This document shows positions 1 to 64,000 of a DNA stretch of 64,000 nt, piece by piece (position 1 is the first letter of the stretch; each line of letters begins with the position of its first letter). The notes beneath the pieces were generated by a model, which had not been told where the DNA came from, did no database searches, and was given only the letters and a program-made list of their open reading frames with translations. This stretch comes from Protonemura montana. Lineage: Eukaryota; Arthropoda; Insecta; Plecoptera; Nemouridae. The DNA is taken from NCBI GenBank assembly GCA_947568835.1, contig OX387607.1, forward strand, positions 6,076,001 to 6,140,000, given 5' to 3'. The position numbers and the translations under genes were made by a program.

Positions 1-3000
1 GAGCAGGGATGATAAAATTAAACCTAGCGTCTTGATGGTATAACGCATGGCAGTGTGTGTACATATTTTTTTTAGAAGCCCGAAACATGGGCAATCTAAG
101 ACAAACAGAATGAGCTTCCTGCTTTGGAAAATGGTTATCACGATGTGCTTCCGCTTTTATAGACACACTTTGTGTTTTCACTGTGGTGGTCGATGTAAAT
201 TTGGAGAGCTGTTGATGAGTGGAAGGCAATCGTTTATGGAAATAATTTATCCCAAGCTGGGATAGGAATAGGATGTCTATGTTGAAGAGTAAGTTCAGGC
301 CACGAATAAGCAAATAGCCTCACCTTCACCCCCAATTTACAGATATTTTATACAGAGTCGCAACTGAATATCAACTATTGACCAGTTTCACGGGACTCCG
401 TAGTCATGTGCCCAAAAGCCCTCGGCTTCATCGGAGTAAATAGATTCGAACTGGGTCCGAAATCTTTTAGCCACGATTTTCATCGTCCCATGAAAGGACA
501 AACGATGCCCGTGGCGCTCGAAGTGCTCGTGAACACAATGGCTTCACCTGCCCCGCGCACGCTCACGTGTGCCGGCAATGATGTGGGTTTAGACGAATGG
601 AATCAGATGAAGAGAGAGCAAAACCAGTTCCTTTTTACAGCATCCCCGTACGCCTCGGCCCATATTATTTGCCATACATGTATATCCACCACATCACATG
701 GTCCACCTCGCGCTCGACAGGGGAGATGGGTTGTGTGTGGAGCTCACGCGCGGGTTGCGCACTTTATTCAAGGAGTTATATGTATTATATATCATTTCTC
801 AAGACCTATGGCAAACATAGCCTCTGGGTGAAGCCTTGATTACAGGCATCTGCAGGCAACTGATTTTCGGGGGCATTACAAACTGTCACTGTCAGAATAA
901 CAACGAGATAATTGTTATAAAAATAATAAAAATACACATTTGATGTTCCCCTTTCAGCAATTAGAAAAGTTTAAATTAGACCTGTGGTCAGACCAAATCT
1001 CCACCTTTCTATTCTTGCCTCCCGTGGCTGTAGTCAATGCGGGTTTAAATTAGTAAAAATAAACCCATACCGGCGACCTATAGTCGCCAAAAATTTCGCG
1101 TTCTCTCGATCGACCTCCACAAGGCGCCCATCTGTTTTTGACCTTTTCGCCGTCGCCCCATACACAAATGCCACGACGCTACCCCGGAATTCCGCGACGC
1201 CGTCCGCGATGACAGAGTGTGCCATTGTTCTACACACTCGGTGCGTGCGAAAGTTCCGCTCCACGCATCGTGATCTTCATTCGGCGCAGCATGGAGTGAT
1301 TCTCGCGACCACGCGGAAACGAGCGTGCATCAAGATTTCAGCTATGTCCGGCACGGCGTGACTGGTACCTCGCCTGCCTCCCAGCCTACCACCGAAACTA
1401 CCTACCTACCGGATAATAAATTAGGGCAGGCCAGCCGTATTCTCACATTGTGTCAAACTACAGTTGCGTACGGACCTCAAAGCATAGGTTTTCGAGTAAG
1501 GCGTAATTTGACAGGAATTGTAAAAGGTGGTAGGTGCCATGTTATAATGGCGTACCTTTTCTGCGACAAGCTTTTCAATTATTAGACATGGTGAATTCTT
1601 TGAGACAGCATATAAACTTGCAAGTCCGATGGAGTGGCAAAATAATGATACGGCAAGGCATTTAGCTAGGGGCTAGATTTCAAAAATTCAAACTGACCTA
1701 AAAGTAACGGCTTTTGTGGCTGAGTTGTCCTGCGCTTTGCTGCAGACCCTCTGCGCTCAAGGATTTCAAATAAGTCAATAAACACCAACATACTGCTGCG
1801 ACACAGCACGTCGAAATGGGAGCGCAAGCAAATCTCGAGGATTCTTTCGCAAGTGATCGTTTTCAAATAGCAGAACAAAAACTGTAAATTTTTTTCATGG
1901 CATCCTGTTTCCCCCCGCCGAGCTATCTCCCGTGATGACACAGCACTAACCACGCGGCCTCGCCATGCACTTTATACCCATTTGCACTGCACTCTCGGCA
2001 TTGCACTTGCTCGCCACGTTTCTACGATGCACCAGAATAGCGACGCTCCACTAATTTGCAATTGCATCGCTAATGACATTTCAAGCGTGCTCTCCGGAAT
2101 GCAGTTTGACAGTGGCGCGATCAAAAAATGATCGTGGACCAACGCACAATCAACGAGCATCGCGCGCCGAATCATTGTTCTCTCTACACTATAGCTGTTT
2201 ACGAACGGATGCAAACACTTTCATGTGTGTAACACTCAACGGTGTAACTCTTTAATACGAGCATTGATTAGTTTATGACCATAGGTAATTGCGTCTGCCG
2301 CCTTTATTGAGCAAAGCACCGAGGGTCACCGTTCGCGGAACGTTGCATGCAATAATTTGCACGATTCGTTGCCAGCTAGCCCAGGTAATGATCGACTATC
2401 GGGTAACAGTTTTATTCAACAAACTACTCGGAGAGCGAATGGCATGAATGGATGAAAGTAGACTTCCTTTGTCTCCTGAATGACACAAAATTTGTCTTGC
2501 CCGTATCTTCGATCTTGAAACTCCACAGATTCGCGGCCCCCAACTCGAGACGCAAATGGCGTCGAATGAGCTACGGAACCTTCTTGCCAGTTCGATATCG
2601 CTGCAGTACCGACCCGAAGGCGGCGTTCCGAGCCGAAAGAAAACTGTAGTTGTCACATTCTTATATCGCGCGCGCTCGAAATAGGGCTCGTGGCGTCTGT
2701 CGCTCGTCTCACCGTTTGACAGCGAGGAGGGTGACATCGAACCCGCGGCGAAGGGCGAAAAGACGAATGAGTTGTGTGTGTAAGGAACTCGTTAGCAGGA
2801 GCTTCGTCATCAGAGCGTCCCTAATGACTCTTGTAAACAGAGCGACGCAGGTGACGTCGGAGTGATGGCCTGGAGGATGACGTTGAGTCGAAGAGCCATG
2901 TGTGGAGAAATGCAGGTACAGACGTGGTCTGCATTTCCAGTTCTCTAGGCGCCAGGCTATGTGTTTGGGATTCGCGGGATTCGGAAGCTGTGTTCCTCGC

Positions 3001-4881
3001 TTCCCTTGAGTATCCGAAGAAGATGATTTTCGTTGAAGTGGTTGAAGTAGTTGAGACCAGAGAGCGACTATGCAATCATCGTTAGAAGTTGCATACATTT
3101 TTAACCATTCTTTCACGAAGAAAGTATGTTTTTTTTGGAGCGACGCAGAGATTGGGCCGAGCATTTGTCACGGGATTTCTGCATGTCGCTTTGCTGTTTT
3201 GTTCTCCCTCCTATCTGCAAGTTCTCTAGAAAGTGGGCGGCAGCATCTTGAAGATCTTGGCGCGGATAACACAACATCGCATATCGTCAGATCTTTACGA
3301 TCGATGCAACATGTCTAAATGGTCGATACTAAAACTAAAAAAAATCTCTATACACCGGAGATGGAACGTGGTCTGAAAAAAAACATGCGCCGACAAGACA
3401 GAATGGAGGCAAACCACCAGATAATAAAGAATGAAATGTTTGGTGTATAACGAATGAACTAGAGACAGTCACGAAATGTTGTTAGAGTCGTTAATCGAGG
3501 AGATAATTGGAACAGGAGCCAAAAACTCCTGTTGGATTGTCGGTTAGAAATATGTGGGTCGATCGGCTGCAGCTTGATCGCCAAAATCACCAAAATTTTG
3601 ATAAATCGAACCACGAACTGAGATGAAATATTACAGATAGAATTCCGTTTCGCAACCGACGAGGAAAATGTTGCGCGCTAGAACTTGATCAATGTCGGCT
3701 ACACTGTGGTCCAGATGTCGGCTGCCATCATTATAAACATCGTAAATCTAAATCGTCACAAAGTCTACGTTAGCCGCTTTCATGTGCGATCGCTCCAGGG
3801 ACCAAAACGCCATCATTCTGAATTTGCCGGTCCTTTAACGCCGCAAATTTAACTAACTTCCTTTGGCCCGGACTCTCCGATTTTATTCCTCCCACTATAT
3901 AGCTCATCGTCGTCACACAAATAGCACATGCGAACTCTCTAACAGGTTGTATCTTGATGACCCAGCCCCATGGTAACAAGCCTCCGCTAACGACGGTAAA
4001 GTAAAAGAAAACCAACACACACACGGCTAGATCTAGGCTCGGCCGACCAGAGAACAATAGCATCACGTATGCGTATCAATTACCGCCGTGATGCATCTCA
4101 TTTTCGAACCGTAAGTCTTTAAGAAACGTGTATATTATGAAAGTTGCGCATCCACAACAAGCCATCATCGCGTACCCTAGTATTTTCTCATTACTTGGAG
4201 CTACATTGTTCTAAATTCTAATATGCAAATGGTTGGGACCCTTTATATGTTCCTTTTTTACTGCTGTCAAAGACGGTGCAGAAGGGGTTGTGTAAAGGTC
4301 CTCCGCGCTAGAGAAGCTTTCTGACAACTATATTCACATTTTGTGTTGAAGTGTAAAGTGAATTAAGTTAGGATTGGGTGTCTAGGCATTGAGCTCTTAT
4401 TGGATTTCAAGTGAATAACACAATATCGAGCTAATGTGCAGTATGGACCTTATAGAACTTTCAATGCAAGCTATCGACTGCCAAAGTATGCGTCTGCTCG
4501 TCGATTTCCACGCTACATTTGGCCTATCAAATGAAAGATCTGGGGCTTGTGGAAAAATGCCACGAACGGTTGAAGGAAAGTTGGTGTAGTCACAGACCTG
4601 TGGCATGCATGCACCGAGGATGACAATCGATACGGCGCATTACACACACACTATTTTTTTCAAATATTAATGCGCGTTTGATATACCGGCGTGCAGTGTA
4701 ACCGGTCTTTGAGACGAAGAGAGAACTCGCCATGCTCTTATATGGATCGGTTAGCGGATTCACTTCGCAATAAAGGTTTAGTGGTAACTATAGTACTCTC
4801 AGGGTACGAACAACCAGCAAAAATGACCGATCACAAAGCATTTAAAAGTTGTTGGTCATTTCAGGATAAAAACTGCCAACA

Positions 4882-4949
4882 AAAATGGCCGATACACAGC
4901 CTTCTTGTCTGTTGCGAATGTTGTTAGAAGGCTACGTGTCGGCCATTTG
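4882..4949. repeat. Imperfect hairpin, 24-bp arms
   Basis: Arms at 4882-4905 and 4926-4949 are inverted copies with 20 of 24 matches, separated by 20 bases. The left arm motif AAAATGGCCGAT is partly repeated in direct orientation about 60 bases upstream (AAAATGACCGAT). It looks like a remnant of a small foldback or MITE-type element; no clear target-site duplication was seen. Confidence 0.5.
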
Positions 4950-6005
4950 TTCGTGGTTATTGTTGCTAGTGCTTCACAAGTCTGCAAATGCATTACAGAA
5001 GTCGACTTCGAGAAAAGTTTTACCCGTTTTACACATCGCGGATTAAGCCAAGCCATTCGCAAGCTCAGCCTTTGAGCACTTGCGTAATTGTGTTGCTTAT
5101 TTATTGACCGACTGGTCGAAGAGATTGAATAAAGTGGTTTTGAAACGTCGAAGCAAGGCACTTCACATGGGAAAGGCGCAGGTTTTGATAAATTGGTAAA
5201 ACGAGACGTAACTGACTGGTATATGATTTCAACCAGCTGTTTAAATTTGGAATGGTGCAAAATTTGTTTACATAGGAGTTGATGTAGGTAGACGGTTATG
5301 TATTCATGATTTTCGAAAGTCCTCCAGTGCCTTTACGAAGGTCAGATAAGTTAAGCGTGCATGTGAAAAGTATTGATCTTCTTTGTTTCACAAGCGGTTA
5401 GCGTTGTTCCACGAAAACTGTCGGCATTAACCACCGAGTCAACGAACGAAACATGCCCCACTATTTACCCCCAGACGGATATTTTTTCCGACATTATACA
5501 GAACCGAAGATGTATACAACGAACTCACCAGTAAAGAACTCCTCTTCCTTAGTCCTGGAAGAAAATGAGGCCAACACGTCAATCCAAAACAGAAAACCTG
5601 TGCCAATATTTACGTTTAAAAAAAACCATACGCGCGTAAATTTCTCTCTACAGCCCCGTGCGTTCCAATTCTTGATTGACTTCACAATTTAGCCGGCAGA
5701 GATGCGACACCAATTTAACTCGCCACGCCGTTTGTTTTTTCTTCTCAGCCGTCGAACATCGTTTTTGCCAAACAAATTTCTGAAACTATTTCAGGCTCAC
5801 ACTGCAACATCGCTCGAGCTGCTTGCCAAAAACCGAGGTGATAGTGCAAGCCGGATCTCCGAAGAATTCCTCCCTACCTACCACAGGGTGGCTTCTAACA
5901 GTCGAGCACCCTGTCTGTATAGTACACTTGACTTGTAAGGTGCAATTTGCCAAGTCAAATAAATAGCCTACAAATAAATAAGTACGACTAAGTGCGAATA
6001 AGTAC

Positions 6006-6155
6006 GAATTGAGCGTAAACCAGTCTCATATGCGAGTAATCTGCGAGAAGCAATGCCTGTTTTAACACTCGAAACGACGGTGACTCCACCCATGAGTGAC
6101 CACCACTTTCTTCGGTTTATTAGTTATCGAATGGTATTTTTCGCGAAGACAGTTT
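6006..6155 (+). repeat. Dispersed repeat, copy 1
   Basis: This stretch of about 150 bases shares with 25180-25326 a start block (GAATTGAGCGTAAACCAG), a middle block (GACTCCACC) and an end block (TTCGCGAAGACAGTTT) at nearly the same spacing. Sequence between the blocks is diverged. It is an unclassified interspersed repeat with no coding potential seen. Confidence 0.55.
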
Positions 6156-7788
6156 AACATTGGCGCAGGTGTCGAAGTACCCAATTGTCGAACTGTACAA
6201 GAGCTCTTTCAATCTAAAATCTGTACAAAGTATAAGAAAATACGAGACATAGGAATACCAAGGGATGTTTTCTTACATGTTGTATATCATGCCTCTTGGA
6301 ATAGCTTCCCGATTTACATTTTAAACGTTGTCCTGCCGTTTGATCCTGCCTACACACTCTTTGAAAGCTATTTTATCGATACCTTAAGAAAGACGGGCGC
6401 AAAAATGTCCGCATTTTCCCCGACGGCAAGACGCAAAGCCTCTTAAATCCGGCCGTCTCGCGCAATTGCCAAAGAAAACACGCTAATGTGGCAGCCGTAG
6501 CGCATTGCCCGTCGTTACACAACTTAAGCAAATGTTGACGTAACACGGACACGCAGAAAAGTGTCTTAGAGAATTGAGATCGTCTCGACCGGTACAACCC
6601 GGCTACAAAAAACGATTCTAAAAAAATTGTTGCCAAAAAATTTTCGCAAATTCTCCCCAAATTAGGTCATGCCAGCCCCTGTGTGAAGGCGTCGTCGACA
6701 ACAACAACAAAAAAAAACACTAAAAACCAGCGTGCCACGCATTTATCAACACCGTCTGTGGAGCATGTCAGAGAATTTCGGAACGCGCACGCAGTAAAAA
6801 CATGCGTGTTGCTGCAGTTGAAATTTAGATGCCAGCTTTTTGTCAATGTTCCAAAGTGGTGGTCGCGCTGTCGTCAAATGGAACTGGAGATTTTGACGTG
6901 TAGTTGAAATGTGGTCGGGTCGCGACTCCAGTTGAACGCAACCACAAGTGTGAATAGAGGTGAGTAATATGTCCTGTATGACCACTTATTTTGAAAACTC
7001 CCCGAAACATAAATACGCTTTTACTAAGTGGTTTTAGGTACACCCCCCGATTTGAGCTCGGAGCTGATGAAATGGCCAACCAGGGCTTGCTAAATTACGA
7101 ACCAAGAGTGTAAAACGGGCATTCGCATCATAATTACTCTGCACCAAAATCCTGCAGACCTGCACGTCGATCACGTAACTGTTTAAAGACAAATTTTCAA
7201 AGTAACCGAATCGAGCAACTGGACACATTTTATCGTAGAACAGGAAAAATAGAAATTAGTGTTTTAAAGAGGATATTTTGAGTTTAACATCAGATCTAGA
7301 AAAATGAACATAGGAATTTGAATTCCTTTACAGCCCCTTTTCGGGAAACTGCGAGTCTAAACTCTAAACTTGGTATGTGCCTGAAAGATCTCAAGATCTG
7401 AACAGGCATGGTATTTACCATGCAATTGAACGTTGGGCGCACGTATGCTGTTCTAAGGTTGCAACCAGCGCCTCGCAAATATCGTGTCGGCTGTCCACAC
7501 ATGGTCGTGGACCGCGCGCTATGGTGAATCACCGGGACGACGACAAGTGGGTGCCACCCGATGATGCCAGAACACGATCACACTTCCCGTCTGCAGACGA
7601 ACAAGCCACGAGCGATTGGCGCTTCCTTCCTGTTTCGCGACCAGCATCCATCATCTTGTCTAATTGGGTAAAGCGATTCGTCGTCGTCGGTCACTCGGCG
7701 TAAGTCTGTGCCAGGAATAACTCAAGTTCTAGCGAGGCAATTGAATGCGCCGTGGTAAAATAAAATTACAACGAAACAAGTTGTTCGG

Positions 7789-8089
7789 GAGAAAGCTTGT
7801 ATAGGGATGAAAGTTAGTACAGTAACTTCATTCTCCTTGCTTATCAACCTCTCGACAGAATTTCCTGGTGACAGCAACAATCCTGTTGTTCCCGTTGCAC
7901 AGTCCTTTGGAAGGGACGTCAAGCCGGTGGTCCTCTTGGTGCACTTCGACAGAAGAGGCTACGTGCCGGCATCGGGTTTCCTCTCCTCCCTTCTAGGCTA
8001 GGACAGGTTCAGCATCATCCACTCATCCACCGACGTCATAAGACCAGTGCTACAAGGCCCGTTATCAACACAGTGCGTCGTTAAACTCC
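7789..8089 (+). mobile_element. 5S-SINE family copy 1, lacking the 5S head
   Basis: The segment matches the body and tail of the SINE copies at 31763-32170 and 56409-56841. Shared blocks include ATGAAAGTTAGTACAG, CTTGCTTATCAACCTCTCGA, AAGGGACGTCAAGCCGGT, GGCTACGTGCCGGCATCGGG and the terminal CAGTGCGTCGTTAAA. The 5S rRNA-like head is absent, so this is a 5'-truncated copy, as expected when reverse transcription stops early. It lies in the presumed unc-76 intron, opposite to that gene's strand. Confidence 0.7.
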
Positions 8090-11000
8090 ACAAACCATCA
8101 TCTTAGAAACAAGTGCCAGTTTCGTGGCGCGCTCTATTTTCAACATCTGCGTTTAAAGAGAAGCAGTTCTAAACAAACAAAAAAACGGCTACAAATACAA
8201 GAACGCCACCGCAAGAGGACTGTTCATTTATTTTTTTATGATTCACTCGAATGCCGGCAGACTTTTTGCGAAAAAGCAAATAGTCCCATAATGCCATGAG
8301 AACAGTCGATCTCTTAAAGTACCATGGCCTAGCTAAATGTGGGCTGCAAGCAGCGTAAATGTCGCGCGAATGCAAGTGGGTGCCCGATGCAGCTGTGCAG
8401 AGGCGAATGGATCACTAGATTACATCATCGCCATCATGCCCATAGTTAAAAGTTAATTCTCAAATCATCATTACGGTTTTTTTCACCACATGTTTAGTTC
8501 AGAGAGATGACGTGGTCATCTTTCATCAGACTATTCGTTTGAAACAATCTCTAAATCATCGGAATCGTTATAAATGACTCGCGTCAATTTGTGTTCCATG
8601 ACATGTTCCACGTGGAACTGGCATGTGTTGGTTACATTGATCAAGAGCGCTGTCAAATGTGATGTTTGAACTAATGGACGAATCGGGAATAACACAAGGC
8701 CTCTGGTCAAACAAACAAACCGAGATAATATTGAGTCTGAACTTCTAGTCAAATACAAGATCAGACGGAACAGGTTCTTTATAGAGCTCGGATGACGTTT
8801 GACCCATGACAACGGCATCCCGGCGGTCGCCAATGGATACGACCTTCCAGTACGAGCGGGGAGATGAATTAATTCCGCGTGCCTTCGCGCAACCAATTAC
8901 GTCACGGATCCAATCACGAGGCGATTATCTTCGTAAACGCGGTTGCCGTTGGTAACGGGACGATGGACCACGTGACAGAGTGTTGGCACAGAAAATTGTC
9001 AATCATTCTCGACTTAACAAGCTCGCGTTACGCCCAATTAAGAAAGTAAACTGTAAAACGAACTTTCGGTAATGTCAAAACGTTATTACCGCTTTTTATG
9101 CTGAGCAATTCTGCACGAAAATCGGTTGATATTGGTTATAATTACATTTTCCATGAAACCACGCGTGCACCTGTTGTCCAAAAAGAGCCAAAAAAACTGT
9201 TTCATGTGTGTGTATCATATTCACATTACAAACATGTAAACATTGTTGCCTTCATGATGGTGCACCAGACTGACGCAGACAGACATAGCACCCCCTTTTG
9301 ACTCATTCAGAAGAGCAGACAGCCCCCATCGAGCGGTGTGCGACTCATTGTCTGTCCCCTCGTCAGTCGCCGCCAGTGAATCCTCACTTGCTTCCAATGG
9401 CTGTATGTGTGTGTGTGGGGTGTCCCCTTTGCACACGAGACGCAACATTCGTACTTATGACAGACCGCCGACAACAACGAGGAACCTGGCAAGTCTTTGT
9501 TTACACATTGTAGACACTGCGTACGTGATATGTCGCCAGATTGGCTGTCTTCGTCTCTGTGTAGTCTGTGAAAGATGGACCGAGTGTCGATGTTACAGCG
9601 TCAATGTGGTCGTGGACATCGTCTACAGAATTTCATCAAACGTGGACGACATTGTCATGTTTTTTTTTGCCCCTTTCAACACTGCAGCGATAAAAAAAAT
9701 GCAATTCGCGTCCTTTTTTTTTGCCTTTTTTAGCCTCGAAATTACTTGCAATCTTGGAATGCTAGTTCTAACTAATCTAAAAGTCATCGCACGCCATTTT
9801 GGTTCAGTTGAAAACTAATTTCGTCGCGAAATGTCAGCGATAAGGAGAGTCTCGATGAGTTAGCCGGGGTACGTGATTCCCATGGGAAGAAGGAACATTT
9901 CAAGAGACAAATGTCTTGAAAAAAGCATTCTATGAAAATGAATGTAAAGATTAGACGTTGAGAAAAAGGCACATTTGAAAATAAATCATATCAACGGGTC
10001 ATGCCGTCGTTGCAGGTGAGGCGACAGTCGCCCGCTAAACCATGGAGACTAAGCGACGCGCCATGAAGCTACAAGTATGACCCAACGTAGCACTGCAGTC
10101 GCGTTATATGGAGGCAGGGGGTGGGTTTGGGGTGGTGAGAGGGTGGCTAGGGGGAAGGGATTTATTGATCGGCCGGCCGGGCCCGTTAGGACGGCGTACT
10201 GCGCCGCGACCCATGGGGAAATGTATGCGGCGTCGCGTCGGCGATGCGTCGTTAAGCGGAGTGAGGCGTTGAAGGAAGCGTGTCGTGATGACGGCTAAGT
10301 TGGGTGGTTTGGACGTCTTGATTTCAAAAGACTCGGTCTGTCACGTGGATTCCAGTAAATAAGTCATTGAAAGAAATGTCTTCCTTTGGTGGTGACTGCT
10401 GTGGCCTAGTTTGTGAAATAGGATCGAAAATCTTTGTCTTTCGGCACTGGAAATGTAAATTACAGCAACATAGCAGGGCTAATTAGAATATGTTTGTTAG
10501 AGAGAGTTACGAGTCCGTAGCGAGTCATGAACTTAACTATGAATGGCAGAAGGTATAAGTACGGGTGCGCTTATGTGAATTGCGATAAATTTCGACGTCA
10601 AAGAGATAAGCCTCGGTAGAACTTCAATAGTGAAGCCATTAGTTAATTGTTAAAACAACCCTTAATTATGTGATTAGTGCCAGAGAGGGAATTTCAGAGA
10701 GGGTTGATTCAATTATAAGACTGCCATACTAGCTTCGATGAATGCCACTTTCTCTCACAGCCTAAGAGCTTTCTGCTTTATACAACTCCGTTCGGTCTGG
10801 AACGCAACACAGAAAAGGTAATCCGTTAATTGTGAACAAGCTGAGGTCCCAGTGCATGCGTAGCAACACAAGACCCGCGTTGAAAAAAAAAGAAGCGCAA
10901 AGAAAAAAGGTTAATCTTCTAGAGTGACTTTACTTGTCTCGAGTTTACACATCCCGGCACACAACTGCAAGTAATTTATCGAACCAGTGCCGTGTTTTGG

Positions 11001-13429
11001 GTCTTGGGGTACGATTCTTAGCGTGCCCGAAAATGCGGTTGCATCGGAATCTCTCAAACATCTCGTTTAGCCTAACCTCGAAGCCTCTTCTTTCACCCGC
11101 AATGAGTCGAGACGTAGATTAAATCTAACACGATAAAGATGATGATGATGGCGGGCAATCAGTTCGGTACCTGTGGTTTAGACTGCGTTACGAACACGAA
11201 CGCCGAAGCTATTAGACGTTTATTTCAGACGTTTTTTCTTTATGTTTTAATGAGAGTTTGCGCCCCGGGAATTCGGTTCTCGTAATGTTGGGGGTATCGG
11301 TGCTATAAAAGACTCGCGGCGGGGTTCGAACTTTGGGGAGTTGATTCACGATGGCGATTAGCGTTGAGGTGGGAGATGGATGAAACATTTCGAGTGTCAG
11401 AACTTAATCCTGCGTTGCTCGAATTCGGTCTTCACGTGAATATTCTATATCACACTGAGACTAGTCGGGTGCTGGTTAAAAGGATTTGGATTTATCGAGG
11501 TGTCAAGATTATTAATGTCACGAAGAGGGGCAGAAGAGGGGGGTTTTGTTAGATTGAAACGTAATTCCGTAGTGCAGCCCTTTGGTACAAGTTTTAGAGT
11601 ATGGCACTGCCTTTAGAGCAGTTGCCTTCTTGTTATGGCTGAAAAATACACGCTGATGTAATTGGGGTTAATTAGGTAACAAGTAGCACTGGCCAATTTA
11701 TTAATATAGCCTCCCAACAATTAGTAATAATAAACCACGTAAGGAGTCATTCACCCAAACTTTGCTATCGACAGGCAATGCTTCCTACACTCGAGCATGT
11801 CAGCTGATGAAGGTATAACAGGAAAAAGTGATACGAGCTCCTCGACTCGTTAGTTTTAGCATGTTTCTTGTGACAAGTGAGCTGATATAATCGAGTTGAT
11901 TTGAAGCATCCGCTGATATCCGAAACACATATCCATAAAGAAAGTTGCAATGGTATACCTCTAAATCTATGATAAATATAGCCGGTAACATTCAAATCAA
12001 AGAAAATTAGGTCTCAGACGCGAAAACCGTTAAATATACCCAAGGGAGGAATATAAGTTTGAATGTTGAATACATTTCGCGCGATTTGGTTTTAAGGTAG
12101 TTATAATAATATGGCGCAGTACAAAATGCGGACATAGTCGGCTGCTCTAGTTTTGCATTTCGGTGTATTTGACCGCGACCATGACGAAGATTTAAATAAT
12201 TTCTCTCCACGTTTCTCAAGCTTAATTACAGATGTGGAATATAACTGAGGTGGTCACGATTTTTCACACCTTTTGTTGCTGTATTTCCAATCTCATTGAA
12301 GTAACGTTCTCCACGAATACCGCACAGAGACGCACACTAAATTCTTGTGAAACCTTCATCAGTCAAATGAAGTTGACCACGGGATGATTTCCAGCCTTTT
12401 AAGAAACATAATAAGAGCTTGACCATCGCCAGACATTTGTTACAACTAATACACGATTGCCATACATTTCTTGAGGTAACGAGCTATGAAACATTCGTAT
12501 TTCATGCTCAGCCTGGCAACTCATATTATTAAAATAATAATACAATAAGTAAAAACGTGAAACTGTTGTTTTGACGGCTCTCGAGAGAGAAAATCGCTAG
12601 AAGCGACGGCATTCAGGGCAAAGGTCACAACGATGGGACGTTGGGAAGGACACCATGCCTGCGAGCACGTTTTACGACTTTACAACCGCACAAAAATGCA
12701 AGTCCTCATAACCGAGTGTAGACCAGACAAGCAGCTAGATCCCCACCGGCTATGAAGAAGAAGACGACGAAGTTAACGCGCTAACGGATCAGATTTTGTA
12801 TGCGATTGTACAGATAGATACCTGCATTCCTGGCTTGAAAATCCATACCACGAGGCGAAGAGGGTTAGGATATCGTTCATATTATAGCAAGAGAGAACGA
12901 GAAAGCTTGCGTTGCATACTGCAACAGAGCGAGTCGATAGTATGGGAGATTCTATGATGATAACGACAGAAAAACAAGGGTTTGAGGGTATAGAAAATTA
13001 CTGTGTACTGCGTTTCAAAACGCGAGCTTCTGGGGGCGTTTAAAACTGGAATCGATACCGAGATTGAATTACTTTGGTGACTTTAAACCCGTAGGCTACC
13101 ACCAGGAACAAGACAGGTGTCACTGTAATAGCCTAGCGATGCAAGAGATAAGATTGTCGAGGGTTACTGGTGGATGTAAACATGGGTGCAGTGGACATAA
13201 TATTAGCGACATTTTAGCTTCGAGCGATGGCGATTTTTGATGTGATTTCTTTTGCAAGCATGGCTTCGTAGTTAACTGCAGATATCATAGAAATTGGACA
13301 GGTGAAATGCGAAGGTTATGGTTATCTATAAGTGAAACCTGTAGACACCTAAACAACCCCACGGCCCATAATACTTTCTACGTGGCCAAGGGTCAGATAT
13401 TTGTATATTAAATCGTATTTTCTACTCAC

Positions 13430-13914
13430 TGGCACTCGTTCATGATCTCTTCTTGAGTTCGCACCTGTACAGGCGCCAACTTTTCAACCGACTCATCATA
13501 GTTGCAGAAACACTTGGTAATCTTGTCATCGAAAGTGTTGACGAGGTCCTCGAGAGACCCAGAGAACGTCTCCGTGAAGTTATCCGACACCGACCCATCG
13601 CCGTTGTGCGGTGCATGACCCAAAGCCTTCAGCATCTGTTGTGCCGACTTTTGCGGTGACATTTGCAGACCCTCGTACATGTCATTGTCGTTCATTTGCT
13701 CTGTGAGTTGCTGCATCGGCGACGGGCTTACAAGACTTGTCGCCAAAATGCCGAGGGCGGTGGCGTCTTTGATGTTGTAGTTGATGTTGTGCTTGTCTTG
13801 AAGGAAGTTGTCTTCGATGCCTGAAGTGAGATTGCCCCAGTCTTCGGTCTCTTCGAACTGCGCGAGTGGTGCTTCGAACTTTAATTCTGCCATCTTGCTA
13901 GCCATGTCCCGCAT
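13430..13914 (-). CDS. unc-76: Unc-76 / FEZ family protein, first coding exon (partial gene)
   Basis: FEZ/Unc-76 proteins are kinesin-1 adaptors that link cargo to the motor and are needed for axon outgrowth and bundling. The exon encodes about 161 residues. The diagnostic block is the acidic N-terminal FEZ region at residues 119-150: SLEDLVNTFDDKI then CFCNYDESVEKLAP, which parallels vertebrate FEZ1 (SMEDLVNEFDEK, CFRNY, ENLAPVK). An ATG at 13914 gives MRDMASK before a second in-frame ATG at 13893 (MAELKFEAPLAQFEE); the second resembles the usual family start. The exon ends after 13430 at a GTGAGT donor in phase 2. The C-terminal coiled-coil exons are not in the window. The region just upstream is GC-rich and promoter-like. 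The family call is by motif memory, not by search. Confidence 0.85.
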
Positions 13915-14040
13915 CGTCGACTAGTACCGAGTGACTGGCGAGCGGCGAGTGCCTTGCGCTCTGCCATCGACCGACCATGATGTGAGGGGCGGTGGGAGGG
14001 GAGCCGAGCAGCGGCGAAGGAAGCCGAATGATTTACGGTA
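13915..14040 (-). promoter_or_regulatory. GC-rich leader/promoter region of unc-76
   Basis: The 125 bases upstream of the unc-76 ATG are markedly richer in G+C than the surrounding AT-rich DNA and carry G-rich runs on the plus strand (GGGGCGGTGGGAGGGG). No TATA box was found. It is probably 5' UTR plus core promoter; the start site is not determined. Confidence 0.4.
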
Positions 14041-15574
14041 GGTTTGCGGGAAACAATAATATTGGTAATTACACTTTGATTTATCGCAATCTAAGGTAAA
14101 ATACTATCAAGTTAATAACAAGACTGTAGCCCCACTTGTTTTTGACCCGTTATGATATCAAATATTCACTGGAAAAATTATCAGGTTGATGCTGATTAGT
14201 TAATTGATCGTCGGAAGCTAAGGGCAGTTTTTCTTGCTTATTGTAAACATAGTTTATATCAAGCCGTTCAAATGATTTTATTTTGGAACCAACTGAAATA
14301 TATCTACGGGAAGGTCGTGTGCCCGATAAGCATCCAATAGGGGTGGGTGGTGCATAGTGCAGCATCCTACCGCTAAAGCGCTGCAACCCATCACGGTCGA
14401 CGCCGAGTATTGATCGACGTCGAAGTCTCTTGTACCGACGACGCGACCTAGGTCTGTGCACGGCGGCGTCGGACTTTGTAAACACAGCGTCGCGGCGTCA
14501 GACGTCGGCAATCTGGTCCACGATTTGCTACAGCCGGAATCCGATGCTAAATTGAGATTTAGTGTATAGGTTCTCGAACGGATTTGAAGAGTTCCGCGTG
14601 ATTTCACAGCAATTTGAAAGATCTTGTTTTTGGCATAGCAATCTAAAGCAAGCCATAGCGATAGCAAGTCATATACAATAGCAAATCTATCAAAGTCATA
14701 GCATGGATAGCATAACTATAGCATAGTATATTTACCATAACAAGCCATGGCGACAAAAAACGAGGAAAATCAAATAGAAAATAGCAAATAACTAAAATAA
14801 GATGAAAAATTACATTTTCAGCTACATGACTCGATGTTGTGATAGGGATTTCCGTATGCTAACAAATCATATCGCTGTTATCAGCTTAAGTCTTCTGAGA
14901 AAGTCCCTGAGCAAACAGAAGAAGGTGACGATGCGACACTACCTAGTAGACTCTTGGGTATCACCTGTGGAAGTAACTGCACTTCAAAGTGTGCTTTGAG
15001 CTTCGGGAAGGCGTTGAGAGAAGAGACAACGCATGAGATTACTTTGATATCAAATTAGAACAAGGTGTAAATTCAGATAACGCTGGTTTGATGTCAGATA
15101 TCGTTGACATGAGTGTGAATTACTAATTGTTTTTATAATTAAAATTATAAAGTACATGCTGTTATCGTTCTGATGCGACTTGGTTTGCTCTTTTATTGTT
15201 TGCTAAAACATGTATCACTGTTTTGAAAAAATATAATTACATCGCTCTGTAGGTATTTACGGTATGTTTGTACCTGATAGTTAGTTAAAGGTATGGTTTT
15301 AGTTACATGTTTTTACTGTACCTGAAACCCAGCTACCAATCACACACTATCAGAGATTAAAGCAATTATAAAGCAATTAAACTGCGGACCTTTCTGTTCA
15401 AATTATTTTTTTCAGATTGCCGAAAGAAAATACAAATTAAACTTGTTATACTCACAGGGATGCCGATGACATAATTTTTTTTTATAGAATTTTAATTTAT
15501 AAATCCATTTATAAATCCATTTATATTTCAGGCATGGTGCTAGATTATGCCAAATCCATTTCTTTGTCTTCAAA
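14041..15574. other. Intergenic, no gene recognised
   Basis: Mostly AT-rich DNA. About 14630-14740 has a degenerate, irregular repetition of CATAGCA/CATAGCGATAGCA-type words. Two overlapping minus-strand open frames near 14.15-14.67 kb show no motif. Nothing else could be supported. Confidence 0.4.
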
Positions 15575-15579
15575 CTCTT

Positions 15580-15801
15580 TTAACATATTGATTTTTCCCA
15601 TACTTCTTTGTCCAACCAGCTTTCTTTCTCTGCCATTCCATCCCATTTCCCACCCATTTCTTCCACATCTGCTTGTACTTTTTGTACCTGTCTTTCTCTT
15701 GGTCTTCTTGGTATTCTTCCCCTCCTCTCATATTCCAAGCTTAACATTTTCCTTGGCAATCTTTCTTCATCAATTCTCATAATTTTTACAAATAACTGCA
15801 A
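15580..15801 (-). mobile_element. Non-LTR retrotransposon 3' coding fragment (degenerate)
   Basis: The minus strand encodes about 73 residues resembling the C-terminal tail of non-LTR reverse transcriptase polyproteins: MRIDEERLPRKML, then a basic RRGRIPRRPRERQ run, an acidic DVEEMGG segment and a Trp-containing end. Many insect LINEs carry the pattern 'RM.EDRLPRK.L.W...RRRGRPR..W...V..D'. No RT catalytic domain is present. It is a 5'-truncated, decayed insert whose coding relic makes the plus strand strikingly pyrimidine-rich. Confidence 0.6.
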
Positions 15802-15830
15802 TATTTCTTTCCCAATTTAAAACCTATTTT

Positions 15831-18800
15831 CTCTATATTATTATTTTTTAATGCTTTACTTTTCATCATGTCATTGATCTCAAATATTAATAAAAATTTG
15901 ACCAGAAATTGTAATCTGTCATACTCTCTAAAAAGTGAATAACTAATAAACTTTATACATAGATATATTATTAGTCTTTACCGTATTATTTACACAGAAG
16001 CAGCCACGGTTTGATTTCTAGAAATCGAGCTCATGGCTACTCTAGCGATTAGATGTATAGGTACCCATCTGTTACAACCTATCGACTCACGCCTAGCACC
16101 TCTGGGTGACTGATTACCATAAGTAAACAATGATTTACTGTTGTTCTTAGCATCGCTCATGTTTAAACCATAGCAGACGCTATGAAAGTGTGACCGGCTC
16201 CCACGTGACCAGCATGACATACCCACGTGGTACACGGAGGACGTGCTGGAAGTTTGTAAAAACGCCGCTAGACAACGCTAGTAGCTCCGTTTTCTCGACG
16301 AAATTGAAGCGTTGTCCGTTGATGAAATATTGCCGGTGGGGATTTTGTCAAAGATATTCCAATTAAAACTTTGATCTGATTAGAATTTAGAAGCAAACTA
16401 ATTAGAAAATCAAATTAAGTTTCCTTTGTATACCAAGATAACCGACAAATTAATGCATCCAAGTTATGTTCGATTTATGTATTTCAGCTTCATCAATTTT
16501 GTTTCATAGTAATTTGTTAGGCTGAACAATACATAAAGCAACGCCTGCAGTTAAGCAAGTAGACTGCCATGCATACATCAACGTAACCGGATAGCATAAC
16601 TTAAGGCGCTAGTACACAAAACGATCTCCGCCAAAACGGTAGACTTTGCAAAGGATTAAAAAAACAAACCAATCCCAAAGGATTCGGAAATGATCCTGGA
16701 CTGAACGGTATTATCGACTTAACTATTTCCACAGAGAATTTTCCGTGTCGGAGTGCTTTCTATTTGCGAAAACACCGCCGGCAGAGGTCGGAAAACTCGA
16801 GATGAGATGCAAGGTCGTAACTGGATCAGAAGAGGCGTGCTTGCAACTTCGACGACGAGATTATCTATTCATGGGCCTGAGTCGCGTTACCATGGCTACT
16901 AATCTGCGATTGGTGATGAACTCTGTGCTAGGCAGTGAGTTTAATTCAATTAGGCGTGTTCAATTGGCGTGCAATCAAGTTATGATGATAGACAGCAGAG
17001 GGTCTGGACAGTTTCGACGGCTTGTCAGACTGGATTTGAGTTTTGAAGTGGTGACGCCATTTCTTTACTAGGTACAAGCTGAGTTGCTGGTCAATTTGTA
17101 AAAATAACGTAGGAACCTTAAGCATCAAACGCTTTGTTGGGACATAAGAGAGGTGGAAATGCAAGACCGAGTGGAAAATCTTTTTACACCGAATATAAAA
17201 GCGGAATAATACCCAAAGCTAAAAAATGTTTGGAAGGAAGTCGAGTCAGATAATTTTTAGTTTGGCAAAACTTTGCAAGTTACTGTGTTTTGTCGTATTG
17301 ATAAAGTGGTCGCTGATGCAGGATAGCAAGAAATTAAAACAGGAAAAAACATTTTTTTCTCTAAAGCGAAGTTTTAAAGCGATTCAAGTCGTTATGATTT
17401 TGATAATGACACTTGTTTGTTTGAGGACTCGACAGTAGCGAATTTCTTCAAGTGCCATTAAAAAGTATTTTTCAGAATTCCCTTTCAATTCCCTAACGCA
17501 TACAATTTGTGTTTTTTAGTCAAACCGTTAAACGATTCTCTTCAAAACTTTTACAATATACCCAACTTTTGAAACTGGACGACAAACTTAAATTATCATT
17601 AAAGGGGATTCATAAATCGTACGCTTAAAAACCCTGCACGGACAAATTTCAAACCCGGTGTCCCGTCGACGCCAAAATCCAAACGAAAAAAATTTCCATT
17701 TCGCAACCGCAAAATTTCCATAGAACCCTCATTTAGAATTCACTCTCTAAACCACAAACCCACACAAAGTATCCGTCTGTGTACGCCTCGCCGAATCCAA
17801 CCCGAACCAGTTACATTTGATCATGTAGCCAGGTTTAATTCGTCGTCTAATGAGTACGCGCGACGCCGACGCCGACGCCCCCCCCCCCCCCCCTCAACCC
17901 TGGACCGACGCCGGCGCCCTGAGGCACCCCGGCGTGGGAACCCGTAGTAAGACAGCCACTCTACGCACGTTTCCGCACCGGAAACTCGCGCGACCCGCGA
18001 TTGTAGAAGTAAAATCGGCGACAAGTGACAAATCAGTCTAGTGGCAAGGAATCGCTTCGCGAAATTTTGTCGCGTTACACCTGCTTATTGTGACCTTAGA
18101 GTGAAGACAGCTAACAGTCTCATAATTTTAACATATTTTTAGTGGAGTTTTTCGTGACTATTTTGAAACATCTATTTCTAGACGTGTTCAAGAATATTTC
18201 GTTTAGTTTTTTCAAGAAAAGTGCGACAAAATGGATCTGCTTTCCAACGTAAAGACCTGCGTAAGAAACTCTAAAACTGCCTGTGAGTTTTTCTGGTGAC
18301 AGCAATCTCGTTAGTCGGAACAAAAGAATACATTATCGCTTCTTGGGACTTTGCCGACGACGAATCTGCATCGGAAAGAGACGAGGGCAGATGTCAAGGG
18401 AGTCACGTGGGACAATTTGTTCTGATTTTGTATTCAACGGAATCGTGAGATTGTCTTACAGTGATCATACAAAGCGTCGTCTAAGCGTAAGCGGAAGGAA
18501 TAGAACTGCTTGATAAAACGCATACAGCTGACTTAGTTCAAATGTTTGAATATGATGAGGTGAACAATCATTTCATATATATCGAGTGACAAAAACTATA
18601 GACACGTGTTTGATTGTCGTGTGAATACATTGCACCTACGACTTGACATCGCTGTGCTCGACAAACATTGCCCTCATTAAACGAGACACAAGTAGGAGCT
18701 TAAAACACCGACACACCTTCTGTGTACAGAACACGAACACGAGATATGATAAGGCGTACATAAAATAATAAAGGGGCCAGGCGTGTGTTGCGTCCTCTCC

Positions 18801-20645
18801 TCTGCGGTGTTTTCTGTACACTATTTTTACACTGTGATCTGAAAATAAGCGCCGAGTTCGTAATCGTATGGACCGTCTGAGCGATATGAGGCGATGAACG
18901 ATGCTAGCTGCGAGCAGGAACCCTTCAGTCGTACCCCAGGCCTTGTCACTGTTGCCGGTACCGGGACTGATAGTAACCTATCGATAAAGCTGATCGCTGG
19001 TTTGCGGTGATTTCCCTGAAGTTCCTGTAATTTCGAGTCAGTGTCAATTTAAAAACGTTTCACTATTGTTGGTTGGTGATTGGTGAGGAAGAAGAATCGT
19101 CTACGGATATTAAACGTTGTGTATATATAAAGTAAGTAAGGGTATGAAAGATTCTTGCATGGCCGGGCTCGTTTATCTATCGAGTTTCTGTCAGGTTTGA
19201 GTTTTCGCTCTGCGTACTCTGAAGGTGTGATACCGTGGCGCAACTTCGTAAAGCATTTTCGGGGTGTTTATCGCGGTGGTAAGTCATCGTTCCAACATAT
19301 TGGAGTACAGTTTGGAGTATACAGTCACGGAGGTTGATAAATGAGACTACAATATCCAAGTAAGTGCTGTTTTTTTTTAGTGAGAAAATTGTCTACCATT
19401 ACTGAGTTGTGGTGCTCGATTTGGCCAAACCCATTAAAAGGTAAGTTCATTATGGTTGCTTCCCAACATAATTATCAATCAATTGACTATTGGTTATTTA
19501 GAGCATTCCATAAAAGAGTAAAGTGGAATAGCGCCGCTATAAAATAGTCTTATCAAAGTATACTCAGTTCAGCTTCGAGAGAGAGAGAATATACTTTTCC
19601 TGAAGTCACGACACCAGTCGTTTTGGGGTGACATACTGGCCAACTGTAATTTAAAAAAAAAACACTGCAAATCATCTCAGCTGATGTCCACCATTTTATT
19701 TTTGCTTTTATCGTGTAGATCTTTTATTTTTCAAGCTAATATAAGACTTTTCCTCCTAATTATAAAAATCTTGGGAATTATTTCGCAGATTTAATAAGTA
19801 TTTTAATACTCTGCCACTAAGCGCTTAACTGAAAATTGTATTCATTTGTGCAGTCCTTGGACTGGTATCTTCTCTGACTCGAAACCTTGTAGAAGGAATG
19901 TAACTGCAACCATGTTTTTACACAACAAGCAATTGGAGCAAGCTTTTTATCACAAGTCTCTGATAATAACACCGCAGGGTCGATCAGGTTCACGATCAGA
20001 ACTGTAAGAGAGAAAAAATACGAAGAAACTATCCGAGAAATGGCTAAAATACTTGTATACAAACAAATAAATCATCAAGTATTTTTATTTTTGCTTATAG
20101 CGATGAAGCCAAAAAAGTGCAAAACTTCTCAACAATTGTCAACAATTTTCTAGACAAGTGATTTCGTTTAGAACACGAGCTGATTGTTCTCGTACCTTAC
20201 AGCCCGTGGAAGCGACGGAAATTTCAAAAGCAAATACCAGACCAACCCCCGAAACAATGTGGGAGTTTGTTTTTGTAAAGTGCAATACGTCTGGCGTTAT
20301 GCCGACCTCATAAAACCAGAGCAGCTGGCGAAAACGCCGTTTGCCAAAAAAGGTTTCAAGCGCAATGCGTGACGGTACCCAAAGTTCAGAGTGAGATTTA
20401 TTAGCTTCATTAGACCGTTAGACGCAGCCCTTTGGGGCTCGAGTTTCGCCGGTTGTTCGGCGAATACGCTTCGAGGTAAACCGATATACCCGCGAGTTGC
20501 GAAGCTCAAGGGGCATTCGCAAACTTTGGGCTTATTATTTGCATAATTTGAACCGCTCGCTTTGAAATATAAAACGCCGCGTAAATTTCTTTGAAGAATT
20601 AATTGAAATGGAATTAATTAATTGGGGAAGAGAATGGGGCCCCGT

Positions 20646-20677
<32 letters not shown>

Positions 20678-21853
20678 AATCTAGTCTAGTGGCTATATTT
20701 TAGATACAAATAAACTTACAGCGCCATTTTCTTAGCAAGGGAAGGTAAATAATAATTACGTAAGTGTTGAGATAAAAATACCAATAGCGTATTTAGATAC
20801 CTGAAATCGGTTTGCTTCGCAGGCCTTTTCAAGCTTTTGACAAACTTCTTAAATCGGGTTCTGCTTCGTTTCTTTAGAATACAAGTCAAGAAATTTCCCA
20901 CATTTAAATTCCTGCATCATCATCACATTAATTATTGTTATTTGTCATTCATGAATCGTATCTTTCATTCATGTTTGGTGTTGACATGACTTCTATGCAA
21001 ATGTAATTCCATTTAGGTGGCTTCACTAACCGTTTCCGCTTCCATCACTGGGCTGCTCAGTCGATGCAACAAGCACCCAGTAAACGGTTGGCTACTCATT
21101 ATTGGTCACTTCCTTCTTGATAGTTCTGAATGGGTGCACCAATTGACCTAAGCAATCACCCTAATGTTATGTTACATCAAGCGAATTCCGTGTTATCATA
21201 ATGTCAAAATGTTCAACACCCAGAGCCCGATTTAGAAATGTTGTCCCCCCACCTCTACCCGGTCAAGGGAGCTTTCAGGGTAAAGGGGACAGCAGCCGAG
21301 AGTAAAAACGAGAAAAACTCGGCAGGATTTTAATAAAAGGACGGCATCACAAGATTCACGAAATTGGGGACTTCAGAGAGCTTTCCCCCACGAAAATGTT
21401 GGTTGTTGCGGTATTTTTTAACAAAACCTCTGACTGCTTTAGTTGGATAGTTTGAAATATGAAAATGTTTCTATATTTTCTCGAAATATCATCACTTTTT
21501 CAGCGGCCCTCGAAGACGCGGCGGCGCCCAAAAAAGCTGCAGCTATAGTCACCCTGTGCCGAAATCTGAATTTCGACAGACGTTCAAACACAAAATAGAA
21601 CCCCTTTGGGCTCACCGAAGACGATTGCTAGCCTACAGCAATTTTCCCGAATAGCGCGCTCTTGCAAGCCGTGAAATCGACTTTATCCAAGTCATTTCGA
21701 ATAAGCAATTAGCTCACGGCAATTAGTACGCGAAACTGTCGCTTCCTTCGCAATTAAATGCGTTAATAAATCGACTTTAATTGAATCGTACTTGCAAAAT
21801 TGAGATGAATGAAAGCCTCGTCTTTAGCAAGCGGTACGAGTAAACAATATCCT
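15831..21853. other. Gene-poor intergenic DNA
   Basis: No exon or RNA gene was recognised. Notable spots are a 16-base C run at 17878-17893 in a GC-rich patch, a TATCGATA (DRE-like) octamer at 18979-18986 and a 31-base G run at 20646-20676. An open frame at 16745-17071 begins with GTG and has no motif. Confidence 0.4.
20646..20676 (+). repeat. Poly-G tract, 31 bases
   Basis: An uninterrupted run of 31 G residues preceded by CCCGT. Such runs can form quadruplex structures and are unstable in replication and sequencing, so the exact length is doubtful. Confidence 0.9.
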
Positions 21854-21987
21854 GGGAGATCCCACTAGAACGGCGCTCATGAAAGGGAACAAAGTCAGGG
21901 AGATCCCACAGGAACAAGGCTCTAACAGGGAACAAAGTCCCCGGAGAGCCTATATAAGAGCGGCGTTCGTAATAGGGAACAAAAGTA
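21854..21987 (+). promoter_or_regulatory. Three tandem 44-bp repeats ending in a TATA box
   Basis: Copies start at 21854, 21898 and 21942, each ending in a GGGAACAAA(A)GT block. The first two contain GGGAGATCCCAC, whose first ten bases fit the kB consensus GGGRNNYYCC. The third carries TATATAAG at 21951-21958. A GTAAGT donor-like site lies about 115 bases downstream (22070-22075). The arrangement is promoter-like: tandem upstream motifs and then a TATA box. It could be a gene promoter, an LTR U3 region, or monomers of a LINE 5' UTR, since a LINE 3' end lies only about 200 bases further on. Confidence 0.5.
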
Positions 21988-22194
21988 GAGGCAAACAATC
22001 AAATCATCCCGTCTCATGCGTCAAAGGACGAACTGGGAGGAAAGCCTATTGGGTCAGATTAAATGCCCAAGTAAGTATGAGAAGCGTAATCTTGTGTAGG
22101 GAACTGACAGTGACAGCCACATTTTAAGTGTAGAAATGAAATATTCCTACAAATAAATCATTAAACTTCTCGCAGAGGCTTTTGGGATTGCATA

Positions 22195-22500
22195 ATTCTC
22201 TAAACTCCAAACTCCAAACTCTAAATTTAAAGAAAACTCGATCTATGTTAAAGGAATTAGGATATTTAATCGATTACCATTAGAAATAAGACAATGTGAA
22301 ACAGTCAAGAGTTTTAGACGTAACTGCTGTAAATTTATCAAAGAAGAAAAACTAGTTCCTAGAAAAAATGAGGTAACCCTATACTGGGATATTTTGTACT
22401 CTTAATTGTAAGAAATTATTATTTACTGTTGTGCTTTTAACTATGTATCTTAGAGAAAAAATAGCAATTTTTCTAATAAATAAAGATTACTACTATAGTA
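22195..22500 (+). mobile_element. Non-LTR retrotransposon 3' end
   Basis: A frame from about 22215 reads NSKFKENSIYVKGIRIFNRL, then PLEIRQCETVKSFRRNCCKF, and reaches a stop at about 22405. The pattern 'G.R.FN.LP.EIR....V.SFR....KF' is the usual C-terminus of insect non-LTR polyproteins. An A-rich 3' region with AATAAA follows near 22490. The catalytic domains are missing, so this is a 5'-truncated copy. The plus orientation matches the TATA-bearing tandem repeat just upstream, so the two may belong to one internally deleted element. Confidence 0.65.
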
Positions 22501-23432
22501 ATTCAGGGTTGAAGCTTAATGAATAAACTAAAGAGGTTCAAAATCAGGACATGACCGGTGAAGCCCTTCACAAGGCACAGAACGTTGCTACGCTTGGGGC
22601 CATCAGATTAATTATATTTACTCGAATATAATCATAGAAATGTTATTGTTTTCACGGAAGAAATCTAATTACCGCACCCCCAGTCTAGCAGTCTCGACTA
22701 GCAGGAAAATACAATTTCCTCTTCGACCACAACCCCAATACCGTGTGGTTCGCCACAGTTAGGGATCTACGCCACTGTTTGGGGCCGGATTATCCGACGT
22801 TGCCACCACCGCGAGTTCGACGCTGCCGCCAAACAAGATTTACTAGGTGCAATTCAATTTCACCTCGTCTCGCCCCCATAGGATCCGCCTGATTACTTCC
22901 ACTTCCGCTCTGTCAAATTCTGAAGGAAGAACGTTCGATCATCCCTAGACGTTCCTCGATACTGATCCCAAACTCACAGTCTCCTGAAGGAATGTTGCAA
23001 ACTTCCTTTGCACCTTGTTTCGCTCTATTTGGTTCTCGTTGAAAGGTAAGCTCATCTTAGCTTACCGTAAGGTCAGCGCTGTTGGCATCAGGATGTCGAT
23101 ACCGACGACCAATTCAAGATTAAGACAACTTCATCGAAAGAATAAAAGTCTTAGGGTAAAAATCCGGTGCAGGCTAGGTTTGCCTTTTGTAGTATTTTTT
23201 TATGTATTTCGGTGACATTTGAAAAGGAAATTACATAATTACATCAATCGAAATGTTTTTTTTTAATTCGCATTTTTATCACATTTTTCTTTGAAATCTC
23301 ATTAATAATTGCGAAAATATTGTGGTAATGATTTGTGAGACTTAAGTGAGGGGAAAGAAAACATTCAATGACTCATTTATGGTAGAAAGAACCGTGTAAC
23401 TATTCAACTAAGTGAATTACGTAGTTCTGAAG
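22501..23432. other. Intergenic, no gene recognised
   Basis: A moderately GC-rich patch occurs around 22680-22960 without an open frame that matches a known family. A short perfect 8-bp-arm hairpin (GGTAAGCT / AGCTTACC) lies near 23046. Nothing more can be supported. Confidence 0.35.
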
Positions 23433-23479
23433 TTAGGATGAAATCTTATTTAACTTGCAAACGCTTGCAATGCGCGGGG

Positions 23480-23784
23480 TATTTTATTATTAACAACAAC
23501 AATACAGCAACGAATCCAACGTCAAATTGGAGTTATTCTAGTTTGACAGGTTGTGACGTGATATAGCATCACTAGAATCAGAGTGACTGTGAGTATTCAC
23601 AGCCTTGTGGTTCTACTCCTTGGAGATCTGTCATTCTCATCAAGTACACTAAAATCGTCTCACAAGGCCAGTGTCCAAGTAGCTCAACGGTTCAGAGCAA
23701 CACCCGCGGAGGTGGAGATCGGGGTTTGAGTCCGCGTTTGGGCATCAATTTTTGAGACGGTTATAGTGTTATTAATAATAAAAA
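23480..23784 (+). mobile_element. ~305-bp element with AT-rich terminal inverted repeats and a tRNA-like end
   Basis: The left end TATTTTATTATTAACAAC (23480-23497) is inverted at the right end, where TATTAATAATAAAAA ends near 23784. The right part, 23731-23784, matches either arm of the palindrome at 25638-25766 with about one difference. A tRNA-like segment lies just inside the right end. Homology to the 25.7-kb locus continues left of the terminal repeat (23433-23479, CTTGCAAACGCTTGCAATGC), so the true element may be longer than its apparent ends. No transposase is present; it is non-autonomous. Confidence 0.6.
23673..23744 (+). pseudogene. tRNA-like segment (tRNA pseudogene or tRNA-derived retroelement head)
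   Basis: It folds as a tRNA cloverleaf in most parts. Acceptor bases 23673-23679 pair with 23737-23743, allowing GU pairs. The D arm is canonical (TAGCTCAACGGTTCAGAGC, the Pol III A box). The T arm is near 23720-23736 with loop TTTGAGT (B box GGTTTGAGTCC). The anticodon arm is weak: four pairs (CACC/GGTG) and a six-base loop, so no anticodon is assigned and it is unlikely to be a working tRNA. Its 3' end runs directly into the terminal repeat of the surrounding element. Confidence 0.55.
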
Positions 23785-25179
23785 AAGTTCTGAAGTTGTA
23801 CTATTTTTTTGTAAACATTTTGATTTCCCAATTATTTTGGAGGTTTTCGAATCATATGTTTTTGTAATTTTTTCCCACACGTCTGTTACCCTATTGGGAA
23901 GATTTTGTCAAATTTTCAGCTTGTTCTACCGCCGAGTGAGCAAACTTTTTTATTTGACGAGATAGAGCTTTGATAATCCTCGACTAGTGGGCTGTGTATT
24001 TGAGTGCAACATATATATATTTATTTATGGGTTTTTATTTAGCTTTTTAAATTATATTATCTTTGAATCATCGTATTTATATAAATAAATATGATGCGAC
24101 TTTTTCTGACGGCTAAAAACTAGAATGCGTCTCTCATTGACCTTATATCAACGCTCATCACCCCATTCACTTTATGCTGGTCAACAGTTGGCATTTAAAT
24201 TCGGTCAATGATCAAATTCGGCACTGAATCTCATGCGGCGAGGACGTTTGCTTGCGCAACGTCGTTCAAGGTAACATCCGTTCAAAGTCAAAGTTTGATT
24301 TCAGTGTCGCGAGAGCATACAATTACTGCTCACCCTGATTGCGATTATTCTCATGAAATTCCTGGAAAACTTACGGAAAATTAATCTGAAAACGAGGACA
24401 GCATTCCAATCGCGTTTCCCGTTCGCTGTAAGCCAGCTTTAAAGTTATCCAAAAGCTGGAAAATTGAAAGAGCGCAAGGCACGATATTTCCGAGCTGTAA
24501 CCTAGATTTTAAAAATTTTGACAGTAGGTGACAGTTTACAAGAAGATTTAAAAGTTTAATTTGGATTCCATTTGAATTGGACAGATATATGCTAATGTTT
24601 TTAAAGATTTTTCACAGCGCGGCTCAAACACCAGTACAAACCATTTCTCTGTCAATTATCCAATTCTTTTTTGTGGGAACAATGATCATTAAGAAATTGG
24701 AAACATAATGACAACTTCCTTCCCAAATGTATGATGAATGACAGTCAACTATTAACTCTTTGTCCCAGTTTTAAGAAATAATTAGCCTTTTATAATACAA
24801 CGAACATATTTTGGTAGCCATAATTGCTGGCATCGTTCCTTCTCAAATTGTTCTTCGTTGAAAATGTTTTCTTTATTTTTCTCCCATTCTCCTATCAGTT
24901 ATTTGTGAAATCCTTTTTTACACATAAATGGCTAGTTCAATGACAGCTATTTGACAACTGTAATCTATTTTAAATACACCATAACAATTGAGCTTGAAGG
25001 TATTGGAAAAGTACCGGCGTTAATATTAAATTTTCTGCTCAGTATAAGAGGTAACGGTAGTTCCCACCAGATGGCGCTCGGGATAGTATTTTACAACAAA
25101 CCTTTATATTAAATGATTACGACTCAAATTATCGATACATGTATATACAGCAATATTTCAGACAATCATAAATAAAGAT
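23785..25179. other. Intergenic, AT-rich, no gene recognised
   Basis: AT-rich sequence without motif-bearing open frames, RNA genes or clear repeats on reading both strands. Confidence 0.35.
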
Positions 25180-25326
25180 GAATTGAGCGTAAACCAGCCT
25201 CAAATACAATAAATAACAAAATTAACTTGTTTATCACTCAAATCGACGATGACTCCACCTAGTAGCATCCTCCAATTTTATCGGTAAAGAATTCACTTGG
25301 CTGTCATTTTTTCGCGAAGACAGTTT
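25180..25326 (+). repeat. Dispersed repeat, copy 2
   Basis: Counterpart of 6006-6155, in the same orientation: shared GAATTGAGCGTAAACCAG at the start, GACTCCACC in the middle and TTCGCGAAGACAGTTT at the end, with nearly the same length. The family is unclassified. Confidence 0.55.
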
Positions 25327-25637
25327 TATTTTAGCTCTATGATAGTGCGCTATAACCAGAAAGATCAAATTCTTATGAGCTCATCAATAAATATGGTGAC
25401 TACTGCATAAAATTGAATCATTTCTTGGCAAAAGACAACTACCAGGAGACTAACTAAGTGTCTACTGATTTAATAATTAATTATCTCTGTGCTACAACTT
25501 TTTATGCAACGAATTTATAACTCTCTGTAGTTCAAGGTGTTCTTGTCCGTTCCTTTTCGTGTCTACCTCCAAGCTAAAGCAGCGTACATTGTTCGAAAGC
25601 AGAAATGAGATATGTAGACTGATAATCAAGATCAAAC

Positions 25638-25766
25638 TATTTTATTATTAACAACACTATAACCGTCTCAAAAATTGATGCCCAAACGCGGACATATGTC
25701 ATGCCCAAATGTCCGCGTTTGGGCATCAATTTTTGAGACGGTTATAGTGTTGTTAATAATAAAATA
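25638..25766. repeat. Perfect palindrome, 58-bp arms, 13-bp spacer
   Basis: Arms 25638-25695 and 25709-25766 are exact reverse complements over 58 bases with a 13-base spacer. Each arm equals the right end of the 23480-23784 element: a few bases of the tRNA-like 3' part (CCCAAACGCGG), then ATTGATG, then the AT-rich terminus. The structure is therefore two right ends of that element joined head to head. The flank after the right arm (GCATTGCAAGCGTTTGCAA) matches the inverted left flank of the 23.5-kb copy. Confidence 0.9.
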
Positions 25767-26390
25767 TCCCGCGCATTGCAAGCGTTTGCAATTTAAATAA
25801 GTGTTCATCCTAAGATAAAACTAGTTAAGAGCACTTTGAATCAGCTCGAAAGTTTGCTACCCCCCCTAAAGAAAAAAAATTAACACTAATGGAAGTTCAT
25901 CGCAAATTAATGCATCGTAATGCGATGCAGATTCGGTTTGCGAAATTGAGTTTGCAGTAATTTTCGCACATCCTCGTCAACGGTTAATAGGATTTGAGTC
26001 TGTCGAAATACCGATTTCCATGGAGGGATTTGATTATTTTTACCGTTGTAACCATGGCAACCAGCAGCCATGATGTGACGTGTCAGTGTAGCCAACCGCC
26101 ACCGAGGGTTTAAAAAAAAAAGAAGCAGAAAAGTCGGCACACAACTTGTGACATTTTTAATTGGAAAAGGATTTTCAAAAACTTAGACATTAACTTGACT
26201 CGGGCTTCAATACGAAATTTGAGTTGCGTTGTAGATGAGCGTAGTTTATATTTTTCTTTACTCCTTAATTTTTTTTTGTAAAAGGCCCACGTCTTTTTTA
26301 CTGAAATGCTGTTTAAATAAAAAAATAAAAAAATCCGTTGTCATGGAGATTGTTTATGAACTAAAAACAGTTTAAAAATAATTGTAAACT

Positions 26391-29300
26391 AGCAGAACCC
26401 GATGCCTAACGGCACCTTAAGATTTTGAGGGATTGTGCATTTTGGTTTTAATGTAAAGCCTCTAATGGGACCACAACCAAAAGTACCCCTATTTATTTTA
26501 TTTGAAATTTGCCGCTTATTTCACTTGGGGTCACTGCATTGTGGAAACTCTGTGAATTCCAAAGTGACCACGATGACAATTTCGAAAACAAACGACGTTG
26601 GCTGTCAAAAGATTTCCGTGAAATATTTCTTAGAGAGTGAAACTTGTGAAATACCTTTTACATCTCCACCAGATATGGCTAAAAACCTGTTAAATGAACT
26701 GATAAGCACTTAAAATTGACAAAATGTAAGTTTTTTCGGTAATTAAGTTGTTTGACATTGTTTGAGAACTGTCAAAACCTTCCCTTGCCAGCCAGTTTTA
26801 AATAAAATTCATAACGAAAATCCCATCAAATCACCGTATAAATGTCGCGTTGGGTCGTGCTCTGAAGTCATGTAAGATTTAAAATTATTCCCAGCAATGT
26901 TTGACTGGTTTCTAAAAAGTATTTGATGTTCTAATCCTTTTTGACGTTTGAATATCCTGAATGCACTGCCGCAAAGATAAGTTTAAGAATTCGTTCACCC
27001 TGCAGTGGTCAAAAAACCAAACAAATGAATGCATCTGTCAAACTTTTTGCAAAATTATTTCTATTTCACTTAAAACGAACGTAAATAACAGCGTTTGGGC
27101 TCAATTTCTTCAATAACTTTCATAGGCATGCATGAAGAGTATTACCAAACTGCTGCAGGTCATTTAAAGGCAAGTTTTGAATGAAATAAAAATCGAACTG
27201 TGAGACATGGCTCCAATTTTCCTAGGCAGGAAATTTCAAACACAATTATCAATATTTCACCAAAAAAACGCTTTCAAATCACCCTCAAAGTGTCACAATA
27301 GGATAGAGATTTTAATTTTGAACAATTATAACCCAATTGCACACGTTTTTAACCAAATTTCGCAATTTAAATCAACATGTACAGAAAAATGTTACCCCAG
27401 CTGGTAGCCAGCCAGAGACAAACTAAAAAGTTGAACATCGCAGATTTAAGCAGAACCCGATGCCTAACGGCACCTTAAGATTTTGAGGGATTGTGCATTT
27501 TGGTTTTAATGTAAAGCCTCTAATGGGACCACAACCAAAAGTACCCCCATTTATTTTATTTGAAATTTGCCGCTTATTTCACTTGGGGTCACTGCATTGT
27601 GGAAACTCTGTGAATTCCAAAGTGACCACGATGACAATTTCGAAAACAAACGAAGTTGGCTGTCAAAAGATTTCCGTGTATGATTTCTTGAAATATTTCT
27701 TAGAGAGTGAAACTTGTGAAATACCTTTTAGAATCTGGGCTTACCAATCTTGCTAGCCAAGACACCAACAATATATCAGTTTTGTCATTTATTTCCCTTC
27801 AGTTTTAGAGATATTGAAAAGAATTTGACATTGACGTTGACATTGACATTGACGTTTGAATATCCTGAATGCACTGCCGCAAAGATAAGTTTAAGAATTC
27901 GTTCACCCTGCAGTGGTCAAAAAACCAAACAAATGAATGCATCTGTCAAACTTTTTGCAAAATTATTTCTATTTCACTTAAAGCGAACGTAAATAACAGC
28001 GTTTGTGCTCAATTTCTTCAATAAATTTCATAGGCATGCATGAAGAGTATTACCGAGCTGCTGCGGGTGAGTAATAGGCAAGTTTTGAATCAAATAAAAA
28101 TCGAACTGTGAGACATGGCTCCAATTTTCCTAGGCAGGAAATTTCAAACACAATTATCAATATTTCACCAAAAAAACGCTTTCAAATCACCCTCAAAGTG
28201 TCACAATAGGATAGAGATTTTAATTTTGAACAATTATAACCCAATTGCACACGTTTTTAACCAAATTTCGCAATTTAAATCAACATGTACAGAAAAATGT
28301 TACCCCAGCTGGTCAGCTGGTCAGCTGGTCAGATACAAACTAAAAAGTTGAACATCGCCATTTTAAAGCTTTTATATAAGGTTAACTAGCAGAACCCGAT
28401 GCCTAACGGCACCTTAAGATTTTGAGGGATTGTGCATTTTGGTTTTAATGTAAAGCCTCTAATGGGACCACAACCAAAAGTACCCCCATTTATTTTATTT
28501 GAAATTTGCCGCTTATTTCACTTGGGGTCACTGCATTGTGGAAATGCAAAAATGCTGTCAAAAGATTTCCGTGAAATATTTCCTAGAGAGTGAATCTTGT
28601 GAAATACCTTTTACATCTCCACCAGATCTGACTAAAAACCTGTTAAATGAACGGATAGGCACCTAACATGGACAAAATGTAAGTTTCTTTGGTAATTAAG
28701 TTGTTTGACATTGTTTGAGAACTGTCAAAACCTTTCCTTGCCAGCCAGTTTTAAATAAAATTCATTATGAAAATCCCATCAAATCAGCGTAGAAATGTCG
28801 CGTTGGGTTGTGCTCTGAAGTCATGTAATATTCAAAATTATATCCAGCAATGTTTGACCGATTTCTTAAAGTATTTGACGTTCTAATCCCGTTTGACGTT
28901 TAAATATCCTGAATGCACTGCCGCAAAGATAAGTTTAAGAATTCGTTCACCCTGCAGTGGTCAAAAAACCAAACAAATGAATGCATCTGTCAAACTTTTT
29001 GCAAAATTATTTCTATTTCACTTAAAACGAACGTAAATAACAGCGTTTGTGCTCAATTTCTTCAATAACTTTCATAGGCATGCATAAACAGTATTACCAA
29101 ACTGCTGCGGGTGAGTAAAAGGCAAGTTTTGAATGAAATAAAAATCGAACTGTGAGACATGGCTCCAATTTTCCTAGGCAGGAAATTTCAAACACAATTA
29201 TCAATATTTCACCAAAAAAACGCTTTCAAATCACCCTCAAAGTGTCACAATAGGATAGAGATTTTAATTTTGAACAATTATAACCCAATTGCACACGTTT

Positions 29301-29990
29301 TTAACCAAATTTCGCAATTTAAATCAACATGTACAGAAAAATGTTACCCCAGCTGGTCAGCTGGTCAGCTGGTCAGATACAAACTAAAAAGTTGAACATC
29401 GCAATTTAAGGCTTTTATATAAGGTTAATTTGACATTGACGTTGACATTGACATTGACGTTTGAATATCCTGAATGCACTGCCGCAAAGATAAGTTTAAG
29501 AATTCGTTCACCCTGCAGTGGTCAAAAAACCAAACAAATGAATGCATCTGTCAAACTTTTTGCAAAATTATTTCTATTTCACTTAAAGCGAACGTAAATA
29601 ACAGCGTTTGTGCTCAATTTCTTCAATAAATTTCATAGGCATGCATGAAGAGTATTACCGAGCTGCTGCGGGTGAGTAATAGGCAAGTTTTGAATCAAAT
29701 AAAAATCGAACTGTGAGACATGGCTCCAATTTTCCTAGGCAGGAAATTTCAAACACAATTATCAATATTTCACCAAAAAAACGCTTTCAAATCACCCTCA
29801 AAGTGTCACAATAGGATAGAGATTTTAATTTTGAACAATTATAACCCAATTGCACACGTTTTTAACCAAATTTCGCAATTTAAATCAACATGTACAGAAA
29901 AATGTTACCCCAGCTGGTCAGCTGGTCAGCTGGTCAGATACAAACTAAAAAGTTGAACATCGCCATTTTAAAGCTTTTATATAAGGTTAA
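26391..29990 (+). repeat. Tandem array of ~1-kb repeat units (three long plus one 5'-truncated)
   Basis: Units begin with AGCAGAACCCGATGCCTAAC at 26391, 27449 and 28388; a fourth starts inside the unit near 29428 at TTTGACATTGACGTTGACAT and ends near 29990. Unit lengths are about 1058, 939, 1040 and 560. Units 2-4 end in GCTTTTATATAAGGTTAA. Over long stretches the copies are identical. They differ by indels, such as about 50 bases missing from unit 3 near 28545, and by the number of GCTGGTCA words near the end (three in units 2-4, a variant in unit 1). Small open frames recur in every copy, but because the DNA itself is identical this does not show protein selection. It is an unclassified tandem repeat or a tandemly inserted non-autonomous element. 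Confidence 0.85.
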
Positions 29991-31762
29991 TGTCGTCATG
30001 AAAAATGTTTCTTCAAATTTCAACAACAATGTGTACGTACTTTGTAAATTCCGAAAAGTTATTTTATAAAACATGAAATTAGTCTGTGTATTTTTGATTG
30101 TTTCAAAAATATTTGACAGTTTTTTCTAAGAAAAAAAACGCGGTAGATGTAAGTTCAGAACAAGCATATGTTTGTTCTCAGCAAACTTGGTTCAATTCAG
30201 AGCAGGAGTTTGGCCGCTGGAGCGACAATCAACATAGCAACATAGAAATGTTCTTTTTCTGGGGAATGTGAAACCGAAAATTTCGTTTCTTTCGCTACGC
30301 TCATCAATTACGTTTCCCCGCACATGCGTACTTTGAATGAGGCTAACGAGAAACAACGTAATCAATCGACTTCGTTTAAACGTCATCGTTCGTTTAGTGA
30401 CGTCACAATCATTGGTTTTAAGACGCATTCATTAATATTGAACCGGTTTGTAAAATTTTATTAAAATTTCCTAGAAGAAACGCTGCGAAACTAGATAGAA
30501 CTGCATCAACTAACTGTTATACCAAAATGAAAACAATCTGAGCGTGTGACGTACCTGAGCGAGGACTCGGCGAGAAAAACGAAGCCAGAAAACAACAATG
30601 ACGCACTTCGAGGTGTTTAAGTGCGTACAATTTTGACAGATTTAGGGCCTTTACATTGGTCGACGAAGGATTATTATCTTGGACTAGATGTGCCCCCGAT
30701 GCGATCGCAGCTGGCGTGAGTGTATGTGTATTGTGGATTTCATTATTCTTTTCTAGTCTTGCGATCAAGCCGAGAAGACAGAATCACGAATTAGTTTGTG
30801 ACAGCTATGCAGTTTGATGGCGCGATTTACAAAGTTTTAGTTACCGCACCAAGTAAGATAGTTTTGCCGTTTGAAGTCAGCAAAAAATGAAAAATAAATG
30901 AGCAAACTATTAACTTTTGAACAGAAAAAAAAACGATCGAATCTTGTTTCATCAAAAGTGTGGCCTTGATTTGATTAAGTCGGGATATAAAACAACGCCT
31001 TTTCAAAAATTATCCAAGGTATTAACGATTTGAGAAAGGAAAGAAAGAACAAAAAGAAAGCTAGTTGGAAAAAAAGGCGAAAAAATGGATTGGGCGTAAT
31101 CTAGCACCATGTCTGGATTGTAAAATTTTCTATCCGTTTGCATAAATTAAAATGATATATAAAAAATGTACGATTCGAGATTTCATACCTTCAGATTTTC
31201 CCAGTAAATCCGCAACATTTCTAGGTCGTAGCTAAAACGTGCTGTGCTCGCTACGATGCGTTTTACTAAATAATATATATATCACATTTGAACGTGTTTT
31301 AATTGGCGATTCGGTCTCGACGGGATACGTTATTCAATGAACCAACGAATGGTGCGAGCAAGCATTACCACACGACCTTGTCCTTGGCGTGATGTTACCG
31401 TAATCGAACGAGCAAAATATCGTTAGCGAATGAAATCGTTTGAAAAAAAAAACGGTAAAAAACGAACAGATCGCGAGCTCATTTTAAATAGTCGAAAAAA
31501 AAAACGTCTTTGGCCATTTTTATTTTTGCCATAGGGCGTACCGTCCTCCATAAAGATACGTTTGAGTTTCGATCGTTAAAGCTATTTCAGTGGAAGATAA
31601 ACGCCATTCGGTCATAAAAGATGGCAAACAGAGTCGGTCTGTACAAATATCTCTAACAAATGGAACCAATCATGTGAATATAATTGTCATCGTTTTATAT
31701 CCTCCCGTAGGGGATGGCATGGTAGGATTCAGGCATGGCTCATGACGCATTTTTTACCCGAA
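29991..31762. other. Intergenic, no gene recognised
   Basis: AT-rich with several A-runs. Minus-strand open frames at 30192-30428 and 30517-30768 have no recognisable domain or splice context. Confidence 0.35.
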
Positions 31763-32170
31763 CCGTTTGGCGTGTTGGAAACACCGGTTCTCGTATGATC
31801 ACCGAAGTTAAGCAGCACTGCGCTGGGTCTGGTATTGGATGGGTGACCATCAGACACATGACCAGTTATGTTCTGGTGAGAGGTTGGAGGGATGAGAGTT
31901 AGAACAGCAACTTCACTTGCCTTGCTTATTAACCTCTCGACAGGATAGGTTTGTGGAGGAATCCTGATGATCGCGTTTTACCGTCCTTCGGAAGGGACTT
32001 CAAGCCGGTGCTCTTTGACAGGAGTAGGCTATGTGTCGGCACCGGGTTTCCCTTCCTCCCTCTAAGCTAAATTAGGTTGATCGTCATCCTCATAATCATC
32101 CGCTCATTCACCGACGCAATTAGACCAGTGTCACATGGCTAGGTGTCAAAGCAGTGCGTCGTTAAATACC
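31763..32170 (+). mobile_element. 5S-SINE family copy 2, with 5S rRNA-like head
   Basis: The head at about 31763-31852 is derived from 5S rRNA: ACACCGGTTCTCGT, GATCACCGAAGTTAAGCA, CGCTGGGTC and TTGGATGGGTGACCATC occur in 5S order and spacing, so the 5S internal Pol III control regions (A box and C box) are retained. The first ~17 nt of 5S are lacking. The body follows (GAGAGTTAGAACAGCAAC, CTTGCTTATTAACCTCTCGA, GGCACCGGGTTTCCC) and then the tail CAGTGCGTCGTTAAATACC. Copies at 7789, 45970 and 56841 share these parts. This fits the SINE3 class (5S-derived SINEs). Confidence 0.85.
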
Positions 32171-33479
32171 AGTAATCAAGCAATCATGGTACACCGTAGG
32201 ATTTTGCGATTGATATTTTTCCGTGTGCTTAGGAAGAGTGAATTGAAAGAGCTAGGAGACTCATTGAAGTCGACCTTCCCGATGACCTTCTTTACTCATC
32301 TCGAATCACGGACATTGGGGCATTGACGCATTGTATTGTGCGGTAGAAACGAAGGTGTGACTTGCGAAGTGCAAAACACTTTACCTGTCGAAGGTGAGGA
32401 AGAAGACGTTTCAGTTTTTTCAAAGTAATATTTTCTTCTATATATATTACAGAGATTAGTCGTATTAATTGTCTTGCTTAAATTGTGAATTTTTGCTATG
32501 GGCCCCGATATTTTATTATTATGAACATTAAACACAGCTAAACTGTTTCAAAATTTTGTAATTTCTAAAAATCTCCAAAATATAATCCAAATATCTTAAA
32601 TTATCTTCACATTGGAATAAGATGATACTAAAAAAAGGATAATACTGATCAAATAAAAACTCTCGTGTAACCTTTTTCGAGCTGATTTATCTGTTTACAG
32701 CCATTAAAATCATAAAAAAATTCTACCTAATACCCATAGTTAGGGAAACACTATTTTAAAACATAATATTTAAATTTTGAAGTCACACTTGAGAAACACT
32801 TTTAGAGAGGTCTTTCGGTATGATAATATTGTCATTTAGAATCATTCTTGCCACTAATATGATGGTGATCTCTGACTCAACGACAGAATTTTCTTCAAGA
32901 CAATGAAAAGAAACCTCAATGTTGACTGCTGCATTACCATCGGAATGCAAAAACTCTTGCCACGCGTGGAACGTGTCGGATTATTTACATCACGGCAAAG
33001 GGTTTCTAGAAAATATCAGAAAAGCACGACCTGAGAGAGATCGTTGTTAAGGTATGTCGCTCTCGGCACTCTCGGATCAAACCTAGCAGGAAAATTCCAT
33101 CTTGGCGAGAGACGTTGAATTTTCTACGAGGAAAACACACAGAGTCATTATTTTCTTGTCAGTGTTAATAAGTTAGTTCAACCGAGATCCTTTTATGATT
33201 AAAACTGTCATTTGAATCTAAATTCTGATGCCGACATCGCTGAATCATCTAAAAGGACAGAAAGATTAATTCAAAGAGTGACAGTAAAAATGTTTGTTTC
33301 AAAAATATCCCCAAACCTTGAGCGAACAAAAAAAAAAACCTGTAAAAAGTAAAAAAAAAATGACAGCGATCGCTCCAGCTTCTAATGTGTAATTACAAAG
33401 ACTTCAATCACTTCAAGCGGAGCGTAATTAAACCGCTGATTTTTATTTAATACAACACGTGGTAAACACGCGCGGCTAA
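32171..33479. other. Intergenic, no gene recognised
   Basis: AT-rich sequence upstream of the candidate promoter of the acetyltransferase gene. No open frame with a known motif was seen. Confidence 0.35.
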
Positions 33480-33484
33480 AGCCG

Positions 33485-33695
33485 TGGACCAATGGGCAAG
33501 AATACATCCCGACTACGTCTGGTTCGATTGGTTAGACCACGTGATTAAGATGATCGCCGGGCAGGTATAAGAATGGCACGTTCACCTTAATGCCGCATTA
33601 CGCTGAGAGTTTGACTCGAATAGAATCTCCGAACGTAGTGGAAGAAGCGAACGACAGTGCTCGTTGATTTTTGTGCCAGAAGTGTAGTGAATCAG
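33485..33695 (+). promoter_or_regulatory. Candidate promoter and non-coding first exon of the acetyltransferase gene
   Basis: The stretch holds GACCAATGGG (CCAAT), GATTGGTTA (inverted CCAAT), an E-box CACGTG near 33538 and TATAAG at 33566-33571. A transcription start about 30 bases downstream, near 33597, would give a leader of about 100 bases ending at 33695 in ATCAG followed by a GTGAGAGT donor. The first coding exon at 35317 has a possible acceptor (AAACTGCAG) about 10 bases before its ATG. The link between the two is inference from order and spacing only. Confidence 0.4.
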
Positions 33696-35316
33696 GTGAG
33701 AGTAATTGCATACAAAATAGCACATGCGTGTCGGCAAGGTTGTCATTTTGTTATTTTCTTTGGCCAGAGTAGTGAGATAAGATTGATTGGTTGCGTTTGA
33801 GATTAGGCTGCATAGTTGTTTTGTCATCCATTGTGTTAATAATGGGTGGAGTCGCTTAACTGAAATGTATTATGCATTTTTAAACGAATCAAAAAGTGGT
33901 TTACTATGAAGCTAAAATTTGGCGGTTTCTCACGAGTATGGCGTGACTTTACTGGCAACAAAAAACGAGAAAAGATTGACACTTGTATGGCTAAAAGGTA
34001 CAGAGAAAAAATGTCCAGATTTTGATATGAATACCTGTAACTCATGTCTAGCAGAATTCGAGATACTACTTGAAACTACTTTCAAAATTTCCTATCAGAA
34101 AACTGATCGACCTATCGGCCATGCGCGGTGCTTTAAGTCCTAAACAATCTGTTTTAAAAACCCATAAACGCTTTCAAACGTGATTGAAACACACAAGGAA
34201 AGACCTACCTCAACAATCCATTATACTGTACTCATGGATACTGATTTATTTATCTGCTAAATAATCAAAACCTTCTCTTGTCTTTTAAACATATTTAAAC
34301 AATTATAAAAATCTCTGCTCCCATTCTTTACATTTACAACAATCACAACACTTCCCATTATATCCATCTGCTAGTCGTGCTTAAGTCGAACTGTCAACGG
34401 TTTTCTATATCCGCGTGCGCCAAGGGTAGGTCGTGGTCGATGCGAGAACTACTGATACGCTCCAGTCAGTCAAGGTCTTGCGGGTTCGGGAACTGCAAGG
34501 TCTAGGCCATACCAACCCAACTCACATGAGTCGGATTTTTACTAGCTTCGTTTATTATTCAATACTTTCTCGCGGCAGCCGGTCCGCGATATATAATAAT
34601 ATGCTGAATTCAGGGTCAGGATTTGAAAAAAGATACGTGTATAAGGAAATGATCACGATTATTGGGATTTAAATGAGAGTGGACGCTTCGATCTGCCGTC
34701 AGTTCTGTGCAAGACATCGTGATAGCAAGGTATTGCCTATCTATCTTCATGTTACTCATCATATCGTTTGTATTAGCAGTTGGTTAGCACAATTTAACGA
34801 ACAGAGCGTAGTGACAGTCACGTGACAGGCTTGTGTTGATCTACGTTGGTGTGAAAATCGGCTGGCATTTTTTTTTGTGTAGAAAATTAGTTGAAGATCT
34901 GAATAGCCAAGTTATAAGTATTGTATTCTTTGTCTCCTGGCTTCTGGGTCTAGTTTTTTGACCGCTAAATGATTCGATAACCTTGAGAGAGTCGCAAAAT
35001 ACATAGGTTTATAACCTGAAACCAATGCCATAATAGTGTATGCTATAATAACGATTAGGTAATTAAAAAAACAATAATTTGACACTAAAACTCGGCACAC
35101 AATTTTTTTCGAAACTAGCAAAAAAAAGTCAAGTCAAGCTTGAGGTTGTGCAAATAAATAGATGATGCTCAGAGCATAAACAAACTGGCAATATTTTGCG
35201 CTAAAAACTATAACCAAGCTGCTAGACAAACGCGTTTGAATGACAAGAGTTTTCCCTTGAATGTTTTCTAGTCTTGAAATAAGTCATCAGTTCTAAGAAA
35301 ACTGCAGCGCGACAAG

Positions 35317-38300
35317 ATGGAGATGAAATTTCAACATGATATCATCAAGGCGCAGGCCTTCCAAGGGTCACAATGGCAGTACACGGTGAGTACTCTTTTT
35401 TGGATAGCCAACCCTCGCCTTGCGGTCATGTACAGGTACGTTTGCAACACTTTAAAACACATTTTGGTACGAAATACATCATTATCTCTGCAGATCATGC
35501 AGCTAGAACATATGATAATTGTTGCTACTTTCGACCAGTGATTTGTGTTAATTGATAGGAAAGTACAATACAAGGTACACTAGTTACAAAAAAATACAGG
35601 CACGTCTTGTTTGCTACGTACGGATCAAATAAATACAGCATACCTTATTGTTGTAACTTGTCATTATGAGGGAAAAAAATTACTCAATTTTCGTCTGGTA
35701 AACTAAAACCCAAAATAATTAGCTTTATTGATAACGCAGGTAAGTGGCATTACGCAAACGTAAACATAAAGATTGATAAGAGTTCTAATTCTAAAAAAAT
35801 AGCTATATACTTTAAAAATGTGTATCAACTCATCAGTAAGAAATCGGTGAGATCAAGTTGTGACAATTGAAACCATAACAAGGCTACGCTGAATTTATCT
35901 ACAAAGTCATCTAATTGATAACAATACTAAGGAGTACTTTTTATCAAACTTGGTTCCGATACCTGGCATTCACAAAAGTAAAATTATCAGTTTGAAAAAT
36001 GATTTCGTTACAGCGGCTTTCAAATGCAGCTTATTTGTATTTATCGAAAAGAAAACTTAGTCGTTCATTCAAACAGGTACTATAAATTGAATTTACTACT
36101 TACAGCCCGTGATAAAAAAAATCAAAGCACTACAAATTATTTTGTTTTCACTAAAACTCATTGGAAAATTGGCTATAGAGGATTTTGGAATGGATTCTTT
36201 TTTTACGAATTAGAGCGCAAAATCCTTCTTCCAGAATCCAGAGAATTAGCCTCCACTAAAAACTAACAACGTCAATACGTCAATCTGATCTTGGTCCCTG
36301 TTGAACATTTCAGCTGTCAGAACTGGAGCCCATAAAAAAGATGGACTCTTACCACATCGTCCCAATAACCCCGAAGGATTCGGACAAGATGCTGGACTTC
36401 CTCAGAAAATTCTTCTTCCGGGACGAGCCACTCAATGTAGCTGTTGAACTGCTCAAGACCGACAAGGATCGATGCTTTGAACTGGAGGAATACTGCGTAG
36501 AGTCCATCTCTGACGGTAAGTCGATGGCGAACGTCCAACTGCATACATCCTAGATGGTAACTTTAAAAGTAAACTGGCAAGACGTGTCTCGGTCTTCCCC
36601 ATCGTTACTGGTGTATTTAAATTCCTGTAAGCTTTCCCGAATCCCGGAAATAGCGAATTGAGATTTGTGAAAATAGCATTGCTTGTGCTATTTGTAAAAC
36701 CGTTCGGTTTGTGATTTTATCCAGATTGATCGCGAAGAGAAGGAAAATGATACCACAGACATGCAGGCCATAAAGAATCCAGTTATGTGTTTCTATAGTT
36801 ACTGCTAATTTGATTTTCTGAATAGAAAATCTGAGTAATTTGCGTCGCTAAGGTTTATAATTGCCTCCAGGTGATCTGTAATCAATATTATTTTGACGTT
36901 TGGACAAGCTCCACGAACGAGTGCAGTAAATTTATACAACAGACCAGTTTTACAATTTCCAGTCTAAAACATAACTGGATGTTCAGATGGAAATGAAAGT
37001 CTCTGGTTGGTCGTGAACATAGAGATGAGTCTTGAGCTTACCGGACATAACTGTCTTGACATCTTCGAAAATAAATAGTTCGAAAAGTTACTACGATGAT
37101 CTTACTTCGATGAAAGTTTTTAGATTGGTAATTTAATCTAAATACTGCATCAAGGGAATTTAGAGGTCTGACATTAAAAAAACGCAGACTCTAGACTGCA
37201 ACGTAAATGCACAGGTAATCTTTGGCCATGAAAACCAAGTGGCGTCGCGCCAGCATGCGTTTTAACGAGTCATATCAATCCAACAAGCAATTTCGCTATC
37301 GTGTCTACGATATTTATAATAAGTATCGCATAATTGAATGTAGAACATAAGAATTGGGAGGTCGCTTTTCTTTGTTGTCATGGAGGGGCTTAACCAGTGC
37401 ATTTAAGGTGAGTCTTTCCCCGGGGCTCGCATTAAATACAAGTGCAGGCGGTCCAATAATTCCCACATGGCGTGTAGGAAGGAGAAACAATCGACCGTAA
37501 ATTCATGAAGTCTGGAATTTCAAGTGGGAATTCAATTACATTTTGATCAAGCTGAGTGCAACGACTAGCTGCGTACGTTCGGTGATTTATACGAAATAAA
37601 TATGGTGTACATATATAAAATTTAAATTCTATGAGACCACTGTTGTCCTGGAAGGAAACTCAAGTGACATTTAAGACACCCCGATTTCGGAAGCCCCAAC
37701 GATGTATTAATCAGAATGGTGAAAAAAATATAAAAACCAAATTTTATCCAATTAGTAGGTAGAAAGATTTAAAATATTCGCCAAGAAATAAATTTAAAAT
37801 CTGAAGGAAAATCATTGCTTGGACTGGAGATGTCAAAACGTTTAAAGCTTTATGAAATATTATACGTTTTAAACCTTTTGTAAGCTGCTTGCAAAAGGGC
37901 AGGATATACACAGGCCTAGACCCTTTAGAGGCTAATAGTGACATTTCTTCCTCCATGTTCACATCATCAACGTGATCAAATGATCAATCATCAAATGGTT
38001 AGGGATATATTAGTTTTTGACCCTGTGCGAACTACAAGCCTTCATTTGTGTTAAGCACCTTTGGGACTCCAGAAACATGGGAAGTCTGCACCATATTACG
38101 TTTCGACTTTCAAGTACTAGAACCCATTGGTTCGTTAACAACCCATTTTTGGCAACCGACCAAATTTTGCTCCTCGTCATACGTCAACTGTGGTCAAGAT
38201 TTAAAACTTACAAATTTGGAAGTAATCATCGAGTATCACCATGATCAAATCTGTCAATTCAAATTGTGTCTGTCTTTTCCAAACAAGCAAGGAACCACAA

Positions 38301-39818
38301 AAGTAACGCAAAGGTCTTCACCGATTAATGTTTAAGAACGACAAGAGTGCTTGTCATTGATAAATAATTGAAAAATGAACTAAACGGTGATCCAATTGTC
38401 CGTCACGTAGGCATGTCGCTGATGGCCGTCTCTACCAGCGGCGACCTGATCGGCGTGTGCGTCAACGGCGCGCATGAAGCCGGCCACCAAGCCGAGATGG
38501 ACGCCGGTGCAGCCGCGTGCCCTAACCCCAAGTTCCGCAAGATCCTCACGCTGTTGTCCAACGTGGAGCGCGGCGCCGACCTTTTCCGACGACACCCCGA
38601 CGTTCAGAAATGTTGCGAGGTGCGCATCCTGTCGGTGGACGGTGCGTGGCGCGGGAAGGGCGTCGGAACGGCGCTCATCGACAAGACAAAGTGAGTTAAG
38701 CTTTCAGCGGGGGTGGACTTGAGTATATTGAAAATAGCATTTCTTGAACCCAAATTTAAGGTTTGTGTGTGATATGCATTGGAGGTTCAATGGTAGTTTT
38801 AACTTTCGCTGAGATCGCCTGACAGTTTCAGTTTTCTGATGTCATTTTGTTGCCGCAGGTAAGTCAGGGCCCGTGCCCACGGCCGGAAACTTTTCCTATA
38901 TTGCCCCACAGTGCGTCGATTTAGTAAATAAACAATGTTTACAACAGTCAAAATCGATGTTTTTGTGTTGAGAACGAAAAGGGATGTATTGTATTGCATA
39001 AGTGAAGGGAGGGGAACCTATTATTAGGCCCAGTTTACCAGCTGGCGAACTAAACCTATAAGACCATAAGCACATAAGTCAAGCCAGGGTTTATGGCTTA
39101 CTTCTATCTCTGGGATGTGTTTGATAATATGAAAAACCTTCCTAGGCGTTCCAATATTTGCTGCATATGGAATCAGTATATACAATCATAACAAATTGCA
39201 TGCGGATAGATTTGGTTGGACCCGATCACAAAAAATATCCTCCACAAAACAAATATTTCTGACGTGGAGCACATAAATAGCAAGCAAAATCAGTTTTAAG
39301 GTGAAACCCGACTTGCCACCAGAATTGGCAGCTAGTATTTAGACAAGGGTCGGAATTGCGGTCGGAGTGAAAAAGCCACACCTAGACATACAAATTTTTG
39401 GATAAAAAAAAAAGACCTCAACTGCAATTGTACGTACTTTGAGCCTCTTACACATACTTCTTGTAGCCCAACTCAAATTTTGATATTCATTAAAGGCGAG
39501 CTTAAAATCCACATCAGTCAGTGTATCAACAATTCAAAAAAATTACGCAGAAAATGATATCTATCGAAGCTGCGCAACAAAAGTGAACTAATTGTGACTC
39601 TTTGTATTTTTCCTAGGGCGCTGGCCAAAGATCAAGGCTTCCCATTGGTCCGAGTGGACTGCACCAGTCACTACTCGGCGCTAGCGGTGGCCCGGCTCGG
39701 ATTCGAGTGCATCTTCACGATGGCCTACGCTGAGTACCGAGCGGAGGGCGAAAACGAACCCGTCTTCTCCCCGGCAAAGCCACATTCCCACGTCTCTACG
39801 TACATTATCAGGGTTTGA
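35317..39818 (+). CDS. Arylalkylamine N-acetyltransferase (insect dopamine/serotonin NAT type)
   Basis: Transfers acetyl from acetyl-CoA to arylalkylamines such as dopamine and serotonin; in insects this serves amine inactivation and cuticle sclerotisation or colour. Coding exons 35317-35385, 36314-36515, 38411-38690 and 39617-39818 have GT/AG borders and compatible phases (0, 1, 2), giving 250 residues. Features matching Drosophila Dat: FFFRDEPLN (56-64, catalytic Glu at 61), the GVCVNG strand (105-110), CPNPKFRKILTLL (127-139), ILSVD then WRGKGVG (163-176, the acetyl-CoA pyrophosphate loop), CTSHYSALAV (199-208) and YAEYRAEGE near the end. Of the two Dat active-site serines, one is kept (Ser204) and the other is Thr200 here, as far as memory allows the alignment. 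The family may be expanded, so the exact paralogue is not assigned. Exons 3 and 4 are much richer in GC than the introns. Confidence 0.93.
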
Positions 39819-42084
39819 GGTGGAAACCTGCGATTATACTTAAGCTACTCTGTGGAAACTCTCTACTTTGCATTTAACTTTAGGTATTGTCAATTCTGTT
39901 GAGAATGCCCATTAACTGGGATCATTGGTGTTAGATCATTGGGCTGTTAAGTGGTAAAGAGTTGGGTAAGTCCTGAGATAAATTCATGGAATTTTTGTTG
40001 GGCATGCCAGAATTAACCATGAGGTTGTAGGCTTACCCTCTGCTCTAAAGTAGGAACTAGATGGATTACAGTTGACTTCATTGATGAAAATGTGATTTGA
40101 CCCGAAGAGGAACGTAGTTGATGTTCTTACTTAATTCTTACCACTGACGGTTCTTTGGCTAATATGCTAGTTCATATTCTAGTATATGTTGTCAATTAAT
40201 AAGTGTCTGCTAAGATGCTTAGACATGCCAATGTCATAGAGCAAAAACTCCACAGAAAAACGTCGATGAAACTCAATCGTAAACTCGTAACATCACAGAT
40301 TTCAAGTCTAGCCGTCAGTACAGAGAATAGAAAGATTCAAGTGGAGAGTGCAAACGAGTTAAAGTTGAAGCTTGAACGTAACATGTGATATAAACTTTAA
40401 GTTGGTTCGCTGGTCGATATCTTTTTTGTAACTGTAGTTTTATCCTATCTTTCAGTTCAACGACTGGCAAAAATAAGTCACTATGCCGCAACGCACAAAT
40501 ACCTTGTTTCGTGCGAGAGAGAGAAATATTTAGCTGTAAAAAAGTTAATCTATGCACTGCCTTTCATATCACAGATTAAATCAAACAATAGTATTACTTA
40601 GCATTAGTCTGCTGAATCACTGATATCTAGATGTAAATAATTAAACCTGTGCAGCTGTGTAGGTAAATAATATTGATAAAGTACCAGAAAAATTTAACTT
40701 AGCAGCTTGTCTAGCAAGTAATGGAATGCCAATAATCCACAATATACATATCAGCTTATTAGCAATTGTCGAACAAAACAACTAACTGTGTCAATGTAAT
40801 TGACTCATTACATGTTTATTTGATATCAATTCAGTTAGGAGGGTATCTCCAAAGGTCGAGATTGTTGTATACTACTTTTATTTAGTTGACTGATCTTATT
40901 GAATAAATTTATCTGGTCGTTACGGACCGATTAGAAGCGCTTGACTGAATTCGTTGTGCCTAAATTATGTAGTGCCTCATTTAGTTCCTATATTTGGTCC
41001 ATGTCAAAACACTTCGAACATGCTTAGAGGTGTTAATCCTACTTTCAAGAATCTTTTAACATATGGCAAGCCGTTTCGGAACGAAACGTCAATTTTTTAC
41101 CTCGCTGATTAAAATGAGTTTGTCAACTCCTAATCTGGTGAGGTTTGCTTAACGCTAGAATTTTTTGGCTAGGGTGCAGGGAGAATTTAATTTCAGCAAC
41201 AGATGGACTTCTCTGCGATGGACTTCTTAAAGTGGAGATTTTAACATATAAGTTGCAAACATCCATGTCTCCTGCGGGTCACATTAACTACGTAAAATAG
41301 TAAAATTTCACATTTCGATCATATTATAATGAAATCCTGTCATAGATTCACTATTAATATCTTGGGTGACTACCATTTCAATCAAACATACTAGCATACC
41401 TAATATACCTTGCCAGATGAAGGTTTTCACAGCTCTTGGATCTAATACGGTATGCGAGTATGTCTTTCTGCCGAGTATTAACGAGAGACAGCATCCATTT
41501 ATCCGCTAAATAATCAATCGATGATACGTTTGCTGCAAGTGATTTCAAAGTCAGCCTACAAACGAAAGTAAGGGAGGGCATGTTCTATTAGATACCTGGT
41601 TTTCAGTTATCCTTTATAGCTCATGTGACCAAAACTAATGGTCTTTCATTAATCACAACAACTGACTTTTCTAATTATTTAAAATTCAAATCATTTGCGA
41701 TGCCAAGTAGCTTAAAAAATGTGCACATCAATCAAATTATTTACGTGGTTTTAACTTTGATGTACAACAGTACCTTTCTATAGATTTGAATAAAAACCAG
41801 TAAACAAAATCTGTAATTGAAGAGAACAAAAACTACATTGAAAGGCAAATGCACCTTCATGCACCAGCACCACAAACAGAAATGAAGAATTGGTATTTTT
41901 AAGTGCAAGTCCACTATATCTTAATATCACACATTTTGACAACATTTCATTCAAAAACAAACATTTTTTATAAAAATAATTACTATAAATTTCATAAAGA
42001 CTGCCACCACTATAATTTACGTTCTCTATTTACACACGCTATTTACATTCATTTTTCACACTTGTGGGGGACAGTTGTACCCTC
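39819..42084. other. Acetyltransferase 3' region and convergent spacer
   Basis: Contains the 3' UTR of the acetyltransferase gene; its end is not fixed, because no AATAAA lies close to the stop (ATTAAA occurs near 40574 and AATAAA near 40902). It also holds the 3' UTR of the convergent DNAJC4-like gene. No other gene was recognised. Confidence 0.4.
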
Positions 42085-43812
42085 TCAGCTTTGTGGCTCA
42101 TCATCCTTGTTGGCAACATTTTGAACTGTGTGTCCTGAGAATTTAGGGTCGTTGAGTCGTTGGCGAAGAAGCTCCAGCTGGATCTCGTTGCCGTTTTCTC
42201 GGGCTTGCTGCCGAGCTTTTGAGTGCAGCAGGCTGTTCCTTACGCTGTAGTCATCGAGCTTGTCACGTTCAAAAGTCACCGACTTCCTATCGCATGGGCA
42301 ATTAAAAAGAGACAGTTTTATCATCTTATATGCTGGGTAATTTTGATTAATAAATACTTGAGCAACTCGAGAATACTTCAGTTTTACTCGAGCAATTTTG
42401 TAATTTCACCGCTTCCCTTCATCAAAAGTATGATAATTATTCAAATTCTTTCCAAAAAATATCATAGGGTAATGTAAAATAAAACTAGCCAGGCTTGTAT
42501 TCTCTTCTAACAATTATGATAAACTCATTATGATACAAATTGTGGTAAGAAAAAAGGTGAACATGTGCTGTAAGCTACAAGCATAGAATTTGGAATATCG
42601 ATCGCTTATGGGAGACTGAGCGCTTGCTGCTACCTGAAGTTGAGATGAAATCATCAGATTAACGGGTAGCGCTAGTGTCCGCAGGATGCCCAGCCGTGGT
42701 TCCCATACCTGCTGCCGGCTGGAAATGCACGCTATTCAAATTCAGCGCTGAGATTTTGTCATTAGCCATTATTGGCGCTGCCCGTTCACCCGGCGGCGGC
42801 AAGCAATCAGAAATTCACAAGCAATCAGCTTCTACTTAACTTAAATTCCAAATTCTATGCTCCAGCTTAATTTTGAGCAATTTGTGAAAATTTTAGACCA
42901 ACATTACATAGACTTACGTTATCGCAAGAGCCTGTAATCCAACTCCAAACACAGTAAAGACTAGACAGAATGCAACTATCCAAGAGTTAGGTAGCTTCTT
43001 TACTCCTTTGATCCCATAATAAGACCGACTCTCATAGTATTGGTCCTTGGACTTGTCTCGATTTGTCCATAAGTTTGGATCTTGGAAGGATCTGTAAATA
43101 AAAAAAGATTTTACTAGTTATGATATTAAATATCAATTATGGGAAGAGTGACATTTACAACCCTTGAGCCATCAGCCAGTTCGTTTCAGTCTTATCGGTA
43201 AAGTCCATCCCTACCCATTTTGATGCTGATCTAGCGGTTTTTGAGGGTTCCAAAGAGACAAGTCGTAATCTGTGCGAGCGTGAGGTTTGCTTAGAATGCT
43301 GTAAGCTTCGTTAACCTTGACAAATGCAGCATGGTTATTTGGATTACTGAGATTTTTGTCAGGGTGGAACTCTTTAGAAAGTTTGAGAAATGCAGTGCGT
43401 ATTTCTTTTGCAGTACAATCTCGTTTCAATTGCAGTGTCTCGTAATGAGTGCCAGGAATACTCCTGAAAGAAAAAGATGTACCAGGCTGAGAATTAAAAT
43501 ACTGGAAGTGCAAAAGTATATGCTTTGGACAAGGATATCTACACTCACTCAGGGAATTTTGGGTAGAAGAGTACAGAACAAAAATTGAGGTTTTGAAAAT
43601 GTATTTTGAGGTTTATTTCTAGTCGCTGTAAACCTATAGGTTCTATATCAATACTGGGGGTTGGTGAGTTCACCCACACACGCACTTTCAGAAATATAAC
43701 TGATCTCCTTAAAACATGAATAAAACTGTGGCGGTTACCTTGCAGAGCACAAGCGCCGATAGAATATCCAGTGAAATTCTGGCAAGGACCATGATGAATT
43801 TGGAATATTCAT
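42085..43812 (-). CDS. DnaJ homolog subfamily C member 4-like, membrane J-protein
   Basis: A J-domain co-chaperone that would stimulate Hsp70 ATPase at a membrane. Exons on the minus strand are 43812-43739, 43463-43215, 43091-42918 and 42286-42085, phases 2, 2, 2, giving 232 residues. The J domain spans about 30-92: YETLQLKRDCTAKEIRTAF, then the essential HPD tripeptide (58-60), then FVKVNEAYSILS. A single membrane segment lies at about 145-166 (WIVAFCLVFTVFGVGLQAL), followed by a charged tail. J domain, spacer, one TM and Arg/Glu-rich tail is the order in human DNAJC4. The N-terminus is short and basic and could be a targeting signal. Exon 2 ends at a weaker GTAGGG donor; reading through would hit an in-frame TAG immediately, which supports splicing there. 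The gene lies about 0.7 kb downstream of the P450, on the same strand. Confidence 0.9.
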
Positions 43813-44526
43813 TGTCACCTGTCTATCAGGTATTTTGTCACGCTAAGAACATATTGAAACTAATGCGAGCCACAAAACATTAACCGAATTTTTGCTCGAA
43901 GAAACCCACACCGTACAAAAATAACCATGTTATGTAACACCAAAAAATTTTGACAGCTGATCACATCACGTTGTAGAGACTGTGAAGCTAGCTACAGATC
44001 GGTGTTTCAAGCAAAGGTTATTTGAAATATGGCGGCAGCACAGACTTTCTGCGCTTTGGTGTAAAGATTTCCTAGCAGTAAGATTTTATTTACAATAGAA
44101 TGAAGGAAAATGGAGACCATGCCAGTAGCAATCGCCTCTACCATTTAAAACGAGAATGAAGGAACTAATATAAAATACTTAGATGCTATGTGGAATGCAT
44201 TGATAGAAATGAAAAAAAAAACAGCTGAAACAACAGATCACACACTAAAAAAAAACACCAAAAGGAAAACGAGATTTTATCACCGTTGGGCGATTAAATT
44301 GATATCGGTATAAATAAATTCACTGGTGGATATACTGTCTCCATTTTCAGTACTTTCCACTAAGTTAGCGTCCCAAAATAGAGACCAAAGAGAGACGCTA
44401 CCAAAGAGGTCCAAAGGTTATATTAACACAGTCAATTTAAACGACTAAAATTCTGGCAGCGCGTCCAATGGTTGTGAAAATCGTTCCATCTTATCCATAT
44501 CAACAAGATTGTCAAAATGTTACACC
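43813..44526 (-). promoter_or_regulatory. DNAJC4-like promoter region and P450 3' UTR
   Basis: Upstream of the DNAJC4-like ATG, the minus strand carries GCCGCCATATTT near 44032, similar to a YY1/Pho-type promoter motif. The P450 3' UTR occupies the upper part; a minus-strand AATAAA lies near 44085. No TATA box was seen for DNAJC4. A short plus-strand frame starting ATGGCGGCAGCACAG at about 44029 stops after 11 codons and is not called a gene. Confidence 0.35.
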
Positions 44527-47500
44527 CTATCTCTTCTTGAGCTGCAACAGATAAGCATCTGGACCCAAGCTGATCGTGATGCTGAGGTCTAAACGGTTTA
44601 GGTCGGCCAACTTCAGATCAGTGGTAACTTTAAAGCGACGCAGCAGAAGACTGAGCATGACCTTCATCTGGAAGAGTGCGTATTTCTGACCGACACAGTT
44701 GCGTGGGCCGGCGCTGAATGGGAGGTACGCGTAGGGGTGTTTTTCACCCTCGGAGCCTGGCAACCACCGGTCCGGCATAAACCTGCACAGGACACGTGAA
44801 GAGCATTCAGGATTTGGACATTTTTGGTTCAGAATCATTGAAATTAAGCAAAACAGCTGTTGAGTACCAAATGTTTACTGAGGTAGGTATATATTGGAGT
44901 TGTGTCCAACTATAAGTTTTCAAGAATAAAAGCTAGCAAGGCGGATATTACTGTAAAACGCTTCTCTCTCCTTGACCAGCAACCACGTGAAATTATTGAG
45001 TGGATAAAAAAGTATACGCCAAATTTAATTCATATCTTTATTCTAATATATTTCTACCATAGTCTTTGACATATTTTGCCACGATAATCTGTTTAAATTT
45101 GTCATTTGGTGCTTACTCATTATTTAGGAAGCAGAAACGATCAAGGCTCATCTAAAAGTACTTACTTTTCCGGCTCTGGATAGTGCCTAGGGTCCCTATG
45201 CACCGCGTAATTGATGACGATACTCGAGCTCCCCGCTGGTATCGTGAAGCCACTGGGCAAGGCAATATCTTCTGTGATCGCCCTTGGTAACATAGCGACC
45301 ACCGGGAAGAGGCGTAGAGTCTCTCGGATGACACGGTCCAGCGTGGGCATCCTAGATAAGTCTTCGTGGTTAGCCGGACGGGCCATGTCGTCGGCGAACA
45401 CTTCGGCCATCTCCGTATACAAAGCGTCCTGCCATTCCGGGTGGATCGAGATGAGCAACAGTAGGAAGGACATCGTGATGCCGGTGGTTTCTAAGCCTGC
45501 TGCTGCCATAGTCGTCACCTGTATTGGGGGAGAGTAAAAAGGGAGTCGTCAGCATGATGACAGAAGAGATGACATGTATTTGCAGGACCAGCACTCGAGT
45601 TGAAATGGCCAATCTTGCTTGCTTGCAATATTTATATACCCAAGATAATGTTGCAAGAATTATCTGTGATCGGACATTTTGAGTATTTCTCTTATACAGA
45701 AATATAAATAAAAATATAACTATGATATAAGGAACGAACGGTTTGATATGATGCCGACACGTAGCCTTCTTCTGTCGAAGAGCACCAAAGGGACCACCGG
45801 CTTAACGTGCCTTCTGAATGAAGCTGCTGCACTAACTTTCATCCCTCCGACCTCTCTCCCTAACAGAACTGGTCGTGTATAAGATGGTCATCCATCCAAT
45901 GCCTGACCCAGCAAAGTGTTGCTTAATTTTGGTGATTTCACGAGAGCCGGTGTTTCCAACACGCCGTAACTTCCAAATTCATGCGCCAGCTCACCTCATC
46001 CTGCATTTCCTGCTCCGTGAGGATGGATCCCTGCGCTTCAGACGCCTCGATGAGCATGTCGAGGAAGGCGGTCACTGTTTTGCCCGACGCCGTCACGATG
46101 CCGGGGCGTCGTACGCCTCGTCGGTAGTCGGCGAGCTTGCGAGCTATCACCTCATCACTGAAGTCTTTTATCCTCTGCAAGAGACAACGCCAGGCGGGGG
46201 TTGCATATGGGACAGTTTTTGAAACACAGCAAACACATTGGGGTTGACGTAGGTCTGGATTGTACAAAATAAATTCTCAAAAGCCCAATACGACGGGGTT
46301 TAAATTGAAAATTCCCGAAACTTTAATTTTCTAAAAGTGAAATTTTGCATAAAAAATACCCTTTTTAATTTTTCGGGAGAAAATTTTTCGGGAGATTGCG
46401 CTTTATGGGACAACTCATGAATGAAATTTCAGTCATGATTTCAGTGATGAGATTTCATAATACTTGTTATATCTGTAAACAAATAGCAAAGAAATAATTG
46501 TTCCAACAACAAAAGATCTTGGAACGAAGAAAGCTTTTGAGCAAAAGAAAATTAGCGGACATCAGCGGAGATGATTTGTAGTTAATAAGAAAAACTATTT
46601 GAAATGGGTTTTGAACGCTAAGTAAAGGGCTACTAAATTTCTCGACGTTTAGTTTTTAAGTTTAAGTTTAAGTTTTAAGTTTAAGTTTTTAAGTTATTGA
46701 CCCTGATTATTTTGTTTAGGTGCATTTAGGAAGCTTGAACTAGGTAATTGTTATAATCTTATGTGGTTCTTTTGTTATTGGAAAATTGCCAGGACTGCTC
46801 TAACCCTTGAAGAAGTAACTAGTACATGTTACGAAACGTCGGGTAATTTAGTAGCCCTTTACTTAGCATTCAAAACCCATTTCAAATAGTTTTTCTTAAA
46901 ACTAGTGCTAAGGATAAATCAAGTAGACATGAGTCTAAAAACCATGATTTGTAGTTTTTTTTAATGACAGTTCGCCGGTATGTCTACCTAAAACGACTGG
47001 TGGTGCCTCATATTCTCTCGCTGAACATTAATTGTAATAGTGTATTGCATATTATTGTGTATTATTGTGTATTGTAATTGTGTATTGTAATTATGTAATT
47101 GTAATTGTGTATAACAAGACTGTTTTGCGAATGAGATTTGAATGAATGTGTTACCTCGATAATGGGCTTGGCCTTCCTTCCATCGGCCGTCAAAGGGTAG
47201 AGCCATTTGTTCAGTAGCCACGGTTGCAGAGCGCGGCGATGTACCAACTCAGTTGCGTCATAGAGAAGGTTTTGGAAGTCGCTAAATCCTTCCTCTTGAG
47301 TGTTCATCACCGAACCTGCGTGAGTCGGGGGCAATGGGTACTTGGTGAGACCATTCCGATCCTGTTATGTTCCTAGGGAGAGCGAGGATCGTTTCACTGG
47401 CGGGGTTGTTAATCGATTTTGTGTGTGATTCTAGTCATAAAATATTCTCTTTTTAGATTTATTACCACTACTGACCTTTATTGGTGGTCAGATGACTGTA

Positions 47501-49166
47501 AAAGATAATTGTGAAGTGTCTCTACTAAAACATCTGCATAGAATTGGTTACATATTTGCAAGAAAACAAAAATTACATAAAAATGAACCATAAAACTTCA
47601 CACAATTTTGCTGAAATCTTAATAGCATTGAAAATTTGAGTCTTACCACGCTTGCAAATTATGGATTTGCATTTTGCATATTTTTTCGCATTCCAGTTCT
47701 ATTTGCATTTTTCAAGTGAAGTAATTTCTGATTTGCGGTGGTTTTACCCCATTTATTAAACTAGACATTGAACCCATTAAAATGTACTTACCACACATAA
47801 AAGAAGAAAAAAATGCATGTTTGTCATACTTAAAAAAAAAAGAAGTGATTATGTCTCTCAAAACGCTCACCATTCAACGCTATTTTGACGCACAACGTTT
47901 CTTGTAGTATTTAGTATTTACCATTTATTATTCAACCAAGCTTAAAAATGAGGATTAAAACTATGAACGCTACAGCTTTGCGTCATAAAGCGTAGCTTAG
48001 CGAGCCTTAAACAAGAATCCAGTAATGAGAGAGAAAGGAGATTTTCCGGAAAGTACGATCGAATGGGCCGTTACATAAATTGTGTTAATCCTGAAACAAT
48101 TGATTTTGATTTTTGATACTGATTTCTAATATTGCAAACTTAAGGTTTTCTGAAACAAATTACTCGATAACAAGTCCCAAGATTCAATTAGTCTAACTAG
48201 ACTAGATTAGCCTAATCCCAGTGAGGGATTAGATAAACATTACTGAATCTAGAGAAGGATTTTAAAGTTTTATGATTTTTGACTTTTGGCTACTTATCTA
48301 GCCTTACAGAACTATTTTTGACAAAAAACTATTTAACAACAGAGTTTCTAAGAAAGTTTTTTTTGTTTGAGAAAGTCATAACTGACATAAATTGCGAAAC
48401 GTCGGGAAAACTAGGTGTTAATCTGTAGAAATTAAAAATATTTTTGGGGGTTTATCCAGTATTTGTTTCAAAAAATCTTCAATTTCTTGTCGAAAAATTA
48501 ATGAAGTTCAAAAATCAAAATCAATTGCTTTTGGTTACACACATGTATTGGTCCCTTCATCAAGATGATAAAAGCAATGGAACACTAAATTGGCTCACCT
48601 ATTGCAGTCTCGCAGATAGCATCCAGAGTACACAAACTCAGTGGTTTGTACACGTTAAAAGTCCTTCCATCAGCAACTTCATCCAGTTTGTCCATCAGGA
48701 TCAATGCCTTCACCCCAAATATCTCGACATAAGACTCCAGCACCTTAAAGTGAAAAGTCGGCGTAATCAGCTTCCTGTGCACTCGCCAAACATCGTCCTC
48801 ATTCGACAACAACCCGTTCCCGAAGAACGGCACCAACGACTGCGCAAAGTTAGAGTCCCGATTTCGTATCCTGGCGTTCCCGAGCACTTGCTGGATGTCT
48901 TCAGGATCGGATAGCATGACGAATAACCGATCACCAAGCCATATTCGCACGACAGAACCGAAGTCAGCGTGAAGCTTCAAGAGTCCACTGAATGTTTCGC
49001 TTAGTTCACCCCAGAAGAGCATCGAATTTCCAATCAGTGGTATGGTTTTGGGACCAGGAATAAGGCGACCGGCAGCCCAGATTTTGCGACGGGGACGCCA
49101 GTAGACGAGACCCCAAAGACAGGAAAGTGCCAAGAGACCGAGGATTGGTGTTAGGACGTTGTCCAT
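44527..49166 (-). CDS. Cytochrome P450, CYP4 clan, intact
   Basis: A microsomal haem monooxygenase. Exons on the minus strand are 49166-48599, 47315-47155, 46174-45995, 45518-45166 and 44782-44527, phases 1, 0, 0, 2, giving 505 residues, normal for the family. An N-terminal ER anchor (about 5-22) is followed by the Pro-rich hinge [11 protein letters not shown]. Helix C has WRVHR (127-131). Helix I has AAAGLETT (308-315). The ExxR motif is ETLR (369-372). The PERF-type motif is PDRW (424-427). The haem loop [10 protein letters not shown] has Cys450 as the iron ligand. All core motifs are intact. The acidic residue that forms the covalent haem ester in typical CYP4 proteins (FEGHDTT) aligns with Ala309, so it is clan 4 but not a canonical CYP4 sequence. 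Introns carry a MITE and a 5S-SINE. Confidence 0.95.
45750..45970 (-). mobile_element. 5S-SINE family copy 3, with 5S head, 3' part missing
   Basis: Read on the minus strand it starts near 45970 with CGGCGTGTTGGAAACACCGG, then AAAATTAAGCAACACTTTGC, CATTGGATGGATGACCATC and body blocks (GATGAAAGTTAGTGCAGCA, AAGCCGGTGGTCCC, GGCTACGTGTCGGCAT), where similarity stops near 45750. It lies in P450 intron 3 in the sense orientation, beginning only about 24 bases past the exon 3 donor. The missing tail suggests a later deletion, since SINE truncation usually affects the 5' end. Confidence 0.8.
46586..46898. mobile_element. Foldback MITE, ~313 bp, 65-bp terminal inverted repeats
   Basis: Terminal inverted repeats 46586-46650 and 46834-46898 match at about 61 of 65 positions, starting TAAGAAAAACTATTTGAAAT. 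The inside includes a (TTTAAG)n-like tract near 46655-46695 and no open frame. TTAA sits at or next to both ends (46582 and 46896), but the copies are not flush with the repeat ends, so a target duplication is not claimed. It lies in intron 2 of the P450 gene. Confidence 0.8.
47040..47118. repeat. Degenerate ATTGTGTATT-type simple repeat
   Basis: Irregular tandem repetition of words such as GTATTATTGTGTATT and TAATTGTGTATTG, in P450 intron 2 close to the exon 2 donor (47154). Confidence 0.6.
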
Positions 49167-49215
49167 CGTGAGCGTTGGACAATTGCGTAAAACCGTGGTG
49201 CGATGTTGAGGTGAG

Positions 49216-49222
49216 CTTTATA
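49216..49222 (-). promoter_or_regulatory. TATA box of the P450 gene
   Basis: The minus strand reads TATAAAG at 49222-49216, about 50 bases upstream of the start codon at 49166. A start about 30 bases downstream would fall near 49192, giving a 5' UTR of about 25 bases. The short leader and good TATA match make this a convincing core promoter. Confidence 0.65.
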
Positions 49223-50535
49223 GACGGCGGGCCAAGGTCATATGATTGTGCAGAATGTTGAGGTGGTGTCAGTTGAGGATGCTGGTATTGACCGGGAAAG
49301 TGGCTTGGTTAAGAAGGGGGTACTAGTTGATTCGAAACTTGTTTGAATTGAATGCCAATGACGTGCGTGTCTGCTATTGTTGAGCGATGACGGTGTCATA
49401 TTTTCGTTACTCCATGGCCATGTAATTGAGTGCGTATGGTCATTAGTGCCGGACGTTGGCCGTTGGAATATCGCAAATACCAATAATTGGCGGTAGAGAC
49501 TTTGATTTTTGAAAAAGTCAAAACTGTGCTGAGATACGATTTTAAAAGAGGGTATAAAATGGTAATGGTCTGCGCAAATTTAAATCTAATAGATAAACAT
49601 AAGATCAGCATGGTCTTTCTATTTAAAATATCTGTGAGTTTGTTTAAGTTCATGTAGGGGGTAGGGTGAGGGATGGTGGTGGGGCGAATTACTGATCTCC
49701 AGACATGATGTAGGGTGTGTAGTTATAGTTTTGGTGGTTTTTGCTCAGAACGGCGTCGATTCACCATTTTAATAACATACCATATCCAGAAATATTGCTA
49801 GGTATATTTTGCAAATACATATAGTTTCAATTGTACTATTTTTCTAGTGCGAATTTGAAAGAGCACCAAAAGAAGCACGGTGGGTCCCCCTTTCTAAAGA
49901 AAAAGAAATTAACAAAAGGAAAACATAAAATAGGCTCATCTACAACACACCTCAAATTGCGTTAGCGAAGTCAGATTTTATTAAAAATCTGTGGAAGTGA
50001 CCATGTACATTTCAGCAGGTATGTTACTTGCTAAGCGAAGGAAGTCCTTACTACCAAGCAAAGTGCGACTTTAGACAAGCAAGTGTTTCACATTGATGAC
50101 CTCTTTGAGGACGATCAACTCAGACAACGAACGATCGAGATTTGCAATGCGTAATCTGATAATTGGATTTAGGCCAAACTAATTTTTTTCTCCAGTATTG
50201 CAAGACGAACAACTGCCCAGTGGTTCCTTCGATCAGACACTTTTACTCAACGAAACCCAGCTTTTGTTCCCCTAAGATCTTATCACATTTGAGGCTCAAA
50301 TTCAAAGTACATTTCTATTCATCATAATAGAACACATCGGTATCTCGGATAACAATTCGCCGGAAGCGAGGCGCGTACATGAATGACTCATGACCCGCCA
50401 AGGGCAATCATTGAACGTCTTGCTTCATTAGCAGTTCAGTCTCGGCCAAGTCTCGGCTGTCAACAATTGTTTGACACACGCATAACTGTACGTAGCTGTC
50501 AGTCGTTTCCTCAGTTCCGCACGATCAAACGCACG
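49223..50535. promoter_or_regulatory. Shared upstream region of divergent P450 and NPC2 genes
   Basis: About 1.3 kb between two divergently transcribed genes. Near the NPC2 ATG the plus strand has insect initiator-type TCAGTC at 50436-50441 and 50499-50504 and TCAGTT near 50511, and no TATA. The middle part is featureless; a minus-strand frame at 49396-49653 has no motif. Confidence 0.4.
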
Positions 50536-53500
50536 ATGAAGGCTTGGTTTTTAGCGGTTTTCTGCGTTCTCGTGGCTACGACAAGTGCCATTCAAGTACG
50601 GGATTGTGGTTCAAAATTGGGCTCGTTTTCGGCGGTGTCTATCACCTCTTGTCAGGTCGCCGATCCTGTGTGTACGCTCGCGAGGGACACGAATGTGACC
50701 ATCACCATTGACTTCAAAACGAGTGAGTGAGAGTTCTACATATTTTTGTTTGGGGCTTACAAAGCAATTAGAATGGCATAGGTTCGAAATAGCACTGTAA
50801 AATGAAGTGACGAAGAAACAACCGAACGCGAGGGTGTTTTTTCTTTACGGGAACTGTGCCCAAGTTTTTTTTCAAAGTAGTTCACACTATTATTTGCCTA
50901 GTTGCCTTTTTTTTTTAACTTTACCCCAACCAACAGGCTTCGCTAATAATCAACAACTCGGCATATGATCATATTTGCAAGGTGATGTGTAATCAATATT
51001 TAATTTTAATGACTTTTAGAATATGATACAATATAATAAAGTCATTATCTGTAGAATCCGAGACAATGTCACGCAGATTTACACAAATATGCTACCGTAC
51101 TCAACGGTACTACAGAGGTACCACCCAAACAAAAAAAAAAAAAAAAAAAAATGCAGAGTCGGTTAATTTAAAATATAGCACGTAGTTTGCGTCATCATTC
51201 TCACGGCACAGAGATAATTATAACAGATCACCGCTCGGATATTTATCAAAGTTTTTTTACATGTGAGAGTGATTGATGAAATGGTCATTGCATTTTGAAA
51301 AGTTAACATTTCCATAAAAAAAAAAAACACATACCAAAAAAGCTGTTGTAAAAACCTGTGGCATAAAAACAACCTGGGCTACGTGCTGTACAATAGAACG
51401 TTATTGAAAGCATTCTAATGGTCCATGGTCAATGGAATGAAAGGAGTTAGCAAAAAAATGAATGGTTCTAACTTTACTTAAAATTAATTAAACGCCAGCT
51501 TTAAAGCAAGACAGCTTTGCAAACATTTTTGTGTTGGTTGACACCAGTTTATTACCATATTAAGATGTTACTCTTGACCAACTCTTGACCTTCGACTGTC
51601 TGCCTACCTATAACAAGTGACGTTTACCAAGACGCGCTTGGTGCATATACCAGCGCATATAATGGTACAATAACTTTCTTGGCCGTAGGCGACAAAGGAT
51701 TATAACCACACACAAAGTATGATAGATGAAAATTACTACCCCTATTTACTTCACTGATCTCGTTTTCAACCTGCCCGGGGGAATCTTGTTTGTGTAAGAA
51801 CATTTGCCGAAATTTGAGGTCAGTAAATCTTGTGGTCGCAAGAATAATGATAATGATGTGATTCGTGACACTCTTATCTTGGGTTTAAAGCCCTTTATCT
51901 CATGTGAGAAACATAATTTAAGATGTTCAACAATCTGTGGTTCAACTACTTCCTTAAACAAGCAAGCACTTTCTACAGCAATAGAACGCAATTTTTATTT
52001 CGTTACCCACAGATAGACTGAGTTGTGAGTCATTTTATCTAGATAATCTATCTAGATTTATTTACTTTTATCTTATCTAGAAAAAAAAAATGATTCAACT
52101 GTACAATTTATCAAAGATGAAAAAATAATCAAAATTTGTTCTCAATCTTTGAAGTTATTTTAGTAAACTGGGAAACCAAGATACTATTTAATTATAAAAA
52201 TGTACAATGGCAACGTTGCTCTAATGTTAAAGAATATTTTTGAGAGATTGCACACTTTCGACAGGAAAAGTAAAAAAGTCGCAATTTTAAAAAATCCCAC
52301 TTTCTTTTATTGTTCTACCACTTTTAAATTATTTCCTTAATTTTTATTATCTTTCATCCATATTTATTTTTATTGTCATTATAGTTTTTTTTTTTGTAAC
52401 CTAGATACATTTTTTATCCTTACTTTTATCTTTCTCTTAAAGGTAATCTGTCATAACTCTGCAAGTATAGTTACTTTTGCATAGGGAGATTTTAAATATA
52501 TAGTAGGTGCTCTTAGACGGGAAGTAGGTGCTCCCTCTCTTTGAAGAGTATAACGGCTGAAGAGTATAAGGATTGGAGAGATTGGGTAAACTTGAAAGCA
52601 AATTTATGTTTATAGCTTCAGAGATTTTTACATTCAATGTTCACGTTTTGGGGCCGTTCCTAACACCACTGGTCAATACGATTCTGAGTTTAAACTTTGT
52701 ACTTTGAAATCTTACATAAAGGCAAAAATGACGTAAACAAATTTAGAACGAATTCAAATACAAACAATTAAAATGTTGCAAAGATTATGTTTAGGAATAA
52801 AATTGCAACTTAACTATGTACAGTCTGTAATTAAATAATTAAATATTTGGTCTCGGATGCCAATGCTAGACCACTTTTTGGGTCTGCGAGGTTAAATTTT
52901 TTTTTCTACTTTTATTCATTTTTTGGTTGTACCAAATTTCACATTGCCTCAATGACCGTCTATCGGTATTTGTGTTAGTTAAGGAGAAGCATCACATTTT
53001 GCACAAAACTCGTTTCCCACAAAGCCTGAGGCTCAGGGGTGCTAATGAGTGTATCAGAATAAAAATAAAAAGTGGTGCCCATAAAAAGGGGCACACTAGT
53101 CTATCGACTTTTCATCATAGATACAAGACGAAATCCATCGTATGCATGTTCGTTTGGAGTGGCCCGCACCTTCCGCACATTGAATGTAGACCGATGATGG
53201 CATTGCAATGGCTTGACATGACTAATAGCCGCAATAAACGGGGAATATGTTCCGAGGTCGCCATAAACACACATCCATCATAATCAAATTGTGATGGGGC
53301 AGAAGGTGCTGGGGGCACGGAAAGAAAAGACATTGCTGATTCCTTCTCGAAATTTTCTTTCCAATTCTAAAATATAAAAAAAAAAAAGATTGTGTCCCTG
53401 AACAAGCACCCAAACTAACTTAGTTATTACTTATTTTAGCCAAAATTTAAAATAATAATAGGAGGTACTTTGTGGCTATGCTTTAAATGTGCAGGATATT

Positions 53501-53869
53501 TTGCTTGATCAAGATAAAAATTGTGAAGCATAAAGCTACTAGGCTTATAAAACTCCCAAAATGTTGGTCGTTTCAGACGTAGACGTGCCCGCGCTAACAG
53601 CATCTGTGCACGGAATTGTGGCCGGCCTGCCTGTGCCCTACCCGCTAAAGAACCCCAACGCTTGCTCCGAGAGCGGGCTTACCTGTCCAATAAAAGCCGG
53701 AGTTAACCAGCGCTACACGGGCACCTTTGAAGTGCGTCATCAGTACCCCAAGATACACGTCAAGGTGCGCTGGGAGATGAAGACCGCAACTGGCGACGAC
53801 GTACTCTGTCTCGAGATACCTACGCAGATAAAATCTGGCCCACCGCCACCTACGGTTTTGCTGATTTAG
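50536..53869 (+). CDS. NPC2-like ML-domain secreted sterol-binding protein
   Basis: NPC2 proteins bind cholesterol in the lysosome or extracellular fluid; insects have several that also bind microbial lipids or odorants. Exons 50536-50722 and 53577-53869 join in phase 1 to 159 residues. A signal peptide covers about 1-18 (hydrophobic run ending ATTSA). Six cysteines (24, 39, 46, 92, 99, 140) have the spacing of the three conserved disulfides. Typical blocks are VRDCGSKLG (21-29), VHGIVAGLPVPYPL (73-86), ACSESGLTCPI (91-101), YPKIHVKVRWEM (119-130) and CLEIPTQI (140-147). The protein then has 12 extra residues (KSGPPPPTVLLI) beyond the usual end. AATAAA at 54306-54311 is a plausible polyadenylation signal. 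It is divergent from the P450. Confidence 0.93.
50723..53576 (+). other. NPC2 intron, no other gene seen
   Basis: A 2.85-kb AT-rich intron with a 21-base A run at 51131-51151 and several ATCTAGATAA-type words near 52030-52080. Open frames at 51804-52016 and 52927-53283 have no motif. The A run could be the tail of an old retroposed copy, but no body was recognised. Confidence 0.4.
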
Positions 53870-56057
53870 TGTTTGAAATTTCTACTTGATGTGTAGGAAG
53901 CTTTGGTTATCAAAATAGATTTTTGTCTAGTTATGGTAGGTAGGTGTAGGTAGAGGTTTCATATCTTTTAATCTCTGGATCTGCATCACATCTAGGAACG
54001 ATCCCCCTGGGTACAAAAAAAAGGTAGTCTGCAAATATTGTGATATACATTTACCTAATAGTTAGTTACCTACACATAAATTAATTTTCTTGATTCCACA
54101 ATTAACAGTTTCATTACCAAATATGGAAACCTTTATGGAATACAGCATGCTTACTATTTGGAATAGAATCTTTAGGTTTAATATAATATCATTTTGATAT
54201 TTTATAACTTTCTCAAATTTTCTCAAACCGTTAAAAGAAGTCTCAAAAGGTAGAAGTAACAAATCTTTTTTATTCCCCAATTCTTATGCTTATTGTCCAT
54301 TTCCAAATAAAATAAAACGACAAAACAACATAGTTATTCTGCTTTTAAATGAATTAAGAAAATATTGTTTTTATTTCTTATTAACATTACAGAAGTATTT
54401 CTAGCCTGTAAGAAATATTCACATACAATGTATCTCATTACCGAAGTACAGTATCATCGTAACATCAAGGGAGATACGTCTCGCTTGCATTGTTAAAAAG
54501 CCGCAAGTGACTTCATTACACAGCTCTTACACAATAAAATACAGTATATACAATATATTACAAAAATACAATCTAATCTAAAGCAAATACAGACTGTAGT
54601 TTTCTCACGAAAGTGCCCTTTGTAGATTGTATTGGAGGACTGACCCAACAAGCTTAGGTGCGCCCATAAGCGCTGGGCAGAAAGTTTAAAGCACAAAATA
54701 TCTAATAAGATAACTTGAAACAAATTTTCATAAAAGTACTAAATCAAATACTTTAATCTTTTTTAGTTACTTGCTAAAAAACAAAACCCCCAGTTTGTGA
54801 ATTCTATTTTAAAAATAGCGTGAAAAGTTAATCGTAATCCTGGAAATTTACAGAAAATTTGATATATTGAACGTAGGTTGCATTTGCAGTAAATCAATAT
54901 CTGGAGGTTAACTGCCTGAATATATTGCCGTTTTTTTTTTTTAAGCTATAAATAATATAAGAGCAACGGCGTCGACAGAATCATTTGAGGCAGATAGCAA
55001 CGATGAATTGCTAAGGTAATTGATATCAGAAGGGATTTAAATGCAAACGAGTATTGAAGATAATAGGACAAACATTTCTGACATTTCACGTTGCAAAACA
55101 GCTTCCAGGATCAGTTGTCGCATCTCTCGATTTAAAAAATATCAACGAAAGCGTCGTAAATACTATGTCTTTTAAGGTGGCAGACGTCTCGATTTCTCTA
55201 CCAACGTCGGTATTCGGAGAGCTTGAATCACATCATTGAGTGGTCATAGCCAAAGGGGTCTGCAAAAGGTAAGATTCAATTTAGATAACAACATTTTATT
55301 TATTTTACTTATCGCCAGCATGGATTTAATTTACGCTATTTGAAGACCTGGTTCTAATATGCATTTGGTGCCTACCTCCAATTCCTGGTTATATACAATC
55401 TTTTCCAATCAATTATTTGTGACTGACTTCACCAACGCAGTATAAGTCTTGCTTAATCGACGTTTAAGGGAGGTTTTAACTCAAAATTTATTTTCCCCAT
55501 TTAGCGGACATTGTGAAAGATTTGAAAGAGAATGTTTAAATAAAAACAGAAAAAGATGTAAATTTAAATTCTGATTAGGTGATGATTCAGTAAGGCTTTG
55601 TCCTGTCGCATACGAGAAATTTTATTTAGCAGCTATCACTATTTTCTCTCTGCCTATTTAATATTTAATTTAATTATTTTAATTATTTAATAATATATTT
55701 ATTTCATTTTATTTATTTAATATTTAACGCTATTTAATATTTAAACCTGGAAGGAAGGGAGTTTGTTTAACTTTTTAACTGTCATTTGGAGGTCAAAGTA
55801 AGTAGTCCCAGAGGCATTTTGTTTGCATTTCCAAGTAGCCAAATATTCCATTTTGAAGCAAACACAGTGTTAAAAATAAATGTTTTCTTGTTCTCTGGGT
55901 GTTGCAATTTTTTGGTTTGCTATTATCAAAATATCAGTGCATTAACGCAAATTACTGCACCGGTTAAAATCCCCCCTAAACGTCATTTAAGAGCGTTTTA
56001 ACAACGTTTTACCCTAACCTTAAAGCTGTTTACTCACCAAGAGCAATCACAAATCGA
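53870..56057. other. Convergent 3' regions of NPC2 and STYX
   Basis: Contains the NPC2 3' UTR with AATAAA near 54306, then AT-rich spacer. Minus-strand AATAAA copies near 55696-55715 could serve STYX. A plus-strand frame at 55054-55239 has no recognised motif. Nothing else is supported. Confidence 0.4.
54306..54311 (+). terminator. Polyadenylation signal of the NPC2-like gene
   Basis: AATAAA about 440 bases after the NPC2 stop, directly followed by a second overlapping AATAAAA. It is the first canonical signal on the plus strand downstream of the gene. Confidence 0.5.
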
Positions 56058-58126
56058 TCAGCTCGAGTCCATGCTATCCGAACGAGAGCATGGGGCTTGT
56101 TCGTCGACTTGGTCATGACGACGTTTGTTCAAGCCGTTCGTTGCTGACCCTTGACCGGCTTGCAGTGTCCGTTGAGCTTTGTAAATAGGTTCAAACTCAG
56201 ATAGCTGTGCGAGGAAACCCTCGTTGGGATTGATGCAAAAACGGCGACTTTGCACGCGGGTATATGCTTCCCTGTAAGAGCCAAGCACCAACATCAGTTT
56301 GTGGCTTTAAAAAAATATTAGCATTTCAGGTGAAAAATATCTAATGACTATTCTAATATAAATTAACAGATAATACGTTACAAAGGGTAATTTACCCATC
56401 CCTAATTATTGTGTTTAACGAGGCACTGTTTTGAAAAAGGGATCTGTGGCACTGGTCTAATGGCGTCAGTGAATGGGTGGATGATGATGAGGATGATAAT
56501 GAATCTAACCCAGCCTAGAAGGGAGGAGGGGAAACACAGTGCCAGCATGTAGCCACTCATGTCGAATAGCACCAAGGGACCACCGGCTCAATGTCTCTTC
56601 TGAAGAATAGTACCTACATCTCAAAAAGCAGGATTCATCTACAAATCCATGCCATATAACATAAGCAAGGAGAGTGAAGTTGCTGTACTAAATTTTATCC
56701 CCCCAACCTTTTTTCCACTTTTTTTTCCAAACAGAACTGGTCATGAGTATGATGGTCACCCATCCAATAGGTACCTGACTCAGCACAGTGTTACTTTACT
56801 TCGGTGATCTCATAAGAACCGGTGTTTCTTACATGCCAAACTGTTTGGTACAATCCATGCCTATTCTAGTATGAAAAGATTTCTATTAAATCTGATTCTT
56901 GACACTTATCCCTAGTAGTACAAATGAACAAAAAAGTCACAAGTATATAGGTCTTATTAAATACCGACCTTGTCATCAAAATTAGGGACATTTTCTGCGT
57001 AGGTAGCTGTGCCAGAATATGCAATTCAACCAATAATTTTAGAACAATCTTAAATACTTTACTTAGAGGCATTCTTAGCTTAGTATGGCAAAGTAAGCTG
57101 ACTTACTGGCTGGAAAGGCCATATTTTTCCATGACATAAGCCAGAGTGAGAGCCGCGCTTCGAGAGATGCCCGCGTTACCGTGGATAAGCGTTTTGCCGC
57201 CGTTATTGAGGCATTCATCAATAAACTGGCGGACCCGTGCAAAGTGGCAGATTATGTTTTCCACTACTGAATCAGCAATGTTAAGTACAAGGTATCTGGA
57301 GAAGAAAAATTATGAAATTAGTCGACGCTACGCCAATTGTACTTTTTTGCAAACCGCAAACTTTATAAAATTTCTATAAATGCTACACATAAATCTATCT
57401 CATGTCATATCACCAGATATTTATCAGAGGCAATACCCAATAATTGGGGATTGATTTTCGAAGTGTATGGAAATTAAAAAATATGTACATTTAATTTTTT
57501 AATTTGGAATCTTGATACAGTTCTTTTGAAATCCTAATATCAGACTATTATCTAATGAGAGAGTATTTCACAAATCAATGTAGAAGTAATTTTTATTTTT
57601 CATTTAACTTTGGAAATTGTTCTACTTGAATAGATAAATGAAAAATCATTATTAGTACACCAATAATGTGCCCGAACGTACCTACGACAGAAAGATTGAA
57701 TGCTCTCAAATTTTACATCTCAAATTTACTTACTGAAATCTATCAGGGAAGTTTGGCCGTATAAAATGTGCTTCTATATCTTGTCGAACGCAAATGATAT
57801 GAGTGATACCATGGTGTGTTAATACATCAAGTTTAGAGCGCATAGCAGCAGAATATGGTCCAAGGTACAACCCTGGAATAATCTCTTGCATAGTTCTACG
57901 CATGGTGTATACCCAGTCTTCACTCTTTCCATTAACCGGGGGCATCTTCGGAAACTGCATTCGGGAGCCCTGATTCTGATAGTCCTGAAACTGTAAGCAA
58001 AGTCATGAAATGCTGGTGGACGACTTATGCCGTTGTCTAAGCATGTCAGCCATAACCAAACTTTATTTGCCTTCCAATCTCATTTGCAGAGGAGCAACTT
58101 ACATCTGTGCTCGAATGGGTACTCAT
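56058..58126 (-). CDS. STYX: Serine/threonine/tyrosine-interacting protein (pseudophosphatase)
   Basis: STYX has a dual-specificity phosphatase fold without catalysis; the mammalian protein binds phosphorylated partners, anchors ERK and blocks the F-box protein FBXW7. Exons on the minus strand are 58126-58103, 57984-57734, 57295-57107 and 56271-56058, phases 0, 2, 2, giving 225 residues (human STYX is about the same length). Matching blocks are MRRTMQEIIPGLYLGPYSAA (36-55), HGITHIICVRQ (66-76), YLVLNIAD (93-100) and HGNAGISRSA (130-139), where Gly131 replaces the catalytic Cys, the hallmark of STYX; then RRFCINPNEGF (164-174). The first exon encodes only MSTHSSTD; the start was chosen because its GTAAGT donor joins in frame. 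Intron 3 contains a sense-oriented 5S-SINE. U6 lies divergently upstream. Confidence 0.96.
56409..56841 (-). mobile_element. 5S-SINE family copy 4, near full length
   Basis: On the minus strand it starts near 56841 (GTTTGGCATGTAAGAAACAC), has ATCACCGAAGTAAAGTAACA and TTGGATGGGTGACCATC in 5S rRNA order, then the shared body (GTACAGCAACTTCACTCTCC, GAGCCGGTGGTCCCTTGGTG, GGGTTAGATTCATTATCATC) and tail (TTAGACCAGTGCCACAG, CAGTGCCTCGTTAAAC). It lies wholly inside STYX intron 3, in the same orientation as STYX. It contains an extra ~70 bases in the middle relative to copy 2. Confidence 0.85.
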
Positions 58127-58558
58127 CGAACCACACCTCATCGCTGCGACGTTTCTGCTAAAATTTCTTCTTTCACTACAAACTATCTTTGCAATAGGCA
58201 AGATACTTGAAATCTAACGTCAACATCTCCAATCTCACTTCACACCTGCAAAAGCAGCGATGTTACTTTACCAACTTGCTGCCAGGTGGCGACACTGAAT
58301 GCGGCGTAGTGCGAAGTAAACTACAAGGAATAGCGAAATACTGTCACTTTTGAAACATTTTGCAAATTTGTGGGGGTTATTGAGAGCAAAACCAATTTTA
58401 TTAACAGATTGGTGGAAAAAAAGACTATAGGAATATATTCATTTAAATGTTATTTAATAATAAACAGCGCTTTAAAAAAATAAACAAAGCCCATTTTTCT
58501 GAGGGTCATTATTTCAGCACGCACCTAGCATATATACGTTTCTTCCACTCCTCTCGTC
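58104..58558. promoter_or_regulatory. Divergent STYX / U6 promoter region
   Basis: About 430 bases separate the STYX start codon (minus) from the first base of U6 (plus). On the U6 side TATATA lies at 58531-58536, 28 to 23 bases before the start, as in Pol III type 3 promoters. The expected proximal sequence element would fall near 58498-58518 (CTGAGGGTCATTATTTCAG); it is placed by distance only. No TATA was seen for STYX. Confidence 0.5.
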
Positions 58559-58575
58559 GTACTCGCTTCGGCGGT

Positions 58576-58615
<40 letters not shown>

Positions 58616-58665
58616 GGCCCCTGCGCAAGGATGACACGCAAAATCGTGAAGCGTTCCACATTTTT
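58559..58665 (+). ncRNA. U6: U6 spliceosomal snRNA
   Basis: The 107-base sequence agrees with U6 along its full length: the 5' stem-loop GTACTCGCTTCGGCGGTAC, then CATATACTAAAATTGGAACG, the invariant ACAGAGAAGATTAGCATGGC (ACAGAGA and AGC elements), the CCCCTGCGCAAGGATGACAC stem and CAAAATCGTGAAGCGTTCC, ending in a T run that terminates Pol III. Relative to human U6 the 5' stem has changed from GTGC/GCAC to GTAC/GTAC, which keeps pairing. With a correctly placed TATA box and an intact core, it is a working gene and not one of the common U6 retrocopies. Confidence 0.97.
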
Positions 58666-60991
58666 TGACACTTCTCGATCGGCATTCATTCTTTGAGTAG
58701 CATATTTTGAGGTTGTTTAGCTGTGAATTATTGAAGTTTGCTTAAATTGACATCATAAAGTTTTTATTCAAATGTATTATTATTATTATTTTTTTTTTTA
58801 GGAGTTATAAGGATTTTTCTTTATAAGAGTTATGACCAAATTACATTAATTTCAGTAACTTCCACTAACTTCGACAATAATGTATTTTTGCATGTGACTG
58901 TTATCCAAGAATATCGGTCAATGAACTTAGGTACACGCGTTCCACCTATATACTATGCATTTACCGTTTTGACTAAAATTGAGAGAAACTTCGTTTTAGT
59001 AGAATTTAATCAATTTTACGAGATACATTTCACTCACAGTGAAAAAGGGCGGGGTAACGCAACATTTTTCATCACTTTGCTACCAACAAACAGCCAAGCG
59101 TAACCAACCACGTGACTCAGGAACCGATCTTATACCATTTGAAAACATTAAAGCAAGAGCAAATATCATATCAAACAGTTTTTCTAGAGACCATTATATT
59201 AGCCTTTTAATCGCTTGTAAAGTTGCGGTGACAAGGCAATTAATACGAAAACAAATCAAGATTTTTATTCTTTAATTAGTACTACCATTCGAAACTAATT
59301 ATTCCTAGCTTCGAAATAACCGCACCGAGCGAACGAATCTATCAAAAGCACCAATCGTCCATCCCTCCGTATAGAGCTAACTGGCACATTTCACTCGTTC
59401 GACGCCGAGAGCGCCGCGACGCCAGGCGCTGGGTAATTTGTCTACACGTTTTACCGATACCGGTGCATGTGCCTGCTGCTGCTGCGGTCGGTAACTTCCT
59501 TCACCCACCTCGCCGCAAGAGCTGGTATCCGATAAGCACCGAGAGTGAGAGAGAGCAGTGGTGAGGGCTTAGAGTGGAACTCTTGCCACTTAGACGCCAT
59601 CTTTGTTGAGATAAAGAGTAGTATTTTTTCATTTATTTAGATAAATTGATAATTGATATTTTATGACTTGATACAAGTTTTGCAGACCTTCGTTTCACCA
59701 TTTGAAAATATTTTGTCTCTTGTTTTCTAAAATGACTTGTATGGCAAGAAAGAGGTAGTAGTAATTTTTCAATAGACCTTGAAAGCGTTCTAAAGTGAGT
59801 TTTTTTTTTTTTTTTTCTTCAATTGTCATACGTGTCTTATCTCCTTCTTCGGGGAAAATTGAGTATACATTTTATTATCTTGTAAAAGTGAATTACCAAG
59901 CATTGAGACCAAAACTAGAAGCTGTGATTGACATGTTGGAATTTTTATAGAAATAAAAGCCATGAACTTGATCGTAAATATCAAAATTTGGCAAGGCCAA
60001 AACAAAAAGCTACCTTGCAATTTAAAAAGGTTCAGATAAAATCTTGTCTCGGTTACCAAGCACGGAGAGAGCTGTACCGTGCAATTTTGTTTCGTCCGTG
60101 AGTCTGCAATGTTTGAAAATACAATTTAGCCTTTACAAGAAACAGAAAAAAAATTGCATGATCTCTCGAAATGTCATTGTTTTTTAATTTTCTTGTATAT
60201 TTTTCGCGCCATTGCTCTGTGCTGTAAGCATTAAAAAGTGCCTAGGGGCTCAACGGAAAGGCGGATCACGGACTTCAAGCTTCAATAATATAATGTTTCA
60301 AATTTCAAAGCACTAGGCCTATATACAATTGCTAGCCCGATGTTAAAATGCAACTAAAGCCCAGTCAGCCACTCCTCGTCCATCAAGACTGTCAAGGTGG
60401 CAGCAACTATGCGTGAACGCCCGTCAAACAGAGAGTAGCGACGGGGAAGCCGTTCTGCCCTCACATCGATCAAACGCATTGGAAAACACGCATCTTGTTC
60501 AACAAATACTCTCTCTAGGTGCGTGCATATTTGCGGCTTTAGAACTTGCTAAAGAGTACGAGGGCAGAATTTGCGTGGATCTATGGCTGGAGACTCCGGT
60601 TTAGAACTCACTTGAAAAGGCATCTACAGAAGCTTTGCTAAAGCGAGCGAGATCATTTTCAGGCGTCGGCTTTAAGGTTAGTTTACATCCTGAACACAAT
60701 ACCTAAGGTTAGCTCCTCTTCCTTCTGGGATGAAACTCTGGTGGTCATGCTCCTTCATGTTTGTGTTTAACCATTGGCGTTTTCGACTAGCCTGCACTGG
60801 GGCGGGCTTGAAACTCGCTCAATGACTGGCTGGGTTTTGCACCAGCTCTGAGCGGGAGCGCTCCCACCCGAATAAGTGATCACTAACTGTCAGTGCATTA
60901 ATTTGTTTTCAAGTTGCACCGTCGTCATTCTCAGAGCAAGAAAATTGCACCGTGATTGACCCGAGAGCAAGCAACTCTGTCAGTCGAACAG
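58666..60991. other. Intergenic with a GC-rich patch at ~59380-59580
   Basis: No gene was recognised. The patch near 59380-59580 is rich in CpG and in CTGCTGCTGCTG and GAGAGTGAGAGAGAG words, and looks like a promoter or 5' UTR exon whose coding part I could not find. A T run lies near 59800. A frame at 60413-60604 has no motif. Confidence 0.4.
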
Positions 60992-61333
60992 GTGAAAGTT
61001 GCACTGGGGCAGAGACACAAGCCCAGTCAAACACTTGAAAGTTGCACTGGGGCAGAGTCACATGCCCAGTCAAACACTTGAAAGTTGTACTGGGGCAGAG
61101 TCACATGCCCAGTCAAACAGGTGAAAGTTGCACTGGGGCAGAGTCACATGCCCAGTCGAACACGTGAAAGTTGCACTGGGACAGTCACATGCCCAGTCAA
61201 ACACTTGAAAGTTGCACTGGGACAGAATCACATGCCCAGTTCAACACGTGAAAGTTGCACTGGGGCAGAGTCACATGCCCAGTCAAACACGTGAAAGTTA
61301 CACTGGGACAGAGTCACATGCCCAGTCGAACAC
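60992..61333 (+). repeat. 43-bp minisatellite, eight copies, each with an inner hairpin
   Basis: Units start with GTGAAAG or TTGAAAG at 60992, 61035, 61078, 61121, 61164, 61205, 61248 and 61291; seven are 43 bp and one (61164) is 41 bp. Each unit holds ACTGGG (ACTGGGGCAGAGTCAC) and, about 13 bases on, CCCAGT, which can pair into a 6-bp-stem hairpin. The ~100 bases before the array contain partial unit words (CAGTCGAACAGG). Units are non-identical but very similar. The repeat is open in one frame only because its length is not a multiple of three and stops happen to be absent; it is not called coding. Confidence 0.92.
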
Positions 61334-62604
61334 GCAGATCGCCCCCAGTGCACACCCGGGGTGCACCGGGGCAGCCAATCGAATACGCCATATAATTCGT
61401 TCAATCAAGACAATTTATGCGTTTCCGAAAATGCCTAGCATCATTTGACTTAAATTACAAGGAAAAGTCTGTCTCATCGTTGTTTCAAAGATTGTTGACG
61501 CCATGTTCTCTCTCACTGGGAAAACCTAATACACCCCATGACCAACTTTTGGCCATGACTGGATCTATTTGGGGTTGAATGATCAGATACTGGAACTTTG
61601 AACTCTGACGATATTTTATGCTAAAGTACTGGGCAAGCTTAATATTTTAACCGGCTTGCGTCAATATTTAATATTAAAGCTGTGGGTTCGGAAAAAGCTT
61701 ATATGCAGGGCACTTTCTGTTAGCTACCTTTATTGTATGCGTAACGAACCCTGGGATCACAAACAATAAAACAATCACCGCTTAGTTCCAGAATACAAAC
61801 ATCTCGATATCAAATTTCCCCGTCGCTCGGCCAGCTCGCTCGCTCGACGTCCCGTAACTCCAGCGTCGCCGTCCGGTCCAAAGTGCGCACGCTCCAACCG
61901 AGCGTCGGCAGGTTGAAAGTCCCCCGTTCGGCGCCCGGCGTCGCACTACGGCCGAGCGTCTCGACCCGTGTCTATCAGCGCTTCGTCCGATCGTCACGTG
62001 ACTTGTCACGACGTCGAAGCAAGCGTCCATCTAGGAGACCGGTGCACGGACGACGCCGACATGGGAGAGTGATACCGCAACGCGAAATCAATTTCCTTGA
62101 CGTCTTGCACATGTTCATCTCGTTGGACTCGAATGTGGTCTGATTTTATTTTTGCAATTCGATTCGGAGTTTGGTACGCGAGTGATAGCGAAGTGGTGCG
62201 TGGTTTGGGATTGAACTGAGTGGCGATAAAGGGTAAGACGCGGGTGGTATAACTTCTTACACGTGATAACGGGACGACGGGAAGCTTTTAGAGAGATCAA
62301 AACCCCTCGCCACACGCGTACAGGCTTGAAGTGTAACATATTAGGCGGCCGGTTTGCTACGTTCGTTCGGCAGCGACGAAAAACAATTCCGTGTCCTCCG
62401 CCACCGACCCAGCTCCGTGTGCAGACAAATCGTCTTCTTAAAAGTAGTTGCGTCATCACAAATTCGATCGCACGTCGCCGTCGCCGCTCTCGCGACTCTC
62501 AAGACAAAAGTTAACGTTCTCGAACGCAAAGACGAAGGTGTCGCGTGGTTCAAGAAAGCCAGGTATCGATTGAAAGATCGCCGCGTGTTCGCCACTCATT
62601 AACT
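61334..62604 (+). promoter_or_regulatory. Upstream region and probable 5' UTR of the type II membrane protein gene
   Basis: From about 61800 the DNA becomes CpG-rich, continuing into the coding exon, as expected for a promoter and leader. No TATA box was recognised. An in-frame extension upstream of the ATG at 62605 exists but begins at GTG and lacks an earlier ATG, so 62605 is taken as the start. The 61334-61780 part is AT-rich and featureless. Confidence 0.4.
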
Positions 62605-63435
62605 ATGTATAAAACAGTGCGCCACGGCGAAAACTCGCTGCAATACACGATCTTGCCGCAGCAGGATGATTTGTCAGTCACGGGGCCCCAGAAAGGCGCC
62701 CCTGGGGGCATTTGTCGAGGCCGTCAACAGCGTCGTCGGGGCCGAACGACCACCATCCTTGTTGTCACCCTCCTTCTGGTGTGCAGCATCGTTGCTGGCA
62801 CAGTGCTGGTGCCCTTACTACTCACCACCGACATAATCGCCTTTCGCAAACTGCAATCGGCCAATCTGGCTTCGAACCATATCATCCATCACCACGCCAA
62901 AGTCAGTCGCCATCTGGAGCCGCTGGCACTGCCGACTACAACCCCGACGACCACGACAACAACGATGACGACGACGACAACGACGTCGCCAACGTCGACG
63001 ACGCCCGATGAGAATCTGAACACGGTGACGACCGGCGCGAACGTCCAGGAGCAGTCGATCAACTCCACGACGGGCAGATCTTATCTGGACAGCGGCATCG
63101 ACATCGTCAACATGACCGTTGAGGCCGACACGACACTGTCGGCGACTACCGAGAAGGCCGACGCGTCCAGCGAGGAGAGCACCAAGATTAAGAACGACAC
63201 GGAGGAACTGGTCGACAACAACAGCACCATGCTGGTGACGCTGTTGAAAGGTATCACCAGCACTCGGCTGGTGGTGCAGGCGCCGGTCGCGACGCAGGTT
63301 CGGCACAAGGCGCCGACGACGACGGAGACTTCTACGGAAGTGAGGGCTTCGTCGCGGCCGACGGTGGATCCCTATCGGGGATGGCTGCCGCCGAGGTGGC
63401 CTTTCGCTGACCCATCTTCTTATCTGCAATGGACG
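62605..63435 (+). CDS. Type II single-pass membrane protein with Thr-rich stem, first coding exon (partial)
   Basis: Family not recognised. The exon encodes 277 residues and ends at a GTAAGT donor in phase 0. The order is a short cytoplasmic N-terminus with the basic cluster RGRQQRRRGR (38-47), a hydrophobic membrane segment (about 51-73) and no signal peptide, so type II by the positive-inside rule. Then come a His-rich patch (91-97), a Thr-rich mucin-like block (111-133) and an acidic Ser/Thr stretch with NxS/T sites (Asn153, 169, 197, 206). It ends with an ordered-looking motif, DPYRGWLPPRWPFADP (255-270) then YLQWT. Thr-rich stems like this commonly raise an extracellular catalytic or binding domain (type II serine proteases are one example), but that domain would be right of the window, so no function is assigned. 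Confidence 0.75.
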
Positions 63436-64000
63436 GTAAGTCAATGATTTTGTATGCTGACCCGTCATCCGCCTGTGAGGGTAAGTCAAGGTCTTCGTCG
63501 TGTGCTGACCCGTCATTCTCTCTCCATTGGGCGGTAAGTCAAAGTCTTTTATCCGTTTGTTTTCACGTATTTATCTCCAGTTGCTAGCAGGCAACGGTCG
63601 CTTGTGATAGCTGTATAAATCGCAGTGTGTTTTCCTTAGAGAATCCAACTTCAAGCCCTTGAATATAGGTGGCCATTCTGAAGATCAAACTGGTGTTTAA
63701 GATGCGGAGTAAATTGAGAACTGTGTTTGCCGTCAACAAAGGCAACTCGCGTCGCGTCTTATCGCTAGGTTGGGCGCTGGCTTCATGCTGTGTCCCCCTC
63801 TTTTTAACAGCGTGAGCGGCAGTTTTCGACAGGTCTTTGGAAATCGCACGAGATTCGGGAGCTCGAATGTGTTCGTGCGAATTGCGTTGTGTATTGCTAG
63901 CACTGCTCGATCAATGTCGCGACACTTCGGGATTAGAAATGGGGATAAATTCGCTGAAATTCGCTGATCCATGTGTAGCGAGATGAAATTACAAATCTGT
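63436..64000 (+). other. Start of the intron after the type II protein exon
   Basis: Three GGTAAGTCAA copies occur within about 110 bases (63435, 63479, 63532), each ~45-53 bases apart and each preceded by similar text (GCTGACCCGTCAT), a short local duplication of the donor region. No further exon was recognised before the edge of the window. Confidence 0.5.

Follow-up and report, generated by a model that had tools for sequence, protein, structure and literature searches.

We find that the four copies of a short interspersed element (SINE) in a 64,000-nucleotide stretch of the Protonemura montana genome, hereafter the window, are very probably members of a SINE3 family that is large and partly young and whose promoter segment has grown into tandem arrays, a SINE-derived satellite at an early stage. 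Repeats are commonly sorted into SINEs on one side and satellites on the other. In this genome a single SINE family presents the full series, from single copies through two-unit copies and short arrays to a 48-unit array, with a single precise junction.

Copies of the element in the window

A sequence-only reading of the window had placed four copies of a 5S-headed SINE in it. When a 442-bp consensus, derived from 31 copies of the same genome, was used as a blastn query, five matching stretches were obtained in the window. These bear out four copies at the places proposed, with coordinates that were good to about 10 bases, and the copies are 80–87% identical to the consensus (Table 1). The copy at 45.8 kb had been given as one block; it is present, in two pieces, with an inner deletion in which consensus 163-227 is gone and with nothing beyond consensus 297. 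Because all that follows this position is missing, the copy has no tail, and the claim that the four copies share a common body and tail has to be amended to that extent. Within the heads, TTGGATGGGTGACC is found exactly at window positions 31835 and 56754 and with one mismatch at 45886; with up to two mismatches allowed, 0.25 matches are expected by chance. Among the window copies, GAAGTTAAGCA is exact solely in the one at 31.8 kb.

Table 1. Copies of the SINE, parts of their heads, and other features in the window.
Feature	Position	Strand	Basis
SINE copy, nearly full-length (31.8 kb)	31758-32171	+	blastn of 31-copy consensus; consensus 2-428, 86.4% identical
5S rRNA-like head of 31.8-kb copy	31757-31877	+	Rfam RF00001, 61.2 bits
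GAAGTTAAGCA in head of 31.8-kb copy	31804-31814	+	
TTGGATGGGTGACC in head of 31.8-kb copy	31835-31848	+	
SINE copy, diverged (56.8 kb)	56403-56849	-	blastn; consensus 1-434, 80.2% identical
5S_rRNA match in 56.8-kb copy	56849-56725	-	Rfam, 39.3 bits (gathering score 38)
SINE copy, 5'-truncated, without 5S head	7782-8094	+	blastn; consensus 113-432, 82.2%
SINE copy in two pieces (45.8 kb)	45965-45816 + 45821-45752	-	consensus 13-162 + 228-297, 87%
U6 snRNA, complete match	58559-58665	+	Rfam, 116 bits
tRNA-like match	23673-23744	+	Rfam, 35.8 bits
Open frame, 193 aa	48585-49166	-	

Size and anatomy of the family

Exact words from the element were counted in the source genome (258 Mb), each with a reversed-pattern control. 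A 25-mer from the body gave 4,071 exact matches, a 29-mer from the head 1,201 and a 25-mer from the tail 1,957, and every control gave 0. Since copies of the element diverge, these counts are lower bounds. In viral contigs the body word was not found as an exact match. When a young copy served as the query, 44 matches were listed, of which 40 are near full length and 97–100% identical (40 of 2,509 candidates were scored). Positions 268-271 of the young consensus read TTTT, where the window copy at 31.8 kb reads CTCTT. Four T can act as a weak stop for Pol III; the young lineage that bears them has nonetheless spread near full length.

Of 36 loci entered into a test for target-site duplication, 4 were dropped by an exact-word filter and 32 were tested. 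Of the 32, 27 are flanked by exact direct repeats of 8 bp or longer (median 11), compared with 3.2% of shuffled flank pairings, and most of the repeats measure 9–13 bp. Loci L004 and L007 have one flank in common and probably record one event. At the 3' end, CGTTAAACACCACA is followed by a short tail of repeated AAT, AATC or AAAT, and the element as a whole is about 430 bp long (body on a scale of ~0.44 kb) plus a short (AAT)n-like tail. Inspection of 18 further tail sites without the exact body word revealed no LINE; all 18 are SINE copies, and five of these are 5'-truncated, start at consensus 168-373 and lie beside unrelated DNA. The duplications, the simple-repeat tails and the 5'-truncated copies give this element the anatomy of a SINE that is moved by a LINE. 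With its 5S homology, body, tails, flanking duplications and thousands of genome copies, its identification as a large, partly young element of the SINE3 type, as the sequence-only reading had supposed, is well supported by sequence comparison. That reading had named the lack of further copies with shared termini as a possible objection to its own proposal; such copies number in the thousands. The family may already have an entry in Repbase or Dfam.

A 5S-derived promoter is also found in another class of element. As described in the available text of PMC10886601, the TRIMs Ajax and Cassandra, which are small LTR retrotransposons, carry 5S-derived promoter boxes, and thus share with the present family a Pol III promoter of this origin in a non-autonomous retroelement. 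If the element were a 5S-bearing TRIM and not a SINE, one would look for LTRs and for the short fixed duplications of those elements, 5 bp in Ajax (PMC10886601, in the same text). Instead, the copies finish in a simple-repeat tail without a second LTR, and 5'-truncated copies joined to other DNA exist. The tails, together with flanking repeats mostly of 9–13 bp, contradict the TRIM reading, which we find hardly conceivable.

A protein query with one reverse-transcriptase fragment was used in a search for the partner LINE, and the best 150 of 1,439 candidates were scored. The sequence-only reading had also suggested that the 3' part of the SINE may be borrowed from such a LINE. In the 50 best alignment rows for 15 stretches taken downstream of reverse-transcriptase matches, the SINE tail was not seen as the end of a LINE; for several elements the stretch probably started beyond the 3' end. 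Two of the 15 hold SINE copies of their own (L094, L107). The reverse-transcriptase matches represent many families, with 37–64% identity to the one fragment among the 150 places listed. A number of them lie in open frames of ~1000 aa, and two occur twice in the small contig C31.

The head and the host 5S rRNA gene

Host 5S genes were taken from the source genome as the best 47 of 52,711 candidates scored with the Rfam 5S model (108.7–117.5 bits). Each copy in the window was aligned locally to the host 5S gene and compared with 1000 dinucleotide shuffles. The three copies to which a 5S-like head had been ascribed reached scores of 90 (the copy at 31.8 kb), 70 and 67, with shuffle maxima of 28, 27 and 26, so that the proposal came through the comparison with the host gene that had been suggested for it. 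The copy at 7782 scored 14 with a shuffle maximum of 28 and thus has no head. For the family consensus against one of the host genes the score was 93, and the maximum in 1000 dinucleotide shuffles was 34. This alignment spans consensus 17-92, and since small gaps after about position 67 cancel, both of its ends fall at the same base number in the element and in 5S rRNA. Base 1 of the element therefore corresponds, in register, to base 1 of 5S rRNA. Judged by this alignment, the first ~92 bp of the element are descended from the host 5S rRNA gene.

At the usual positions of the promoter boxes in 5S genes, the young consensus matches box A at 13 of 15 bases, box C at 13 of 18 and IE at 3 of 6.

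The host 5S genes themselves were seen at the left end of C11 (C11:70-105743, L042-L050) in a repeating unit of ~9.5 kb that contains three 5S genes, two on one strand and one on the opposite strand. A histone 3' stem-loop (Rfam, L043:1804-1850) lies beside one host 5S gene, and this adjacency suggests that histone and 5S genes are combined in one tandem cluster.

Tandem arrays of the promoter segment

In some SINE copies consensus 49-139 is tandemly repeated with a period of 91. The repeated unit takes in box A, box C and what lies between them, and reaches a short way into the body; the word AAGTTA stands both at its start (consensus 49-54) and just beyond its end (140-145). A 22-base junction of this unit has 16,001 exact matches genome-wide, with a control of 0; at 91 bp for each junction this corresponds to 0.56% of the assembly (~1.46 Mb). 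A longer word of 113 bases, made of the unit plus the junction, has 1,085 exact matches (control 0). The window contains no 91-bp junction, even when 3 mismatches are allowed, and for this reason the arrays could not have been seen by the sequence-only reading.

In the 27 array copies that were fetched, the number of box-bearing units ranges from 2 to 48. Thirteen of these copies start at consensus 1-4, and 16 extend to consensus 412 or beyond. There is a second array type, in which consensus 1-92 is repeated head to tail as a 92-bp unit; its junction has 634 exact matches genome-wide (control 0), and one locus (L108) holds six such units plus part of a seventh. A tandem repeat at L054:9034-9678 also has a period of 92, in seven copies, with a sequence unlike that of the SINE unit.

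Assemblies are error-prone at tandem repeats, and one might suppose that the arrays are artefacts of this sort. However, the 16,001 junctions are spread over many separate places, the units differ from each other, and many arrays are short, with 2–7 units. We consider an artefact highly improbable.

The first 21 body words on contig C1, taken in listed order regardless of arrays, belong to 11 copies with two or more units, 8 with one unit and 2 with none, a share of 11/21 that applies to a single chromosome end and should not be read as a rate for the whole genome. In one of these 11 copies (word at 1,685,856), 156 bases separate the end of the array as fetched from the body. All 11 array copies are in the first 1.7 Mb of C1, where they account for 11 of the 13 words; beyond this point the count is 0 of 8.

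Chromosomal position of the arrays

On contigs that were listed whole, the arrays of both types favour chromosome ends, as judged on C1 for the 91-bp unit and on C1-C4 for the 92-bp unit. C1 is 33.1 Mb long and has 90 exact 91-bp units. Its last 4.1 Mb contain 84 of them, in 43 clusters, its first 1 Mb contains 4, and 2 lie in between; 88 of the 90 are thus at the ends. Ordinary heads also prefer the ends of C1, less strongly, with 16 of 61 in the middle. When three extra heads of one array are merged, the middle of C1 holds 2 of 48 array clusters and 16 of 58 heads, and these proportions differ with p = 0.0014 (Fisher test). For the 92-bp unit, all 76 junctions on C1-C4 (53 of 53 clusters) are no more than 6 Mb from an end, a limit that was chosen after inspecting the list, and such parts make up 41% of the length. 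On C5 (20.95 Mb), one 92-bp junction lies in the middle, at 10.26 Mb, among the matches listed.

Origin of the arrays

The following sequence of events would produce these arrays. Directed by the internal 5S promoter, RNA polymerase III would start at base 1 of the element, as expected from a head that is in register with 5S base 1, and a LINE reverse transcriptase would then copy the element RNA into new places. The poorly matched IE box, the TTTT run of the young consensus and the searches that yielded no partner LINE speak against this part of the account. Within SINE copies that are ordinary in other respects, the 91-bp segment would first have been duplicated between the two AAGTTA words, presumably by microhomology, and the arrays would then have grown by slippage or unequal exchange. 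Duplication followed by growth of this kind is what is ordinarily assumed for such repeats, and it agrees with the bias towards chromosome ends. Direct evidence for growth in place is weak. Averaged by array over 22 arrays with at least three units, the identity of units within arrays is 0.9485 and that of shuffled units 0.9449, and 37 of 1000 shuffles were as high. The pooled values, 0.958 within and 0.937 between arrays, are dominated by the one 48-unit array.

A second possibility is that the multi-unit copies constitute a mobile subfamily, so that arrays have spread mainly by retrotransposition, with their length changing en route. The near equality of unit similarity between and within arrays is in keeping with this, as are the 13 of 27 array copies that possess the true 5' end. 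Exact flanking repeats of 7–9 bp were present in 7 of the 27, counted without a control; a tenth match of SINE-like letters and one 6-bp match are not included in this number. One array copy with a flanking repeat, L062, starts at consensus 101, like a truncated insertion. A tree of 74 copies (24 multi-unit, 50 single-unit), built from the parts outside the arrays and restricted to elements with a unit and at least 230 aligned letters, bears on the same point. The single/multi label requires 8 changes on this tree, with a shuffled mean of 20.4 and none of 500 shuffles as low, as would be expected of a mobile subfamily, but this clustering is partly built in, because a young single-unit element was the query that brought in most of the single copies, and 50 of the 68 inner branches are open. 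One clade consists of 33 single-unit copies (SH-aLRT 96) and includes, on a long branch, the diverged window copy at 56.8 kb. Further, the first, middle and last units of the arrays have the identical consensus, so that no multi-unit master is visible, and growth in place accounts better for arrays being more biased to chromosome ends than ordinary heads are. If inner units gave rise to transcripts, 5' ends would be expected to accumulate near the predicted inner start at consensus 92; among the 14 array copies with an inner 5' end, none lies within 4 bases of it, and we see no sign in these sequences that inner units start transcripts. For these reasons we regard the mobile subfamily as possible, if somewhat doubtful, and favour growth inside ordinary copies.

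A bolder proposal is that copies with 2 to 48 tandem 5S-type promoters are themselves transcribed and retrotransposed, as a mobile SINE with multiple promoters. In the available parts of PMC3272025 and PMC8010984 it is argued that a 5S promoter needs chromosomal upstream signals. An array may free the promoter from this need, because each later unit has a fixed upstream neighbour. We think this proposal unlikely. If it were true, the same process would be making a satellite out of a SINE and placing possible TFIIIA-binding sites by the thousand near the ends of chromosomes. The effect of a multiplied inner Pol III promoter on the success of a SINE becomes testable in this family. SVA, likewise non-autonomous, also contains inner tandem units in variable number (VNTR), and this variable part is not known to be a 5S-type promoter.

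Relation to known elements

SINEs derived from 5S rRNA have been described in fishes, some mammals, a beetle and Lepidoptera (PMC3272025, PMC8010984, PMC10886601, as far as their available text goes), and a fungal example also appears in the literature, in the portion available. By description and not by sequence, the family is close to the SINE3 elements of Lepidoptera (HaSE3, PxSE4, PxSE5, LaSE2, CsSE2), which, in the available parts of PMC3272025 and PMC8010984, have a 5S head with promoter boxes, a body of a few hundred bases, flanking duplications, a simple-repeat tail and hundreds to thousands of copies. Their tails, where given in those parts, are mostly (TGA)n or (ATGT)n, unlike the AAT type found here, and partner LINEs are named for two of them (HaSE3 with HaRTE1, PxSE5 with PxLINE1.1; PMC3272025, PMC8010984). 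As to promoter arrays, the word "tandem" is absent from the available text of PMC8010984, and none are mentioned in that of PMC3272025.

The arrays themselves resemble the SINE-derived satellites (sSats) of squamate reptiles. In both, part of a SINE is repeated in tandem, the end unit continues to the SINE's own terminus, and there are many loci with a preference for chromosome ends (PMC10702118, available sections). The squamate sSats come from tRNA-headed SINEs and reach up to 1000 units (same sections of PMC10702118), whereas here the SINE is 5S-headed, each 91-bp unit includes both box A and box C, and the longest array fetched has 48 units. According to the available text of that study, its authors did not know whether sSats occur outside squamates, and a 2025 review, as far as it is available, lists SINEs among the sources of satellites and cites the squamate work. 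Among listings of open-licence papers we found no report of SINE-derived satellites in an insect, nor of any that stem from a SINE with a 5S head. The present arrays extend SINE-derived satellites to a 5S-headed SINE in an arthropod genome, the point that the squamate study (PMC10702118, as available) left open.

Other features of the window

The remaining features of the window in Table 1 include a complete U6 snRNA match and a tRNA-like match. The latter may be a separate tRNA-derived repeat, because similar letters flank a SINE insertion in L031. The open frame of 193 aa looks like the N-terminal region of a CYP4 cytochrome P450 from an arthropod.
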